A stretch of 64,000 bases of DNA, from positions 1 through 64,000 of the forward strand of contig CABWZI010000002.1 in assembly GCA_902509905.1 (NCBI GenBank), given 5' to 3'. The notes beneath the pieces were generated by a model. That model did not search any database. It had not been told where the DNA came from and saw nothing but the letters and a program-made list of their open reading frames with translations. The position numbers were made by a program, and so were the translations under genes. Positions 1-64,000 of the stretch are shown here, in pieces. Within the stretch, counting starts at the first letter, position 1. Each line of letters starts with the position of its first letter. This DNA is from an uncultured Gammaproteobacteria bacterium. Its GTDB lineage: Bacteria > Pseudomonadota > Gammaproteobacteria > PS1 > Pseudothioglobaceae.

Positions 1-16
1 AATCTCTTTCTGACAT
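1..16 (-). CDS. dnaJ: DnaJ co-chaperone, N-terminal fragment cut by the window edge
   Basis: Only the first five codons are present, read leftward off the window: an ATG at 16 followed by codons for S, E, R and D. This matches the usual DnaJ start (MxKRDYYEVLG). A purine-rich AAGGGAAAT lies directly upstream, and dnaK is the previous gene on the same strand, the standard dnaK-dnaJ order. DnaJ would deliver substrates to DnaK and stimulate its ATPase. The call rests on position plus five residues. Confidence 0.75.
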
Positions 17-33
17 ATTTCCCTTAAAATATT

Positions 34-64
34 AAACCTCTCTTGTTCAAGACAAGAGAGGTTT
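34..64 (-). terminator. Hairpin between dnaK and dnaJ, partial terminator or mRNA-stability element
   Basis: A perfect 12-bp inverted repeat has arms AAACCTCTCTTG and CAAGAGAGGTTT with a 7-nt loop. On the minus strand it is followed by an interrupted T-rich tail (TTTAATATTTT), so it may terminate only partly between dnaK and dnaJ. The opposite strand has a better T run, but no plus-strand gene ends here. Confidence 0.65.
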
Positions 65-87
65 TTTAAATCAGCAAATAAAGCTAC

Positions 88-1998
88 TTACTTTTCTTCT
101 TTTACCTCTTCGAAGTCAGCATCTACAACATCTTCACCTGTATCTGCATTGCCCGCTTCAGTGGAACCTTCTGTACCAGCTTTTTCCTGTGCTTTCTGGG
201 CCAGAACTTGCGCTTTTTCACTTAGATTTTGCACTTTAGCATCGATGGCTTCTTTATCGTCACCCTTAATGCTTTCTTCTAACTCAGTAACAGCTCCTTC
301 GATAGCAGTTTTTTCATCTTCGGAGATTTCGTCTTTTAACTCTTCAAGCGATTGCTTTGTAGAGTGAACAAGAGAGTCGGCCATGTTTCTAGATGAGACA
401 AGCTCTTGGAACTTCTTATCTTCATCTGCATGAGCTTCTGCATCTTTAATCATTTTGTCAACCTCTTCATCTGATAGTCCACTAGATGATTTAATAGTGA
501 TAGATTGCTCCTTGCCAGTATTTTTATCCTTGGCAGAGACATTCAAGATACCATCTGAATCTAAGTCCAGTGTTACTTCAATCTGAGGTTGGCCTTTTGG
601 AGCCGGTGCAATACCTTCTAGGTTGAACTGTCCAAGAGACTTGTTTGCACTAGCGACGTCACGTTCACCTTGGAGAACGTGAACTGTAACAGCAGACTGA
701 TTGTCTGCAGCAGTTGAGAAAATTTGCGACTGGTTCGTTGGAATAGTTGTATTTTTCTCAATAAGCTTTGTCATCACACCACCCATAGTTTCAATTCCAA
801 GAGATAAAGGTGTTACGTCAAGTAGCAATACATCTTTTACATCACCACCAAGAACACCAGCTTGGATAGCTGCACCCATAGAAACTGCCTCGTCAGGGTT
901 TAAATCTTTCTTAGGCTCTTTTCCAAAGAAGTCTTTAACCATTTGCTGAACTTTTGGCATTCTAGTTTGGCCACCTACGAGAATAATTTCATCAACATCT
1001 CCACTTGATAGCCCTGCATCCTTAAGAGCAGTTTTACATGGATCGATAGAGCGCTTCAAAAGATCTGCTACGAGTGACTCTAACTTAGATCGTGTCATTT
1101 TAATATTAAGATGTTTCGGGCCAGAGGCATCAGCAGTAATATAAGGCAAACTAATTTCAGTCTGCTCAGAGGATGAAAGCTCAATTTTTGCCTTTTCTGC
1201 AGCTTCCTTGAGTCTCTGAAGAGCCATAGCATCATTTGCTAGGTCAAGACCTTGTTCTTTTTTAAATTCATCAACCAAGAAGTTAATAATTCTTTGATCA
1301 AAATCTTCACCACCCAGGAATGTATCACCATTAGTAGATAGGACTTCAAAATGCTTTTCTCCATCAATATCCTCCATCTCAATGATAGAGACATCAAATG
1401 TACCTCCACCTAAGTCATAGACAGCAACCTTCTTGTCACCAGTTGTTTTGTCGACCCCATAGGCCAGAGCAGCAGCAGTTGGCTCATTGATGATTCTTTT
1501 AACATCTAGACCAGCGATTTTTCCAGCATCTTTTGTTGCTTGACGCTGAGAATCATTGAAGTAGGCGGGCACTGTAATGACGGCTTCAGTAACTTCACTT
1601 CCCAGGTAATCTTCTGCAGTTTGCTTCATTTTTTGGATAACCCTTGCAGAAATTTCAGGTGCAGCCATTTTTTTACCTTTGACCTCAACCCATGCATCAC
1701 CATTTTTAGCTTTAATAATTTTATATGGAACCAAGTCGATATCTTTTTGGACAGCCTCCTCTTCGAAGCGGCGACCAATTAGACGCTTAATAGCATATAG
1801 TGTGTTTTCAGGATTAGTTACAGCCTGTCTTTTTGCTGGTTGGCCCACCAAGATCTCATCAGAATCTTTCGGGTAAGCAATAATTGACGGTGTAGTTCTG
1901 GCTCCTTCAGAATTTTCAATGATTTTAGCAACACCACCATCCATCACAGCGACGCATGAATTTGTTGTCCCTAAATCAATTCCAATCATTTTAGACAT
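88..1998 (-). CDS. dnaK: Chaperone protein DnaK (Hsp70)
   Basis: This is the ATP-dependent cytosolic Hsp70 chaperone, which folds nascent and stress-damaged proteins together with DnaJ and GrpE. The 636-residue product has the Hsp70 signatures in order: [14 protein letters not shown] at the N-terminus, [11 protein letters not shown] near residue 195, a VGGQTRMP-type motif, and the linker [15 protein letters not shown]. It ends in an EEVKEEK tail, typical of proteobacterial DnaK. The ATG at 1998 is chosen because AAGGAG precedes it at normal spacing; a 20-residue longer frame would start inside the predicted sigma-32 promoter. dnaJ follows; grpE is not adjacent upstream, where coaD lies. Confidence 0.98.
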
Positions 1999-2031
1999 TT
2001 CATTTACTCCTTGTTTTTTTGTATAAACCCT

Positions 2032-2059
2032 ATTTAGGGATACAAAATCCAATTTCAAG
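2032..2059 (-). promoter_or_regulatory. Sigma-32-type heat-shock promoter of dnaK
   Basis: Read on the minus strand, CTTGAAA (2059-2053), a 13-nt spacer and CCCTAAAT (2039-2032) match the RpoH consensus (CTTGAAA, about 13-15 nt, CCCCATNT) except for one or two bases in the -10. It lies 33-61 bases upstream of the dnaK ATG. The rpoH gene is not in the window. Confidence 0.7.
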
Positions 2060-2071
2060 GTAATAATGAAA

Positions 2072-2554
2072 TTATTTTTTTGCTATATCTAGAAGAATTT
2101 TTTTAACTTCACTAGGCACAAAAGGGCTAATATCACCTCCAAGAAGGAGAATTTCTCGAACTAGAGATGAGGAAATGTTGGCAAATTCTTCGGAGGGGGT
2201 CATAAATAAGGTCTCAATTTCAGAATTCAGACGTTTATTCATTCCACTTAATTGAAACTCGTACTCAAAATCAGATACAGCCCTTAACCCCCTGATGATA
2301 ATTTGTACGTTGTGTTCTTTGGCAAAATCAACCAATAGTGAGTTAAAGCTAAGGACTTTGGTGTTTTTGAGAGAACTGATTGAGTTTTCGGCAGCACTAA
2401 CTCTTTCTTCTATAGATAGAAAACTAGATTTGCTAGAATTTTGTGTTATTGCAATAATGACCTCATCAAAAAGTTTAGAGGCTCTCTTTATAAGGTCAAT
2501 GTGCCCATTTGTTATGGGGTCAAATGATCCAGGGTAAATTGCAATTTTTTTCAT
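2072..2554 (-). CDS. coaD: Phosphopantetheine adenylyltransferase
   Basis: CoaD transfers AMP from ATP to 4'-phosphopantetheine to form dephospho-CoA, the penultimate step of coenzyme A synthesis in the cytosol. The 160-residue protein has the nucleotidyltransferase T/HxGH motif within [12 protein letters not shown] at the N-terminus, [12 protein letters not shown] in the middle and the ISSSLVREI version of the ISSTxxR motif. An in-frame ATG at 2578 would add eight residues, but it lies inside rsmD; 2554 fits the family N-terminus ([13 protein letters not shown]). The start follows the rsmD stop by two bases, so translational coupling is likely. The rsmD-coaD order is common in gammaproteobacteria. 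Confidence 0.97.
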
Positions 2555-2556
2555 AG

Positions 2557-3126
2557 TTAATCCAAGCTTATCAGACAATAATATACATTCCCTGATTTTT
2601 TTTGTTTTTCAATCTTACAATTATACTTAATGTTTGAATTTAAGAACTCTAGGTCTATCTCAAACTCTGACTCAACGTAAATTTTACTTTTTGAATCTAC
2701 AAGATTCTGCTTCGAGATTAAAGACAATGTTATAGGAATTAATTCTTGGTTAAAGGGAGGGTCTAAGAAAACATAATCAAAAGGTTGAAGTTGTTCTTTT
2801 TCAAGATATTTAAGTGAATCTTGGTTGATTAGGTCGTAACGATCAGACTTTAAAAGTTTTAGATTAAAATCGAGTGTTCTATGAGTGTTGAAGTCCTTTT
2901 CAATAAAGCATACCTTTCCAGAACCTCTCGAGATTGCCTCAATACCCAGAGCTCCAGTTCCAGCAAATGGGTCTAGAATAGTTTTGTTATGAATCTCAAA
3001 CTGAAGCCAATTAAATAATGTTTCCCTAGCTTTGCCTGAAGTAGGTCGAAGTCCATCAGAGTCTTTAAAGTAAAATTTTCTTCCTTTCAGACTTCCCGAT
3101 ATAATTCTAAAGGTGTTTGTTTTAAT
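2557..3126 (-). CDS. rsmD: 16S rRNA (guanine966-N2)-methyltransferase RsmD, non-canonical start
   Basis: RsmD methylates G966 of 16S rRNA during 30S assembly using S-adenosylmethionine. A frame of about 189 codons, read by hand on the minus strand, contains RIISGSLKGRKF, LRPTSGKARETLFNWL, the SAM-binding DPFAGTGALGIEA and the catalytic DPPF, and ends VYYCLISLD before a TAA two bases from coaD. Length fits the family (about 198 in E. coli). The frame is open only up to an in-frame TAA at 3168-3166, and between that stop and the conserved region there is no ATG, GTG or TTG. ATT at 3126, five bases after a GGA, is the best candidate and the one used here; an assembly indel could also have hidden the true start. 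Confidence 0.9.
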   Translation of the reverse strand: MKTNTFRIISGSLKGRKFYFKDSDGLRPTSGKARETLFNWLQFEIHNKTILDPFAGTGALGIEAISRGSGKVCFIEKDFNTHRTLDFNLKLLKSDRYDLINQDSLKYLEKEQLQPFDYVFLDPPFNQELIPITLSLISKQNLVDSKSKIYVESEFEIDLEFLNSNIKYNCKIEKQKKSGNVYYCLISLD

Positions 3127-3158
3127 AGTTTTCCAATCAGTTTGAATGCAAGATAATA

Positions 3159-4178
3159 TTATATTTTAAATATTTTCGATCTCCAGCCACTATTTAATGA
3201 AGTTGAGTCACTGCCTCTTATAAATTTAACAAGGTTTTTAGATGTGCAGATTAATTCATTAGGTAAATTATGTTCGATTGAAAGATTAGTAATTTGTTCT
3301 TTCAACTCATTTTTTCTTATGAGCTCATGTTCTGATAGTGGTTTTGGTTTCTTAATTAGGTTTAAATCCTTTAAATCTGGCTTATTCTTCTTTATGAAAC
3401 TTTCAAATTGATTCCATTCATTAGAAGAAAAATTTATATTTCCAGTTGCATAGTTGATAATTTTTTCATCAGACATAATCCATTTGCGAGGCTTGTTTTT
3501 TTTCTTGGCTATTGATTCACGCCATATAATTAAGTTGATTGCCATATCTAGTTGTTTCTTAGAGATTTTCGAAATACCTTTTGTTTTTTTTATAATTTGT
3601 TTGAGATTGGGAATGTAGGTTTCTTTTTTTAATAAAAATTGACAATCTTCCTCAACCCATTCTAGCTTTCCATGCTCAATAAGCTCTTTAGAAAGCTTAT
3701 CAAAGATTGGTATTAAATATTTAACATCATCAATTGCATACTGCAAAACATCAGTTGGCAGTGGACGTTTTTTCCAATCAAATCTTGTAAATTTTTTTTC
3801 CAATCGAACATCTTCAAGAGATTCGGTAAGACTTTGATAAGAGATTTGCAATGGATAATTAAGAAAAGAGGCAGCAATTTGAGTATCAAAGACTGCGCTT
3901 GGAATTCGATTAGATAATGAATAGAGAGCTTCTATATCCTGTCTAGCAGAGTGAACAATCCACTTAGTTTTTTTGCCATAAAGTTTGACGAATAAAGGAT
4001 CAAGATTATCTAGTGACAGTACATCAATACATTCCAGTTTATCTTTCGTAGCAATCTGAATCAAGCATAACTCAGGTAAATAAGAATCAACTCTTCTAAA
4101 TTCGGTATCAATAGCAAGTAGAGTTTCATCTTTAATATGATCTAAGTAAAGGCTAAGCTGAATATCGGTTTCTATCAA
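3159..4178 (-). CDS. rnd: Ribonuclease D
   Basis: This 3'-5' exoribonuclease trims tRNA precursors and other stable RNAs. The 339-residue protein starts with a DEDDy exonuclease domain: AIDTEFRR (Exo I), WIVHSARQDIEAL (Exo II) and LQYAIDDVKYLIPI (Exo III with the catalytic Tyr and Asp). A helical HRDC-type region follows from about residue 205. It is slightly shorter than E. coli RNase D (375). It is the first gene of the minus-strand run leading to rsmD and coaD and is divergent from ntrY. Confidence 0.93.
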   Translation of the reverse strand: MIETDIQLSLYLDHIKDETLLAIDTEFRRVDSYLPELCLIQIATKDKLECIDVLSLDNLDPLFVKLYGKKTKWIVHSARQDIEALYSLSNRIPSAVFDTQIAASFLNYPLQISYQSLTESLEDVRLEKKFTRFDWKKRPLPTDVLQYAIDDVKYLIPIFDKLSKELIEHGKLEWVEEDCQFLLKKETYIPNLKQIIKKTKGISKISKKQLDMAINLIIWRESIAKKKNKPRKWIMSDEKIINYATGNINFSSNEWNQFESFIKKNKPDLKDLNLIKKPKPLSEHELIRKNELKEQITNLSIEHNLPNELICTSKNLVKFIRGSDSTSLNSGWRSKIFKI

Positions 4179-4281
4179 AAGATTTAAAATGTTGTATTGT
4201 TGTATTTTATCAACAACTTGTGTTAGAAATAATGCATTTATGAGATAATCGAAATACTTTAATTTTTGGTTAACAAAATTT

Positions 4282-6360
4282 ATGTTGCTTAATCAGGCTT
4301 TTTCATTGAAAGAAGCTCCCCGTGCTTTATTTTGGATAGGCGTTTTCTTAATTTCATTTTTTGGGATGTTCTACCTTGGCCTCAATCCAGAATTAATTGA
4401 GAAATGGTATCTAGTTTTAGTTTTATTCAATGTGATTATGAGTGGCGTTGCCATTTTCTACATCACACTCTCAATGAAAAAATTAAAACAAAATACTGAG
4501 GAGGGTGTGATTGGCTCAAGATTTACCTGGTCTTTTATAAGGATTGTTCCAGTTTTAGTTTTGCTTCCAGTTCTCTCTTTCTACCTTTTTTCATTTGGCT
4601 CAATAAGAGATAACCTTCAGATTGCGGAGGAGCAGTTTGATGAGTTTAATTTGAAGGTTGGTGGTGAAGTAGATGAGCTCTATCGTAATACAAATAATAT
4701 TGCAATTAAGTACTTTGAGGATCGTATTCGAAATATTGCCAAACTAGTAAATTATTTTGATGCACCTCGAGCCTCTAATGAAAAAATGCAAACTGTTTTA
4801 AGTCTTTTAACCACTGATTTTTGGGCATGTGAGCTTAAGCTTTATGATAGTGAGATGAATTTAGCTGCATCAAGTAAACGTATGGATTCCAATTGTTCGG
4901 CAGATGGATTTACAGCATCGACGGATGAGTTTACCTTAATCGCTCACTTCGCACCTGACATTAATATTGAGAGCCTAACTTCAAGAATGACACGTTTTCG
5001 AGATGCTGCAAAAGATGCTGAATTGACACTGAACTCATCAATCATTAAAACTCGATTTTTGATCGACTTCACGTCAACCATTTTGTTGGCAATTTTGAGC
5101 GCATTATTAATTGTTTTAAGAATGATTGATCAGCTCATGAGGCCGATGCACAACTTATCTATAGCTACAAGAGAGATCTCTTCCGGTAACTATGACGTAG
5201 AGATTGAGCGAGATCCTAAGCACAAAGATATGCATGATCTCATTGTACACTTCAATGAAATGAGTAGAAGAATTAAGCTTTCTAGAGAGGGCCTGGATAC
5301 TCATAATTTATATTTAGAAACAATTCTTCAATATTCCTTTGGAGTTATTGCACTCAATGAAAAAAAGAAAATACAGATCATTAACCCAGTAATTGGGAAA
5401 ATGCTCCAAATAGATGATGTCTTGAAATATACTTCTGAGCCTTATGATGCAATTGTTAAGGATTATCCAAATCTTAGTCCTCTCTTTGATTATGTCGAAG
5501 GAAAGATCGAAAGTGACTCTCTAGAATGGAATCAAGAAATTGAATTATCACTCAATGATAGAAATCGTCTTCTTTATTGCCAAGGAGCTTTTCTTGATAT
5601 TGAAAAAAAATCTCTTGGTTATGTGATTATTATTAATGACATTTCTAAGCTTAACAGAGCTCAAAAGAAGGCGGCTTGGGGTGAGGTCGCTGTTCGCATG
5701 GCACACGAAATTAAAAACCCACTGACGCCAATTTTATTGTCTGCTCAGAGGCTTCGTAATTTATTTTTAGATAAGCTAGATGAAAAAGATTCTCAAGTTA
5801 TTGATAAAACTACTCAAACCATAATTGATCAAGTTGCATCTATGGATTCAATGGTGAGCGCTTTTGCAGATTACGCAAATACACCAGAAATTAGAAAAAC
5901 CTTGTCCTCTTTAAATACTTTAATTAATAAGTCGGCCTCTCTTTATGATAACCACGATGATGTTAGAGTGGACCTTGATTTAAGTGGTGATTTACCAAAA
6001 ATTCAGCTTGACCAAGATGCAATCTCAAGAGTACTCATTAATCTTATTAAAAATGCAATAGAAGCTAAGAAGGATTCTTCAACTCTTAATATCAAAATCA
6101 AAACACTTTTGAAATCTAAAGATGGATTGGTTCAAATAATAATTATTGATGATGGTAATGGATTTCCTGAGGAAATTATTGATCATGTATTTGAACCCTA
6201 TATCACAACTAAAGAGAAGAGTGGTGGCTTGGGTCTCGCCATTGTTCAAAATATTATTGAGCAGCATGATGGCCAAATATTTGCAAGCAATATCAAGCCT
6301 CATGGTGCAAGAATCACTATTGAATTGAGTATAATCGAATTTTTAAAGGGGGATAAGTGA
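4282..6360 (+). CDS. ntrY: NtrY-type sensor histidine kinase
   Basis: This membrane-bound histidine kinase pairs with the downstream NtrX. NtrY/NtrX systems elsewhere sense nitrogen, redox or envelope state; the signal here is unknown. Hydrophobic segments lie near residues 16-36, 44-65 and 88-106, then an extracytoplasmic region of about 150 residues, another membrane segment near 265-285, a HAMP region, a PAS-like domain (about 345-445), and the kinase core with RMAHEIKNPLTP (phospho-acceptor H475) and ATP-binding motifs NLIKNAIEA, DDGNGFPEE and SGGLGLAIVQNI. The domain order and the TrkA/TrkH neighbours match NtrY. The gene overlaps ntrX by four bases (GTGA). Confidence 0.93.
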   Translation: MLLNQAFSLKEAPRALFWIGVFLISFFGMFYLGLNPELIEKWYLVLVLFNVIMSGVAIFYITLSMKKLKQNTEEGVIGSRFTWSFIRIVPVLVLLPVLSFYLFSFGSIRDNLQIAEEQFDEFNLKVGGEVDELYRNTNNIAIKYFEDRIRNIAKLVNYFDAPRASNEKMQTVLSLLTTDFWACELKLYDSEMNLAASSKRMDSNCSADGFTASTDEFTLIAHFAPDINIESLTSRMTRFRDAAKDAELTLNSSIIKTRFLIDFTSTILLAILSALLIVLRMIDQLMRPMHNLSIATREISSGNYDVEIERDPKHKDMHDLIVHFNEMSRRIKLSREGLDTHNLYLETILQYSFGVIALNEKKKIQIINPVIGKMLQIDDVLKYTSEPYDAIVKDYPNLSPLFDYVEGKIESDSLEWNQEIELSLNDRNRLLYCQGAFLDIEKKSLGYVIIINDISKLNRAQKKAAWGEVAVRMAHEIKNPLTPILLSAQRLRNLFLDKLDEKDSQVIDKTTQTIIDQVASMDSMVSAFADYANTPEIRKTLSSLNTLINKSASLYDNHDDVRVDLDLSGDLPKIQLDQDAISRVLINLIKNAIEAKKDSSTLNIKIKTLLKSKDGLVQIIIIDDGNGFPEEIIDHVFEPYITTKEKSGGLGLAIVQNIIEQHDGQIFASNIKPHGARITIELSIIEFLKGDK

Positions 6361-6932
6361 CTGAAGAGCAGACATTTGGGAAAATCTTGATCATTGATGA
6401 TGAGAAAGATAATACTGAGATTATTAAAGATATTCTCGAGGATGTTAACTATTCAACTATGCTTGCTAGAAGTGCTGCAGAAGCCAAAGTTGTTTTAGCG
6501 GCAAATCATTTTGATTTGATTCTTATGGATGTTTGGATGCCTGGACAAGACGGAATTTCCTTATTGTCAGAGTGGTATTCTGAAGGTTTTGATACACCAG
6601 TTGTTATGATGTCTGGTCATGCTGAGCCAAGTGATATAGTTAAGGCTATGAAGTTGGGTGCAGTTGACTTTTTAAAAAAACCTTTGCACGACTTTCTACC
6701 TATTTTAAGAAATATAATGACTCCTGATAAGTCTGAGCAAGAAATCCAGCATGTTAGTGGAATCAACTATTCTTTAAAACTAAAAGAGGCTAGAAATATT
6801 TTTGAGAGTCAATACTTGCTTCATCACCTAGCTACTAATGATAACAATATAGCTGTTGTTGCAGAGATTGCTGGCCTAGAGAGAACAACACTCTATAGAA
6901 AGCTTAAAGATTTAGGGATAGATAAAAAATGA
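6357..6932 (+). CDS. ntrX: NtrX-like response regulator lacking the AAA+ sigma-54 domain
   Basis: This is the cytosolic DNA-binding partner of NtrY. The 191-residue protein has a complete receiver domain (about 8-120: acidic pair D14/D15, phospho-acceptor D58 in LILMDVWMP, conserved Lys in FLKKPL) and then, after a short linker, a Fis-type helix-turn-helix (about 140-190: ARNIFESQYLLHHLA, EIAGLERTTLYRKLKDLGI). Typical NtrX proteins are about 450 residues with a central AAA+ ATPase that drives sigma-54 RNA polymerase. That domain is absent without any stop or frameshift, so this protein cannot open sigma-54 promoters and should act as a simple activator or repressor. The start is GTG, overlapping the ntrY stop. 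Confidence 0.9.
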   Translation: MTEEQTFGKILIIDDEKDNTEIIKDILEDVNYSTMLARSAAEAKVVLAANHFDLILMDVWMPGQDGISLLSEWYSEGFDTPVVMMSGHAEPSDIVKAMKLGAVDFLKKPLHDFLPILRNIMTPDKSEQEIQHVSGINYSLKLKEARNIFESQYLLHHLATNDNNIAVVAEIAGLERTTLYRKLKDLGIDKK

Positions 6933-8299
6933 AAATACTCATTTTAGGTGCTGGCCAGGTTGGCTCTACCTTAGCAAGGTATCTCTGCTCAGATGATGAT
7001 AACGACATCACTATTGTTGACCAGAAAGAAGAGATGCTCTCACCACTTCAAAAGCACTTAGATATCAAAACAGTTATTGGTTATGGTGCATATCCAAGTG
7101 TTTTAGAAAAAGCAGGAATTAAGTCCATGGATATGGTTATTGCTGTTATGAATTCTGATGAGAGAAATATGGTGGCATGCCGAATGGCCCATACTTTGTA
7201 TCATGTTGAGAAAAAAATTGCAAGAATTAGAACAACTGAGTACCTCTTAAGACCAGAAATTTTTTCAAATGACGCACTACCAATTGATTTCTTAATTACA
7301 CCTGAGAACCTAATTACAGAGTACATTCAAGGCATTGTCGATGAGCCAGGAGCATCTCAAGTGTTTGACTTTGAGAATGGCCTAGTGCAGCTAGTTGAGA
7401 CTCGTGCTTTTATTGGAACTCCAATTGTGAATAGACCTATTAAAGAGCTCCAAGAGCACATGCCAGACGTAAAAATACGCATTGTCAGTCTTTACAGGAA
7501 TGAAAGAGCAATTCCTGCAAAAAGTGATACCGTAATCAGAGAGGGTGATCATGTTTATTTTCTTGCAAAGAAAAATGATATTTCAAGAGCCCTTAAGGAG
7601 TTCAGAAGGGCAGAAAACACTTATCAAAAAATCTTTATTGCGGGCGGAGGTAGTGTTGGTTTAAATGTAGCAAAGCTTCTTGAAGAGAGCCACAATCTGA
7701 GGATTATTGAGCTTAATGAGAATAGAGCTAAATATCTCAGTGAGGAGCTTAACAATACGCTTGTACTTCAAGGTAATGCTTCTGATGAGGATTTATTGAA
7801 AGAAGAGGGTATTGAAAATACTGATTTATTCTTAGCTTTGACAGACTCTGATGAAGTGAATGTTATTGTTTCAATTCTTGCAAAACGTTTAGGCGCTCAT
7901 AAAACCATCGCACTAGTCAAAAGGGATGTTTATGCAAACCTTGCAGAGCAGAGTGGAGATGTTGACATTATTGTCTCCCCAGATCAGATAACTGTGAGTG
8001 GGATTTTGTCTCACCTTAGGAAAGGCGACTTTATGCAAGTTCATTCTTTGCAGCATGGCAAGTCTGAAGCTATAGAAATTGTTGTTCATGGTAACGAAAA
8101 TACGTCTCAAGTTGTTGGTGTATGTGTAAAGGATCTTCCATTGCCAGAAGGAGTTGTTGTCGGCGCAATAGTTCGAGATGAAGAGTTATTGATGGGATCA
8201 AAAAAATTAGTCATTGAGAGTGGTGACCACGTTTTAATGGTTCTTATTGATGTAGGCAAAATTCATGAAGTCGAAGCTTTGTTTTTAGAGAATGAATGA
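6929..8299 (+). CDS. trkA: Trk potassium uptake protein TrkA
   Basis: TrkA is the cytoplasmic NAD(H)/nucleotide-binding regulatory ring of the Trk K+ uptake system and gates the TrkH channel. The 456-residue protein is a tandem duplication of RCK units. The first Rossmann motif is ILGAGQVGSTLARYL at residue 3 and the second is IAGGGSVGLNVAKLL near 235; each is followed by an RCK-C domain. The length matches E. coli TrkA (458). The ATG overlaps the ntrX stop, so it is co-transcribed with ntrYX, and trkH follows after 37 bases. Confidence 0.96.
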   Translation: MKILILGAGQVGSTLARYLCSDDDNDITIVDQKEEMLSPLQKHLDIKTVIGYGAYPSVLEKAGIKSMDMVIAVMNSDERNMVACRMAHTLYHVEKKIARIRTTEYLLRPEIFSNDALPIDFLITPENLITEYIQGIVDEPGASQVFDFENGLVQLVETRAFIGTPIVNRPIKELQEHMPDVKIRIVSLYRNERAIPAKSDTVIREGDHVYFLAKKNDISRALKEFRRAENTYQKIFIAGGGSVGLNVAKLLEESHNLRIIELNENRAKYLSEELNNTLVLQGNASDEDLLKEEGIENTDLFLALTDSDEVNVIVSILAKRLGAHKTIALVKRDVYANLAEQSGDVDIIVSPDQITVSGILSHLRKGDFMQVHSLQHGKSEAIEIVVHGNENTSQVVGVCVKDLPLPEGVVVGAIVRDEELLMGSKKLVIESGDHVLMVLIDVGKIHEVEALFLENE

Positions 8300-8336
8300 T
8301 AATTTAATTAGCCCTTCAATCAAGGTAGAAATTTAA

Positions 8337-9788
8337 ATGCAGTTAAGTATTGTTGCAAAAACCATTGGCCTTCTTCTTATGGTTTTTAGCTTTGCACAGG
8401 TTCCACCTCTAATAGTTGATTTGATATATTCAGAGGGTGAGTATCTATCCTTTGTCTATTCATTTGCCTTAACTGTTTTAGGGGGTTTAATTCTTTGGTG
8501 GCCTTTTAAAGAGGTCAAAAAGGACTTCAGACTCAGAGAGGGCGTTCTCATTGTAGTTTGCTTTTGGATCGTTTTGTCGCTCTTTGGAACGCTTCCATTT
8601 CTAATTACCGATTCAATTAGCAGCCTCTCTTTTTCTGAAGCATTCTTTGAGTCAATGTCAGGTTTGACCACTACAGGGGCAACTGTTTTGAATCAGCTTG
8701 ATGAATTGCCAAAAAGTATCCTTTTCTATAGGCAACAACTTCAGTGGCTTGGTGGAATGGGAATTATTGTTCTTGCAGTTGCTGTCCTGCCTCTTTTGGG
8801 GGTTGGCGGTATGGAGCTCTACCATGCTGAATCGAGTGGAATTGCTAAAGACAGACTGACGCCTAAACTAAGAAACACTGCAATAGCCCTCTGGAAAATA
8901 TACGTTTCATTAACAGTACTATGTGCTGTTGGATATTTTTTATCGGGCATGTCAATTTTTGATGCGGTTAGTCATAGTTTCTCTACTGTTGCAATAGGCG
9001 GATTCTCTACTCATGATGGCTCTATTGGTTATTTTAATTCTGCAACAATTGAAACAATTGCCATGATCTTTATGTTTCTGGCAGGTATTAATTTTTCACT
9101 TCATTTTGTAGCATGGAATAATCGTTCTTTGTTTGACTACATTAAAGACTCAGAATTTAAAACCTACGCTATGGTTCTGATTTGTTCTTCAATTATAGTA
9201 ATTACAGCACTCTCTCTAAATGGTCATTATGGCTCTACAAATGAGACAGTAAGACACAGTCTATTTCAAACAATCTCAATCGCTACAACCACTGGCTTTA
9301 CTTCCCAAAACTATAGTAGTTGGCCAGCTGCAATTCCAGTATTCCTGATTATGATGAGTTTTATTGGGGCCTGCGTAGGTTCAACAGGAGGGGGTATTAA
9401 GGTTGTTCGAATCTTAGTCATGTTTAGGCTTGGCATGAAAGAAATACATAAATTCATCAGACCTAATGCTCAAGTCAGCGTTAAACTAAATAAATCTAGT
9501 ATTAATGAAAAGGCTTTAGTTTCAGTTCTTGGATTCTTCTCACTTTACGCAATATCTTTTTTCCTCATACTGATGCTTTTAATGTTTGCAGGACTTGATC
9601 AAGTTACTGCATACTCAGCTACAGCAGCCACGATGAACAATTTGGGCCCAGGTCTTGGTGAAGTTGCTCACAATTATAGTACTGTTGGAGAGGCTGCGAA
9701 GTGGATTTTGAGCTTTTCAATGCTTATTGGGAGGCTAGAAGTACTAACAATTATTGCCATATTCCATAAAGCTTTCTGGAGACAGTAA
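8337..9788 (+). CDS. trkH: Trk potassium uptake channel subunit TrkH
   Basis: This inner-membrane K+ channel works with TrkA. The 483-residue, very hydrophobic protein shows the four pore-loop repeats of the family with filter glycines: MSGLTTTGAT, STVAIGGFST, TTTGFTSQ and MNNLGPGLG, in the expected order between membrane helices. It ends with the conserved IGRLEVLTIIAIF segment. It is the last gene of the ntrY-ntrX-trkA-trkH unit. Confidence 0.96.
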   Translation: MQLSIVAKTIGLLLMVFSFAQVPPLIVDLIYSEGEYLSFVYSFALTVLGGLILWWPFKEVKKDFRLREGVLIVVCFWIVLSLFGTLPFLITDSISSLSFSEAFFESMSGLTTTGATVLNQLDELPKSILFYRQQLQWLGGMGIIVLAVAVLPLLGVGGMELYHAESSGIAKDRLTPKLRNTAIALWKIYVSLTVLCAVGYFLSGMSIFDAVSHSFSTVAIGGFSTHDGSIGYFNSATIETIAMIFMFLAGINFSLHFVAWNNRSLFDYIKDSEFKTYAMVLICSSIIVITALSLNGHYGSTNETVRHSLFQTISIATTTGFTSQNYSSWPAAIPVFLIMMSFIGACVGSTGGGIKVVRILVMFRLGMKEIHKFIRPNAQVSVKLNKSSINEKALVSVLGFFSLYAISFFLILMLLMFAGLDQVTAYSATAATMNNLGPGLGEVAHNYSTVGEAAKWILSFSMLIGRLEVLTIIAIFHKAFWRQ

Positions 9789-9799
9789 GGAGAGTTTTA

Positions 9800-9821
9800 A
9801 GCCCTCCAACTAAGAAGGGCT
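9800..9821. terminator. Hairpin between convergent trkH and hppA
   Basis: A 6-bp inverted repeat AGCCCT/AGGGCT has a 10-nt loop and lies between the two gene ends. Neither strand has a strong T run (TTAAAACT on the minus side), so it may be a weak bidirectional terminator or only a 3' stability hairpin. Confidence 0.4.
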
Positions 9822-9841
9822 GAAATAGATTTAATTCTTAC

Positions 9842-11845
9842 TTATAGCAGAGGGGCAATTACAAGACTAACAATTGCCATTACGTTAATAAGAATATTCA
9901 TAGATGGACCAGAAGTGTCTTTGAAAGGGTCACCAACAGTATCTCCAACAACAGTTGCTGCATGAACATCGGTTCCTTTACCGCCAAAGTTACCCTTTTC
10001 AACGTGCTTTTTAGCATTATCCCAAGCACCTCCAGCATTAGCCATCATGAGCGCCATAAGTACACATCCTAAAAGAGCGCCACCAAGCATACCACCAAGA
10101 GCCTCTGGGCTAATTAAAAAGCCAACCAGAACTGGAGCTGCGACAGCAATAACTCCTGGAAGAATCATTTTTTTAAGTGCAGCGGTAGTAGCAATATCAA
10201 CACACTTAGCTGTATCAGGCTCGGCTTTTCCATCTAGAAGACCTTTGATTTCTTTAAACTGTCTTCTGACTTCTTCAATCATCTCAAATGCAGCATCACC
10301 AACGGCTGTCATCGTAAGAGATGCAATTAAAAATGGAATAGTTCCGCCAATAAATAAACCAATTAATACTTCAGCACTGTTAAGTTGAAGTAAGAAATCT
10401 GAAGAGTTGGCAGCAACAGTTTCTGTATATGCAGTAATAATGGCGAGAGCAGCAAGTGCAGCAGCACCAATAGCAAATCCCTTTCCAATTGCTGCAGTTG
10501 TATTTCCAAGTTCATCTAGTGAGTCAGTAATATTTCTTGTGTCCTCACCAAGGCCAGCCATTTCTGCAATACCACCAGCATTGTCAGCAATTGGTCCATA
10601 GGCATCAATTGCCATTGTCATGCCCACTGTAGCAAGCATACCAATTGCAGCAATACCAACACCATACAAACCAACAAAAAGGTTCGAGACATAAATGATT
10701 AAACAAATCATCAAGACTGGTATTACAACAGATTGCATGCCAACTGAGAGGCCTTTAATCATAACTGTAGCAGAGCCAGTTTGTCCTGCTTCTGCAATAT
10801 CTCTGATAGGCTTTCCAGCAGTATAGTACTCAGTGACTAGACCAATAATGATTCCACCAATACTTCCCATAAGAACAGCAGCCCAGATATTATTTGAAAC
10901 GTCCAGAGAGCTAATCAAAAAGTATGAAGTCACAATAAATAATACAGCTGAACCAATCGTGCCCATTCTTAATGCTGACTCAGGAGATTTGTTTGAAGAA
11001 AGCTTAACAAATATGATTCCAATGATCGAGCAAACAAGACCAAGCGATGCAAGAGCTAGTGGAAGAAACATAAGCTCACTTCTGTTACCACCCAGCATAT
11101 CTAAAGCCATTGCAGAAAGAGTTGAAGCAATCGCAATTGTAGCAATCATTGATCCACAGTATGATTCGAAAATGTCTGAACCCATTCCAGCAATATCACC
11201 AACATTATCTCCAACGTTATCTGCAATAACGGCAGGATTACGTGGGTCATCTTCAGGAATACCTGCTTCAATTTTTCCAACAAGGTCAGCACCAACATCA
11301 GCACTCTTTGTGAAGATGCCTCCACCAACACGAGAGAAAAGAGCTACGACTGAGCCACCCATCGCAAAACCATGGAGAGCTTCAGAATGTTCAGCGCCAA
11401 AAAAGTAATAAAGGCCGCCAAGACCTAGGAGTCCAAGTGCTGCAACTGAAAGGCCCATGACTGAGCCACCAAAGAAAGCAACTGTTAGAGCAGCAGAGCT
11501 TCCACTGTCATGAGCAGCCTGAGCAGTTCTGACGTTTGCAATAGTGGCAGTATTCATACCTATATAACCCGCTGTAGCTGAAGTTAAAGCACCCACAACG
11601 AAACATAAGGCACTAGCTGCACCAAGAAAGATATAAAGTAGCACGAGTAAAACTAATGCAAAGATACTAAGCATTTTATATTCACGCTTCATGAATACTA
11701 TCGCGCCAATATGAATTTGTTCACCAATTTTTTTAACAGCGCCACTTCCACCGTCCTGTTTAGTAATCCATTGATAGATAATTACTACTATCAATAGGCC
11801 TAAAACGCCGAGTGCTGGGGCAATCAAATTTTGATCGAAATTCAT
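9842..11845 (-). CDS. hppA: Membrane-bound pyrophosphatase, K+-dependent type
   Basis: This integral membrane enzyme couples PPi hydrolysis to H+ (or Na+) export across the inner membrane, recovering energy from biosynthetic PPi. The 667-residue protein has the family's catalytic acidic motifs: [32 protein letters not shown] and [14 protein letters not shown]. In the diagnostic position the sequence is [10 protein letters not shown] (Ala, not Lys), the K+-dependent signature; K+-independent enzymes read GNTTKA. Whether H+ or Na+ is pumped is not resolved here. AAAGGAG precedes the ATG. It lies tail-to-tail with the K+ uptake genes trkAH. Confidence 0.96.
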
Positions 11846-11998
11846 TTTTTCTCCTTTAAATAAAATGAAGCGGCAATGATATCCTAAAGTATCTAAAAAG
11901 TGGAAAAAAAATCCCTAATTTGAGGTGAAATGAACTAAATTAACTAGAAAATTATCTTATAAAATCAAATTCTTTTATGATTAACATTTAATTCACAA

Positions 11999-12871
11999 AT
12001 GTTCGTAGTTCGATTCGCACTTTTATCATCTCTTTTTTATGCTTTAAATGTAAGCATGATTCCATTAATCTATTCTTTTGAGGTAAGTGTTTTTCTCTTT
12101 TTATTTATTCGTTTTGGAACAACTTTCTGTAGCTCTATATTTTTAACTAAAAGTTTATTTTCATTTAAAAAAATTAAACAACAAAGGTTAGGCCTATGGG
12201 TTCTCTTGCTTTCATTGCTGTTTGCTGTCCAGTCCTGGCTCTATGTTGAGGCAGTTAAATATATGTCGGTTGGACTTGCGAGCGTCGTTTTGTTTACTTA
12301 TCCTCTGCTCACTTACTTAATTGTTTCGATAACAAAAAAAAGGTCGCTTGATTTGACTACAATCCTGATGTTTTTAATAGCAATAGCTGGGATTGCTGCA
12401 ATCTCTCAAAGTGATGAGGGATTTTATACCATGGCTATTGGAATTATTTTGGCGTTACTCTCTGCATTGTCTTACTCTTTAATCCTAATTATTACTCCAA
12501 AAATGAGTAGTCTCAGGAACTGGGAGATTGTTAAATTTACAACGCTTATCCCTGCAATTGGTTTCTTAATTTTATTTGTGAGTGAAACGAGTTTTTATTG
12601 GCCACAAAAAGAAGCGTTATTGCTTTGTCTTATTTCTGGGACACTCTTTGCAATTGGCATGATGTTTTATCATATTTCTGTAAAGAAATATGGTCCTGTT
12701 AGGACTGCAAATATTGGTTATACTGAGCCTTTACTTGTTTTAATTTTCGGTTTTATTGCATATCTAGATACAATCACTATAATTCAAGGTATTGGTGTCA
12801 TAATGGTTGCACTAGCTTCAATTACTATAGAAAAGAGACAACTAATACAAAACAATACTGCAGGGGAATAA
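11999..12871 (+). CDS. EamA/DMT-family membrane transporter
   Basis: This 290-residue inner-membrane protein has about ten hydrophobic segments in two homologous halves, the layout of the drug/metabolite transporter (EamA, RhaT-like) superfamily. Typical members export amino acids or other small metabolites, but the substrate cannot be read from sequence. The second half has the family-like pattern VRTANIGYTEPLLVLIFGF. It is co-oriented with the PLP lyase 36 bases downstream and may move that enzyme's substrate or product; that link is inference. Confidence 0.85.
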   Translation: MFVVRFALLSSLFYALNVSMIPLIYSFEVSVFLFLFIRFGTTFCSSIFLTKSLFSFKKIKQQRLGLWVLLLSLLFAVQSWLYVEAVKYMSVGLASVVLFTYPLLTYLIVSITKKRSLDLTTILMFLIAIAGIAAISQSDEGFYTMAIGIILALLSALSYSLILIITPKMSSLRNWEIVKFTTLIPAIGFLILFVSETSFYWPQKEALLLCLISGTLFAIGMMFYHISVKKYGPVRTANIGYTEPLLVLIFGFIAYLDTITIIQGIGVIMVALASITIEKRQLIQNNTAGE

Positions 12872-12907
12872 GACTTTTAATTCTCCTACCTATTTAAAGG
12901 ACAAATT

Positions 12908-14116
12908 ATGCCAAACAGTTACAGTGACTTCGCTTTATCATTCTCTCATATTCTGAATCCTAAAGTTCAGTCAGGCGCTCATTATGAGCATCAGGACATA
13001 TTAAGCTTAGAGGGCTTTAAGTTAGCAAATAAAGAAATTACCTCTTGGGATAATTACAAACCAACACCCCTTCATTCCTTTGATGATATGGCTGAAGGGA
13101 CTGGCGTTGCATCGATCTTCTATAAGGATGAAAACCCTCGCTTCACTCTGAAAAGTTTTAAAGCTCTTGGTGGTGCATATGCAGTTGCAAATCTATTAAT
13201 TCAGAAACTAAAAGAGGAAGGCATTAATGCCAATTCGTCTGACTTGATTAAAGGAACATACAGAAATAAAACTTTAGAGCTTACTGTTTGTTGTGCAACT
13301 GATGGCAATCATGGAAGATCAGTGGCATGGGGAGCCCAGCAATTTGGATGCAATTGTGAGATTTATATTCACCGAAATGTAAGTCCAGGCAGAGAGAAAG
13401 CGATTGCAAGGTATGGCGCTGTTGTTAATAGAATCAAAGGAAACTATGATGACTCCGTTAGAATTGCTGCTGAGGTAGCTGACTCAAATGGTTACACTGT
13501 GGTTTCTGACACTTCCTACGAGGGCTATACAGATATACCGAAAGATGTAATGCAGGGCTATACAGTTATGGTAGATGAGGCTATTAAGCAGATGAGTGAT
13601 GTTCCAACGCATGTTTTTTTACAGGGCGGTGTTGGTGGATTTCCAGCTGCGATGGTGTCTTTTCTGCAGGAGAGTCTTGAGTGTCCCCCCATATTCGTTG
13701 TTGTGGAGCCTGTTAACGCTGATTGTTTGTTTCAAAGCGCTGCCAATGGGGAGCCAACAGCAGTTCATGGTGACTTAGATACAATTATGGCTGGCCTTGC
13801 CTGCGGTGAGGTTTCAGTTCTAGCATGGTCAATTCTTGAAAGTCATGTCCCTCACTTTATGTCGATTACTGACGAATCAATTCCAAAAGCAATGCAACTT
13901 CTTGCCAATCGAGAAACACCAATTGTAGCCGGCGAGTCAGCTATTACAGGTCTGGCAGGATTTTTAATTGCTTGCAATGATGCAAGCCTTAAATCTAAAC
14001 TCATGATTAATGAGAATTCAAAGGTGTTGTTCTTTGGAACTGAGGGTGATACTGATGAAGAGATGTACCAGCAATTAGTAGGTAAATCATCTGAACAGGT
14101 TTTGAATGGCCTTTGA
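12908..14116 (+). CDS. Diaminopropionate ammonia-lyase-like PLP enzyme
   Basis: This fold-type II PLP enzyme is related to diaminopropionate ammonia-lyase (DpaL/YgeX), which converts 2,3-diaminopropionate to pyruvate and ammonia. The PLP lysine lies in TLKSFKALGGAYA, with an asparagine-containing CATDGNHGRSVAWGAQ loop and a glycine-rich phosphate-binding loop GGVGGFPAAM. The length (402) fits DpaL (about 400). A clear AAAGGA precedes the ATG. A threonine-dehydratase-like enzyme of ectoine catabolism (EutB) is an alternative. The M24 hydrolase gene follows after 16 bases, suggesting that a peptide- or amide-linked precursor is cleaved first. Confidence 0.82.
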   Translation: MPNSYSDFALSFSHILNPKVQSGAHYEHQDILSLEGFKLANKEITSWDNYKPTPLHSFDDMAEGTGVASIFYKDENPRFTLKSFKALGGAYAVANLLIQKLKEEGINANSSDLIKGTYRNKTLELTVCCATDGNHGRSVAWGAQQFGCNCEIYIHRNVSPGREKAIARYGAVVNRIKGNYDDSVRIAAEVADSNGYTVVSDTSYEGYTDIPKDVMQGYTVMVDEAIKQMSDVPTHVFLQGGVGGFPAAMVSFLQESLECPPIFVVVEPVNADCLFQSAANGEPTAVHGDLDTIMAGLACGEVSVLAWSILESHVPHFMSITDESIPKAMQLLANRETPIVAGESAITGLAGFLIACNDASLKSKLMINENSKVLFFGTEGDTDEEMYQQLVGKSSEQVLNGL

Positions 14117-14132
14117 TAAGTAAGGAGTGAAA

Positions 14133-15299
14133 ATGAATATTCCAAAGAGAGGCTTTACAGTCAATGAGTATGAGAATAGGCTTGAAAGCATTCAGCAACA
14201 GATGTTTAAGGCAAAAATGGATGCTATCTTATTAACTACACAAGTTGATATTGAATACTACACCGGCTTTAAATCTCAATTTTTTCAGAGTCCTACCAGG
14301 CCTTGGTATGTTCTGATACCTAGTTCAGGAAAGCCAAAAGCCATTATTCCCACAATCGGAGAATCTGGAATGAGAGCGACGTGGATTGATGATATTCAGA
14401 CGTGGACCTCTCCAAACCCAGAAGATGATGGAGTAAGCATTTTGCTTTCAACCATCAAATCACTAATGGTAAATCACAAGTCGTTAGGCGTTCCAAAAAC
14501 TCTCGAGAGCACTCTAAGAATGCCTCTGGAGGATTATGAGACTCTTATCAATAACCTTCCTGGAATAGAAATCAAAGATGCAAATAAAATTATGCGCCGC
14601 GTTCGATTCATTAAATCTGAAGCTGAAATAGAGAAGATTAGACACATATGTCAGATTACCTCCCAAGGATTTATTGATTTGGAAGGTTTTCTCCGAGCAG
14701 GTGAGAGTGAACAAGAGAATTGTCGACGTTTTAAGCAGCACCTTTTGAAGCTTGGTGTGGATGACTCACCCTATATCGTCTCTGGATCTGGTCAAGAGGG
14801 CTATGGCTCAATCATTATGGGTCCAACAGACAAGATCATAGAAGAGGGCGATCTATTCATAATCGACACTGGCTCGGTTTTTGATAGCTATTACTGTGAC
14901 TTTGATAGAAACTATGCTTTCGGTTCAATTAGTGAAAAAGCAAAGAAAGCATACAGGGTAACCTATGAGGCGACGGAAGCAGGATTTAAAGCTGCACAGG
15001 TTGGAAATACGACATCAGATATATTTAATGCCATGAATGATGTTCTTCAAAAGGGAGGAGCACTTGGTAATACGGTTGGAAGACTAGGGCATGGTTTAGG
15101 CATGCAATTAACTGAATGGCCGTCTAATACTGCGAGTGACAATACGGTTCTTGAGCCCGGAGTTGTTTTGACCTTGGAGCCAGGAATGGCTTTCCTGCCT
15201 GGGAAGGAAATGGTTCATGAGGAAAATATAGTCATCACAGAAGATGGCCCTGAGTGGCTAAGTATTAGGGCTGCAGAGGAATTACCAATTATTCAATAA
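14133..15299 (+). CDS. M24-family metallopeptidase (Xaa-Pro aminopeptidase / ectoine hydrolase-like)
   Basis: This 388-residue cytosolic pita-bread-fold hydrolase has an N-terminal creatinase-type domain and a C-terminal M24 domain. The five dinuclear-metal ligands are present: Asp in IIDTGS, Asp in CDFDRN, His in RLGHGLGMQ, Glu in LTLEPG and Glu in VHEENIVIT. The family includes prolidases, creatinase and ectoine hydrolase DoeA/EutD. ATG at 14133 is chosen because AAGGAG ends six bases before it; an upstream in-frame GTG overlaps that ribosome-binding site. It probably shares a transcript with the PLP lyase. Confidence 0.82.
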   Translation: MNIPKRGFTVNEYENRLESIQQQMFKAKMDAILLTTQVDIEYYTGFKSQFFQSPTRPWYVLIPSSGKPKAIIPTIGESGMRATWIDDIQTWTSPNPEDDGVSILLSTIKSLMVNHKSLGVPKTLESTLRMPLEDYETLINNLPGIEIKDANKIMRRVRFIKSEAEIEKIRHICQITSQGFIDLEGFLRAGESEQENCRRFKQHLLKLGVDDSPYIVSGSGQEGYGSIIMGPTDKIIEEGDLFIIDTGSVFDSYYCDFDRNYAFGSISEKAKKAYRVTYEATEAGFKAAQVGNTTSDIFNAMNDVLQKGGALGNTVGRLGHGLGMQLTEWPSNTASDNTVLEPGVVLTLEPGMAFLPGKEMVHEENIVITEDGPEWLSIRAAEELPIIQ

Positions 15300-15343
15300 C
15301 TCTAATTTTCAAATAAGGGTTTCCATTTAAAACCTTATCTTAT

Positions 15344-15366
15344 ATAATAATGCGAATCATTATTAT
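15344..15366 (+). promoter_or_regulatory. Fur box upstream of the iron ABC ATPase
   Basis: A perfect inverted repeat has 9-bp arms ATAATAATG and CATTATTAT around a 5-nt centre, matching the Fur consensus (GATAATGATAATCATTATC) closely. It lies directly upstream of the coding region, so bound Fur with Fe2+ would block transcription. Confidence 0.85.
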
Positions 15367-15378
15367 TTGTATTTACAA

Positions 15379-16029
15379 TTGTTAACTGTTAGCGATTTAA
15401 AAGTTTCATTTGAAGACAATCATGTCCTAGATGGATTCAATTTGAATCTAGAGAGTGGTGATATTTTTGCTTTATTAGGCGATAGCGGAAGTGGAAAGAG
15501 TTCAGCTCTTCGTTTTATTGCTGGACTTGAAAGGGCACAGCTAGGTTCTGTAGCGCTTGATGGTCATAGTTTAAGTGATGGCGGTGCCCATTCAGTTAAA
15601 CCAGAACTAAGAGAAATTGGAATGGTTTTTCAAGATTATGCTCTCTTTCCGCACATGACAGTTTTTGAAAACATCAGTTTTGGTATTAATCAACTCTCTA
15701 AAAAAGAAAGGATAGAAAAAGTAAAAAACCTTTTAGACTTGATTAGTCTTAGTGGTATTGAAAAAAAATATCCTCATCAACTCTCTGGTGGTGAACAACA
15801 ACGAGTTTCACTCGCTAGGTCGCTTGCGACCTCTCCAAAGTTATTATTACTTGATGAGCCATTTTCAAGTTTAGATAAATCTAATAGAGATCAACTTGTC
15901 AAACAAGTCAGGGAGATTCTAAAAAATGCTGGTGTTACATCAATCCTAGTTACTCATGACGAAACTGAAGCAGAAGTATTCGCAGATAAAGTAGGAATAA
16001 TTAATAAAAAGAAGTTGCTTATTAAATGA
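15379..16029 (+). CDS. Iron(III) ABC transporter ATP-binding protein
   Basis: This cytosolic ATPase energises ferric uptake with the permease and binding protein encoded 2.4-5 kb downstream (FbpC/AfuC/FutC type). Motifs are Walker A GDSGSGKSS, Q-loop VFQDYALFPHM, signature LSGGEQQRVSLARS, Walker B LLLLDEPFSSLD and the H-loop His in LVTHDE. At about 216 residues it has only the nucleotide-binding domain and lacks the C-terminal TOBE region of FbpC. No ATG is available: TTG at 15379 gives the usual MLTVSDLKVSF start, and TTG at 15367 (just after the Fur box) is an alternative. Neither has a clear Shine-Dalgarno. Confidence 0.88.
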   Translation: MLTVSDLKVSFEDNHVLDGFNLNLESGDIFALLGDSGSGKSSALRFIAGLERAQLGSVALDGHSLSDGGAHSVKPELREIGMVFQDYALFPHMTVFENISFGINQLSKKERIEKVKNLLDLISLSGIEKKYPHQLSGGEQQRVSLARSLATSPKLLLLDEPFSSLDKSNRDQLVKQVREILKNAGVTSILVTHDETEAEVFADKVGIINKKKLLIK

Positions 16030-16044
16030 AAATAGGTATCATAC

Positions 16045-16069
16045 GCAAATGATAGTGATTATCATTTGC
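16045..16069 (+). promoter_or_regulatory. Fur box upstream of the DUF4856 gene
   Basis: Inverted repeat arms GCAAATGATA and TATCATTTGC surround a 5-nt centre (GTGAT). It contains the Fur-type core AATGATA..TATCATT. It lies in the 82-base gap between the ABC ATPase and the DUF4856 gene, so that gene has its own iron-responsive control. Confidence 0.88.
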
Positions 16070-16111
16070 AATAAGAGAAAATTTAAACTATAACTTTTTA
16101 AGGAATAAGCA

Positions 16112-17509
16112 ATGTTTAATAAGCGATTGACCGCCAAAGCGGTTCCTCTAACTGTCGTTCTTGGATCGGCAATTTTAATTTCATCATCTGCATTTGCTAG
16201 GTCAAATGTATATGCTGATTTTCCAATTACACTTAAAGATTACTCGGGTAGTTCAACAACGTCTGTTTCTTATAAGGGGCAAATGGCAAGACATGCTCTT
16301 GAGAGTTCACTCAAAAAACTTATTTCAAAAGGTGATATGAGTTCTATGCAGAGTTACTTCTCAGGTGATGATGCAAACAGAGCTATTATTGCTCCTGCCA
16401 CAAAAGGCGATTTTGTCATTAAGCAATCTACTATTGGAGAACTCTCTAATAAAAACTTAAGTGGTAAAACTTACAAAGGTTTAGTTCCTGGATGGGTTGG
16501 AAGTATGACTGGGCCTGAAGTCGTTGCATTTATGTTTGAAAAAGCTGCAGAATCTGAGGGTGGCTATGATCCTTCGCACGCTATGGATTATACTCAACTA
16601 GTTTCTAAGTTCTTGATGGGAGCTGTGACTTATAATCAAGCGGTAGATAATTATCTTGATGAAAAACTTGAAGCTGACAATAAACCAAACAACAAGCCTT
16701 ATAAGGATGGTGCAGCATACACTGGTAAAGAACATGTTTGGGATGAAGCGTTTGGTTACTTTGGAGCTCCTGCGCACACATTAACTCTTACTGCTCAAAA
16801 TGTCTATGATATTGCAAAGCAGAAAGATGCAGCTGTAGCTGACTACAACTATGATGGCAAGGTAGATCTTTATAACGAAATGGCTTTTGGACATGCTTAC
16901 TATGCATCTTCATTTGACAAGGGTGGAAAAACAACTTACCTCCATGATATTGTTGGAGCGTACATGGATGGAAGAGACCTGATAACTTCAGTTAATGGAC
17001 GTGCTTTGAGTGACTCCGAGCGCGATGAGTTAAAAGGCTATGCACAAACAATTAAAACCAACTGGGAAAAAGTTATCGCTGAGGCCGTATTTAAGTATGC
17101 AGGCTCAACATACAAAGACATGATGAAAATTGAAGCGATTCTAGAATCTGGTGGCGACGTATCTAAAGAATGGCGAAACTATTCTAAACATTGGGGCGAG
17201 CTAAAAGGTTTTGCTTTAGCTCTTCAGGTTGGTGGAAAAGACATGGGTGCAACCTCAGTTAAGCTAAATCGTTTGATTGGTTATAGTCCTCTTCTTTTAG
17301 GTAACACACAAGTTACTGGAATAGACTCAAACGGTGAGTATATTCAGAGCGATTCAGAGACATGGGGCGGGTATATGGTCCATATGCTGAAAGTACAAAA
17401 CCTCATGGTTGATGAATTTGGAGTGGTTGCCAGGTCAAATGATCAAACTGCAGGTTTGTCTGATTTAGTTAACTCTCTGGGGGCAAAATCTAGCGCGGAG
17501 AATGACTGA
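16112..17509 (+). CDS. DUF4856 family secreted protein, Fur-controlled
   Basis: This 465-residue protein has an N-terminal signal peptide (positively charged MFNKRLTAK, hydrophobic core, cleavage probably after SSSAFA), so it acts in the periplasm or at the outer surface. The mature part matches the DUF4856 pattern (YADFPITLKDYSGSSTTSVSY near its start). Residues 244-256 read DYNYDGKVDLYNE, resembling an EF-hand or dockerin calcium loop with acidic positions 1, 3, 5 and 9. A Fur box and an AAGGAAT ribosome-binding site precede it. The location between ferric ABC genes suggests a role in iron binding or delivery, but no function is established. Confidence 0.8.
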   Translation: MFNKRLTAKAVPLTVVLGSAILISSSAFARSNVYADFPITLKDYSGSSTTSVSYKGQMARHALESSLKKLISKGDMSSMQSYFSGDDANRAIIAPATKGDFVIKQSTIGELSNKNLSGKTYKGLVPGWVGSMTGPEVVAFMFEKAAESEGGYDPSHAMDYTQLVSKFLMGAVTYNQAVDNYLDEKLEADNKPNNKPYKDGAAYTGKEHVWDEAFGYFGAPAHTLTLTAQNVYDIAKQKDAAVADYNYDGKVDLYNEMAFGHAYYASSFDKGGKTTYLHDIVGAYMDGRDLITSVNGRALSDSERDELKGYAQTIKTNWEKVIAEAVFKYAGSTYKDMMKIEAILESGGDVSKEWRNYSKHWGELKGFALALQVGGKDMGATSVKLNRLIGYSPLLLGNTQVTGIDSNGEYIQSDSETWGGYMVHMLKVQNLMVDEFGVVARSNDQTAGLSDLVNSLGAKSSAEND

Positions 17510-18383
17510 TTTTTTTGCTAACTTTATTAATCCAGAGAAGCGCTTATTTATAGGGTATTTAATAAGCGCTGCTTTCATAGCAGTAATGTGGCTCAGAGTA
17601 ATTAATAAAAAACCACTGACAGAAATTGTCAGTGGTTTTTTTAGTACTCAGGTCTGGCTATCAAAGTCTGCACTAGCTGACTATAAACTAATGGTCATTA
17701 ACCAGTTTTTTATAAAAATACTAGCGCCAATTCTAATTGGTCAACTGGCGCTTACAGTATTTATTTTTGAGAATATGCATTTCATATTTTCTAGACCCTC
17801 ATCATCTATACCGGTTTGGATGGTAATGATAATATTCACCTCTGTTCTTTTTATTCTTGATGATTTCTCAAGGTATTTTTTGCACCGTTTAATGCACCGG
17901 GTTCCAATATTATGGCGGTTTCATAAGGCTCATCATTCTGCTACTAATCTAACTCCATTGACTGTTCTTAGGACTCATCCAATTGAGGCGATTCTCTTTA
18001 GTCTTAGAGCGGTCATTGTTCACTCATTATGCCTTGGCGTTTGTTTCTTTTTCTTTGCAGAAAGCGTGTCACTTATTGAAATTTTTGGTTCAAGTGTCTT
18101 TGTTGTAATATTTCATTCATTAGGATCAAATTTAAGGCATTCACATGTCAATCTTAGTTATTGGAGTTGGCTAGAAAAGATTCTTGTTTCTCCCGCGCAG
18201 CATCAATTGCATCATTCAATCAATCCAAAACATTACGACTGTAACTTTGGCGCGGTTCTTGCAGTATGGGATAATATTGGTGGTAGTTGTATAGTGTCAG
18301 AAAAAAATCAAGACATTAAATTTGGACTTAAAGACCAGTCTGAAAATGCGCACAAACTTAAAAATTTAATTATTGGGTCTTAA
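17502..18383 (+). CDS. Sterol desaturase / fatty acid hydroxylase superfamily membrane protein
   Basis: This 293-residue inner-membrane protein belongs to the di-iron hydroxylase superfamily. Histidine clusters are HRLMHR, HKAHHS, HSH and HQLHH, in the family order. There are four or five hydrophobic segments. Known members hydroxylate or desaturate lipids and sterols; the substrate here is unknown. The ATG overlaps the DUF4856 stop by eight bases. Two hairpins, the second a perfect intrinsic terminator, lie inside the first 140 nt of this gene, so its expression is likely attenuated. Its place in a Fur island could reflect its own iron need. Confidence 0.83.
   Translation: MTDFFANFINPEKRLFIGYLISAAFIAVMWLRVINKKPLTEIVSGFFSTQVWLSKSALADYKLMVINQFFIKILAPILIGQLALTVFIFENMHFIFSRPSSSIPVWMVMIIFTSVLFILDDFSRYFLHRLMHRVPILWRFHKAHHSATNLTPLTVLRTHPIEAILFSLRAVIVHSLCLGVCFFFFAESVSLIEIFGSSVFVVIFHSLGSNLRHSHVNLSYWSWLEKILVSPAQHQLHHSINPKHYDCNFGAVLAVWDNIGGSCIVSEKNQDIKFGLKDQSENAHKLKNLIIGS
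17539..17570 (+). other. First hairpin within the start of the hydroxylase gene
   Basis: A perfect 10-bp inverted repeat, AGCGCTTATT and AATAAGCGCT, has a 12-nt loop and is centred about 50 nt into the coding region. No T tract follows, so it is not itself a terminator. It precedes the intragenic terminator by 40 bases. Confidence 0.7.
17611..17642 (+). terminator. Intragenic rho-independent terminator
   Basis: A perfect 11-bp stem, AACCACTGACA and TGTCAGTGGTT, has a 5-nt loop and is followed by a run of seven T. It lies about 110 nt inside the hydroxylase-like gene, in codons that stay open. It probably ends most transcripts of the Fur-controlled DUF4856 gene and limits read-through. Confidence 0.88.
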
Positions 18384-18438
18384 TATTTTCCTCGAGAGTT
18401 AAATAAATAACTTTTGACTTAATCCTGTGGAGTATCAA

Positions 18439-19458
18439 GTGAACAAAAAAGTATCAATCTTTTCGATAATAGTAATATCAATTTTATCAACATCTTTTTC
18501 TGCAGCAGTGCAAGCGGCAAGTAATGATAGTCTGACAGTGTATAGCACAAGGAAAGAACACTTAATTAAGCCTCTATTTGATGCATTTACTGCGAAAACT
18601 GGAATAAAAGTAAAGTATCTTACTGGAAAGGGGGGTGCGTTAATAGAGCGCATTAAATTGGAGGGCAAAAAAACCAAGGCTGATTTATTTATGACAGTTG
18701 ATGCTGGAAATCTTTGGTATGCCGCATCTCAAAATTTATTTCAACCAGTAAGTAGTGAAATCATTGAAAATAATATTCCTGAGCATCTTCGAGATCCTGA
18801 AGGTCTTTGGAGTGGCTTATCGGTTAGAGCAAGGACAATAATCTATAGCACTGAAAGAGTTAATCCAAGTGAGTTATCATCTTATCAAGATTTGGCAAAT
18901 AAAAAATGGAAAGGCAAACTTTGTTTGAGAACAAGTAAGAAAGTATATACAAAGTCTCTTGTATCCTCACTAATCCATCATGATGGAATGGAAAAAACAA
19001 CTGATGTAGTGAGGGGCTGGGTTGATAACCTTGCTGCCACTCCTCACGCTGAAGATGTTCATATAATGACTTCAATCCTAGCGGGCCAGTGTGATGTGGG
19101 AATTGTAAATAGCTACTATTTTGGAAGGCTGCAAGCAGAGGATCCGAACGCTCCCCTTAAACTCTTTTGGGCTAATCAAAATACTACTGGAACGCATGTT
19201 AATGTTTCAGGAGCTGGAGTCACAAAACATTCAAAGAATCCAGATGACGCAATAAGATTACTTGAGTTTTTATCTTCAATCGAAGCTCAAAAAATCTATG
19301 TTGGCTTAAATAAGGAGTATCCAGCAACTCAAAAAATTAAAGCAGATAATTTGATTGCCTTATGGGGAGATTTTAATCAGGATAAAATGAATCTCTCTTT
19401 TGCTGGAAAAAATCAGGCTGATTCGGTTTCACTCATGCAGAGAGAAGGTTATAAATAA
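18439..19458 (+). CDS. Ferric iron ABC transporter substrate-binding protein
   Basis: This periplasmic Fe3+-binding protein of the FbpA/FutA/IdiA type has about 339 residues. An N-terminal signal peptide (NKKVSIFSIIVISILSTSFS, cleavage near VQAA) is followed by the binding-protein start SLTVYSTRKEHLIKPLFDAF. The C-lobe GIVNSYYFGRL carries the paired tyrosines that coordinate iron in this family. GTG at 18439 is chosen because GGAG ends six bases upstream; another in-frame GTG at 18427 precedes that site. It works with the permease 27 bases downstream and the ATPase at 15379. Confidence 0.93.
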   Translation: MNKKVSIFSIIVISILSTSFSAAVQAASNDSLTVYSTRKEHLIKPLFDAFTAKTGIKVKYLTGKGGALIERIKLEGKKTKADLFMTVDAGNLWYAASQNLFQPVSSEIIENNIPEHLRDPEGLWSGLSVRARTIIYSTERVNPSELSSYQDLANKKWKGKLCLRTSKKVYTKSLVSSLIHHDGMEKTTDVVRGWVDNLAATPHAEDVHIMTSILAGQCDVGIVNSYYFGRLQAEDPNAPLKLFWANQNTTGTHVNVSGAGVTKHSKNPDDAIRLLEFLSSIEAQKIYVGLNKEYPATQKIKADNLIALWGDFNQDKMNLSFAGKNQADSVSLMQREGYK

Positions 19459-19485
19459 TTATGTAGGTAATGCAATCAAAGCCCA

Positions 19486-21084
19486 ATGAATAGTAAGCAA
19501 AATAATTCAACTTTTTTAATGGGCCTTCTAGCACTATCTGTTTCGTTCCCAATCATTGTTGTCTGTTCAGCTTGGTTTTTTCCAGGAACTGAGCTATGGG
19601 GGCATTTTCTTGAAAACTTATTACCTGAACTCATTGTATCAACTTTTATATTGCTTCTAGGTGTTGGATTAGGGGTAAGTATTCTAGGAACCGTTTTGGC
19701 ATATTTAGTTGTCATGGTTGAGTTTCCTGGAAGAAGATGGTTAGAGTGGGCACTATTCTTGCCCTTTGCAATACCCGCTTATGTTCTAGCTTTTGTTTAT
19801 CTTGGGGTTTTTGACTATTCAGGCTACGCCCAGGTCTGGCTTAGGGAATTTACTGGAATATCTGGATTTGATATCAGAGCTGGAAGTTGGGCAATTATAT
19901 TAACATTTGTATTGGTTTTTTATCCTTACGTTTACATGATGGCAAGAGCCTCATTTAAGCGACAAAAGATTCAGATGATTGAGGCTGGAAAAATGCTTGG
20001 TGCAAAACCTTTTCTGGTTTTTTGGAAAATTTCTGTACCTCTCGCAAGACCAGCTATTGCTGCTGGTTTACTTGTTACTCTTATGGAAACATTGGCAGAT
20101 TTTGGAGTAGTCTCACTTTTTAACTACTCAACTTTCACAACAGCAATTTATTCAGCATGGGGAGACTTTCGCTCTATAGAAGTTGCTGCACAACTAGCAT
20201 CAATGCTAGTTTTAATTGCATTCTTTCTTATTTATTTTGAAAAAAAAGCCCGAGGTAAAGCTAAATATTACTCATCAGATGTATCCCATATCAGACCCTA
20301 CAGAGCAGAAGGAGTTTCAGGCTGGGTTACTTTTTTATTCGTTTTTGGTGTATTTATGCTGTCTTTTGCAATGCCTATGCTCCAACTTATTATTTGGAGT
20401 ATCGAAAAATATGGTGAAGAAATTAGTCAGTTCTACCTTAATTATCTTACTTCTACTGGGATTTTGACTGTGAGTGCGACAATCTTAACTGTTGCTGTAG
20501 CTACTATGCTAGCCTTGCCAAGTCGTCGTAAGGACGAAAGTAAAGCATTGCAGCTTCTTATAAGGTTTTCGACATTAGGTTATGCATTACCGGGATCAGT
20601 CATGGCTGTTGGACTTTTGTATGGTGTGCAAAATATTTCATTAGTCAGCATTCATTTTGGGGGTTCATCAATTAATCATATTCTTTTTGGGTCAGTGGCA
20701 TTACTTCTATTTGCATACATTTCTAGATTTATGGCAATTGCCTACAACTCAACAAGCGCCTCCAGTGAGCAGATTAAGCCTGTTTTTGAACAGAGTGCTA
20801 GACTTTTAGGATCATCAAGAATGCGTTTAATCAAGGAAATATACCTTCCAATGATGACGCCTGGAATATTAGCTGGAGGCTTGTTGGTAGCTGTAGATGT
20901 GATGAAGGAGCTACCTGCAACCTACCTATTAAGGCCTTTTGGATGGGATACTCTTGCCATTAGGGTTTTTGAATTGAGCTCAGAAGGACTTTATGATAGG
21001 GCAGCTATTCCTGCTCTAATAATGGTATTTTTAGGAGCGATTATTATGCTGTTATTTATTCGACTGGACAGTGAAAAATATTAA
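19486..21084 (+). CDS. Iron(III) ABC transporter permease, fused two-domain type
   Basis: This inner-membrane permease of the FbpB/SfuB type moves Fe3+ from the periplasmic binding protein into the cytosol. The 532-residue protein has about twelve hydrophobic segments and two permease domains. Each has an EAA loop that docks the ATPase: EAGKMLGAKPFLVFWKISVP in the first half and EQSARLLGSSRMRLIKEIYL in the second. It follows the binding-protein gene by 27 bases and completes the transporter. Confidence 0.94.
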   Translation: MNSKQNNSTFLMGLLALSVSFPIIVVCSAWFFPGTELWGHFLENLLPELIVSTFILLLGVGLGVSILGTVLAYLVVMVEFPGRRWLEWALFLPFAIPAYVLAFVYLGVFDYSGYAQVWLREFTGISGFDIRAGSWAIILTFVLVFYPYVYMMARASFKRQKIQMIEAGKMLGAKPFLVFWKISVPLARPAIAAGLLVTLMETLADFGVVSLFNYSTFTTAIYSAWGDFRSIEVAAQLASMLVLIAFFLIYFEKKARGKAKYYSSDVSHIRPYRAEGVSGWVTFLFVFGVFMLSFAMPMLQLIIWSIEKYGEEISQFYLNYLTSTGILTVSATILTVAVATMLALPSRRKDESKALQLLIRFSTLGYALPGSVMAVGLLYGVQNISLVSIHFGGSSINHILFGSVALLLFAYISRFMAIAYNSTSASSEQIKPVFEQSARLLGSSRMRLIKEIYLPMMTPGILAGGLLVAVDVMKELPATYLLRPFGWDTLAIRVFELSSEGLYDRAAIPALIMVFLGAIIMLLFIRLDSEKY

Positions 21085-21170
21085 TACTCAAGACCTAACT
21101 TGTTAAAAAAGAATAGATCTTATTCGAATTAGGTAAAATATTTTTTAAAACTTATTCTTTTTAATTACTT

Positions 21171-22355
21171 ATGAGCATTGATTTACTTTGTGTGAATGGC
21201 GTTAAATGCTCTTCTGTATCTTCTGGGATAAAAAATAATAATTCATTAGATTTATCTCTAATTTCACTAATTGATGGCACTAATACTGCTGCAGTTTTTA
21301 CTCAAAATATCTTTTGTGCTTCTCCTGTTTTAGTTGCCAAAAACCACCTAAATTCTAATATAAAAGCCCTTTTAATTAACAGCGGTAATGCCAATGCTGG
21401 TACTGGTAAACAAGGTCTGGAAGATAGCTATAAATCCTGTGAAATTATAGCTGAAGAGCTCAGCATCAAACCTGAACAGGTTATGCCATTCTCAACTGGA
21501 GTAATTGGTCAATTGCTTCCTGTTGAGTCTATTGAAAAAAGTGCAAATAAACTCGTTAATTCTCTTACTAAAGAAGGGTTAGGTGATGTTGCAAAAGGTA
21601 TCTTAACTACAGACCTAGTAGAAAAGTATTATTCAGTCTCATTTAAAGTCGATGGTGTTGCAGTTAATCTCTCCGGAGTTGCAAAAGGATCTGGAATGAT
21701 TAGGCCGAACATGGCAACCATGCTTAGTTTTATAGTGACTGATATTGGGGCTTCTCAAGAAGAATTGCAGCAATGCCTTGATATTTCAGTTAATCAGTCA
21801 TTTAATCGTATTACAGTGGATGGCGATACCTCAACAAATGATGCATGCACACTTAGCGCTACGAATCAATCTGGCATTCTTTATTCTCAATGCAAAGAAG
21901 AGTTTCAAAAAGCTTTGAATGAGTTAACTAGAAATCTTGCTCACAAGATTGTGAAGGATGGAGAGGGATCAACAAAATTTGTTGAAGTAAGCGTCAGTGG
22001 ACTAGAGTCAAATGAAGACTGTTTAGAGGTGGCTTATACAGTTGCCCATTCACCACTAGTAAAAACAGCTTTATTTGCCAGTGATGCTAATTGGGGAAGA
22101 ATACTTGCTGCAGTTGGACGCGCTAGAGTAAAGGGAATATCTTTTGAAAATATTAACATTTCTCTGAATGAAGTTCAGATTATCTCATCAGGAGAAATTA
22201 GTGATCAATATTCTGAGGAAGCTGGAAGTCGTGAAATGGAAAAACCTGAAATCACAATTCGGATTGATTTAGGTGGATTTAAAACGAATGAAAGCGTCTG
22301 GACAACTGATCTTTCGTATGAATATGTAAAGATAAACGCTGAATATCGAAGCTAA
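21171..22355 (+). CDS. argJ: Bifunctional glutamate N-acetyltransferase / amino-acid N-acetyltransferase
   Basis: ArgJ transfers acetyl from N-acetylornithine to glutamate (recycling arginine route) and may also acetylate glutamate from acetyl-CoA. The 394-residue precursor has AKGSGMIRPNMATML, where the protein cleaves itself before the Thr to give alpha and beta chains, and GDTSTNDAC and HSPLVKTALFASDANWGR in the beta chain. It stands alone between the iron island and the carbon-fixation locus, and no other arg gene is close. Confidence 0.96.
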   Translation: MSIDLLCVNGVKCSSVSSGIKNNNSLDLSLISLIDGTNTAAVFTQNIFCASPVLVAKNHLNSNIKALLINSGNANAGTGKQGLEDSYKSCEIIAEELSIKPEQVMPFSTGVIGQLLPVESIEKSANKLVNSLTKEGLGDVAKGILTTDLVEKYYSVSFKVDGVAVNLSGVAKGSGMIRPNMATMLSFIVTDIGASQEELQQCLDISVNQSFNRITVDGDTSTNDACTLSATNQSGILYSQCKEEFQKALNELTRNLAHKIVKDGEGSTKFVEVSVSGLESNEDCLEVAYTVAHSPLVKTALFASDANWGRILAAVGRARVKGISFENINISLNEVQIISSGEISDQYSEEAGSREMEKPEITIRIDLGGFKTNESVWTTDLSYEYVKINAEYRS

Positions 22356-22374
22356 GCTATAGATATACATCAGC

Positions 22375-23253
22375 CTAGGTGTTGTCGATAATGAACTGTT
22401 TAAATCTTCTAGCAATTGGGGATAGTTCTGCATCAGCATGATGCACTATATGCCATTTTCTAATAATTGGGAATAGCTCAACATTAAGCTGTTTAATGAT
22501 TTTGTTTTTGAGCTGAAGACTTACTGAATGCATTGAAACAAATCCTATTCCTAATCCAGCTTGAACAGCCTCTACAATTGCTTCATTGGAGTTAATTTGA
22601 ATTTCTGAATTAAAATTCAATCCAGTAAACCTCTCAATAGTAATTCGAGTTCCTGATCCAATCTCTCTAGTTAGCAAAGTTTCTTTGGAAAGGTCCTTAA
22701 TAGATACCTTTTTCTTGTTAAGTAAATCATTTTGAGGATGAGCAATAGCAATCAATGGATTCTCCATAAAGGCTTTCGATATTAATGGGATATCTTTAGG
22801 CGGCTCACCCATAATTACTAAATCAGCATTATTATTTTTTAAATTATCAAGAAGTGCATGCCGATTAGTTACATCAATATAAAAAGTCATTTTAGGAAAT
22901 TCTTTTTTAAATTTCGAGAGTAAAGTGCTGATAAAAGAATTGGCAGTAGTAGCAACAGCTATTTGAAGATGACCAGAGTCAGGATTAAGTATTTCATTTA
23001 TTTCAAGCCTGGAGTTTTCAAGAGTATTTATGGTTTCTATTGCAGTTTGATATATTTTCTTACCTAAAAAAGTAGGGCTTATTTTCTTTCCATTAATATG
23101 AAATAACTTCGCACCTATATTTTCCTGTAATTGTTGGACTTGCATATAAACAGCAGGCTGAGTGATATGGAGCTCTTTACTAGCGCTAGTAAAGCCTCCA
23201 AGCCTTATTACGGATTCAAAACTATAAAGCTGTTTAAGCGTGTAATTAATCAT
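22375..23253 (-). CDS. cbbR: LysR-family regulator of the RuBisCO operon (CbbR-like)
   Basis: This 292-residue LysR-type regulator has an N-terminal winged helix-turn-helix (residues 1-60: LGGFTSASKELHITQPAVYMQVQQLQ) and a two-lobe effector-binding domain (about 88-290). It is divergent from cbbL with a 99-base shared intergenic region, the standard arrangement for CbbR, which activates cbb genes in response to metabolites such as NADPH or RuBP. The functional name rests mainly on this position. Confidence 0.87.
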   Translation of the reverse strand: MINYTLKQLYSFESVIRLGGFTSASKELHITQPAVYMQVQQLQENIGAKLFHINGKKISPTFLGKKIYQTAIETINTLENSRLEINEILNPDSGHLQIAVATTANSFISTLLSKFKKEFPKMTFYIDVTNRHALLDNLKNNNADLVIMGEPPKDIPLISKAFMENPLIAIAHPQNDLLNKKKVSIKDLSKETLLTREIGSGTRITIERFTGLNFNSEIQINSNEAIVEAVQAGLGIGFVSMHSVSLQLKNKIIKQLNVELFPIIRKWHIVHHADAELSPIARRFKQFIIDNT

Positions 23254-23287
23254 AATTAAAACTAATGATTATATAAATAAATATTAT

Positions 23288-23316
23288 TTTACATTATTTT
23301 TATCAACAACTATAAT
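23288..23316 (+). promoter_or_regulatory. Sigma-70 promoter of cbbL
   Basis: TTTACA (23288-23293), a 17-nt spacer and a consensus TATAAT (23311-23316) lie 37 bases before the cbbL ATG, which is preceded by AAGGGG. The AT-rich region between this and the divergent regulator gene is where the LysR protein would bind; no single unambiguous T-N11-A box stands out in such AT-rich DNA. Confidence 0.7.
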
Positions 23317-23352
23317 AACTTTATTTTAGACAAATAATAAGGGGAATTACCA

Positions 23353-24774
23353 ATGGCCAAGAAAGGATATGACGCTGGAGTTAAGGAATATAGAGACACA
23401 TACTGGATGCCTGAATACGAGCCAGTCGATACCGATATTCTTGCATGTTTTAAAATAACTCCACAGCCAGGCGTACCTAGAGAAGAAGTGGCCGCTGCAG
23501 TAGCTGCTGAATCCTCAACAGGAACTTGGACAACAGTCTGGACTGATTTGCTAACTGATCTTGATCATTACAAGGGAAGGGCATACAGAATTGAAGATGT
23601 TCCTGGTTCGGACGATGCAATCTATGCATTTATTGCCTACCCAATCGATTTATTCGAGGAAGGTTCAATTGTAAATGTTCTAACTTCTCTTGTTGGTAAT
23701 GTGTTTGGTTTTAAAGCTCTTAGAGCTTTGAGATTAGAGGACATTCGTTTTCCAATAGCATATGTTATGACTTGTGGTGGCCCTCCTAATGGAATTGAGG
23801 TTGAAAGAGACAAGATGAATAAATATGGTCGACCTTTATTGGGCTGCACAATAAAGCCAAAACTGGGTCTATCAGCTAAGAATTATGGAAGAGCTTGCTA
23901 TGAGGGTCTTAGAGGAGGTTTAGACTTTACCAAAGACGATGAAAATGTTAATTCTCAGCCATTTATGCGCTGGAGAGATCGTTTCGGTTTTGTTCAGGAT
24001 GCTATTGAGAGAGCTGAAAAAGAAACTGGAGAGCGTAAAGGACATTATCTAAACGTTACTGCACCTACTCCAGAAGAGATGTATAAGCGTGCGGAGTATG
24101 CAAAGGAGCTAGGCACTCCAATTATTATGCATGATTTCTTTACAGCTGGTTTTACTGCAAATACTGGTCTTGCAAATTGGTGTCGTGATAACGGCTTATT
24201 ACTTCACATTCATAGAGCAATGCATGCAGTTGTTGATAGAAATCCAAACCATGGTATCCACTTCAGAGTTTTAGCAAAATGTTTGCGACTTTCTGGCGGT
24301 GATCACATGCACTCTGGAACTGTTGTAGGAAAGCTTGAGGGTGACCGTGATTCTACACTTGGATGGATCGATTGTATGCGTGATAGTTTTATTAAAGAGG
24401 ATCGTTCGCGTGGAATTTTCTTCGATCAAGATTTTGGCTCAATGCCAGGAATGTTACCGGTCGCATCAGGTGGTATCCATGTTTGGCATATGCCGGCACT
24501 TGTGAATATTTTTGGTGATAACTCTGTTCTTCAGTTTGGAGGCGGAACGCTTGGCCACCCATGGGGCAATGCGGCTGGTGCAGCTGCGAATAGGGTTGCA
24601 GTTGAAGCATGTGTAGAGGCACGAAATGCTGGGCGCGAATTAGAAAAAGAATCAAAGGACATTCTTACGAGTGCTGCGAAACACTCACCAGAACTCAAGG
24701 TAGCAATGGAGACTTGGAAAGAGATTAAATTTGAGTTTGATACGGTAGACAAATTAGATATACAGCATAAATAA
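23353..24774 (+). CDS. cbbL: RuBisCO form IA large subunit
   Basis: The large subunit of ribulose-1,5-bisphosphate carboxylase fixes CO2 in the Calvin cycle. The 473-residue protein has the start [18 protein letters not shown], the TIKPKLGLS strand, the carbamylated Lys in [21 protein letters not shown], and loop 6 [11 protein letters not shown]. The N-terminal pattern ([20 protein letters not shown]) and the paired small subunit show form I, and the cbbQO neighbours point to the non-carboxysomal IAq type. No carboxysome shell genes are present. Confidence 0.98.
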
Positions 24775-24815
24775 TCTAGCGAATCGTAAATTAATATTAA
24801 AAAAAGGAAAAGACT

Positions 24816-25175
24816 ATGAGTAAAGTTCAAGATTATCCATCACGACTGAGTGACAATGCTAGCAGAAAGTTTGAAACTTTTTCTTACTTACCTGCAATGA
24901 CTGATAAGCAAATTCGTGAGCAGGTTCAGTACATTGTTGACCAAGGATACAATCCAGGAGTAGAGCATACAGAAGTTGAAAATGCAACTGGAAATTATTG
25001 GTACATGTGGAAGCTTCCAATGTTTGGTGAAACAGATGTTGATACCATTTTGGCTGAATGTAAGGCTTGTCATGACGCAAATCCTGATAATCATGTCCGT
25101 TTAATAGGATACGATAACTATGCACAGTCTCAAGGCGCATCAATGGTTATTTACAGAGGCAAAGGATTTAAATAA
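24816..25175 (+). CDS. cbbS: RuBisCO form IA small subunit
   Basis: This 119-residue small subunit completes the L8S8 enzyme. It has the family start [42 protein letters not shown] and the ending [30 protein letters not shown] precedes the ATG. It follows cbbL by 41 bases and is itself followed by a strong terminator. Confidence 0.98.
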
Positions 25176-25205
25176 TCAAGTAAAATCATGTTAGCTTGAT
25201 TGGAT

Positions 25206-25236
25206 AAACCCCTGTCTCTAAGCAGGGGTTTTTTTT
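25206..25236 (+). terminator. Intrinsic terminator between cbbS and cbbQ
   Basis: A 9-bp stem, AAACCCCTG and CAGGGGTTT, with an 8-nt loop ends in a run of eight T. cbbQ begins 16 bases later with its own AAAGGA, so read-through probably supplies cbbQO at a lower level than cbbLS. Confidence 0.9.
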
Positions 25237-25251
25237 CTAAAGGAATAAAAA

Positions 25252-26055
25252 ATGAATGAATTAAATCAATACAAAATTGCTGAAGAGCCTTTCTATCAGC
25301 CACAAGAAGATGAAATTGATATGTACACGGCAGCTTACATGAATCGCATGCCAGTAATGTTAAAAGGACCCACAGGTTGTGGAAAATCTCGTTTTGTTGA
25401 GTACATGGCCTACAAGTTAGATAAGCCATTAATTACTGTTGCTTGTAATGAGGATATGTCCGCAAGTGACCTAGTAGGTCGATTCTTGCTCGATAAGGAT
25501 GGAACAATTTGGCAAGATGGACCTTTAGCTATGGCAGCTCGATATGGTGGCATATGTTATTTAGACGAAGTGGTTGAGGCTAGGCAAGATACTACAGTTG
25601 TAATTCACCCTTTGACAGATTATCGAAGAACCCTTCCTCTTGATAAAAAAGGTGAGTTAATTGACGCCCATCCAGATTTTCAGCTCGTCATTTCATACAA
25701 TCCAGGTTATCAAAATTTGATGAAGGATCTTAAACAGTCAACCAAACAGAGATTTTGTGGATTTAATTTCCAGTATCCTGATGAGAAAACCGAAGCACAC
25801 ATTATCACTAGAGAGTCAGGCGTTGATGAAGAAACAGCATTAAAGTTAGTTCAGATAGCTCAACGGGCTAGAAACCTTGTGGGTCATGGTCTTGATGAGG
25901 GTATTTCAACTAGACTATGCGTATATGCTGGACAGCTTATTGCAGATAAAGTAAGTGAAAAATCAGCCTGTAAGATTGCCATGGTGAATCCAATCACTGA
26001 TGATTTGGATATTGTTGATACTTTAAATGCTGCAATAGATACATTCTTTGAGTAA
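25252..26055 (+). CDS. cbbQ: RuBisCO activase subunit CbbQ
   Basis: This MoxR-family AAA+ ATPase (267 residues) forms hexamers that, with CbbO, remove inhibitory sugar phosphates from RuBisCO. Walker A is GPTGCGKS near residue 40, Walker B is GICYLDEVVEA, and sensor regions follow (SYNPGYQNL, a MoxR hallmark). It lies directly behind cbbS and nine bases before cbbO. Confidence 0.95.
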   Translation: MNELNQYKIAEEPFYQPQEDEIDMYTAAYMNRMPVMLKGPTGCGKSRFVEYMAYKLDKPLITVACNEDMSASDLVGRFLLDKDGTIWQDGPLAMAARYGGICYLDEVVEARQDTTVVIHPLTDYRRTLPLDKKGELIDAHPDFQLVISYNPGYQNLMKDLKQSTKQRFCGFNFQYPDEKTEAHIITRESGVDEETALKLVQIAQRARNLVGHGLDEGISTRLCVYAGQLIADKVSEKSACKIAMVNPITDDLDIVDTLNAAIDTFFE

Positions 26056-26063
26056 AACTTATT

Positions 26064-28427
26064 ATGAGTTCTGTTCAACTTTCGGACTTTGAGGATAAAT
26101 TTAAAAATCCTTCCGATGTTCTTCATGATGCTCTCAACGGGAGCTTTTTAGAGGCTTCAAAGGTTATGACGCCGAATGGCCTTAAGGTCTATTTAGATGG
26201 AGCTGGCGCTCTTCATGCAATGGGGAAAGGAGAAGATATGGTGATTTCCTTCCTTGAGGAAACACCAATGGTTGTAAAGGAAGTTGGTGAATCAATAATT
26301 GGTGAAATTATCTTCTCAATAATGAAGATGTCATCACAAACTTCTGCAGCAGTAATAGTCCTAATGATTTCTAGTCTTCCTAATGTCGCTAGGCGAATGA
26401 GTGATTTTGACTTATTAAAAGGTTATCTTAGATTATTGGAAAGAATGATTGCTCTTGCACCAAGAGGAATGAGACCAATGCTCAATAATATCGATTTATT
26501 GACTAGCAAGCTCACCCTAGGTGGTTTAAGGCGATGGGTATTATATGGCGCTGAAACATTTAACCGTGACTTCAAAGCGCAGATTGCCTACTTTGAATTG
26601 AGCAGTGCTGAGTCTTTACAAATTATTGAACAAGAAAGGCGAGGCACCTTATTTATTGATAATCAAAGAAAATTGCAGTTCTATCTTAGGGCATTTTATA
26701 ACCGTGATTTTTTTCTTCGCCCTACTGCAGGTGATTATGAAACAAAAAAAGGTTTAAAGCCGTATATAGAGTATGGCGTTATGCATATACCTGATGCCTA
26801 TGATGACTATAAACATGCTTCAGGAAAAATTGTTTCAGGTATTGATTGCTACAGAGCTGTCTGCTCTCATGCAGCAGCCCATATAATGGAGACAGAATCT
26901 GCTTTTAAGGGAGATACATTAAACCCCCTTGAGGTTGCCTGCGTTTCTCTTATTGAAGACCTAAGGGTCGAACTCAATACAATTAAAAAGTTCCCAGGTA
27001 TGAAGAAAATATGGATTGCACTTCATCCAGAAGATGACGATCTCAAAGAATTAAATCCATTCATATCTGATCTAGTCGATTTTTCTAGAGCAGCACTTGA
27101 CAAAAAATATAGAGCTAAACAGCCATTCAATTTGGAGTTTTTAAAGCTATTTAATGAAAAGATGTTAGAGTCTAGTGATTCATCTGAAATGAGTTTTGAC
27201 CTGGGTATGCAATATTATGAGTTAATCAAATCTGAAACAGATGTAAAAATTAGTGCTTCGGCTCTTGTAGCTGCTCCAATTCCATATAGAGATGATAATC
27301 GATATATTTGGGACTATGAGGAGCTTGATTGGATTTCTGAAGGCAATGACTATGTTCCTGCAAGCCAAAGACAGATTCGACGAAAAGCTAATATTATGGA
27401 AATGTATAACGAATTAGATGTTGAGACAGCTGGTGATGATGCCCAAGAAATTTGGACTCTTGAGACTGAGTATTTTCCTGATGAGCTTGATGGAGTTAGT
27501 CTTAATGAAATCGAAGGCAAGGAGCCAGTAAGTGAGCCTTTTCACTACAATGAGTGGGACTATCAGTTACAGTTGTATCGTCCAAATTGGGCAACTTTAT
27601 ACGAAAGAAGGCTAAAAAAAGGCAACTTTGAGACAATTAATAAAATCTTGAAAGAGCATAAGCCAATTGCTAATCAACTCAAAAATGCGATTGATCAAAT
27701 GCAGCCTCAAGGTTTGGTTAAATTAAAGAAGCAACAGGAGGGTAGTGAGCTTGATATAGATTCTTGCGTTTCGGCGCTTGCTGACATAAGGTCTGGCTCA
27801 ACTCCTTCTGATAGGATTTATATAAAAAAAGTTCAACATATACGAGATGTTTCAGTAAACCTTCTCATGGATTTATCGGAATCGACAAATGACATGGTTG
27901 TAGGAAGTGATAAAACGATCTTACAGTTGATGAAAGAAGCTACCTCTCTCTTATCCTGGGCAATCGATAAAATTGGAGACAAGCTTACAATAACTGGCTT
28001 TGCTTCAGATTCGAGGCATGATGTCCAGTACTATCGATTTAAGCCATTTCACTATAGTTTTAATGATGAAGTGAAGGGTAGACTTGCAGGAATAAAGGGA
28101 GGGCTTTCAACTCGAATGGGCGCAGCAATGAGACATGCTGGAATAGATTTGTTGACGCAGTCTTCAGCCAAAAAAATATTGCTAGTTTTGACTGATGGAG
28201 AACCATCAGATATCGACGTTGATGATCCTCAGCATCTTCGAATGGATGCAAAAAAAGCTGTTGAAGAGTTAAGGAGTTATGGGATTATTACTTTTTGCAT
28301 TAGCTTAGATCCTTATGCTGATCAGTATGTGTCTAGAATTTTTGGAAAAAATAGATTTATGGTGATTGATAATCTTCAAAAACTTCCAGAAAGGCTTCCC
28401 CAATTATTTATTTCATTAACAAAATAA
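26064..28427 (+). CDS. cbbO: RuBisCO activase subunit CbbO
   Basis: CbbO is the adaptor that links the CbbQ hexamer to RuBisCO. The 787-residue protein has a long helical N-terminal region and a C-terminal von Willebrand factor A domain from about residue 595, with the MIDAS metal site DLSES (D603) and a later LVLTDGEPSD. The length and domain order match CbbO. It ends in TAATG, overlapping the next small gene by one base. Confidence 0.94.
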   Translation: MSSVQLSDFEDKFKNPSDVLHDALNGSFLEASKVMTPNGLKVYLDGAGALHAMGKGEDMVISFLEETPMVVKEVGESIIGEIIFSIMKMSSQTSAAVIVLMISSLPNVARRMSDFDLLKGYLRLLERMIALAPRGMRPMLNNIDLLTSKLTLGGLRRWVLYGAETFNRDFKAQIAYFELSSAESLQIIEQERRGTLFIDNQRKLQFYLRAFYNRDFFLRPTAGDYETKKGLKPYIEYGVMHIPDAYDDYKHASGKIVSGIDCYRAVCSHAAAHIMETESAFKGDTLNPLEVACVSLIEDLRVELNTIKKFPGMKKIWIALHPEDDDLKELNPFISDLVDFSRAALDKKYRAKQPFNLEFLKLFNEKMLESSDSSEMSFDLGMQYYELIKSETDVKISASALVAAPIPYRDDNRYIWDYEELDWISEGNDYVPASQRQIRRKANIMEMYNELDVETAGDDAQEIWTLETEYFPDELDGVSLNEIEGKEPVSEPFHYNEWDYQLQLYRPNWATLYERRLKKGNFETINKILKEHKPIANQLKNAIDQMQPQGLVKLKKQQEGSELDIDSCVSALADIRSGSTPSDRIYIKKVQHIRDVSVNLLMDLSESTNDMVVGSDKTILQLMKEATSLLSWAIDKIGDKLTITGFASDSRHDVQYYRFKPFHYSFNDEVKGRLAGIKGGLSTRMGAAMRHAGIDLLTQSSAKKILLVLTDGEPSDIDVDDPQHLRMDAKKAVEELRSYGIITFCISLDPYADQYVSRIFGKNRFMVIDNLQKLPERLPQLFISLTK

Positions 28428-28684
28428 TGAAGCAACTTAAAGATGAAAAATTAATTAACTTTGATCCAAACTATCCTTTTTTGCTTCCTGATGACTGGAA
28501 AGATAGAAGAGCGCCAACAGTATATGAGATCTTAGCTACATCAAATACGCTTAAGCAAATGTACGCACAAAAAGTAAAAGAATTAGAGTCTGGGAAAATA
28601 AACAATGATGTTGGTGAACAGTTGTTAAGAAGAATTGCTACTAATTATCAATCAGTTAAATCTCTTCTTTTTCAAACAAGATAA
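28427..28684 (+). CDS. Unrecognised 85-residue protein in the cbb operon
   Basis: This is a small, soluble, mostly helical protein (LPDDWKDRRAPTVYEILATS in the first half, a charged helix in the second) with no signal peptide, cysteine motif or familiar domain. Its ATG overlaps the cbbO stop (TAATG), which suggests translational coupling. The position implies a role linked to RuBisCO or its activase, but nothing in the sequence proves this. Confidence 0.72.
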   Translation: MKQLKDEKLINFDPNYPFLLPDDWKDRRAPTVYEILATSNTLKQMYAQKVKELESGKINNDVGEQLLRRIATNYQSVKSLLFQTR

Positions 28685-28688
28685 AAAT

Positions 28689-29222
28689 ATGAATCTTGCA
28701 ACTTTTAAAACTGAAATTAATAAATTAGACCAGGATTTTCTACAGTCTATTCTTGATGGCTCAGCTCTAGTGATGGATAAAGATGAGTTCCTTGATCTTG
28801 GAAACTCCAGTGGCGCCTTTGTTATTTTTTGGATAGAGGATGAAATTTTTAGTTCCGTCGAGGAATTGAAAGAGTATTTAGATTTTGAGGCAGAGGATTT
28901 GCTTTCAAATTATTATGTTCATAGCCCCCTAAGTAGGGAATATTTTGAAAAAAGATTATTAGAATTAATGCTTGAATATGGGGAGGAGTCATTTTCATCA
29001 CAACCTGAAGGTATGCCTCAGAAAAGTATTATGGTTACGAATGGTGAAATATCAATTTTGACTGAAAGTGATTATGTATTTAAGTATGGTCTGTATCTTA
29101 AACTTGATGAAAAATTGAATCCTCAAATTTCAGCTGTTAAAGCCAAAAATTGGCTGCAGTCAGGAACAGCCTATAATGATTACATTGCAGTCAACGTTTT
29201 TCGTTTTAGCGCAATTGAATAA
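28689..29222 (+). CDS. Unrecognised acidic 177-residue protein in the cbb operon
   Basis: This cytosolic, strongly acidic protein has no signal peptide, membrane segment or known motif; it alternates helical charged stretches (FSSVEELKEYLDFEAEDLL) with likely strands (GAFVIFWIEDEIF). ATG at 28689, four bases after the previous stop, is preferred over an upstream frame that runs back into the previous gene. The MNLATF opening recalls HopJ-type proteins, but the rest does not match. It lies between the cbbO unit and malonyl-CoA decarboxylase. Confidence 0.72.
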   Translation: MNLATFKTEINKLDQDFLQSILDGSALVMDKDEFLDLGNSSGAFVIFWIEDEIFSSVEELKEYLDFEAEDLLSNYYVHSPLSREYFEKRLLELMLEYGEESFSSQPEGMPQKSIMVTNGEISILTESDYVFKYGLYLKLDEKLNPQISAVKAKNWLQSGTAYNDYIAVNVFRFSAIE

Positions 29223-29240
29223 AAAATCTTGTACAATTAT

Positions 29241-29261
29241 TGCTCCATTAGTAATGGGGCA
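29241..29261 (+). promoter_or_regulatory. Hairpin masking the ribosome-binding site of the malonyl-CoA decarboxylase gene
   Basis: TGCTCCATT and AATGGGGCA form a 9-bp stem (one G-T pair) with a 3-nt loop. The GGGG that would serve as Shine-Dalgarno lies in the 3' arm, and the stem ends three bases before the ATG, so folding would hide the start site. Confidence 0.55.
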
Positions 29262-29264
29262 AAT

Positions 29265-30572
29265 ATGAACCAGCATCAAAACTTTTTAAATACAGTTATC
29301 CAGCGTTTAGGTATTGGAAGTCCAAGTAAAAAGAGCCTAAATTCAGAGAATTTAATCAGTCTTAGTAATCAGCTTGTAAGCAAAAATGGTGAGGCGACTC
29401 TTTTTTCACTTGCAAAGTCTATTCTAGAGGGATTTGAAAGTCTCTCAAATGATCAAAAGAAAACATTTTTTATAGAGTTACTTAAACAGTTCAGTGTTGA
29501 TCGCACAGCATTAAAAAAAGCGTTAAAGGATCTAGACTATAACGATGAAGGGCAATTAAGAAAGCTACATAAGTTAATAGAACCAAAGAGTCAAGAATTA
29601 CTCAGAAGGCTCAATCAAGCTCCAAATGGAACCTCGTCTTTATTAAAAATGAGAGAATCTTTATTAAAATGTATTAAGGATTCTCCTGAATTAAAGTCTC
29701 TAGATTTTGATTTTGTACACTTATTTAAGTCCTGGTTTAATCGTGGATTTTTAAGATTAGAGCGCATTGACTGGTCTACCAGTGCAAATGTTCTTGAAAA
29801 AATAATGGAGTATGAGGCTGTTCATGATATATCGGACTGGCAAGATCTTCAGAATAGAGTAGCTGCTGCCGATAGGCGTCTTTATGCTTTTTTTCACCCA
29901 GCATTGCCGGATGAGCCACTTATTTTTATCGAGGTTGCATTAATGAACGATGTTCCGGATTCTATTATGCCAATTCTGGATTTATCTGTTGAACCTATTA
30001 ACCCACATAACGCAAATACAGCTGTTTTTTATTCCATCTCTAATTGCCAAATGGCTCTAAAGGGAGTTTCTTTTGGTAGCTTCCTCATAAAACAAGTGGT
30101 ATCTGAAATTCAGCAGGAGTTTAAAGAAATAAAGCAGTTTGTCACCCTATCTCCAGTTCCAGGACTTAGGAAATGGGCTCATAAGATGAATACCTCAAAA
30201 GATGCAGAGTTTTCAGATAGCATCTCCAAAGATATAAGCGATTGCTGCAATAAAGAAGAGGTTGATCAGTCAACCTTAATCAGACTTACATATCATTATC
30301 TGACTCAAATTAAAAATAAAAGTGGTGATGCAATTAATCCCGTTGCGCATTTTCATTTAGGAAACGGTGCTTCAATCTATAAAATCCATGCAGCTGCAAA
30401 TAGTAATCAAATAGCTAAAGACGACTCTTGGGGAGTGATGGTGAATTACCTTTACGATTTAGATCTTGTTGCCAAAAATCATGAGTCATATGCTAACAAA
30501 GAGCCTATAGCAGTATCATCCAAGCTTACTAAATCTGTTCAAAGCAAAAAGAAAAAACTCTTGGCTTATTAG
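29265..30572 (+). CDS. mcd: Malonyl-CoA decarboxylase
   Basis: This enzyme converts malonyl-CoA to acetyl-CoA and CO2. The 435-residue protein has an N-terminal helical domain (about 1-160) and a C-terminal acetyltransferase-fold catalytic domain, with FFHPALPDEPLIFIEVAL, FGSFLIKQVV, FVTLSPVPGLRKW and the catalytic NPVAHFHLGNGASIYKIH near the end. ATG at 29265 is chosen over TTG at 29229 because the longer frame runs through the hairpin and ribosome-binding region. It is the last gene of the cbb-directed run. Confidence 0.92.
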   Translation: MNQHQNFLNTVIQRLGIGSPSKKSLNSENLISLSNQLVSKNGEATLFSLAKSILEGFESLSNDQKKTFFIELLKQFSVDRTALKKALKDLDYNDEGQLRKLHKLIEPKSQELLRRLNQAPNGTSSLLKMRESLLKCIKDSPELKSLDFDFVHLFKSWFNRGFLRLERIDWSTSANVLEKIMEYEAVHDISDWQDLQNRVAAADRRLYAFFHPALPDEPLIFIEVALMNDVPDSIMPILDLSVEPINPHNANTAVFYSISNCQMALKGVSFGSFLIKQVVSEIQQEFKEIKQFVTLSPVPGLRKWAHKMNTSKDAEFSDSISKDISDCCNKEEVDQSTLIRLTYHYLTQIKNKSGDAINPVAHFHLGNGASIYKIHAAANSNQIAKDDSWGVMVNYLYDLDLVAKNHESYANKEPIAVSSKLTKSVQSKKKKLLAY

Positions 30573-31255
30573 TTAAGCAAAAAGTAAACAAAAGCAACTA
30601 TACCAAATAAAACTATTTGATGCGATAGGTAGATGAATAATGCATGCTTGCCCATTAATTCAAGCAATCTCGAACGAAAAGTAAATACCTTTTGATAAAA
30701 AGGGTGATGACCAAGAAATATTCCGATAAATACAAAGGATAGCCATGGAAACAATGGGTAGTAATCAACACTTCCATTAGGTAAAAATGACTCAAAAATA
30801 TTTGAAAGAAAACCAAGATTGGGTTGATCAAAAATTATGCCAATCAGAATTAATATGGCTATCAAAAGTGAGGTTTTAGGCTGGTTTACAAATGCTAAAG
30901 CGATTAAAGATGAAACCCAAATCAAATGAAGAATGCCAAAATAAACCCATCCATCAGGAAACATAATGAAGGTCCCAAATGATACGATGAGAGCAGCCAT
31001 TCCAAGATAGGAGAGACGTCTGAGGAATTTTTTGTATTGAATTCGTTTGCTGTGAGCAATGACTAAGCTAATTCCAACCGCGCTCAAAAATAAAAAAACT
31101 ATCAAGCATCGCCAGGCTATACCTAGCCAATGCGTAAATAAAGGAATTTCTGTAAAACCAAAAGTGTTTAGATCATAGATAAAATGGAATACAATCATCA
31201 TAATGATTGCTGTTCCTCTCATTAAGTCAAGGGATGTGTCTCTATGATTAGACAT
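30569..31255 (-). CDS. DUF1624 family membrane protein (heparan N-acetyltransferase-like)
   Basis: This 228-residue inner-membrane protein has six or seven hydrophobic segments and the family start SLDLMRGTAIIMMIVFHFIYDL, with HxxxD-like polar residues in the first helix. DUF1624 is related to acyltransferase-3 and heparan-alpha-glucosaminide N-acetyltransferase; bacterial functions are mostly unproven. Its stop overlaps the convergent mcd stop by four bases. It may share a transcript with the molybdenum-cofactor genes upstream. Confidence 0.85.
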   Translation of the reverse strand: MSNHRDTSLDLMRGTAIIMMIVFHFIYDLNTFGFTEIPLFTHWLGIAWRCLIVFLFLSAVGISLVIAHSKRIQYKKFLRRLSYLGMAALIVSFGTFIMFPDGWVYFGILHLIWVSSLIALAFVNQPKTSLLIAILILIGIIFDQPNLGFLSNIFESFLPNGSVDYYPLFPWLSFVFIGIFLGHHPFYQKVFTFRSRLLELMGKHALFIYLSHQIVLFGIVAFVYFLLN

Positions 31256-31269
31256 AAAATATGCTAAAT

Positions 31270-31800
31270 TTACTCAAATACTTGAGATACAAATGACTTG
31301 TCGATTGTAATTATTGATTCATCAAGTAGCTCAATACATTTTGGCACTGCAAGAAAAACAGCTCCAAGACAAACCGCAATAGCTACAGGCTTTCCTGGAA
31401 GATTAATCATGAGTGTTTTGCCTCGAGTCCCAGCAATTTGTCTCGATAGAATTGCTGTTGGAACTGTTTGAAGTGACACTATCCTCATCTGTTCGGCAAA
31501 GCCATCAAAGATTCTCTCACATACTGCCTCTGTCGCCTCAGGGGTGACATCTCTTGTTGTTGGTCCTGTTCCTCCAGTAGTTAGAATAAGATTGCATCCT
31601 AGATTATCACTCATATCGATTAAAGATTCTTCAATTAGTGGCTGCTCATCTTCAATCACTTTCGTAACAGTATCATAAGGACAGGTAACAGCATTTGCAA
31701 TCCAGTCCTGCATTGCTGGTCCGCTTATATCTTCATATACTCCCCTAGCTGCTCTGTCTGAAATCGTAAGAAAACCAATCTTAATTTTATTATTTGCCAT
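31270..31800 (-). CDS. mogA: Molybdopterin adenylyltransferase
   Basis: MogA activates molybdopterin with AMP before molybdenum insertion. The 176-residue protein has TISDRAARGVYEDISGPAM, the MPT-binding TTGGTGPTTRDVTPEAT and INLPGKPVAI. It is the last of the moeA-moaC-moaA-moaD-mogA series, starting eight bases after moaD. MoaB is a paralogue, but the sequence and length fit MogA. Confidence 0.92.
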   Translation of the reverse strand: MANNKIKIGFLTISDRAARGVYEDISGPAMQDWIANAVTCPYDTVTKVIEDEQPLIEESLIDMSDNLGCNLILTTGGTGPTTRDVTPEATEAVCERIFDGFAEQMRIVSLQTVPTAILSRQIAGTRGKTLMINLPGKPVAIAVCLGAVFLAVPKCIELLDESIITIDKSFVSQVFE

Positions 31801-31808
31801 ATATATTT

Positions 31809-32045
31809 TTAACCTCCAGTCACTGGTGGGAAGAAGGCGACCTCATCTGAATCATTAACTAATGTATCTTCAGAAGCTATCTCTTGGTTGACTGCACATA
31901 GTATATTTTTTGGGAAGTGATGTTCCCCGTATTTTTGAATTAGCTGTTCTTTAATCGTTGATATTTTGACTGGTGATTTAAAAGAAAAATCTTCATCAGA
32001 GGTATTTAAGTTTTCTTTGAGTGAGGCAAAATAAAGAATTTTCAT
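31809..32045 (-). CDS. moaD: Molybdopterin synthase small subunit
   Basis: MoaD is the ubiquitin-like sulfur carrier of molybdopterin synthase. The 78-residue protein ends in VTGG, the diglycine that is thiocarboxylated. Its start overlaps the moaA stop by four bases. The partner subunit MoaE is encoded 3.4 kb away at 35448. Confidence 0.92.
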   Translation of the reverse strand: MKILYFASLKENLNTSDEDFSFKSPVKISTIKEQLIQKYGEHHFPKNILCAVNQEIASEDTLVNDSDEVAFFPPVTGG

Positions 32046-33037
32046 CCTCCCATCTCCACCATCTGTCGATTACTAATATTATCAACAACTGAGTCAAAAA
32101 AATGTTTTTCAGGTTTTTTTGTAATTGCATTGAGAATTAATTGCTTAACTTCCTGATCTTTCATACCAGATCTAATTGCATCTCTAAGAGAAACAGAGTC
32201 TTTCTGACCAAGGCAAAGGATTAATTCACCTTTGGCAGTCAACCTGACTCGATTGCAGCTACTACAAAAGTTATTAGATACTGCAGAAATTGTTCCTATA
32301 CTAGTGTTTGTGCCTTCAATTTTAAGCGCTTTTGCAGGGCCATCAGTTTGCTTAGAGTCTTGGGATATGAGTCTATCTCCATAAGCCGAGTAAACCCGCT
32401 CTAAAATATCTTTTTCACTGAGGTGTCTATCTACTGCCTCTATTCCAGCAAGACCAATGGGCATTGTTTCAATAAATCGAAGGTCTAGGCCTCTATTAAT
32501 TGCAAACTCAATCATTGATTCAATTTCATCATCATTAGTACCCTTCATGACAACCATATTAAGCTTGATTGGTTTCATCCCAACTGATATCGCAGCATCG
32601 ATTCCATTGATAACAGTTTCCAAATCTCCATCTCTTGTAATTTCTTTAAACCTCTCAGGGATAAGAGAATCGATAGAGATATTAGCTCTATTGATGCCAT
32701 GATTTTTTAACTTCAAAGCCATCGCTGGCAAAAGATGGGCATTAGTTGATAGGGGAATGTCACTCAGTCCGGGGATATCACCGAGCATTCTAGTTAAATC
32801 AAGAATATCTTTTCGGAGCAATGGCTCTCCTCCAGTGAGTCGAACTTTGGTCACTCCTAGTTCAGCAAACAATCGAACAATTCTTGCAATTTCTTCGAAG
32901 GTCAAAACCTGCGCTTTTTTAGTATGAGTTTGGTGATCCTCATCTCTACAGTAATGACAACGATAGTTGCAATGATCAGTAACAGAGACTCTCAAGTAGG
33001 TAATTTTTCTGTTGAATGGATCAACTATTTGATTCAT
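32042..33037 (-). CDS. moaA: GTP 3',8-cyclase
   Basis: MoaA is a radical-SAM enzyme that, with MoaC, converts GTP to cyclic pyranopterin monophosphate, the first step of molybdenum-cofactor synthesis. The 331-residue protein has the SAM-cluster motif [18 protein letters not shown], a C-terminal second Fe-S cluster ([18 protein letters not shown]) and the final GG required for activity. It overlaps moaC and moaD by four bases on each side. Confidence 0.97.
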
Positions 33038-33513
33038 GATTCTAAAATCCAGTGGCCTGACTTACCACCTTTTTTTTCTAAAAGTTGAACATTATCAATA
33101 ACCATAAAGCGATCAACTGCTTTGCACATATCATAAACAGTCAGAGCAGCAATACTTGCCGCAGTTAGTGCTTCCATCTCAACACCTGTTCTTCCATTAA
33201 GCTTTGCAGTAGCAGTGATTTCAATGCAGTTCTTATCAGTGTTGGGAGTAAGTTCAACGTTGACCTTTGTGAGCATTAACGGATGGCAAAGTGGGATAAG
33301 TTCTGAGCATTTCTTTGCAGCTTGTATGCCTGCTATCTTTGCTACTGAGAGAACATCACCTTTTTTATGAGAGCCTGAGACTATCAATTCTAGAGTGTTG
33401 CTTTGCATTACAACTCTAGCTCCAGCTTTGGCTTCTCGCATAGTGCTTTCTTTGTCCGAAACATCAACCATTTGCGGTTCGCCATTTGAATTGATATGTG
33501 TTAATTTGCTCAT
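33034..33513 (-). CDS. moaC: Cyclic pyranopterin monophosphate synthase
   Basis: MoaC completes the MoaA reaction by forming cyclic pyranopterin monophosphate. The 159-residue protein has [31 protein letters not shown] and YDMCKAVDR, the active-site motifs of the hexameric enzyme. It overlaps moeA and moaA by four bases each. Confidence 0.97.
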
Positions 33514-34772
33514 CTTGTTAGCTTACTTAGTGGGTAGTAATCAAGAATGGTACCAGTATCAAATACAGTATTTTCAGGTATCTCAATAATTCCATCTGCC
33601 CAAACAACTGAGCTCATGACATCTGAGCCTTGTTTTGGATATAAACTCGCAATAGGAATTTCTGATGAGTAGTCAATCTTTACCCGCGCATATTCTCTTC
33701 TAGGTTTAGCACGCTTGCAGTCAAAATTTGTTTTCACTTTAATTGGCTCATTTTTGAAATTGCTGTTTCCTTGTATTTTCTTAATGTAAGGTAGGGCAAA
33801 AATACAGTAAGTAACAAAGCTAGATACAGGATTTCCTGGAAGACCAATAAAAGGAATATTCTTCACTTGACCATAGGCGAGTGGCTTACCAGGCTTCATT
33901 TTAATTTTCCATAGACTAAGTGAGCCAAGTTTTTCAACTGCAGGCTTAACATGATCTTCTTCACCCACTGAAACTCCCCCAGTCGTCATAATCAAATCAC
34001 AGTCGTTCGATAGTTTTTCAAGTGCACCACAGGTTGAATCAAAATTATCTTTAATGTTGCCAAGATTAAGAACTTCACACCCAGCGTTTTTTAAAAGAGC
34101 GACTAACGCATATCGATTCGAATTATAAATTTTTCCTACTGTTAAGGAATTACCAGGCTCAACCAGTTCATCTCCAGTGAAGAAGACTCCAACCTTAAGC
34201 CTTTTAAAGACGTGAAGCTCTCCGATGCCAACTGATGCTGCAAGGGATATATCTTCAGGTTTAATTTTTTTTCCAGTTTTAAGGATTACATCATTCTTTA
34301 AAATATCATTGCCTGTTGGACGAATATTTTCATTCAATTCAATAGATCTACTAATTGTTATCTCTGAGCCGTCTTCAGAGGCTTGACACTCCTCTTGCAT
34401 GATAACTGTATTTGCCCCTTTTGGTATGGGTGCCCCCGTAAAGATTCTTGCAGCATTCCCTTTTTTAAGTTCCTTTCCAGTGGAACCGGCAGCAATTCTA
34501 TCAACAACGCTAAAGGTTTGATTTATTGAATCCAGTTTTTTCTCATCGAGCGCAATTGTATATCCATCCATTGCACTATTATCGAAACCTGGCACATTAA
34601 TTTTAGAGTGAATGTCTTCAGAGAGTATTCTTCCAATTGAGTCATCTAAAGATGTAATTTCAGTATGCTCTGAAACCTGAGCTGAATCAATTAAAAATTC
34701 GAGCGCATCATCAGCACTCATGAGAGAATTGCTGAACATTGGAGAGCTCGATTTGTTTGATTGATCATTCAT
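33510..34772 (-). CDS. moeA: Molybdopterin molybdenumtransferase
   Basis: MoeA inserts molybdate into adenylylated molybdopterin. The 420-residue protein has the N-terminal [13 protein letters not shown], the MoCF-binding [15 protein letters not shown] and [10 protein letters not shown], and a C-terminal beta domain. It is the first gene of the minus-strand moeA-moaC-moaA-moaD-mogA operon and is divergent from mobA with 93 bases between them. No molybdenum-cofactor riboswitch fold is apparent in that gap. Confidence 0.96.
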
Positions 34773-34865
34773 GATGTTCCAATTTTTTTTTATCTATACG
34801 GTGTATTATACAATTGCAAGAAAATTTCCAAATTACAAATAACTTGAAAAAAGGACATTAATTAA

Positions 34866-35444
34866 TTGAAAAAAATTTTAAAACGTGAGATTTCATCAGT
34901 GATCTTGGCGGGTGGTCAAGGACTAAGAATGAATGGAGTAGATAAGGGTTTGTTGGAATTTCGGGGGCTACCTTTGGTTGCTCATCTTATAAGTGTTATA
35001 GATTCAAGAGTTCATAAGATATATATTAGTGCGAATAGAAGTTTTGATTCTTACTCAACCTATGGAGAAGTCATTTCAGATGATTTAATGAACTTCCAAG
35101 GACCCCTTGCTGGAATTTCAAAAGCGTTAAAGGTTTGTTCAACTAAGTATCTCCTCGTTCTTCCATGCGATAGCCCCCTAGTTGATTCCAAGCTTATCGA
35201 TGACTTAATAATTAAAATGGAACAAAAAGATGCAGATATTTGTGTAGCACATGATGGCTCAATCATGCATGCAACATTCGCTTTGATGAGGTCAAACTTG
35301 AGTAAAAATCTTGATTCTTTTCTTAAAGATGGGGGTCGTAAAATGGCTCATTGGTATCGCCAACAGAATTTAGAAAGGGTTGATGTATCTGATCGTTTGG
35401 AGGTGTTAACTAATCTTAATAGCCTAGAAGATATGAATTTTTGA
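34866..35444 (+). CDS. mobA: Molybdenum cofactor guanylyltransferase
   Basis: MobA adds GMP to molybdopterin to make the bis-MGD cofactor used by DMSO-reductase-family enzymes such as nitrate reductase. The 192-residue protein has the nucleotide-binding start VILAGGQGLRMNGVDKGLLEF and PCDSPLVD. Start is TTG at 34866 with AAGGA ten bases upstream. It is divergent from moeA and convergent with moaE, three bases away. Confidence 0.92.
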   Translation: MKKILKREISSVILAGGQGLRMNGVDKGLLEFRGLPLVAHLISVIDSRVHKIYISANRSFDSYSTYGEVISDDLMNFQGPLAGISKALKVCSTKYLLVLPCDSPLVDSKLIDDLIIKMEQKDADICVAHDGSIMHATFALMRSNLSKNLDSFLKDGGRKMAHWYRQQNLERVDVSDRLEVLTNLNSLEDMNF

Positions 35445-35447
35445 AGC

Positions 35448-35897
35448 TCACCAGCGTTTTTTTTGTTCTTCATCACTTTCTCTCTTGCAAACCCATTTTT
35501 CTTCCTTGTCAGAAACCTCTTTTTTCCAGAATGGGGCATCCGTTTTTAAGAAATCCATTATATAGTTACATGAATCAAAAGCTGCTTGTCGATGCTTGCT
35601 TGAAGTAATAACTAAAACTATTTGATCACCAACGACAAGAGTTCCAACACGATGAATAATCGTAACAGATTCAATTTCCCATTTTTTTCTTGCTTTGTCA
35701 GCAATTGATCTAAGTGATTTTTCCGTCATCCCTGGATAGTGCTCTAAGGTCAAGGAGATGAGAGATTCGCTTGTTAAATCTCGAACGGTTCCAATAAAGC
35801 TAACTACTGCCCCAATGCTGGAGTTAGTTGACTTAATTAACTCAACTTCAGAAGTTAGGTCAAAGTCCTCAGTTTGAACAACAATTTTATCCATCAT
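35448..35897 (-). CDS. moaE: Molybdopterin synthase catalytic subunit
   Basis: MoaE transfers sulfur from MoaD thiocarboxylate to precursor Z to make molybdopterin. The 149-residue protein has LEHYPGMTEKSL, HRVGTLVVGDQIVLV, SSKHRQAAFDSC and KTDAPFWKKE with the catalytic lysines. It is separated from the moaD-containing operon and faces mobA. Confidence 0.95.
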   Translation of the reverse strand: MMDKIVVQTEDFDLTSEVELIKSTNSSIGAVVSFIGTVRDLTSESLISLTLEHYPGMTEKSLRSIADKARKKWEIESVTIIHRVGTLVVGDQIVLVITSSKHRQAAFDSCNYIMDFLKTDAPFWKKEVSDKEEKWVCKRESDEEQKKRW

Positions 35898-35988
35898 TTA
35901 ATTTTATCGCTTTTGGGACCTGCTGAATGATCTTTGATTTTTTTTATATAGACTATAATTTTATCGATAATTCAATAATTAAGTCTTA

Positions 35989-37236
35989 ATGAAAACACTG
36001 AAACTTGAAGATTTAAAGAATCTAGATCAGCAAGACCCACTCTCAGAATATCGAGAGGCGTTTAATCTTCCAAAAAATACAATTTATTTTGATGGAAACT
36101 CACTGGGCCCTGTCCCAAAAACAACTCTGAATAATCTTAATAACACAATTAACGAGGAGTGGGGTAGCGACTTAATCAATAGTTGGAACAAGGCTGATTG
36201 GATTAACTTGCCTCAAACACTGGGTAACAAAATTGCACCACTTCTTGGAGCTAAGGCTGGAGAAGTTATAGTGGTTGATAGCACTTCAATTAATTTATTT
36301 AAGGTACTTACTTCGGCTTTAAGATTAAATGAAAATAGAAAAAAAATTTTAAGCGAATCAACAAATTTTCCGTCTGACCTCTACATTCTTGAGGGTTTAA
36401 ATCGAATTTCAAATAATCAGTATGAGTGTGTGTTAATTGAAGATGATGACAATAATATTGAAAAATACATAGATTCATCCACTGCAGTAGTGATGCTTTC
36501 TCATATTGATTATAAGACTGGTCGAATTAGTGATATGAAAAAAATTACTGATTATGCGCACAATAAAGGAGCGCTCGTTGTTTGGGATCTTAGTCATAGT
36601 GTTGGTGTAATGCCAATGGATTTGCATAATATCGGAGTAGATTTTGCTGTTGGCTGCACCTATAAGCACCTCAATGGTGGGCCAGGGGCGCCAGGATTTT
36701 TATATGTTCGTAATGATTTAATTGAGAAAGTAACGCAACCACTATCAGGTTGGCTTGGGCATAGCGATCCATTTGCGTTTGATCGTGAATACAAGCCTGC
36801 AAATAATATTAATAAATTCATCTGTGGGACACCATCTATTCTTGCCTATAAGGCAGTAGAGAGCGGCCTTAATGTTTTTGAGGGCATATCTATGGAACAA
36901 GTTCGAGAAAAAAGTATTCAACTCTCTGAGGTATTTATTGAGCTGATTAACCAAGAGTGTGACGAATTTGAGTTTAAATTATTTTCTCCAAATGATTCCA
37001 ACCTTAGAGGCAGTCAGATTTCATATATGCACGAAAATGCCTATCCAATTATGCAGTCACTAATCTCAAGAGGAGTTATTGGTGATTATCGTGAGCCCAA
37101 TATTTTGAGGTTTGGTATTTCGCCTCTTTATATGAGGTATGAAGATGTTTGGAATGCAATAATGCACCTTAAAAAAATTATGCAATCTAATGAGTGGGAC
37201 TCATCAAATTTTATGGTTAGAAATTATGTTACCTAA
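35989..37236 (+). CDS. kynU: Kynureninase
   Basis: This PLP enzyme cleaves kynurenine to anthranilate and alanine in tryptophan catabolism or quinolinate-type NAD synthesis. The 415-residue protein has YFDGNSLGPVPK near the start, the VVWDLSHSVGVMP segment with the PLP-contacting Asp, and the PLP lysine in GCTYKHLNGGPGAPGF. No other kynurenine-pathway gene is in the window, so its local role is unclear; it could salvage imported kynurenine. Confidence 0.92.
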   Translation: MKTLKLEDLKNLDQQDPLSEYREAFNLPKNTIYFDGNSLGPVPKTTLNNLNNTINEEWGSDLINSWNKADWINLPQTLGNKIAPLLGAKAGEVIVVDSTSINLFKVLTSALRLNENRKKILSESTNFPSDLYILEGLNRISNNQYECVLIEDDDNNIEKYIDSSTAVVMLSHIDYKTGRISDMKKITDYAHNKGALVVWDLSHSVGVMPMDLHNIGVDFAVGCTYKHLNGGPGAPGFLYVRNDLIEKVTQPLSGWLGHSDPFAFDREYKPANNINKFICGTPSILAYKAVESGLNVFEGISMEQVREKSIQLSEVFIELINQECDEFEFKLFSPNDSNLRGSQISYMHENAYPIMQSLISRGVIGDYREPNILRFGISPLYMRYEDVWNAIMHLKKIMQSNEWDSSNFMVRNYVT

Positions 37237-37251
37237 CCGTTTTTTGAATAG

Positions 37252-37947
37252 TTAGGCCTCTTTAGAGAGCTTTCCGACAATTGTAATACCTAGAGCAACT
37301 GAAGGCCCAATGCCTAGAGCGAATATGACTGTTCCAAGTCCAACAACTTCTCCTAATAGTTTATCTAAATTATTCAAAAGACATATTGAACCTAAAACAA
37401 CCACACTAATCTCAATTGTAGTTCGAATGGAATAAATTGGCATATTGGTAACCTTTTGCAGTCCTATCATTAGGCCATCCCTAGGGCCAGCTCCAAGATT
37501 GCAAATTAAATAGAACCCACTTCCAATTCCAATAGTCAAGATACCAATAACTACTTGTAATACCTTAAGTGGATAGAGCTCAGGATATGGCAAAAAATAA
37601 ACTGAAAACTCAATTGTCAGGGCAATAATAAAAGCATTTAATATTGTTCCCATTCCAGGCTTTTGTTTCAACGGTATCCACAACATAAGAACAAAAATAC
37701 TGATCACAAATGTAGAAAGTCCCAAGGACCAATTAGTAAGGTTTGAAATTCCTTGTGCAAAAACAGTATAGGGCCCAACACCAGCTCCACTAGTTATGAG
37801 GAGACTCTCTCCCAATCCAAATAAAAATAAACCAAAAACTAGAAAGATGAAGGTTAAGGGCTTTGGTTTTAAGTTAAAAGAGTCTTCAGAGCTCCAGACC
37901 ACTTTGGGAATTTTTTTGATAGTAAAGGTGTCTGAAATTAGCTTCAT
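37252..37947 (-). CDS. YczE/YyaS-like integral membrane protein
   Basis: This 231-residue membrane protein has five or six hydrophobic helices and the family-like GLGESLLITSGAGVGPYTVFAQGIS and NLGAGPRDGLMIGLQ segments, repeated in pattern between the two halves. Homologues (YczE, DUF6198-like) are uncharacterised or linked to lipopeptide producers. It is convergent with kynU and divergent from the PhyH gene. Confidence 0.8.
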   Translation of the reverse strand: MKLISDTFTIKKIPKVVWSSEDSFNLKPKPLTFIFLVFGLFLFGLGESLLITSGAGVGPYTVFAQGISNLTNWSLGLSTFVISIFVLMLWIPLKQKPGMGTILNAFIIALTIEFSVYFLPYPELYPLKVLQVVIGILTIGIGSGFYLICNLGAGPRDGLMIGLQKVTNMPIYSIRTTIEISVVVLGSICLLNNLDKLLGEVVGLGTVIFALGIGPSVALGITIVGKLSKEA

Positions 37948-38098
37948 TGAGGGATGGTAAAGTAAAAATTAGGTTAATAATACAGATGTTTTTACTTGTT
38001 CTTTAAGAGAGTATAAATTATAAAATGTATCTTTTTGGTTTGAGAATTTAGTTATTATTTAAGCTATATCAAATTTGAATAAAAACCACTTTAGGCTA

Positions 38099-38887
38099 AT
38101 GGCACTATTAATCAAACAATCCGATGTTCAAAGTTTTAGAGAGGATGGCGTTGTTATTCTTCGAGGGTTTTTCAAAGATTGGATTGATATATTAGCTAAT
38201 GGTGCTGATTTTCATCTCAAAAACCCAAGTGATCGATCGTTGGTTCACCAAAAAGAAAAACACGAGGGACAATTCTTAGAAGATTTTTGCAATTGGAAGC
38301 GTATTCCTGAATATACGGATTTTGTCTTTAATTCTTCTTTAGCCACCATCGCCTCCAATTTAATGGAGTCCAGATCTGTGCAATTTTTTCATGACCATTT
38401 TTTTTATAAAGAGGCAAACTCTGGAGTGCCTACCCCATGGCATCAAGACATGCCTTACTACTGCGTTTCTGGTCATCAAACCGTAAGTTTTTGGCTGCCA
38501 TTAGAGTCAAGACACAAAAATGTTTCATTGAGGTCTCTTGCTGGAAGCCATCTTTTAGACAGAGAAATCAGGCCAACTAGCTGGTCTAATAATAAGAGTT
38601 TTTATGACGATAGTGAGTTTTTTATGGATATGCCAGGCATTGAAGCATATGAAATAAGAGAATGGGAGACAGAGCCTGGCGATGTCATTGCGTTCAATTT
38701 CAAGACGATTCATGCTGCAAATGCAAATCTAGAAAAAAAGATGAGTAGAACTCTATCCTTTAGGTTGCTGGGGGACGATGTTGTTTATAATGAGCGTCCA
38801 GGAAGGACTTCACCAAGTTTTCCCGGTATAAGTCAAAAAAATGGGGAGCGCCTCAGAGAGGACTGGTTTCCTACTCTCTGCAGATAA
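38099..38887 (+). CDS. Phytanoyl-CoA dioxygenase (PhyH) family protein
   Basis: This Fe(II)/2-oxoglutarate-dependent dioxygenase of about 262 residues has the iron ligands HxD in PTPWHQDMPYY and the distal His in FNFKTIHAAN, plus an Arg for 2-oxoglutarate in SRTLSFRLL. The family hydroxylates many small molecules, including ectoine and aminophosphonates; the substrate here is unknown. ATG at 38099 is chosen over TTG at 38075 because TTAGG lies just upstream and the product starts in the usual family way. It leads a plus-strand cluster of four genes. Confidence 0.86.
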   Translation: MALLIKQSDVQSFREDGVVILRGFFKDWIDILANGADFHLKNPSDRSLVHQKEKHEGQFLEDFCNWKRIPEYTDFVFNSSLATIASNLMESRSVQFFHDHFFYKEANSGVPTPWHQDMPYYCVSGHQTVSFWLPLESRHKNVSLRSLAGSHLLDREIRPTSWSNNKSFYDDSEFFMDMPGIEAYEIREWETEPGDVIAFNFKTIHAANANLEKKMSRTLSFRLLGDDVVYNERPGRTSPSFPGISQKNGERLREDWFPTLCR

Positions 38888-38895
38888 TAATATCA

Positions 38896-39657
38896 ATGGA
38901 AATTTCAAACTTGACAACAGAGATTCTTGTGTTTTTATTCTTTGTTGGAGTAATAGCTGGCTTTCTTGATACGCTTGTTGGAGGTGGAGGTTTGATTGCA
39001 GTTCCAGCACTTTTACTGAGTGGTATTCCACCCATCTATGTTCTTGGAACGAATAAGTTGCAAGGCAGCATGGGTACAGGTATTGCCACCTTTTTATTAT
39101 TTCGAAAAAAAAAGTTAGAATGGCAAATGGTCAAAAAATTAATGATCGCATCTTTCATTGGTTCGGTCCTAGGTGGCATCATTGTTCAGTTTGTTGATAC
39201 CGAGGTTCTTTCGTTTGTAATTCCGATCGTTCTTGTTTTTATTGCAATTTACTTTATTGTTTCTCCGAAACCTAAAGCAATTAGTTCTAGCTCCAAGTCT
39301 GACAAGAGATTTGAATCATATGCCGTTCCAGGCGTGGGATTTTATGATGGGATGTTTGGCCCTGGCGCCGGCTCTTTTTTTGTTATGACAGGAGTGATGC
39401 TTAAAAAACTTGAAATTATTCAAGCCACAATATTGGCAAAGCCACTTAACTTCGCATCTAATGTGGCAGGTTTTATAGTTTTCTTTATATTTGGACACAT
39501 CGCCTTCGTTGTGGGATTGGTTATGATGCTGGGACAATTGATTGGCTCTTTTTTGGGAACGCATTATTTACTGAAGGCTAATCCAAAATTGATTAGAGTA
39601 CTAATAGTTATCACTTCCTTATCGATGTTAGCTAAGTATATGAGCTCTTTAGTCTGA
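38896..39657 (+). CDS. TauE/SafE family membrane permease
   Basis: This 253-residue inner-membrane protein has seven or eight hydrophobic segments and the family repeat: AGFLDTLVGGGGLIAVPALLL in the first half and GFYDGMFGPGAGSFF in the second. The family moves sulfite, sulfoacetate or other organic anions, usually outward. It sits eight bases after the PhyH gene and its stop overlaps the desaturase start (TGATG). Confidence 0.88.
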   Translation: MEISNLTTEILVFLFFVGVIAGFLDTLVGGGGLIAVPALLLSGIPPIYVLGTNKLQGSMGTGIATFLLFRKKKLEWQMVKKLMIASFIGSVLGGIIVQFVDTEVLSFVIPIVLVFIAIYFIVSPKPKAISSSSKSDKRFESYAVPGVGFYDGMFGPGAGSFFVMTGVMLKKLEIIQATILAKPLNFASNVAGFIVFFIFGHIAFVVGLVMMLGQLIGSFLGTHYLLKANPKLIRVLIVITSLSMLAKYMSSLV

Positions 39658-40547
39658 TGAAAAATAACAAAACAGATTTAAAAACTGAATTTCCCACATG
39701 GGTTATCATCTTTTCAGTTTATTTTCTATGGTGGGCTGTGCTGAGCAATTTTTCTACTATCCCGTTCGCTCATCTTTTTCTAATTATCATCTTAACGTTC
39801 CATGGATCTGTTCAGCATGAAATCCTTCATGGCCACCCTACAAGATATCAAGGATTTAATGATTTATTGGCTTACCCGTCACTAGCTCTTTGGTCGCCTT
39901 ACTTGGTTTATAAAAGCTCTCATCTTAAGCATCACGAGGATATAAATTTAACAATTCCAAATGTTGACCCTGAAAGCTATTTTATTAGTAAGGATGAATG
40001 GGATATGTTAGGCGGTTATCGACAAAAACTTGCAGAATTTAACATGACTTTGTTAGGAAGATTAATACTCGGACCTTTTTGGTATTTCATCGCACTTAAA
40101 AAAGAGTTTATGATGAGTTTTAAAAAAGTTTTTTCAATCAATTTTCTAATTTGGTTCTCTCATGAAGTCTTTATAGTGATGCTTTTATATTTCATTTGGT
40201 CCTTTTTTAATATTCACTTTTTAGTTTATATTGGATGCGCTTATATGGCACAAGCATTGACAATGTTAAGAAGTTTTTATGAGCACCGTCCTAGCTCCAA
40301 CCCAAATCACCGCTCGATAATAATGCACACCTCATTACCAATGAGAATTTTATTTTTAAATAATAGCTACCATTTTGTGCATCATAAAAATCCTAATATG
40401 AGCTGGCATCAAATACCAAGAGAATACAAATCTAATTCAGAAAAATATAAACAATCCAATAGTTATTTCTTAGAAAAAGGTTACTTTACTTGGTTTAAAA
40501 AATATCTATTTAAGCCCGTTGATAAGCCAAAACACCCAGCCTTTTAA
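39657..40547 (+). CDS. Membrane fatty acid desaturase-like di-iron protein
   Basis: This 296-residue protein has hydrophobic segments and three histidine clusters of the membrane desaturase/hydroxylase superfamily: HEILHGH, HLKHHE and HFVHHKNPNMSWH. Members desaturate or hydroxylate lipids or other hydrophobic substrates. Its translation is coupled to the TauE-like gene by a one-base overlap. The substrate is not evident. Confidence 0.85.
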   Translation: MKNNKTDLKTEFPTWVIIFSVYFLWWAVLSNFSTIPFAHLFLIIILTFHGSVQHEILHGHPTRYQGFNDLLAYPSLALWSPYLVYKSSHLKHHEDINLTIPNVDPESYFISKDEWDMLGGYRQKLAEFNMTLLGRLILGPFWYFIALKKEFMMSFKKVFSINFLIWFSHEVFIVMLLYFIWSFFNIHFLVYIGCAYMAQALTMLRSFYEHRPSSNPNHRSIIMHTSLPMRILFLNNSYHFVHHKNPNMSWHQIPREYKSNSEKYKQSNSYFLEKGYFTWFKKYLFKPVDKPKHPAF

Positions 40548-40554
40548 CTGAGTT

Positions 40555-41328
40555 ATGGAAAAAGAATTTATAGGTATTGGAATGTACTCATTAAATGATG
40601 AGATTGAGATAGCTTGGCAGGACCTTTTTCTTATAGCTGGAAAATTAAGTCCTGGTCTGGGGCTCCCAATTCATTTTTTGAACAGTATTGAGGAAAATGT
40701 TATTGTATCAAGTCAGACCCGAATTAGTCATATCTGTGGCTTGCCGTTGGTAAGTCAATTTCAAGAAAAATTAATCCCAATTTGTACACCTCATTTTGAT
40801 CTTGAAGGTCTTGAAGGGCCAAACTACTTTAGTTACTTTATGGTTTCTAAAAAAAGCCAAATTAGATCCGTGACAGAATCTAAGGGGCTAGTTGCCGCAA
40901 TCAGTAGCTATGATTCTCAAAGCGGTAGCAATGTTTTTCGAAGTGAGATTGAGGTTACAAAAAAGCTTGGTTTTTTTGATAACTTTTACAAAAAAATTAT
41001 CACTACTGGCTCTCATAAAAACAGCATTCAAAAAATTATCAATAATGAAGCTGATATTGCTTGTATCGACGCAATAAGTTATAAAAATATAAAAAGAGCA
41101 GAGCCTGAAATTGGGGATAAGTTAAGGATAATAGGGCGCTCAATTATTTCTCCTGCTCCTCCTTTAGTTACTCATAAAGATAGTCCATTATGCTCTTCGA
41201 GGGGTTTAATCAGAGCACTTAATAGTGCACTTAATTTAATGGACAAAGAGTCTAAAGACGCTTTAAGAATAAAGCGATTTTCTTTTGTACCTTTTGATAC
41301 TTACAACTCCCAAATTAAAAAAGTTTAG
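40555..41328 (+). CDS. PhnD-like periplasmic-binding-fold protein without signal peptide
   Basis: This 257-residue protein resembles phosphonate/phosphate ABC binding proteins (PhnD family): SGSNVFRSEIE and GSHKNSIQKIINNEADIACIDAISYK match the hinge and ligand region. It lacks an N-terminal signal peptide and starts directly with the fold (EKEFIGIGMYS), and no ABC permease or ATPase is nearby, so it is probably a cytosolic binding or sensor protein. It follows the desaturase by seven bases and its stop overlaps the convergent pdxB stop. Confidence 0.8.
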   Translation: MEKEFIGIGMYSLNDEIEIAWQDLFLIAGKLSPGLGLPIHFLNSIEENVIVSSQTRISHICGLPLVSQFQEKLIPICTPHFDLEGLEGPNYFSYFMVSKKSQIRSVTESKGLVAAISSYDSQSGSNVFRSEIEVTKKLGFFDNFYKKIITTGSHKNSIQKIINNEADIACIDAISYKNIKRAEPEIGDKLRIIGRSIISPAPPLVTHKDSPLCSSRGLIRALNSALNLMDKESKDALRIKRFSFVPFDTYNSQIKKV

Positions 41329-42365
41329 ATACCTTTTGGTAATTTGTATTCAGTCTCAAAGTGCCTCCATTCAAAGCGCTCAGGATAATTTCTTCTATAA
41401 TTTTCAAAATTAGATATATCTTGAATTGCTTTATCATCAGCATGGAATGAGTAAATTGAATTAAGAGTCTCATGAAGATTGTTTTCCCTGATGATTTTTA
41501 ATTCTGGATTGATTAGATGCTCGATGTTATCATTCAGTGGCTTTTCGATATATTTGCAGAGATCCTTATAGATCATGAAGCTGCCCATAAATTTAGCATC
41601 AATAGAATGCCCTGCAATATGAGGCGTTGCCCAGTAAGCTGATTTTTGAAGATTTAAGTTAATATTGGGTTCATTTTCCCAACAGTCAATTATGTTTGCT
41701 TTTGTTTGGGTTTTTTCCCAGACCGTTTCATTAATGATTCCTCCTCTTGCAGCATTGATGACTATTGCATCATTATTAATATGTTTAAAATTGTGACTAT
41801 CTAAAAGTTTGTAAGTAGGATGCGGACCCGAGTATGTCAAAGGAGTATGAAAAGTCACTATGTCAGCACTTAGGGCACTTTCTAAAGAAGTAAAATTATC
41901 ACTTCCCTCTAGAGCCTCTCGAGGTGGGTCATTTAAGAGCGTTTTCATTCCAAGTTGTTTTGCTTTAACTTCAAGCCTTCTCCCTACATTACCTACCCCA
42001 ATGATTCCAAGGGTCTTATTAGATAATTTGAAGCCATAGTCTTTAGATAAATTTGCAATTGCGCTGATAACATATTCTGAGACAGCATTTGCATTACACC
42101 CCTGAGCCGATGAGAGAGTAATAGCATTATCTTCGAGGTAGTTTTTATCTACATGGTCTAATCCCGCAACAGTAGATCCGACAAACTTTATATTAGCGTC
42201 TCTCAGAAGCTTTTCATCGACTCTAGTTCTAGATCTGACTATTAATGCATCAAAATCCTTTAGACTTTCGCTTCTTATCTCTCTTCCAGGAAGAGTAAAC
42301 ACTTCGCCAAATTCTGAAAAAATTTGATTAGAGCCCCAGACTGCGTCATCAATCAGTAATTTCAT
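41325..42365 (-). CDS. pdxB: Erythronate-4-phosphate dehydrogenase
   Basis: PdxB oxidises 4-phosphoerythronate in the DXP-independent pyridoxal 5'-phosphate pathway. The 346-residue NAD-dependent 2-hydroxyacid dehydrogenase has KFVGSTVAGLDHVD, the Rossmann motif LGIIGVGNVGRRLEVKA, NAARGGIINE and the catalytic His in TPHIAGHSIDAKF. The PdxB-specific C-terminal dimerisation region is present. ATG at 42365 overlaps the ung stop; an upstream start would lie inside ung. Confidence 0.95.
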   Translation of the reverse strand: MKLLIDDAVWGSNQIFSEFGEVFTLPGREIRSESLKDFDALIVRSRTRVDEKLLRDANIKFVGSTVAGLDHVDKNYLEDNAITLSSAQGCNANAVSEYVISAIANLSKDYGFKLSNKTLGIIGVGNVGRRLEVKAKQLGMKTLLNDPPREALEGSDNFTSLESALSADIVTFHTPLTYSGPHPTYKLLDSHNFKHINNDAIVINAARGGIINETVWEKTQTKANIIDCWENEPNINLNLQKSAYWATPHIAGHSIDAKFMGSFMIYKDLCKYIEKPLNDNIEHLINPELKIIRENNLHETLNSIYSFHADDKAIQDISNFENYRRNYPERFEWRHFETEYKLPKGI

Positions 42366-43033
42366 ATAGGTAAGCTCCAATCAATCAATTCCTGATTAGA
42401 TGCTTTGAGGTAGCTATTTGTTTTTGAGAAATGTTTGCAGCCAAAGAAACCTTTATAGGCAGAAAAGGGAGAAGGGTGAGCCGCACTTAGAATCAAATGC
42501 TTATTACTATCAATTAATACTGATTTTTTATTTGCATAAGCGCCCCAGAGTAAAAACACTAAATTCTCTTTATTGTCGTTTAGTAGGGTGATAACCTGAT
42601 CGGTAAAGATCTCCCAGCCTTGATTAGCGTGAGAGGCAGGAGAGTTCTTTTCTACTGTTAGGACGCTATTGAGCAGTAAAACACCTTGTTTGGCCCAATT
42701 TTCGAGGTGACCATGTCCTGGATTATTAAAATCAACATTATCTTGATCAAGCTCCTTATAAATATTTCTGAGGGACGGCGGAACAGCTATTCCCTTTGGA
42801 ACAGAAAAGCTTAACCCTTCAGCCTGACCCTCGCTGTGATATGGGTCTTGCCCAAGAATGACAACCTTTGTAGCCCTGAAACTTGAGTATTCAAAGGCTT
42901 TAAACCATGTTCCCCGAGGAGGGAAAATTTCATAATCAACTCTGGAACTAAGAAATGATAGTAAAGAGCCAAAATAATCTTTATTTTTTTCGTCTGATAA
43001 GTAAGGAGCCCAGTCGCCAATATCTTGAGTCAT
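42362..43033 (-). CDS. ung: Uracil-DNA glycosylase
   Basis: Ung removes uracil from DNA in base-excision repair. The 223-residue protein has the water-activating motif ILGQDPYHSEGQAEGLSFS and the uracil-binding/minor-groove motif AAHPSPFSAYKGFFGCKHFS. It overlaps pdxB by four bases. Confidence 0.97.
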   Translation of the reverse strand: MTQDIGDWAPYLSDEKNKDYFGSLLSFLSSRVDYEIFPPRGTWFKAFEYSSFRATKVVILGQDPYHSEGQAEGLSFSVPKGIAVPPSLRNIYKELDQDNVDFNNPGHGHLENWAKQGVLLLNSVLTVEKNSPASHANQGWEIFTDQVITLLNDNKENLVFLLWGAYANKKSVLIDSNKHLILSAAHPSPFSAYKGFFGCKHFSKTNSYLKASNQELIDWSLPI

Positions 43034-43172
43034 TTTATTTTATTGGTAGATTCACTTTTTTGAAGTAATCATAAAATTGCATTTGAAAGCCATAAAATAT
43101 ATTATGTTCTTAAATGATGTGCAAATTAATTTGCAAGGTTAAATAACATTTATATTATATCAAGGATTGGTA

Positions 43173-43829
43173 ATGACTGATTGGATCAGTAGGTGGGAGA
43201 GTAACAGAATTGGTTGGCATGCAGAGCAGGTCAACAGACATCTGAAAAAATATCTTGATAGGTTTGAGTTGTCATTTGGAGAGTCAGTTTTTGTACCACT
43301 TTGTGGGAAAACAAATGACATGCAATACCTTCTTGAGAAAAATATAAAGGTTATTGGCGTTGAGATGAGCAATATCGCTATTGAGCAATTTTTTTCAGAA
43401 AATAATCTGGATTATTTGGTTTCAAATCTTGGTCAATTTGTACTGTATGAGGGTGATGGAATTAAACTTTATTGTGGGGATTTTTTTGATTTAGATTCGA
43501 GGTATTTAGAGAATGTAAAAGCAATATATGATCGGGCGTCACTCATTGCCTTGGATGAAGGCTTAAGACAAAAATATGCTAAACATTTAAGTGATATAAT
43601 AGAATTTGATGCTAGGATTTTACTCTTGACTTTAAACTATCCTCAGCATCAAAGATCTGGCCCACCTTTTGCAGTGAGTAAAGAAGAGGTCAAACAATTA
43701 TTTAATGGTTCATATGATATTCAAGAATTGTATTGTATTGAGGATATTGAAAATGAGCCGATGTTCCAAAATCTTGGAGTAGATTTTGTTGAAAAGGCAG
43801 TGTATTTGCTGCAAAAAGTGAGAATGTGA
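43173..43829 (+). CDS. tpm: Thiopurine S-methyltransferase family protein
   Basis: This SAM-dependent methyltransferase of about 218 residues has the family start DWISRWESNRIGWHAEQVN, the SAM-binding FVPLCGKTNDMQYLLEK, and later YDRASLIAL and LTLNYPQHQRSGPPF. Bacterial members methylate thiols, selenium or tellurium compounds; the natural substrate is uncertain. ATG at 43173 with AAGGA seven bases before it is preferred to TTG at 43167. Confidence 0.93.
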   Translation: MTDWISRWESNRIGWHAEQVNRHLKKYLDRFELSFGESVFVPLCGKTNDMQYLLEKNIKVIGVEMSNIAIEQFFSENNLDYLVSNLGQFVLYEGDGIKLYCGDFFDLDSRYLENVKAIYDRASLIALDEGLRQKYAKHLSDIIEFDARILLLTLNYPQHQRSGPPFAVSKEEVKQLFNGSYDIQELYCIEDIENEPMFQNLGVDFVEKAVYLLQKVRM

Positions 43830-44134
43830 TGGCAAAAAAAATGACGGGCATAGTCGCCCAATTTGGCACTAAAGGGTATGGATTTATTACAGGTGATGAC
43901 GGAGAGAAATACTTTGTTCATCAAAAAAATGTTTTTAATAAGTCTCGTTTAAGAAGTGATACCAGAGTTAAATTTAAAGTTGAAACCTCGGAAAAAGGTT
44001 TGGTTGCTGTTGATGTTAAGTTAGAGAAGATAGTTGAAGAGTCAGCGCCACTAACCGACAATGACATTAAAGCAATGTTTGTTGTTTTGCTAGTTTTCCA
44101 GATTATTATCGCGTACTTTGTATTTTTTGGATAA
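43829..44134 (+). CDS. Cold-shock-domain protein with a C-terminal membrane helix
   Basis: This protein of about 101 residues has a cold-shock nucleic-acid-binding domain (about 5-65), with the RNP1-like KGYGFITGD and RNP2-like KYFVHQKNV motifs, and then a hydrophobic helix AMFVVLLVFQIIIAYFVFF at the end. The helix would tether the RNA- or DNA-binding domain to the inner membrane, unlike free CspA proteins (about 70 residues). ATG at 43829 overlaps the tpm stop. The lytic lipoprotein starts immediately after its stop. Confidence 0.86.
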   Translation: MAKKMTGIVAQFGTKGYGFITGDDGEKYFVHQKNVFNKSRLRSDTRVKFKVETSEKGLVAVDVKLEKIVEESAPLTDNDIKAMFVVLLVFQIIIAYFVFFG

Positions 44135-44743
44135 ATGAAAAAACTACTGGTCTTAGCTTTACTTGTTGCAATTTCAATCTCTGGATGTCTTTCTACACCT
44201 GCAAGAGAGGTGACAAATATCTGTACCTTGCTTGATGAAAAGGTAAGTTGGTATCGTGCAGCTAAATTAAGTGAAGATAAGTGGAAAGTGCCAATGCACT
44301 TGCAAATGGCTATAATTCATCAGGAGTCGCGCTTTGCCTCAAGAGCTAAACCACCTCGCAATAAAATCTTCGGATTTATTCCTGGCTCAAGACCAACAGA
44401 TTCATATGGATACACTCAAGCTAAAAAAGCAACATGGGAGTGGTATCAACTTAAAACTGGTAAAAAAGATGCCCGAAGAGATAACTTCGCTGATGCTATT
44501 GATTTTGTTGGCTGGTACGCTAACCAATCTAACCTTAGATCTAAGATTAGTAAGACAGATGCATATCGACAATATTTAGCATACCATGAAGGACATGGCG
44601 GATACAACAAGAAGAGCTTCGAGCAGAAGGATTGGCTTATTTCAATTGCTAAGAAGGTAGAGAACAAATCAAACACCTATAAATCTCAGTTATCTCAGTG
44701 TCGAGAACAACTCGATAGCAATAGAATCTGGACCCTTTTCTAA
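44135..44743 (+). CDS. Lipoprotein with a lysozyme-like (lytic transglycosylase) fold
   Basis: This 202-residue protein has a lipoprotein signal (MKKLLVLALLVAISISGC, lipobox ISGC, Cys18). The mature part has HLQMAIIHQESRFASRAKPP, where the Glu fits the catalytic residue of family-23-like transglycosylases, then SYGYTQAKKATWEWYQ and LAYHEGHGGY. It probably cleaves or senses peptidoglycan from the outer or inner membrane surface. It directly abuts the cold-shock/TM gene. Confidence 0.82.
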   Translation: MKKLLVLALLVAISISGCLSTPAREVTNICTLLDEKVSWYRAAKLSEDKWKVPMHLQMAIIHQESRFASRAKPPRNKIFGFIPGSRPTDSYGYTQAKKATWEWYQLKTGKKDARRDNFADAIDFVGWYANQSNLRSKISKTDAYRQYLAYHEGHGGYNKKSFEQKDWLISIAKKVENKSNTYKSQLSQCREQLDSNRIWTLF

Positions 44744-44763
44744 TAAATTAAAAAGCGCACTAT

Positions 44764-46506
44764 TTATGTCTGCTGCTGTGTTAATGTCAGATACTCGCCT
44801 GACGCTTCGATTAGTTCTGAATGAGTTCCTTGTTCAATAATTTCTCCGTCCTTAAGTACAATGATACGATCAGCATTTTTGATGGTGCTTAATCGGTGGG
44901 CAATAATTATTGTTGTTCTGCCTTTTTGCATTTTGTTAATTGCAGATTGAACAAGCTTTTCAGTTGCTGAATCAAGAGCTGATGTTGCCTCATCAAGAAT
45001 TAAAATTGGGCTATCTTTTGCAATAGCCCTCGCAATCGAAAGTCTCTGTCTCTGTCCTCCAGATAGAGTGACGCCATCCTCGCCAATTTCAGAATCATAC
45101 TTATTAACTAGTTTTTCAATAAATTCACTTGAATTAGAAATTTTTGCAGCATTCGATATAGTTTCTTTTGACATTGTATCTTTCTGACCAAAAGCTATAT
45201 TGCCACTGATTGAATCATTAAATAGACGAACATTTTGATCTACATATGAGAAATTTGATCTGTATGAGGTCAAATCAAACGCACTGATGTCTTCATTATT
45301 GATGCTTATCTTGCCACTTGAAGGTTCATAAAAACGTGTTAGTAAGTTAACTAGGGTTGTCTTACCACTTCCTGTAGAGCCAACAAGTGCAACAGTTTCG
45401 CCATTTTTAATTGTTAAATCAATTTGATTTAACGATGACTTTTCACTGTCATATGAAAAGCTAACTTTATCAAATTTAATATCACCAGAAACAGTATTCA
45501 TAGGTTTGCTACTTGAATTATCCTCTGGCATTTCGTCAATGAGATCAAATACACTTTTCCCAGCTACAATTGCTTGCTGCAAGGGTTTATTTATGTTGAT
45601 TAAAGTCTTTGCTGGTTTAACAAGCATCCCCATTGCAGTGAAGTAAGCTAGAAAATCACCAGCAGTCATGACCAGAAAAGTTGAGGAAAAATAAACTACA
45701 CAGGCCAAAGATAGTCCAATCAGTGCATTTACAATTGAGGTATTCAGGCCTCCAGCGAGATCAACTTTAAATCTTTGTTGCCTAATGGTATTAATAATCT
45801 TGAAAAATTTATTTTTTTCGCTAGCCTGTGCGTTATAAATTTTAATCAAATCATTTCCAGAGATATTTTCATCCAAAAGGTGAGTCATTTCCCCCATAGA
45901 TTCTTGAACTTTTATAGATCCTTTGCGAATTCTTGAAGTTGATAATTTAACCGCCAAATATACCAACGGAAGCAGAATTAAAAGAATAAGGCTTAAGAGA
46001 AGGCTTTTATAGAATAAATAGCCAGTTAGAATGATTACAGTGAACGAAGACTTAATAAATTCAAGCCAAATGGTAGATGCAGAGGCCGATATTTGCTCAA
46101 CATCAAATGTTAACTTTGAAAGCGTCTCACCAGTTGTGTGTTTATCAAAGTAGGCTTTAGGTAGTCTAATAAGTTTAGAAAACATATTGACCCTCAAATC
46201 TAAAATGACTTTGTTAGAAATCCAAGAGCTCGCACTGATAGATGTTAATGCAAACAAAGAACTTAAAGCAATTACTGAGAAAAGAATTACTGAATAATAA
46301 AAGGCTTTATTGCTGGAACGATTGTTAGAAAACAATGTATCAACAATTTGACCAGTAATCTCTGGTATTGCCGTCTCTAATAGAGTAGCAAAAACCATCA
46401 TTATTGAGGTAAAGACTAATTTTCCTAGATGCTTTTTTAAATATGGAAAGAGTCTCTTTACGAATTGTTTATAACCCATTATGAATTGTTTATTGGATGT
46501 GCCCAT
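44764..46506 (-). CDS. ABC exporter, MsbA-type fused permease-ATPase
   Basis: This inner-membrane half-transporter of 580 residues functions as a homodimer. The N-terminal domain has six membrane helices (about 25-320). The ATPase domain has Walker A GSTGSGKTTL, Q-loop, signature LSGGQRQRLSIARA, Walker B LILDEATSALD and the switch His in IIAHRLSTI. MsbA (lipid A flippase) is the closest well-known type, but other lipid or drug exporters are possible. A later Met at 46479 is an alternative start. It is divergent from pyrG across a 51-base region holding a perfect 16-bp palindrome. Confidence 0.85.
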   Translation of the reverse strand: MGTSNKQFIMGYKQFVKRLFPYLKKHLGKLVFTSIMMVFATLLETAIPEITGQIVDTLFSNNRSSNKAFYYSVILFSVIALSSLFALTSISASSWISNKVILDLRVNMFSKLIRLPKAYFDKHTTGETLSKLTFDVEQISASASTIWLEFIKSSFTVIILTGYLFYKSLLLSLILLILLPLVYLAVKLSTSRIRKGSIKVQESMGEMTHLLDENISGNDLIKIYNAQASEKNKFFKIINTIRQQRFKVDLAGGLNTSIVNALIGLSLACVVYFSSTFLVMTAGDFLAYFTAMGMLVKPAKTLININKPLQQAIVAGKSVFDLIDEMPEDNSSSKPMNTVSGDIKFDKVSFSYDSEKSSLNQIDLTIKNGETVALVGSTGSGKTTLVNLLTRFYEPSSGKISINNEDISAFDLTSYRSNFSYVDQNVRLFNDSISGNIAFGQKDTMSKETISNAAKISNSSEFIEKLVNKYDSEIGEDGVTLSGGQRQRLSIARAIAKDSPILILDEATSALDSATEKLVQSAINKMQKGRTTIIIAHRLSTIKNADRIIVLKDGEIIEQGTHSELIEASGEYLTLTQQQT

Positions 46507-46510
46507 ATTC

Positions 46511-46526
46511 TACACAAATTTGTGTA
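46511..46526. promoter_or_regulatory. Perfect 16-bp palindrome between the ABC exporter and pyrG
   Basis: TACACAAATTTGTGTA is a perfect inverted repeat with no spacer, located in the 51-base divergent intergenic region. It could be an operator for a dimeric regulator that controls one or both genes. No known regulator motif was matched with confidence. Confidence 0.5.
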
Positions 46527-46557
46527 TCATAGCTATTTCAAACTTTGTTAGTTTTAG

Positions 46558-48192
<1,635 letters not shown>

Positions 48193-48225
48193 TTAAAAAA
48201 ATCTTTTGATTTTATAATTTCAATT

Positions 48226-49470
48226 ATGTCTTTGAAAAAAACAGAGATTACGGTTTTGGGTGGAGGCGTTATAGGTCTCTCTGTTGCATTAAGAATGTTG
48301 AATGCAGGAAGAGAAGTTACTTTAATTGATCCTAAGGAGCCTGGGACTGGGACTTCATTTGGCAATGCTGGCACTATCGCGGAATATGCTGTTCTGCCAG
48401 TTGGATCACCAGAGATTATTAGACAGCTACCCTCGCTTCTATTTAATAAGAATAGTCCTATAGCAATCAAGCGCTCTGCAATTCTATCCTTATGCCCTTG
48501 GCTTATAAAATTTTTATACCAGTCAATGCCAAAGAACGCTGCGAGAAATGCTCAAGCGATTGCCTCATTAGTTCAAGGTTCAAGGATGCGATGGGAGGAG
48601 CTTTCCTCACAAGTTGGTGGCGAGTCCTTCTTAAAAACAGATGGTAATATCTATCTTTATCCTAAAGAGGAGCTTTTAGATTATGGAATAAGGGATATTG
48701 ATAAAAGAAGACAGCTTGGCTTAAATGCAGAGATTTTAAATATCGATGAACTTAAAAAGCTGGAGCCAAACCTTGATTTATCTGAGGGTGGAGCCTCTTT
48801 CTTTCCTGATGGAGCATATATGAATGACCCTGGAAAAATGGTCAAGCTAATTTTAAATGCATCAATCAATAAGGGTTGTCAAATTATAAGTAAAACCGCA
48901 ACAAAAATTGAGAGAGTAAATGATGGTATCAAAGTCCATCTTGATAACGAGTCAACAATATTAACTAAACAGTTGGTAGTTGCAGCAGGTGCTTACTCTA
49001 AAAAATTTGCTCAACAAGCAGGCGATAAAATTCCACTGGATGTAGAGCGCGGATATCATGTTGAGTATGACATGGCGGAGCCTCTCCTAAATAGGCCATG
49101 CTGCTATGCTGCCGGAGGTTTCTATATGTCGCCAATGTCTGGTAGGCTGAGAGTAGTTGGAACTGTTGAGCTTGGCGGCTTGAGTCCTAAAATTTCTCAG
49201 CACAGAATCAAGTACTTAGAAAAAGGCGCTAGACTGTTTTTTCCAACACTTAGTAATCCAAGCAGGACATGGCTTGGATTTCGCCCATCAATTCCCGATA
49301 GTAGGCCAGTAATCTCTCAGTCAAGCAAAGGAAACGATATTGTTTATGCTTTTGGACACGGTCACATAGGGCTTACCTTAGCGCCAATCACAGCAGAAAT
49401 TGTTGAGTCAATACTGACAAAGACTAAGACGCCTAAATCAATATCTGAGTTCTCAGCAACAAGGTTTTAA
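48226..49470 (+). CDS. D-amino acid dehydrogenase-like FAD oxidoreductase
   Basis: This 414-residue FAD-dependent oxidoreductase of the DadA/DAO family has the FAD-binding VLGGGVIGLSVALRML at the N-terminus, GTSFGNAGTIAEYAVLP (family-typical), and a C-terminal FAD motif YAFGHGHIGLTLAP. DadA-type enzymes deaminate D-amino acids to keto acids and pass electrons to the quinone pool. Substrate is not defined by sequence. It follows pyrG by 33 bases and is convergent with der. Confidence 0.87.
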   Translation: MSLKKTEITVLGGGVIGLSVALRMLNAGREVTLIDPKEPGTGTSFGNAGTIAEYAVLPVGSPEIIRQLPSLLFNKNSPIAIKRSAILSLCPWLIKFLYQSMPKNAARNAQAIASLVQGSRMRWEELSSQVGGESFLKTDGNIYLYPKEELLDYGIRDIDKRRQLGLNAEILNIDELKKLEPNLDLSEGGASFFPDGAYMNDPGKMVKLILNASINKGCQIISKTATKIERVNDGIKVHLDNESTILTKQLVVAAGAYSKKFAQQAGDKIPLDVERGYHVEYDMAEPLLNRPCCYAAGGFYMSPMSGRLRVVGTVELGGLSPKISQHRIKYLEKGARLFFPTLSNPSRTWLGFRPSIPDSRPVISQSSKGNDIVYAFGHGHIGLTLAPITAEIVESILTKTKTPKSISEFSATRF

Positions 49471-49484
49471 TTTCATTTACTAAA

Positions 49485-50876
49485 CTACTTCTTTTTTACA
49501 AATTTCATGAGACGTCTTTTTTTCTGAATTTGGCGCGCAGACAAGACATTTTTTTTATCTTTGAATGGATTGTCACTACTCTTGAAGTTGATTTTTATCG
49601 GAGTATTTGTAAGCTTGAGAGCAGTGGTAAAGAAATTCATTAAAAATCGTTCATAACTCTTAGGTACATTTTGAATGTGATTTCCATGAAACATGAGCGT
49701 TGGGGGGAACACATCAGTTTGATTCACAAACTTCAGGCGAAGTCTTCTTCCTGCAACAGGTGGCGGCTGATGAGAACTATTTGCCTGCTCTAAAATTTTG
49801 TTTAGAAGTGATGTTGGGTATCTTTTACCTGCATGCTCATAGGACTTTTTGATTGGTTCAAATAATTTTCCAACACCGGAGCCATGAAGTGCTGAAATGA
49901 AGTGAATGGAGGCATAACTAACGAATGAGAGTTTCACATCAAGCTTTCTTTTGACTTCACTTTTTTGATATTCATCCAGTCCATCCCATTTATTGACGAC
50001 TATCAGTAAGGCTCTGCCTTTGTCAGCTATCATTCCTAGCAATGTGGCATCCTGTTCCGTCACTCCTTCATGAGCATCCAAGACTAAAATTACAACTTGG
50101 GAATCTTCTAAAGCACTGATTGCTTTTATGATGCTAAATTTCTCTATTTTTTCATCAACGCTTCGCTTTCTTCGAATGCCTGCAGTATCAATTAGCGTGT
50201 ACTGCTCTCCTTCCCTTTCAAAAGGGATAAATATGCTGTCTCGGGTCGTTCCAGGCAGATCCACTGACAATACTCTTTCCTCACCTAAGATTCGATTAAT
50301 TAGTGTTGATTTGCCAACATTTGGTCTACCTAGAACTGCAACTGCAATACCATCAATATCTTGCTCTTCAATGTCAGTTGACTCTGGCAGAAGGGGTAAT
50401 GTTTTTTCAATCAGATCTTGGATGCCTTGGTTGTGTTCAGCTGAAATGAGTGTGGGTTCTCCCAATCCCAGTTCATAAAACTCCGATGCTGAACTCAGAT
50501 TCAATCCCTCTGCCTTATTGCAAACCAAAATTATATTTTTTTTGAGCTTTCTGAGCTGACTAGAAATATCAAGGTCTAGTGCTGTAACGCCGTCTTTATT
50601 ACTAACAATAAAATAAATGACATCGGACTCATCGAGCGCACTCAAAACTTGGTTTTGAATACCTGAATCAATGACCGAGTCTTCATTCGTCAGACCACCC
50701 GTATCTACAATTGTGCAGAAGCACTCATCCTCAAGCTCAATGTTTGCATACTGACGATCTCGAGTTAGGCCTTCATAATCCGAAACCAGTGCCTGGCGAG
50801 AATTACTGAGACGATTAAACAGTGTCGATTTACCTACGTTAGGCCTACCGACCAGAGAGATGATAGGGTAGCTCAC
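49485..50876 (-). CDS. der: Ribosome-assembly GTPase Der
   Basis: Der (EngA) is a GTPase needed for 50S subunit assembly. The 463-residue protein has two tandem GTPase domains: G1 GRPNVGKST at residue 8 and again near 186, G3 DTGG and DTAGI, and G4 NKAE and NKWD, plus a C-terminal KH-like domain. The start is GTG at 50876. yfgM lies 20 bases upstream; bamB, usually between them in enterobacteria, is missing. Confidence 0.97.
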   Translation of the reverse strand: MSYPIISLVGRPNVGKSTLFNRLSNSRQALVSDYEGLTRDRQYANIELEDECFCTIVDTGGLTNEDSVIDSGIQNQVLSALDESDVIYFIVSNKDGVTALDLDISSQLRKLKKNIILVCNKAEGLNLSSASEFYELGLGEPTLISAEHNQGIQDLIEKTLPLLPESTDIEEQDIDGIAVAVLGRPNVGKSTLINRILGEERVLSVDLPGTTRDSIFIPFEREGEQYTLIDTAGIRRKRSVDEKIEKFSIIKAISALEDSQVVILVLDAHEGVTEQDATLLGMIADKGRALLIVVNKWDGLDEYQKSEVKRKLDVKLSFVSYASIHFISALHGSGVGKLFEPIKKSYEHAGKRYPTSLLNKILEQANSSHQPPPVAGRRLRLKFVNQTDVFPPTLMFHGNHIQNVPKSYERFLMNFFTTALKLTNTPIKINFKSSDNPFKDKKNVLSARQIQKKRRLMKFVKKK

Positions 50877-50896
50877 AATGGGTAACCTGAAAGGAA

Positions 50897-51514
50897 TTAA
50901 TTCAGATCGTCAAGTTTGATCTGAATTAATTGAGATAAGCTTGAATTATCAGTAATGTTTTCAATTGCGAGAGCGTAACTATTTCTTGCCTCTTCATTGT
51001 TGCCGAGATCTAAATACACATCACCAGCAAGGTTATAAAATAAACCTGAAAACTCGTTAGCATTATCCATATTCAGAACAGCTAGAGCCTCTTGATGCTG
51101 TCCAAGCTCTAAATAGAGCGAGGCTGAACGAAGGGCTGCAGTAGATGCAATGACAGAATTCTCTCGACTCATTAAAGGCTTTAAAGCGTCCAACGCTAAA
51201 GAGTAGTTTTCAGCTTCAAACAAGTATTTAGCCATTAACAGTGTTGCTTGGTCTGAATATGAGCTGGAAGGGTGATCTTTGATTAATTTGTCATAAGCAC
51301 CCACATTGGCTGAATCTGAAGCATAGCTTAAATATAATGCTCTAGCATTCAAGGCTTGACTATCTTGATAATCTACATAATAATTCCAACCGAATATCCC
51401 TGCAAGACCAAGAACTGCTCCAGCAATTATTTGCTTGCCGTTGGAATCCCACCACTTTTTTAATTTGTCAACTTGCTCTTCTTCCGAATCGCTAATTTCT
51501 ATAAAGTTTTTCAT
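50897..51514 (-). CDS. yfgM: YfgM-like membrane-anchored TPR protein
   Basis: This 205-residue protein has one N-terminal membrane helix (IIAGAVLGLAGIFGWNYYV, about 30-50), with a cytosolic acidic start (EISDSEEEQVDKLKKWW) and a periplasmic region of TPR-like helical repeats. YfgM associates with PpiD and the SecYEG translocon as a chaperone-like factor in E. coli. It lies between hisS and der, the same order as in E. coli. Confidence 0.9.
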   Translation of the reverse strand: MKNFIEISDSEEEQVDKLKKWWDSNGKQIIAGAVLGLAGIFGWNYYVDYQDSQALNARALYLSYASDSANVGAYDKLIKDHPSSSYSDQATLLMAKYLFEAENYSLALDALKPLMSRENSVIASTAALRSASLYLELGQHQEALAVLNMDNANEFSGLFYNLAGDVYLDLGNNEEARNSYALAIENITDNSSLSQLIQIKLDDLN

Positions 51515-52776
51515 AAAATCTCCTGAAGATGCTGAATGATACCCTCAAGTTCAATTGATTGCTGAACTCCTTGGCCCTTTAAAGGCTTTAAACCTAGAAC
51601 ATTTTTTGCCAACTCCTCCTCTCCAAGTATCAATGCATAGTCGGCGTCAGACTTGTTTGCTTTTTTCATCTGACTTTTAAGTGTTCCTATGGTTATATCA
51701 TTTGTAATGGTTATGTTTGGCATCACTTCAAGGATCTGTCTTGAGATCTTCATTGATTCAAAATGAGCGCTCTCTCCCATAGACAAAAAGTATAAATGAG
51801 GCCTATCTGAAATAAGTTGTTTAGATTTATCGTGAATCAGAAGAGCAATTCTCTCTAGTCCCATTGCAAAGCCTATTGCTGGAGTTGGGTTGCCTCCCAT
51901 TTTTTCAACTAAGCCGTCATACCTTCCTCCACCACAAATTGTCCCTTGAGAGCCAAGCTCATTAGATACCCATTCAAAAACAGTTTGGTTGTAGTAGTCG
52001 AGACCTCTCACAAGCTTTGGGTTCACCTTATAAGGAATCTCAAGATGATCCAGATAATTTTTTAATGATTTAAAGTGTTCATTTGACTCTCTATCAAGAT
52101 GATCAATCATCTTAGGTGCTTTGGCAATGAGCACCTCTAGATCCTTGTTCTTGCTATCAAGAATTCTTAATGGGTTTGTTTTAAGCCTCCTTGAACTGTC
52201 CTCATCAAGACTGTCTTTATTTTCACTAAAGTACCCAGTTAGAGTTTCTCGATATGAAGCTCGACTCGCTGCTGAGCCAAGTGAGTTAATTTCAAGTTGA
52301 GCATTAATTTGTAATGACTTCCAAAGAGAATCAGTAATAGAGATAAGTTCAGCGTCAATTTTTGCATCCGATGCGCCAAAAACTTCAGCACCAACCTGAT
52401 GAAATTGACGATACCTTCCTTTTTGTGGTCTCTCATGCCTAAACATCGGACCATTATAAAAAACTTTTTGAATGCCTTCTCTAGGTAAGTTGTGTTCAAT
52501 CATCATTCTGACCACTCCAGCTGTACCCTCAGGCCTCAATGTCAGAGAGTCTCCGTTGTTGTCCTTCCAGGTGTACATTTCTTTTTCAACAATATCTGTC
52601 ACCTCTCCAATCGCCCTTGAAAAAGTTTCAGTGCTTTCAACGTTTGGAGTGCGGCAGTATTTGTAGCCAAAAGAGAGCAGTAGATTATTGATAGTGCTAT
52701 CTAAAAAACCCCAGATTTGTGAATCTGCAGGTAGAAGATCATTCATACCGCGGATAGCTTGAATTTTTTTTGACAT
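51511..52776 (-). CDS. hisS: Histidyl-tRNA synthetase
   Basis: HisS charges tRNA-His. This class II synthetase of 421 residues has RGMNDLLP, the motif 2 region FYNGPMFRHERPQKGRYRQFHQ, the histidine motif LVRGLDYYNQTVFEW and motif 3 AIGFAMGLERI, then an anticodon-binding domain. ATG at 52776 is preferred to the adjacent upstream TTG. It overlaps yfgM by four bases. Confidence 0.98.
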   Translation of the reverse strand: MSKKIQAIRGMNDLLPADSQIWGFLDSTINNLLLSFGYKYCRTPNVESTETFSRAIGEVTDIVEKEMYTWKDNNGDSLTLRPEGTAGVVRMMIEHNLPREGIQKVFYNGPMFRHERPQKGRYRQFHQVGAEVFGASDAKIDAELISITDSLWKSLQINAQLEINSLGSAASRASYRETLTGYFSENKDSLDEDSSRRLKTNPLRILDSKNKDLEVLIAKAPKMIDHLDRESNEHFKSLKNYLDHLEIPYKVNPKLVRGLDYYNQTVFEWVSNELGSQGTICGGGRYDGLVEKMGGNPTPAIGFAMGLERIALLIHDKSKQLISDRPHLYFLSMGESAHFESMKISRQILEVMPNITITNDITIGTLKSQMKKANKSDADYALILGEEELAKNVLGLKPLKGQGVQQSIELEGIIQHLQEIL

Positions 52777-52861
52777 CAATAATTTCTACCTTTAAATAAT
52801 TTTATTTTACCAATTATATTTGAAGATGAGCTCAAAGCAGTAAGCAACTGATAAATAAATC

Positions 52862-53764
52862 TTAGCTGTTTTTTATTCCACTTGGGACATGACCTGTTGG
52901 AACATATTGAGAGGCAGAGTCACAATGCTGTTGCTGATCATCAAAAAAAATGTCTGCTGCGAATTGTCTTAAAAAGACCCCTTTATCTAGCCCACCAAGA
53001 AAGAATGATTCATCAATACGAATTCCCCATTCTCGCATCGTATGAATTACTCTTTTGTGCGATGGGGCAGACCTTGCTGTGACTAGAGCAGTTCTTATTG
53101 GGTTGTTCTCCTCTGGAAAAGTAGACTGGATTTTTTGGAGTGACACCAAGAAAGACTTGAAAGGTCCAGCTTTTAGCTCAATTTTTTCAGACAAGACCTC
53201 GTTTTCATGAAAAGCCTCAAGGCCTTTCTCTTGGAAAATTCTCTCAGCCTCATCTGAGAAGATAACAGCATCTCCATCGAAAGCTATTCTGAGCTGGGAA
53301 GGGTGACTATTGTTTGATTTTGACTCTACAATGGATGCTGCTGCGTAGCCTGACTGAAGTGCTTTTTGTACATCATTGTAGTTGCTTGACAAAAATAGAT
53401 CAGCCTCAAAAGCACCAACGAAAGGGTGCGTACTTTCACCACGAGTAAAGGCTGCTCTAGAAATGTTAAGACCATAGTGCTCTATCGAGTTGAAAATTCT
53501 AAGGCCAGTATCAGCGCTGTTTCTTGATAAAAGAATGACATCGATTGGTGTTTTTTTACTGTTGAGCTTTAGTAATTTTTTTACTAGAGTAAATCCTACT
53601 CCAGGGTCTAAAACGACATGCTCATTCTCTTGTTGGTGCTTTGCATATGCCTCAATACCCTCTTCTTTAAATATCTTATGAGAGCGATCAAGGTTGAATA
53701 AAGCCCTCGAGGAGATTGCAATGACTAATTTACTGCTCTGCGATTTTACTTTCTTGCTACCCAT
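52862..53764 (-). CDS. Cytosolic 5'-nucleotidase (cN-IA family)
   Basis: This 300-residue protein matches the 5'-nucleotidase family PF06189: VIAISSRALFNLDRSHKIF, VVLDPGVGFTLVKKLLKLN, ILLSRNSADTGLRIFNSI, ISRAAFTRGES and RIAFDGDAVIFSDEAERIF, the HAD-like catalytic region. It probably dephosphorylates AMP or other nucleoside monophosphates in nucleotide turnover. Its start overlaps the end of the DUF1249 gene by 19 bases. Confidence 0.9.
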   Translation of the reverse strand: MGSKKVKSQSSKLVIAISSRALFNLDRSHKIFKEEGIEAYAKHQQENEHVVLDPGVGFTLVKKLLKLNSKKTPIDVILLSRNSADTGLRIFNSIEHYGLNISRAAFTRGESTHPFVGAFEADLFLSSNYNDVQKALQSGYAAASIVESKSNNSHPSQLRIAFDGDAVIFSDEAERIFQEKGLEAFHENEVLSEKIELKAGPFKSFLVSLQKIQSTFPEENNPIRTALVTARSAPSHKRVIHTMREWGIRIDESFFLGGLDKGVFLRQFAADIFFDDQQQHCDSASQYVPTGHVPSGIKNS

Positions 53765-54210
53765 TCTGCTCCATTGTACCTATCCAAGCAGTAATCAAGC
53801 CATCTAAGCATAAATACATTGAGCTCTAATTGGAATGCTAAGTCGCTACAGTCATTGATTAATGGATGATGAGAATTAATCCTCGTCTCTTTGCAAATTG
53901 AATCAACTTCTAAAAGCTTTGCATCAAAATAGAGTTTGAATCGAATATCGGGCCTATTAATGACTCCATGAGACGAATTAACTCTGTGCGTGAGAGTATA
54001 GGTGCCAGTATATTTAGATTTCTCGTGACAGATAAGGTAAAGGTCATTGGAAGGTTTTTTGATTCCAATTAGATTCCCTTTAATTGATGGTAGAAGAGGG
54101 ACTAGTCTTGATATTTTTTTAAAATTAAGTTCAAAAACGTCTGATAAGCTTGAATAAGTTGCTTTTTCTTTGTTGTAAATTAGTTTGGTTTGTGCTTGAT
54201 CATTCATCAT
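53746..54210 (-). CDS. DUF1249 family protein (YqiB-like)
   Basis: This 154-residue soluble protein matches DUF1249: an N-terminal LNFKKISRLVPLLP (family NxxRLxRLLP), then SKYTGTYTLTHRV, RPDIRFKLYFDAKLLEV and a C-terminal LNVFMLRWLDYCL helix. The function is unknown; in E. coli yqiB is near parE and cpdA. Two in-frame ATGs (54210, 54207) follow a TTG. Co-transcribed with the overlapping 5'-nucleotidase. Confidence 0.86.
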   Translation of the reverse strand: MMNDQAQTKLIYNKEKATYSSLSDVFELNFKKISRLVPLLPSIKGNLIGIKKPSNDLYLICHEKSKYTGTYTLTHRVNSSHGVINRPDIRFKLYFDAKLLEVDSICKETRINSHHPLINDCSDLAFQLELNVFMLRWLDYCLDRYNGAEWVARK

Positions 54211-54287
54211 CAATTCAACATTTTAATGTTTCACTAACAAAAGGCTCATATTAAATTCTATAGAAAACTGTATAAATTACTTTAAAT

Positions 54288-55730
54288 TTAAAAATCACCT
54301 TGATCAAAATTTGACATATTGTTCACGTATGAGGCATCCATATGATCATCACTGACTCCCTGGAACCTGTCTTCAAAAGCTAAATCCTCAAACCTTGAGT
54401 ACTGCCCAACAAAGGCAAGTTTGATATTGCCAGTTGCACCATTTCGATGCTTAGCTATTCTGAGATCAGCCTTTCCAACTTCTTCTGGATTGGTATAGGC
54501 GTCATCATGATAGACCTCATCTCGATAAATGAAGCCGATAATGTCAGCATCCTGCTCAATCGATCCAGACTCTCTTAAATCAGCCATCTGCGGAATTCTA
54601 CCTTTGCCAGTTTTTGCTCTAGATTCAACTCCTCGATTGAGCTGAGAAAGCGCAATGACAGGCACGTTGATTTCTTTTGCAAGTGACTTGAGAGATCGAG
54701 ATATCTCTGAAATTTCCTGAACTCGGTTTTCTGACTTGCCGTGAACCGTCATGAGCTGAAGATAGTCCACCATGACGAGGCCAAGGTCTGGGTATCTTCT
54801 TTTAAGTCTTCTGCATTTGGCTCTAATTTCTGTAGGTGTTATTGAGGGAGTTTCATCAATCAAGATTGTGTTTTCTTCAAACGCTCTGACGGCATGATTA
54901 AAACTATTCCAATCAATCTCAGACATATCGCCATCGCGCAATTTGCTTGAATCAATCCTTCCAAAAGATGAAATCATTCTAATGACTAACTGCTCTGTCG
55001 GCATTTCTAAACTAAACACAGCTACCGGCGTTGAATTATGGATTGCTACATGCTCAACAATATTCATTGAAAGCGCAGTTTTGCCCATACTAGGCCTTCC
55101 AGCAATGATGATTAAGTCACCATTTTGAAGACCTGAAGTGAGCTTGTCGAATTCTGAGAAGCCAGTCTCTGCACCTTTGTAACCTTTTAACTCTTGCATT
55201 TCATGAACTCGATTCACAACATCCTTAATAATATCTTTGACGTTCGTAATCTCTTGCTTGTTACGGCTAACTTGCTCAGCTATTTCAAATATTTTTCTCT
55301 CTGACAAGTCTAGTAGATCATTCACTTCAATGTCTTTAGGATTGAATGCGGTATCGGCTAGTTCTTTACCAATTTTTGTCAGCTGCCTGTAGATCGAAAG
55401 CTCTCGAACATGTTTCGCATAAGCTTCGATATTTGAGACGCTTGGGGTATTCTCAGCTATTTGGGCAAGATAAGCAAAGCCCCCAATAGATTCTTCATCA
55501 TGAGACTTTATGACCTGTTCTTTTACTGTCAGAATATCGGCTGGTTTATCATGCTCTAAAAGAGTCACTATTGCATCATAAATGATGCGATGTGAGGTTT
55601 GATAGAAGTCATCAGATCCAAGAATATTAACTACGTTGTCCCAAGAGTCATTATGAAGCAATAGACCACCAAGAACAGACTGCTCTGAGTCCACTGAGTT
55701 AGGTGGTATTTTTGCGTTATCAATATCCAT
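54288..55730 (-). CDS. dnaB: Replicative DNA helicase DnaB
   Basis: DnaB is the hexameric 5'-3' helicase of the replication fork. The 480-residue protein has the N-terminal primase-interacting domain (IPPNSVDSEQSVLGGLLL), a linker, and the RecA-like domain with Walker A AGRPSMGKTAL, LVMVDYLQLM (Walker B), and LSQLNRGVESR. It follows rplI on the same strand but is separated from it by a strong intrinsic terminator. Confidence 0.98.
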   Translation of the reverse strand: MDIDNAKIPPNSVDSEQSVLGGLLLHNDSWDNVVNILGSDDFYQTSHRIIYDAIVTLLEHDKPADILTVKEQVIKSHDEESIGGFAYLAQIAENTPSVSNIEAYAKHVRELSIYRQLTKIGKELADTAFNPKDIEVNDLLDLSERKIFEIAEQVSRNKQEITNVKDIIKDVVNRVHEMQELKGYKGAETGFSEFDKLTSGLQNGDLIIIAGRPSMGKTALSMNIVEHVAIHNSTPVAVFSLEMPTEQLVIRMISSFGRIDSSKLRDGDMSEIDWNSFNHAVRAFEENTILIDETPSITPTEIRAKCRRLKRRYPDLGLVMVDYLQLMTVHGKSENRVQEISEISRSLKSLAKEINVPVIALSQLNRGVESRAKTGKGRIPQMADLRESGSIEQDADIIGFIYRDEVYHDDAYTNPEEVGKADLRIAKHRNGATGNIKLAFVGQYSRFEDLAFEDRFQGVSDDHMDASYVNNMSNFDQGDF

Positions 55731-55742
55731 TATTATGAATTA

Positions 55743-55770
55743 GAAAAATAAAAAGCCCTCGTCGAGGGCT
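55743..55770 (-). terminator. Intrinsic terminator of the rpsF-rpsR-rplI operon
   Basis: On the minus strand a 7-bp stem AGCCCTC/GAGGGCT with a 3-nt loop is followed by TTTTATTTTT. It lies 36 bases after rplI and 13 bases before dnaB, separating ribosomal-protein expression from the helicase gene. Confidence 0.88.
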
Positions 55771-55805
55771 CTTTATTTTAACTCAGTTAACTGAATTGAA
55801 TTGAG

Positions 55806-56261
55806 TTATTCTGTTTCAGTAGCAGCAATAACGACAACCTTCACAGGGACAACAACCTCAGCATATAAGGAAACTGTAATTTCGTACTCGCCAGTGTTTC
55901 TAATAGCTTCCGGCATGTTGATATCTCTCTTTTCAACTTCGAAACCTTGCTCCAAAAGATTTTCAGCAATATCAGCTGTGTTGACAGAACCATAAAGCTT
56001 GCCTTCTTCTCCAGCGTTAGCAGAAATTGTGCAGACAACATCTTTCATTGCAGTCTCTAAAGTTTGGGCATCAGAAAGTGCAGTCGCTTCTTTAGCCTCT
56101 AACTCGGCACGAAGCGTTTCAAAGACAGCCATGTTGGCCTTGTTTGCAGGCTTTGCTTTTCCTTGAGGTATAAGATAATTGCGAGCATACCCAGATTTGA
56201 CGTTTGCTATATCACCAAGGTTGCCTAGTTTTTCATTTTTCTCTAACAAAATTACTTGCAT
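55806..56261 (-). CDS. rplI: 50S ribosomal protein L9
   Basis: L9 is a two-domain protein of the 50S subunit that limits frameshifting. The 151-residue protein has the N-terminal signature MQVILLEKNEKLGNLGDI, GYARNYLIPQGKA, a long connecting helix and a C-terminal domain with GKLYGSVNTADIAENL. It is the last gene of the rpsF operon. Confidence 0.98.
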   Translation of the reverse strand: MQVILLEKNEKLGNLGDIANVKSGYARNYLIPQGKAKPANKANMAVFETLRAELEAKEATALSDAQTLETAMKDVVCTISANAGEEGKLYGSVNTADIAENLLEQGFEVEKRDINMPEAIRNTGEYEITVSLYAEVVVPVKVVVIAATETE

Positions 56262-56269
56262 AAGGCCTC

Positions 56270-56527
56270 CTATTTTTTATGTTTATCAGTGTATGGAATC
56301 AGCGCCAGAAATCTCGCTCGCTTAATGGCAGTGGTCAATTGTCTTTGAAACTTTGCAGAAGTTCCAGTGATCCTTGAAGGAGTAATTTTTCCACTCTCAT
56401 CTATATTCTTTAGAAGTGTATTCACATCCTTGTAATCAATCTCTTTGACGCCGGCTTTGGTAAAGCGACAAAAGCGATTAATAGGAATTTGGAACTTACG
56501 TCTTTTAGTTACTTGTTTTTTAGCCAT
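56270..56527 (-). CDS. rpsR: 30S ribosomal protein S18
   Basis: S18 binds S6 on the 30S platform. The 85-residue protein has the family core [20 protein letters not shown] and [31 protein letters not shown]. It lies between rpsF and rplI, with no priB gene in between. Confidence 0.98.
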
Positions 56528-56536
56528 TACTTCCTC

Positions 56537-56920
56537 CTATTTCTGATCAGTGTCTTGAACTGTAGCTTTCTCTTTGCTTGGTTCTTTGACTTTATCTTTG
56601 TCAGCTTCCGTGACCATTATTGATGGCTCAGTTATAGCCCCTTTCTTTGAAATGATTAAGTTTCGAAGAATAGCATCGTTAAAACGGAAGTTATAGTTTA
56701 ATTTATCAAGCGTTTCTTTGTCACACTCGATATTCATCATTAAATAATGCGCTTTGTAAATCTTGTTGATTGGGTAGGCCAGGTGTTTACGACCCCAGTC
56801 TTCATCCCTGTGAACAACACCACCACCAGTGGTGATCAGTTCTTTGTATTTTTCTATCATTGTAGTCACCTGAGAGCTTTGATCAGGGTGGACAATGAGA
56901 GTTACTTCATAATGTCTCAT
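56537..56920 (-). CDS. rpsF: 30S ribosomal protein S6
   Basis: S6 binds S18 at the 30S platform. The 127-residue protein starts [17 protein letters not shown] and contains [35 protein letters not shown] and an acidic, Lys-rich tail. It is the first gene of the operon, preceded by AAGGAGATG and by a structured leader that fits the S6:S18 autoregulation motif. Confidence 0.98.
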
Positions 56921-56944
56921 CTACATCTCCTTATGGATTAAAAA

Positions 56945-56975
56945 AGCTTGCCAACATCTGCCGGTCAAGCAAGGA
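56945..56975 (-). promoter_or_regulatory. S6:S18-binding leader motif of rpsF
   Basis: In the rpsF leader RNA (minus strand), CTTGC and GCAAG close a hairpin whose internal region contains ACCGGC. The S6:S18 complex is known to bind an rpsF-leader hairpin with a conserved CCG in a bulge and to repress its own operon. The position, 25 bases before the start codon, and the CCG support this; exact pairing is ambiguous because CAAGC/GCTTG can also pair. Confidence 0.65.
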
Positions 56976-56984
56976 AGTCGCTAT

Positions 56985-57013
56985 TTTATACTAGTTATAT
57001 CTTATGTATCAAT
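56985..57013 (-). promoter_or_regulatory. Sigma-70 promoter of the rpsF operon
   Basis: On the minus strand TTGATA (57013-57008), a 17-nt spacer and TATAAA (56990-56985) form a good sigma-70 promoter. Transcription would begin about 10 bases before the S6:S18 leader hairpin. Confidence 0.7.
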
Positions 57014-57063
57014 TAATTACTGATCCTATCGCATTATATCAAGCAATAATATAAACTTGAATT

Positions 57064-57738
57064 ATGAAAACTAATCTTGAAATATGTATAGATAGCTGTT
57101 CTGGAATTGATGCAGCTGTTAAGGGAGGTGCTGATCGAATAGAACTTTGCAGTTCATTAGAGTATGGCGGTTTAACACCCACCATAGAGGTTTTAAAATA
57201 TGCCTCGGAATGTGGCATTCAAGCTAGATCAATGATCAGACCGAGAAAAGGCGACTTTGTTTATTCTTTAGAAGAATTAAAAAAAATGCAAAGTGATATC
57301 GATATGGTTCGATCTTTCAAAATTGATGGAGTTGTTTTCGGTGCGACATTACCTAATGGGAGTCTTGATCAAGATTTATTAGAAACATTAATTTCTTATT
57401 CAGTTGGCTTTAAAAAAACTCTTCATAGAGCAGTAGATACAATGCCTAAAACAAAAGACTCTGTTCAGATAGGCATTCAGCTTGGGTTTGATACTATCTT
57501 GTCATCGGGGGGTAAAAATACAGCATTAGAGGGCTTATCAGTTTTGTCTGAAATGCACAAGTTAGCCTCTGGAAAAATTAACATTATGCCAGGATCAGGG
57601 GTCAATTCAAAAAGCGTTAAGCAGATTCTAAAAAACTACCATTTTGATTGGATTCATTCTTCCTGCTCCATTGAAAAAAATGGTTACAAATTGACTGATA
57701 TGCAATTAATCAAGAATCTTAAGAATGCAATTAATTAA
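57064..57738 (+). CDS. cutC: CutC family protein
   Basis: This 224-residue TIM-barrel protein has the CutC motifs LEICIDSCSGIDAAVKGGADRIELC, MIRPRKGDF, DGVVFGATLPNG, LHRAVDTM and MPGSGVNSKSV. CutC was first described in copper tolerance, but its real enzymatic role is uncertain. Its stop lies 14 bases inside mtgA. Confidence 0.92.
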   Translation: MKTNLEICIDSCSGIDAAVKGGADRIELCSSLEYGGLTPTIEVLKYASECGIQARSMIRPRKGDFVYSLEELKKMQSDIDMVRSFKIDGVVFGATLPNGSLDQDLLETLISYSVGFKKTLHRAVDTMPKTKDSVQIGIQLGFDTILSSGGKNTALEGLSVLSEMHKLASGKINIMPGSGVNSKSVKQILKNYHFDWIHSSCSIEKNGYKLTDMQLIKNLKNAIN

Positions 57739-58393
57739 AAAAAGGTTTTTCAAGATTGGAGTCATTCTTCTTCTAGCCATCTTGACTGTTTATATATTTA
57801 AATTAAATAATGAAGTTAAGGCTGAATTTTCAAATCCACCTAATCTTCCAATCAATGTTAATCAGATTGAATATTCAATAAATGAGTATCCAGATGATTT
57901 AATTAATATGCTACTTCTGGTCGAGGATCAATCTTTTTACAATCATCATGGCGTTGACTTTAAAGAAATTGCTAGAGTCCTTTATGGTTATTTGTTTGAA
58001 GATAAGGCTCTTAGGGGTGCAAGCACCGTTTCTCAGCAACTAATTAAAAACTCTCTTTTATCTAGAGAAAAAACCTTGTCCAGAAAGTTAGAAGAGGCTT
58101 TGATGGCAATTCTTTTAGAAGCATCTTACGATAAAGATTTAATTCTTGAAAGGTATATGAATACGGTATATTTAGCTCAAAGAGGAGATGAGGCTTTTCA
58201 TGGCTTTGCAAGTGGAAGTCTTTTTTACTTTGATAAAAATGTTGAAGATTTGAGTTTAGAGGAAATTGCAACACTTGTTGCCTTGCTGAAAGGACCCACA
58301 TACTTAAATCCAGAAAACTATCCTGAGAGGCTTAATAAGCGCGTCAATATGATTTTGTCGATGCATAAAAAATATAAGAGAATAATAAATTGA
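57725..58393 (+). CDS. mtgA: Monofunctional peptidoglycan glycosyltransferase
   Basis: MtgA polymerises lipid II into glycan strands at the outer face of the inner membrane. The 222-residue protein has an N-terminal membrane anchor (about 10-26) and the GT51 motifs: EDQSFYNHHGVDFKEIAR with the catalytic Glu, RGASTVSQQLIKN and KLEEALMAILLE. No transpeptidase domain follows. It overlaps cutC and tsaB. Confidence 0.94.
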   Translation: MQLIKKRFFKIGVILLLAILTVYIFKLNNEVKAEFSNPPNLPINVNQIEYSINEYPDDLINMLLLVEDQSFYNHHGVDFKEIARVLYGYLFEDKALRGASTVSQQLIKNSLLSREKTLSRKLEEALMAILLEASYDKDLILERYMNTVYLAQRGDEAFHGFASGSLFYFDKNVEDLSLEEIATLVALLKGPTYLNPENYPERLNKRVNMILSMHKKYKRIIN

Positions 58394-59046
58394 ATATATT
58401 AGCTATTGATACTTGCACAGATATAGCATCGGTTACATTGAATAAGTCTGGAGAGTTTACTAGTAGGGTGTTGTCTGGAGTTGAGAAAACCTCTGGACAT
58501 ATTCTTAAGCTCTGTGATGAAGTTTTTAAAGAGTCCAAAACTCAACTTAATGAGCTTGATTTAATTTCATATTCTAAAGGACCTGGTTCATTTACCGGCG
58601 TCAGAATGTGTATTGGCGTTGTTCAAGGATTGTCTTTATCTATGCAAATTCCAACAATGAGTTTTACAACATTGGAGTTGATCGGATTCAGAGCGACACA
58701 ACTTACAAAATCAAAAAAAATAGCAGTCGCATTAGATGCGAGGATGGGGGAAGTTTATTGGGCAACTTATGTTGATGGTTTGATAGATAATATGAAGATA
58801 TGCAATCCTCAAGAGGTTGATGATTTAGATTCAAGTTTTGTTGGAGTTGGAAGCGGCTGGAAGACATACAGTGAAGCCCTAAAAATAGCTTCAAATATAA
58901 ACGATGTGAATCTATCCATCAAACCAGAATCATCAGCGTTAATAGAATTGTCTCTTCAGGCAATGAATGAGGGCTTAAAGGGAACTTTGCATCTCCCTCA
59001 GCCGATCTATTTACGAAACAACGTGGCTGAAAAATCATTAAAATAA
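58390..59046 (+). CDS. tsaB: tRNA threonylcarbamoyladenosine biosynthesis protein TsaB
   Basis: TsaB is the ASKHA-fold partner of TsaD in t6A37 modification of ANN-decoding tRNAs. The 218-residue protein has MNILAIDTCTDIASVTL and the hallmark YSKGPGSFTGVRMCIGVVQGL. The start is TTG at 58390, overlapping the mtgA stop. It is followed by ccmC after 26 bases. Confidence 0.94.
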   Translation: MNILAIDTCTDIASVTLNKSGEFTSRVLSGVEKTSGHILKLCDEVFKESKTQLNELDLISYSKGPGSFTGVRMCIGVVQGLSLSMQIPTMSFTTLELIGFRATQLTKSKKIAVALDARMGEVYWATYVDGLIDNMKICNPQEVDDLDSSFVGVGSGWKTYSEALKIASNINDVNLSIKPESSALIELSLQAMNEGLKGTLHLPQPIYLRNNVAEKSLK

Positions 59047-59072
59047 ATCCTTTTTTATAACTGCATAAATTT

Positions 59073-59810
59073 ATGTGGAAATGGATTCAAAGGCAAGCCT
59101 CTCCAAAGGTTTTTTATCAAACTTGTAATAGGCTTATTCCATGGTTTTTTTGGCCATTTATAAGTTTGTTAATTTTAGGCTTATATTGGTCTCTTGTAGT
59201 CTCACCTGCCGATTATCAACAGGGAGATGGCTACAGAATAATTTTTATTCATGTTCCTAGCGCCATTCTTTCAATGATGGTTTATGCAGTCATGGCAATT
59301 GCTGGAGGAATTGGACTTATTTGGCAAATCAAGATGGCTGAGATTGTAGCAAAAGTTTCAGCCCCAATTGGGGCTGGATTTACTATTATTGCTCTTGCTT
59401 CAGGTGCAATATGGGGTAAGCCAATGTGGGGCGCTTGGTGGGTGTGGGATGCAAGGCTAACTTCAGAGCTTGTGTTGCTTTTTTTATACCTTGCTTATAT
59501 GTCTCTAAATAGCGCATTTGATAATCCTAGAACAGCGGCCAAATCCAGCTCAATTCTTGCAATAGTTGGTCTGATTAACCTTCCTATAATTCACTACTCT
59601 GTCAAGTGGTGGAATACGCTGCATCAGGGCTACTCTGTTGGCACTGGGGGCATCAAAGATCCGGATATGCAGATTGCACTAGCCTTGATGTTTGTTGCGT
59701 CAATTTTACTTTATGCATTGCTAGTTGCAATTAAGGCAAGGACTGAGGTGCTTATTCGTGAACAAAATTCTCGATGGGTTCAAGAGGAAGTAAGGAGTTT
59801 AATGTCATGA
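59073..59810 (+). CDS. ccmC: Cytochrome c maturation protein CcmC (heme exporter)
   Basis: CcmC is an inner-membrane heme-handling protein that loads heme onto CcmE. The 245-residue protein has six membrane helices, the tryptophan-rich WGAWWVWDARLTSELVLLFLYL loop and conserved heme-ligating histidines near HVPSA and HYSVKWWNTLHQG. It is followed by ccmD with a four-base overlap. Confidence 0.96.
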   Translation: MWKWIQRQASPKVFYQTCNRLIPWFFWPFISLLILGLYWSLVVSPADYQQGDGYRIIFIHVPSAILSMMVYAVMAIAGGIGLIWQIKMAEIVAKVSAPIGAGFTIIALASGAIWGKPMWGAWWVWDARLTSELVLLFLYLAYMSLNSAFDNPRTAAKSSSILAIVGLINLPIIHYSVKWWNTLHQGYSVGTGGIKDPDMQIALALMFVASILLYALLVAIKARTEVLIREQNSRWVQEEVRSLMS

Positions 59811-59977
59811 CTATGGTAGAGATTTTCTCTTTTCTTCCCTATGGTAAATATGCATTCTATGTATGGCTAGCCTATGGAGTCTCAGCTTTAACAATCATTG
59901 CTCTTTTTGTTTCTGCTATGCGAAATCATGCAAATACTTTGTTAGCTCTGACAAATAAATTTTCAAGAAGTAAATGA
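59807..59977 (+). CDS. ccmD: Heme exporter protein CcmD
   Basis: This 56-residue protein has a single membrane helix (about 16-37: YVWLAYGVSALTIIALFVSA) preceded by the CcmD-like FLPYGKYAFYVW. CcmD stabilises the CcmC-CcmE heme complex and its release. The start overlaps the ccmC stop (ATGA) and the end overlaps the ccmE start. Confidence 0.93.
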   Translation: MTMVEIFSFLPYGKYAFYVWLAYGVSALTIIALFVSAMRNHANTLLALTNKFSRSK

Positions 59978-60420
59978 CTAAAAGACAAAACCGAATGGTA
60001 TTGGTGGGACTTCTTGTAACTGGAGTATTTTTGGCAGGATATCTTGGAATTAAAGCCTTCAGTGAGAACTTATTATATTTCTATACGCCCTCAGATATTG
60101 TTAATGGAAAGGCTCCAACCGAAAAAAGTTTCAGAGTGGGTGGTCTTGTAGAGAATGACAGCGTAAAAAGAGACGGGATGCTAGTTAATTTTTCTGTATC
60201 AGATAATTTGGAATCAATTGAGGTTACTTATGAAGGTATATTGCCTGACCTTTTTAGAGAAGGTCAAGGGGTTGTAGCTTCAGGATCAATATCTAATAAG
60301 TGTGTTGAGCAGACCTGTAAAAATACTTTTATTGCAACAGAAGTCTTAGCAAAGCATGATGAGAATTATATGCCACCTGAGGTTGCAGCTGCTCTGGAAT
60401 CGCAGGAGGTAAAAGAATGA
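59974..60420 (+). CDS. ccmE: Heme chaperone CcmE
   Basis: CcmE carries heme covalently in the periplasm to the cytochrome c synthetase. The 148-residue protein has an N-terminal membrane anchor, an OB fold with FRVGGLVENDSVKRDG, and the heme-attachment His in LAKHDENYMPPEV with the conserved Tyr four residues later. The end overlaps the ccmG start. Confidence 0.96.
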   Translation: MTKRQNRMVLVGLLVTGVFLAGYLGIKAFSENLLYFYTPSDIVNGKAPTEKSFRVGGLVENDSVKRDGMLVNFSVSDNLESIEVTYEGILPDLFREGQGVVASGSISNKCVEQTCKNTFIATEVLAKHDENYMPPEVAAALESQEVKE

Positions 60421-60938
60421 AAAAAATACTGCCTTTATTAGTTTTTCTAGTGGTTGGAGTTTTCCTATTTCTAAGCTTAAATTCAGATCCAAATAAGTTA
60501 CCTTCTCCACTTGTTGGAAAGAAGTTTCCAATAATTGAAGGCACTGATTTTTACTCAAATGAAACTGTTAAATTAAATGATTTAATGGACAATAAGTTAG
60601 CACTTGTGAATGTGTGGGCTTCATGGTGCGTGACTTGCAGAAAAGAGCATCAAGTGATAATGAATATAGCTGAAAATACCAATCTGAAGCTCATTGGAAT
60701 TAATTATAAGGATACAAAAAGTGATGGGGAGGAGTACCTTAAGGTTATGGGTAACCCTTTCGACGAGATAGTTTTTGATCCTAATGGTGAAATCGGAATG
60801 GAGCTAGGGATATATGCTACTCCAGAAACTTTTCTAATTAGTAGAGAGGGTTTGATTATTCATAAACATATAGGAGAAATAACAAAAGAGATCTGGAATG
60901 AAAATTTTCTACCTCTTATTAATGTAACTGAAAGTTAA
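60417..60938 (+). CDS. ccmG: Thiol:disulfide interchange protein CcmG/DsbE
   Basis: CcmG keeps apocytochrome c cysteines reduced in the periplasm. The 173-residue protein has a membrane anchor (residues 4-21) and a thioredoxin fold with active site WASWCVTCRKEH and a cis-Pro region in YATPETFLI. ccmF, which normally lies between ccmE and ccmG, and ccmH are not present here. Confidence 0.94.
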   Translation: MKKILPLLVFLVVGVFLFLSLNSDPNKLPSPLVGKKFPIIEGTDFYSNETVKLNDLMDNKLALVNVWASWCVTCRKEHQVIMNIAENTNLKLIGINYKDTKSDGEEYLKVMGNPFDEIVFDPNGEIGMELGIYATPETFLISREGLIIHKHIGEITKEIWNENFLPLINVTES

Positions 60939-60992
60939 ATTTTTTTTAGTATTTTCCTGCTGAAAATTTTCTTAAATAACCCTGAATGACGC

Positions 60993-61020
60993 TTGACATA
61001 AGGGTTTATAAATGGATAAT
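60993..61020 (+). promoter_or_regulatory. Sigma-70 promoter of hup
   Basis: A consensus TTGACA (60993-60998) is followed after 16 bases by GATAAT (61015-61020). Transcription would start near 61027, giving a leader of about 64 bases before the ATG at 61091. The leader has AAGGAG at 61077-61082. Confidence 0.75.
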
Positions 61021-61090
61021 AAAATTGAAACCTTTTAAATTTTTTTCAAGGTTTTATATCAATTCTTTTTTAAATTAAGGAGTTAGAATA

Positions 61091-61363
61091 ATGAATAAAT
61101 CAGATTTAGTTTCAGCAATTGCTGATAACTCAGGTCTTTCTAAAGCTGATGCTGCTAGAGCTTTAGAAGCAACAACTAGTGCTATCTCTGGTGCACTAGC
61201 CAGTGGTGACTCTGTTGCCATAACAGGTTTTGGTAGTTTCCTTGTCAGAGCTCGCGCAGCGCGCACTGGTAGAAACCCCCAAACAGGCGCTGCTATTCAA
61301 ATTTCAGCATCAAATGTACCTGCATTTAAAGCAGGAAAATTATTAAAGGAATCTGTTAACTAA
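61091..61363 (+). CDS. hup: DNA-binding protein HU
   Basis: HU is the small nucleoid-associated protein that bends and compacts DNA. The 90-residue protein has the family start [29 protein letters not shown]-like strand, [20 protein letters not shown] (the DNA-binding arm signature) and the ending [13 protein letters not shown]. Strong promoter and ribosome-binding sites precede it. Confidence 0.97.
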
Positions 61364-61379
61364 TTAGATTTTTTGTCAG

Positions 61380-61385
61380 TATAAT
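61380..61385 (+). promoter_or_regulatory. Probable -10 element of the tRNA-Val/tRNA-Asp promoter
   Basis: A consensus TATAAT lies just upstream of the hup terminator hairpin, with TTAACT 18 bases before it as a possible -35. Transcription from it would start near 61392, at the end of the hairpin's 5' arm. Confidence 0.55.
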
Positions 61386-61420
61386 ATGCCCGTTTCCTGA
61401 TTTGATTCGGGCATTTTTTT
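61386..61420 (+). terminator. Intrinsic terminator of hup, overlapping the tRNA promoter
   Basis: The stem ATGCCCG/CGGGCAT has a 15-nt loop and is followed by a run of seven T that ends directly at the first base of tRNA-Val. The -10 of the downstream tRNA promoter touches its 5' arm. Confidence 0.85.
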
Positions 61421-61496
61421 GGGCGCTTAGCTCAGTTGGGAGAGCATCGCCCTTACAAGGCGAGGGTCACAAGTTCAAGTCTTGTAGCGCCCACCA
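61421..61496 (+). tRNA. tRNA-Val (anticodon UAC)
   Basis: A 76-base cloverleaf can be drawn: acceptor GGGCGCT with AGCGCCC, D-loop AGCTCAGTTGGGAGAGC, anticodon stem TCGCC/GGCGA with loop CTTACAA (anticodon TAC), T-loop GTTCAAGTC and an encoded CCA at 61494-61496. Confidence 0.97.
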
Positions 61497-61501
61497 AAAA
61501 C

Positions 61502-61578
61502 GGAGTGGTAGTTCAGCTGGTTAGAATACCTGCCTGTCACGCAGGGGGTCGCGGGTTCGAATCCCGTCCACTCCGCCA
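61502..61578 (+). tRNA. tRNA-Asp (anticodon GUC)
   Basis: A 77-base cloverleaf: acceptor GGAGTGG with CCACTCC, D-loop GTTCAGCTGGTTAGAAT, anticodon stem CCTGC/GCAGG with loop CTGTCAC (anticodon GTC), T-loop GGTTCGAATCC and encoded CCA at 61576-61578. It follows tRNA-Val by five bases, so the two are co-transcribed. Confidence 0.97.
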
Positions 61579-61620
61579 TCTTACTTGTTGTAATGTGTTT
61601 TATTTAACTCTAAAACGTTT

Positions 61621-61660
61621 CTAAGCCCTTTATATAAAAAGGGCTTAGTTGTTTTATTTG
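61621..61660 (+). terminator. Terminator after the tRNA-Val/tRNA-Asp unit
   Basis: Perfect 11-bp arms CTAAGCCCTTT and AAAGGGCTTAG enclose a 6-nt loop and are followed by the T-rich tail TTGTTTTATTT. It lies 43 bases after tRNA-Asp. Confidence 0.88.
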
Positions 61661-61699
61661 AGTTTCTTTAATTTATGACTATTTTTCAGTGTTTCATTC

Positions 61700-61758
61700 A
61701 AAATGTGAAAAATAAGCTGCTTTTCACATTTTTATGATTTTGCTTTTCACATTTTTTT
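61700..61758. repeat. Three copies of a TTTTCACATTTTT repeat
   Basis: One inverted copy (AAAATGTGAAAAA, 61700-61712) and two direct copies of GCTTTTCACATTTTT (starting 61719 and 61742) lie between the tRNA terminator and the first accessory gene. The inverted and first direct copies can form a 12-bp hairpin. The repeats could be operator or attachment sequence; their function is unknown. Confidence 0.7.
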
Positions 61759-61790
61759 AGACTTGGTTCATATTGCCATATAATTTAGCT

Positions 61791-62495
61791 ATGAACTCTA
61801 CTTCTTATGATGAATGTGTTGAACAATATAATCAAGCGATCTTGAGTTTATGGAAACCTGTATTTGAAGATGCCACAAAACCGAATGAAAAAACCAATGT
61901 AGAATTCAAACAATTCTGTTTTCATGTTAAACAGGACGAGTCACCAATTTGGTTTTTTGGGATGAATCCAAGTTTATTAGATTCTACTAATGAATTTATA
62001 AGTCAAACCACTCCCCCAGATAAAAACCTGATTGAAAAATTGGAAAAAGAACAAAAATATATGCACACAGAAATTCAGTATTTCAAAAGACCAATAAAGT
62101 TTTTTAAAGAAGAGGTAAAAATTCCAGAATTAAGAAAGCCCATATTTCATGATCTTTATCCAGTAAGACATACCAACCAAAAAGAATTTGTTAAATTCCT
62201 TGAAGATAATGATGATTTTTGTAATAGTCTTGACAAGGCAACAAAAGAACTAATAGATGGAATAATGCCAGAGATCATTGTCATAGCAAATGCCAAAGCA
62301 TCAGAATTGATGCAAAAGATTTTTTTTGGAGAGAGCGAATCAAAAGGTGAAACTCTACGCCCTTATAAATTCAATGGGAAAAAAACAGATATGATTTTTT
62401 CTTCAATGTTAAGTGGTCAGCGTGCTCTCGATACTTATTCTCGCTCACGCCTCGCCAAAGAGATAATTGAAACTTGGAAGGATCGAAACAATTAA
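61791..62495 (+). CDS. Unrecognised 234-residue protein, possibly uracil-glycosylase-fold
   Basis: This soluble protein has no signal peptide or membrane helix. It contains WFFGMNPSLLDS, PEIIVIANAKASELMQ and SSMLSGQRALDTYSRSRLAKE, a pattern that faintly recalls the GxNPx and C-terminal loops of the uracil-DNA glycosylase superfamily; this is a weak resemblance. A TATAAT (61779-61784) lies seven bases before the ATG at 61791, so the mRNA may be leaderless. An in-frame TTG at 61773 would start inside that promoter and is rejected. Confidence 0.7.
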   Translation: MNSTSYDECVEQYNQAILSLWKPVFEDATKPNEKTNVEFKQFCFHVKQDESPIWFFGMNPSLLDSTNEFISQTTPPDKNLIEKLEKEQKYMHTEIQYFKRPIKFFKEEVKIPELRKPIFHDLYPVRHTNQKEFVKFLEDNDDFCNSLDKATKELIDGIMPEIIVIANAKASELMQKIFFGESESKGETLRPYKFNGKKTDMIFSSMLSGQRALDTYSRSRLAKEIIETWKDRNN

Positions 62496-62546
62496 TGAGT
62501 ACATCCTACCGGGTTATTTTCCAAGTAAAGGAAATGTAACTCCAAC

Positions 62547-63272
62547 ATGAAAAAATCCATAATCGCTTCTCTATCAATATTAGTTCTAGTATTGATATTT
62601 TTCAATATGAACAATCAGACTGATGATTTAAAAAGAGATGAGATTAACTTATCGACCAAGATAAGTTGCGGTGGAACCTTATGGAATATCCAAGAGAACA
62701 TTGCTCCAATCGATAATTATCAGGTAATTATCACTAAACATGCCTGTACTAAAGGTGGTAAATACATAGAGGGACAGTTCTATGAAAATGGAAAGCCCTC
62801 AAAGCCATATCCTGGGATGGAAGGATATTCTTATTCTGGACAAATCACTGACTCTGATTACAATGTAGTTGTAGATTTCATTGGTGGTGGAGATGAGTTA
62901 AGTGTTGTTGATACTCCAGAAGGGTTTCCTCTTCTGACTATTCTGAGTTCTTTCTATGGTGCATCTAATACTTCCCATACTTACCTTTTATATTCAACTT
63001 TCCCTGTACTTAAAAAGATTACCGAGATTACCCAGCCTCTTAATATGTATCAAGTAACGAATAGAAATGGGAGTGAAAGAGAAGTCGATGGTTTTTATAG
63101 AGACAGTTCTGGCAATTTCTTGATTGATAGACTTACAACAGAGGGAACTGAACTAGGTAAGTGTAATGCCTGCCAAGAATGGAGATTAGAGACATTAAAA
63201 CTGGTTGATGGAAATATGGTCTCTATGGGTATTAGAGATTTTGATCTAGCTAATTACAAAAGAATGAATTGA
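62547..63272 (+). CDS. Unrecognised 241-residue protein with N-terminal membrane anchor
   Basis: An N-terminal hydrophobic segment (KKSIIASLSILVLVLIFFNM) acts as signal peptide or anchor, so the rest is periplasmic or outside. The mature part has four cysteines, including ISCGGTLW, KHACTKGG and a CNACQEW pair, which may form disulfides or bind metal. No family was recognised. Gene starts 51 bases after the previous stop with only a distant AAAGGA. Confidence 0.7.
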   Translation: MKKSIIASLSILVLVLIFFNMNNQTDDLKRDEINLSTKISCGGTLWNIQENIAPIDNYQVIITKHACTKGGKYIEGQFYENGKPSKPYPGMEGYSYSGQITDSDYNVVVDFIGGGDELSVVDTPEGFPLLTILSSFYGASNTSHTYLLYSTFPVLKKITEITQPLNMYQVTNRNGSEREVDGFYRDSSGNFLIDRLTTEGTELGKCNACQEWRLETLKLVDGNMVSMGIRDFDLANYKRMN

Positions 63273-63296
63273 GCATTGAAAGGAAAACGGTTTATT

Positions 63297-63325
63297 TTGA
63301 TATATAAATCTGATATTCTTATTTT
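63297..63325 (+). promoter_or_regulatory. Possible promoter of the 96-residue gene
   Basis: TTGATA (63297-63302) and TATTTT (63320-63325) are separated by 17 bases in an AT-rich gap, 38 bases before the next ATG. The -10 is weak. Confidence 0.35.
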
Positions 63326-63363
63326 ATTATGACAACCTTTTTTATTAATTTAAGGAGTAAAAA

Positions 63364-63654
63364 ATGGATTTACAAGGATTTCGGGAAGATAAAGGAGTTG
63401 AAGATTATTACAAGTCGACGAGAGATTTATTTCCAGAAGAAGGCACAATAGAGTGGTTTTTTGATAATCTCCAAAGTACGACAAATTGGCCATCAATGCA
63501 AAAAGGCGAGACAAAGGAAGTAGGAACTATTTGTGCTTACTGCGTCGATCGAATAGAGAGTAGTACTGAAATTAAGTGGTTTGAAGAAAATGACTTTCCA
63601 TATGACTATTCAGTTTTTCTAGAGCTTGATGCTGCTGTTAAAGCGGCATTATAA
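63364..63654 (+). CDS. Unrecognised 96-residue acidic protein
   Basis: This small soluble acidic protein (DLQGFREDKGVEDYYKSTRD, ending LELDAAVKAAL) has a pair of cysteines in TICAYCVDR, a possible CxxC zinc or redox site. No family was recognised. TTAAGGAG lies six bases before the ATG, a strong ribosome-binding site, which supports that it is translated. Confidence 0.7.
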   Translation: MDLQGFREDKGVEDYYKSTRDLFPEEGTIEWFFDNLQSTTNWPSMQKGETKEVGTICAYCVDRIESSTEIKWFEENDFPYDYSVFLELDAAVKAAL

Positions 63655-63656
63655 GT

Positions 63657-64000
63657 ATGAAAATTCTTCACTTGATTAATAAGCCCACAGAGGATTCAAT
63701 TCATGCCAAAGGAATGACAAAAGTCAAAGACGAAACGAATCATTATATTTCCTGTTGCTGGGATTTCAAATTGGAAGAAGCAAAAACACTGATTGGCGGA
63801 ATGATATTTTTTCATGATACTAAATCTGAGAGATCTAAGTTAGGCGGGAATGTTGTAGATGTTCAAGCTGTAAGACTTGATGAAGAAACTGAATTTCATA
63901 AGGTTAACCCTGAGGATCAAAATAAAAAACAATCAAGAGTGATGTTTAAATTTGAAATTACTCCTGAAGGACGTGAACAAAGATGGAGGGGTAAAGATCA
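63657..64000 (+). CDS. Unrecognised protein, C-terminus beyond the window
   Basis: A frame of 114 codons opens at ATG 63657, two bases after the previous stop, and runs off the right edge. It begins KILHLINKPTEDSIHAKGMT and has HYISCCWDFKLEEAKTLIGG and FKFEITPEGREQRW later, with no signal peptide. No family was recognised. It probably forms a transcript with the 96-residue gene. Confidence 0.6.
   Translation, partial: MKILHLINKPTEDSIHAKGMTKVKDETNHYISCCWDFKLEEAKTLIGGMIFFHDTKSERSKLGGNVVDVQAVRLDEETEFHKVNPEDQNKKQSRVMFKFEITPEGREQRWRGKD

Follow-up and report, generated by a model that had tools for sequence, protein, structure and literature searches.

An intrinsic-terminator-like hairpin conserved within the codons of a hydroxylase gene in a Fur-box-like operon of Candidatus Thioglobus

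Introduction

Intrinsic terminators are normally not expected in protein-coding sequence. In a genome of Candidatus Thioglobus (SUP05-type; its nearest named relatives bear the same name), a hairpin that resembles an intrinsic terminator is located in the early codons of an enzyme gene, in an operon that is preceded by a Fur-box-like site. This raises the question of what such an element does there. We have addressed it for the 64,000-nucleotide stretch of DNA analyzed, referred to as the window, and for related loci in other genomes. A sequence-only reading had proposed a built-in attenuator.

Results

Gene order and operon context

The gene order in the window is an fbpC-like ATPase, the Fur-box-like palindrome, DUF4856, the hydroxylase, an fbpA-like and an fbpB-like gene. 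The relevant features are as follows.

16045 to 16069, plus strand: Fur-box-like site GCAAATGATAGTGATTATCATTTGC, a perfect 10-bp palindrome upstream of DUF4856
16112 to 17509, plus strand: DUF4856 gene, 465 amino acids (PF16148, E=1.4e-11), the first gene behind the Fur-box-like site
17502 to 18383, plus strand: gene for a membrane enzyme of the fatty acid hydroxylase family, 293 amino acids (PF04116, E=3.5e-24), which houses hairpins H1 and H2
17539 to 17570, plus strand: H1, a hairpin of 10 bp with a 12-nt loop, arms 17539-17548 and 17561-17570, without a U-tract
17607 to 17642, plus strand: H2, an intrinsic-terminator-like hairpin with a 5-nt loop, arms 17607-17621 and 17627-17641, T7 tract 17636-17642
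17607 to 17641, minus strand: the H2 palindrome scored as a terminator, with no minus-strand gene across it
18442 to 19458, plus strand: gene for an FbpA-like iron-binding protein (family by resemblance), downstream of H2
19486 to 21084, plus strand: gene for an FbpB-like permease (family by resemblance), downstream of H2

The palindrome at 16045-16069 is termed Fur-box-like for its resemblance to the known consensus, and a matching palindrome is present upstream in 10 of 10 Thioglobus operons. The FbpA-like gene is collinear in Thioglobus and at most SAR116 loci, and the FbpB-like gene is so in the Thioglobus relatives. Neither a conserved promoter nor a conserved Fur box was found in the spacer before the fbpA-like gene, in a comparison of Thioglobus relatives that covered this spacer. 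DUF4856 and a full-length, close hydroxylase orthologue occur in exactly the same 10 of the 83 family genomes.

DUF4856 and the hydroxylase gene share 8 nt, in agreement with the eight-base overlap noted earlier, and the hydroxylase start is a tight GGAG-A-ATG in which the Shine-Dalgarno sequence nearly abuts the ATG; both properties suit translational coupling. A consensus fold prediction for positions 17495-17518 placed this Shine-Dalgarno sequence, GCGGAGAA, in a potential helix with the U-run UUUUUUUGC across the start codon, one pair being broken in 2 of the 10 sequences. Such pairing would favour the hydroxylase start only after translation of DUF4856.

The AlphaFold model of DUF4856 was too poor to reveal its fold (mean pLDDT 42), our search retrieved no related solved structure, and no paper that mentions DUF4856 was found in the literature search. 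The DUF4856-hydroxylase cassette, mostly with fbpA next, recurs in distant alpha- and gammaproteobacteria (loci L083, L085-L088, and L065-L082), and the C terminus of DUF4856 (SAEND or similar) is strikingly conserved among these recurring cassettes.

Anatomy of the hairpins and chance expectation

The arms of H1, AGCGCTTATT (17539-17548) and AATAAGCGCT (17561-17570), are fully complementary and lie within hydroxylase codons 13-23, in accordance with the 10-bp hairpin that had been claimed at 17539-17570. The arms of H2, AAAAAACCACTGACA (17607-17621) and TGTCAGTGGTTTTTT (17627-17641), also pair perfectly and occupy codons 36-47. H2 had been described as an 11-bp stem plus T7 at 17611-17642, which is fair; its stem reaches 15 perfect bp when the pairs between the A-tract and the U-tract are counted. 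The terminator core comprises 10 bp (17612-17621/17627-17636) with a stability of -15.0 kcal/mol. H2 thus has the G+C-containing stem of about 7 to 10 bp and the small loop of an intrinsic terminator, and T6-T7 follows directly 3' of the stem in 10 of 10 orthologues. The hairpin is near-symmetric and has an equal terminator score on the minus strand.

No other perfect stem in the 64-kb window is as long as that of H2. In dinucleotide shuffles, about 0.5 perfect stems of at least 10 bp (with three or more G/C) arose per 64 kb, whereas a 15-bp stem never did, and the 161-nt hairpin region had a folding z of -3.8. A strict scan for a stable stem with a T-tail returned five sites, of which four are intergenic and only H2 is inside an open reading frame (ORF), the frequency of ORF-internal terminators being judged on the 64-kb window. 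H2 belongs to the strongest class of U-tailed hairpins in the window. The best Rfam match over the site was RF04312, with 28.2 bits compared to a cut-off of 59, and no family exceeded its gathering score. The possibility that H2 is a dispersed repeat was rejected, as the only match found was its own palindrome. Elsewhere in the window, positions 50895-50931 contain a perfect 14-bp palindrome, AATTAATTCAGATC...GATCTGAATTAATT, which is without a T-tail and well above the shuffle expectation.

The hairpin region is translated

If the annotated start were wrong and translation began downstream, the hairpins would be in an untranslated leader and H2 would be an ordinary terminator. This is extremely unlikely. 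Hydroxylase homologues of 40-46% identity from SAR116 and other Pseudomonadota, members of other orders among them, can be aligned from residues 1-8 onward and across the hairpins, and all ten Thioglobus genes keep the same length and frame without indels; none of our results speaks for a later start. Based on this N-terminal alignment and constant frame, the hairpins are not in a misannotated leader, and the intact reading frame reported earlier is real.

Selection on the pairing in Thioglobus

The sequence-only reading had suggested a comparison of related genomes for conserved pairing at synonymous sites, and such conservation was indeed observed. We compared ten Thioglobus orthologues with 75-86% DNA identity and 76-91% protein identity. 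H1 is fully paired in 10 of 10, with a single variable site at which G-C becomes G-U, and 6 of its 7 degenerate third positions are invariant (P=2e-4). H2 is equally kept in all ten, its sole defect being an innermost A.A mismatch in L004. When only codons with an invariant amino acid were counted, 12 of 15 degenerate third positions in the stems were invariant, compared to 27 of 167 elsewhere in the gene (Fisher P=6e-7). The excess holds within the first 80 codons alone (12/15 versus 5/33, P=3e-5), and the conservation of stem sites is therefore not merely that of a conserved gene start. Of all 12-codon windows of the gene, the one that starts at codon 35 had the least synonymous divergence (0.118, compared to a mean of 0.355). 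Codon choice maintains the T6-T7 tract in all ten genes, with an invariant third position of F46. The single-stranded stretch between the two hairpins is variable.

Over H1 and H2 combined, 99.6% of the cells are paired, compared to 37-61% in slid-partner controls. Double changes were observed at three pairs (four cells), all in H2, against a shuffle mean of 0.7, a significance that is overstated given that the orthologues are mutually related. L010 changed G-C to U-A and A-U to G-C, and L012 changed G-C to A-U and A-U to G-C. These two are sister lineages on long branches, and since the same G-C pair ends as U-A in one and as A-U in the other, each has re-made the pair. In places, amino acid changes accompany the compensation, with T at residue 40 replaced by V or M and V at residue 43 by A. 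H1 contains only one variable pair, so that its support comes from synonymous conservation and not from covariation.

The peptide encoded by H2, KKPLTxIVSGFF, is palindrome-prone in AT-rich codons; codon sampling expects 11 of 15 pairs (P about 0.007 per sequence), and the conservation tests are for this reason stronger evidence than the palindrome itself. This property would fit palindromes that the protein sequence imposes by chance, and H1 resembles a dimer site as might be expected of a DNA operator. We consider both notions most improbable: synonymous conservation and covariation oppose the first, and, concerning the second, the H1 motif is present as a single copy in the genome, which led us to reject a regulon operator, and its variable site changes to G-U, not symmetrically. 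These data indicate that the pairing of H1 and H2 is maintained by selection as RNA, and the initial hairpin observation is confirmed in a stronger form than the sequence alone could provide.

DUF4856-hydroxylase junctions outside Thioglobus

We analyzed 21 junctions outside Thioglobus, 16 from SAR116 and five from other alpha- and gammaproteobacterial groups. In all 21, the hydroxylase begins after the DUF4856 stop and the spacer contains a stable hairpin. Textbook terminators with classic U-tracts are found in L083 (junction fold of -30 kcal/mol, T8), L086 (GGGGCGGCGCCAATCGCCGCCCC-TTTTT), L072 (GCTGACCAGCCTATAAGCTGGTCAGC-TTTTT), and L077. Most SAR116 spacer hairpins have weak U-tracts, and that of L073 (SAR116) has an internal mismatch. 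The stem sequences differ among groups, whereas position and structure persist; the terminator-like element is about 100 nt past the DUF4856 stop in Thioglobus and 5-35 nt past it in the relatives. A comparable hairpin is absent from 13 of 13 family hydroxylase homologues without DUF4856.

The parsimonious reading is that the spacer terminator is ancestral and that Thioglobus lost the spacer and kept the terminator function inside the next gene. We considered whether SAR116 might preserve an in-frame hairpin in these codons as an ancestral state and rejected the idea, as AT-rich or PKK/FLG-codon hairpins occur in some of these genes and are not conserved. The spacer of L088 contains two strong tandem hairpins that recall the Thioglobus pair. 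Among distant hydroxylase relatives, L026, L027, and L028, from several single-contig genomes of genus g5, have in-frame stops and look like decaying pseudogenes.

Discussion

A probable internal partial terminator

H2 is likely to act as a partial intrinsic terminator within the Fur-box operon DUF4856-hydroxylase-fbpA-fbpB and thereby to set DUF4856 above the rest. Polymerase from the Fur-box promoter would transcribe DUF4856 first, and most complexes would be released at the T-run 17636-17642, leaving a monocistronic DUF4856 mRNA with H1 and H2 at its end. A minority would read through into the hydroxylase, fbpA, and fbpB, and the net effect would be high DUF4856 and low enzyme and transporter levels. 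Read-through must occur because a full-length hydroxylase mRNA has to cross H2, and the dependence of the hydroxylase on it is certain because its start is upstream of H2. The sequence comparisons show the structure, its evolutionary maintenance, its conserved operon position, and its restriction to DUF4856-bearing genomes; from these we infer that termination takes place in the cell, how efficient it is, and which expression ratio results. The arrangement suggests that the cell contains far more DUF4856 protein than other operon products, and the DUF4856 product is probably needed in excess.

Such a role in stoichiometry is consistent with the gene organization, since the genes concerned are co-directional neighbours that are collinear in the ten Thioglobus genomes and at 21 of 21 other junctions, mostly with fbpA next. 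Several observations count against this reading, including the near-symmetry of H2, with its equal score on the minus strand, and the palindrome-prone peptide that it encodes. What the relatives have in common is a hairpin rather than a complete terminator, given the poor U-tracts of most SAR116 copies, in which protection or processing of the 3' end is a conceivable role. Furthermore, H1 is conserved like H2, although it is dispensable for plain termination; it may pause polymerase, stabilize the 3' end, or slow ribosomes.

Differential mRNA decay within operons is common. This would fit a model in which RNase processing yields a stable DUF4856 mRNA whose 3' end the hairpins protect or create without stopping polymerase, as would the lack of a good U-tract in most SAR116 hairpins and in H1. 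We regard this explanation as unlikely, given the T-tract that all ten Thioglobus genes hold through codon choice and the classic U-tracts of L083, L086, L072, and L077. Another explanation is that the DUF4856 3' end, carrying H1 and H2, is set free and serves as a small regulatory RNA under Fur control. E. coli has small RNAs that carry terminators and derive from ORF interiors or from 3' ends (PMC7815308), and both hairpins are conserved; on the other hand, the single-stranded stretch between them is variable and no match to Hfq was found in the genome, which is about 90% complete, so that Hfq is either truly absent or encoded in the missing tenth. A small RNA is thus very unlikely, and an Hfq-type one was rejected on the grounds of this search.

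The partial terminator that we favour resembles hairpins that follow the genes for substrate-binding proteins in ABC importer operons of Ruminiclostridium, which are internal terminators with efficiencies of 21-96% (PMC9045158). In both cases, the hairpin follows a first, probably abundant gene and precedes less-needed genes, and partial termination is expected to set the ratio. However, those terminators are in intergenic spacers, a position shared by the 21 relatives, whereas H2 of Thioglobus occupies codons of the gene that follows, and the first gene is DUF4856 and not a proven binding protein. In Borrelia burgdorferi bmpA-bmpB, which PMC10319736 mentions citing Ramamoorthy 2005, an ORF-internal 3' end in bmpB similarly places termination inside the downstream gene of an operon; the genes, as named there, are unrelated to DUF4856 and the hydroxylase. 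Premature 3' ends within ORFs, some of them intrinsic, have also been mapped in E. coli (PMC7815308), whereas H2 was deduced from conservation. Internal operon terminators are a known kind; the unusual variant seen here is embedded in codons and maintained by compensatory change, while the relatives have the intergenic form.

Does translation gate the terminator?

The proposal of a built-in attenuator was borne out in part: a selected terminator-like element is present in codons just after DUF4856 in a Fur-box-like operon, but the 5' arm of H2 has no conserved antiterminator partner. A ribosome that has completed DUF4856 and reinitiates at 17502 would closely trail polymerase, melt H1, and cover the 5' arm of H2, thereby letting polymerase through; with lagging translation, H2 would form and the operon would be cut off. 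We consider this a tentative possibility. H2 is within translated codons and hence within reach of the ribosome, the overlap and the Shine-Dalgarno sequence almost at the ATG suit reinitiation, H1 could act as a pause hairpin, and ribosomes suppress intrinsic terminators in coding and leader sequences (PMC5021804; PMC12548453). In pyrBI/pyrL and other ribosome-relieved attenuators, an intrinsic terminator in translated sequence can likewise be prevented by the advancing ribosome, but the translated sequence there is a short leader peptide, whereas here it is a full-length enzyme with no known sensed signal (PMC5021804). Apart from the missing antiterminator, no leader-peptide codon bias was noted. 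Because the hairpin of the relatives is in an untranslated spacer, its original function cannot have been gating by ribosomes, which would be a Thioglobus-only addition, perhaps an unavoidable side effect of embedding. Ribosome-gated relief of H2 is plausible in itself, but the data are accounted for more economically by a plain partial terminator.

A more elaborate scenario, which we find doubtful, is that the terminator moved from the spacer into enzyme codons and became a translation-gated switch, in which the state of translation at the overlap during iron starvation, timed by H1 as a pause hairpin, decides on Fbp transcription. If so, the regulatory leader would be a working gene instead of a leader peptide.

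A terminator appears to be kept in codons here through purifying selection and compensatory substitutions, while relatives display its intergenic form. This system makes it possible to test dosage control in compact genomes that lose intergenic spacers, as well as the way in which ribosomes and terminators share one sequence, and it points to an uncharacterized Fur-box iron operon, DUF4856-hydroxylase-Fbp.

The window contains another strong terminator-like hairpin, AAACCCCTGTCTCTAAGCAGGGGTTT-TTTTT at 25206-25231, downstream of a RuBisCO-like gene (23353-24774) and 23 nt upstream of a co-directional gene at 25252, which is possibly another internal operon terminator.
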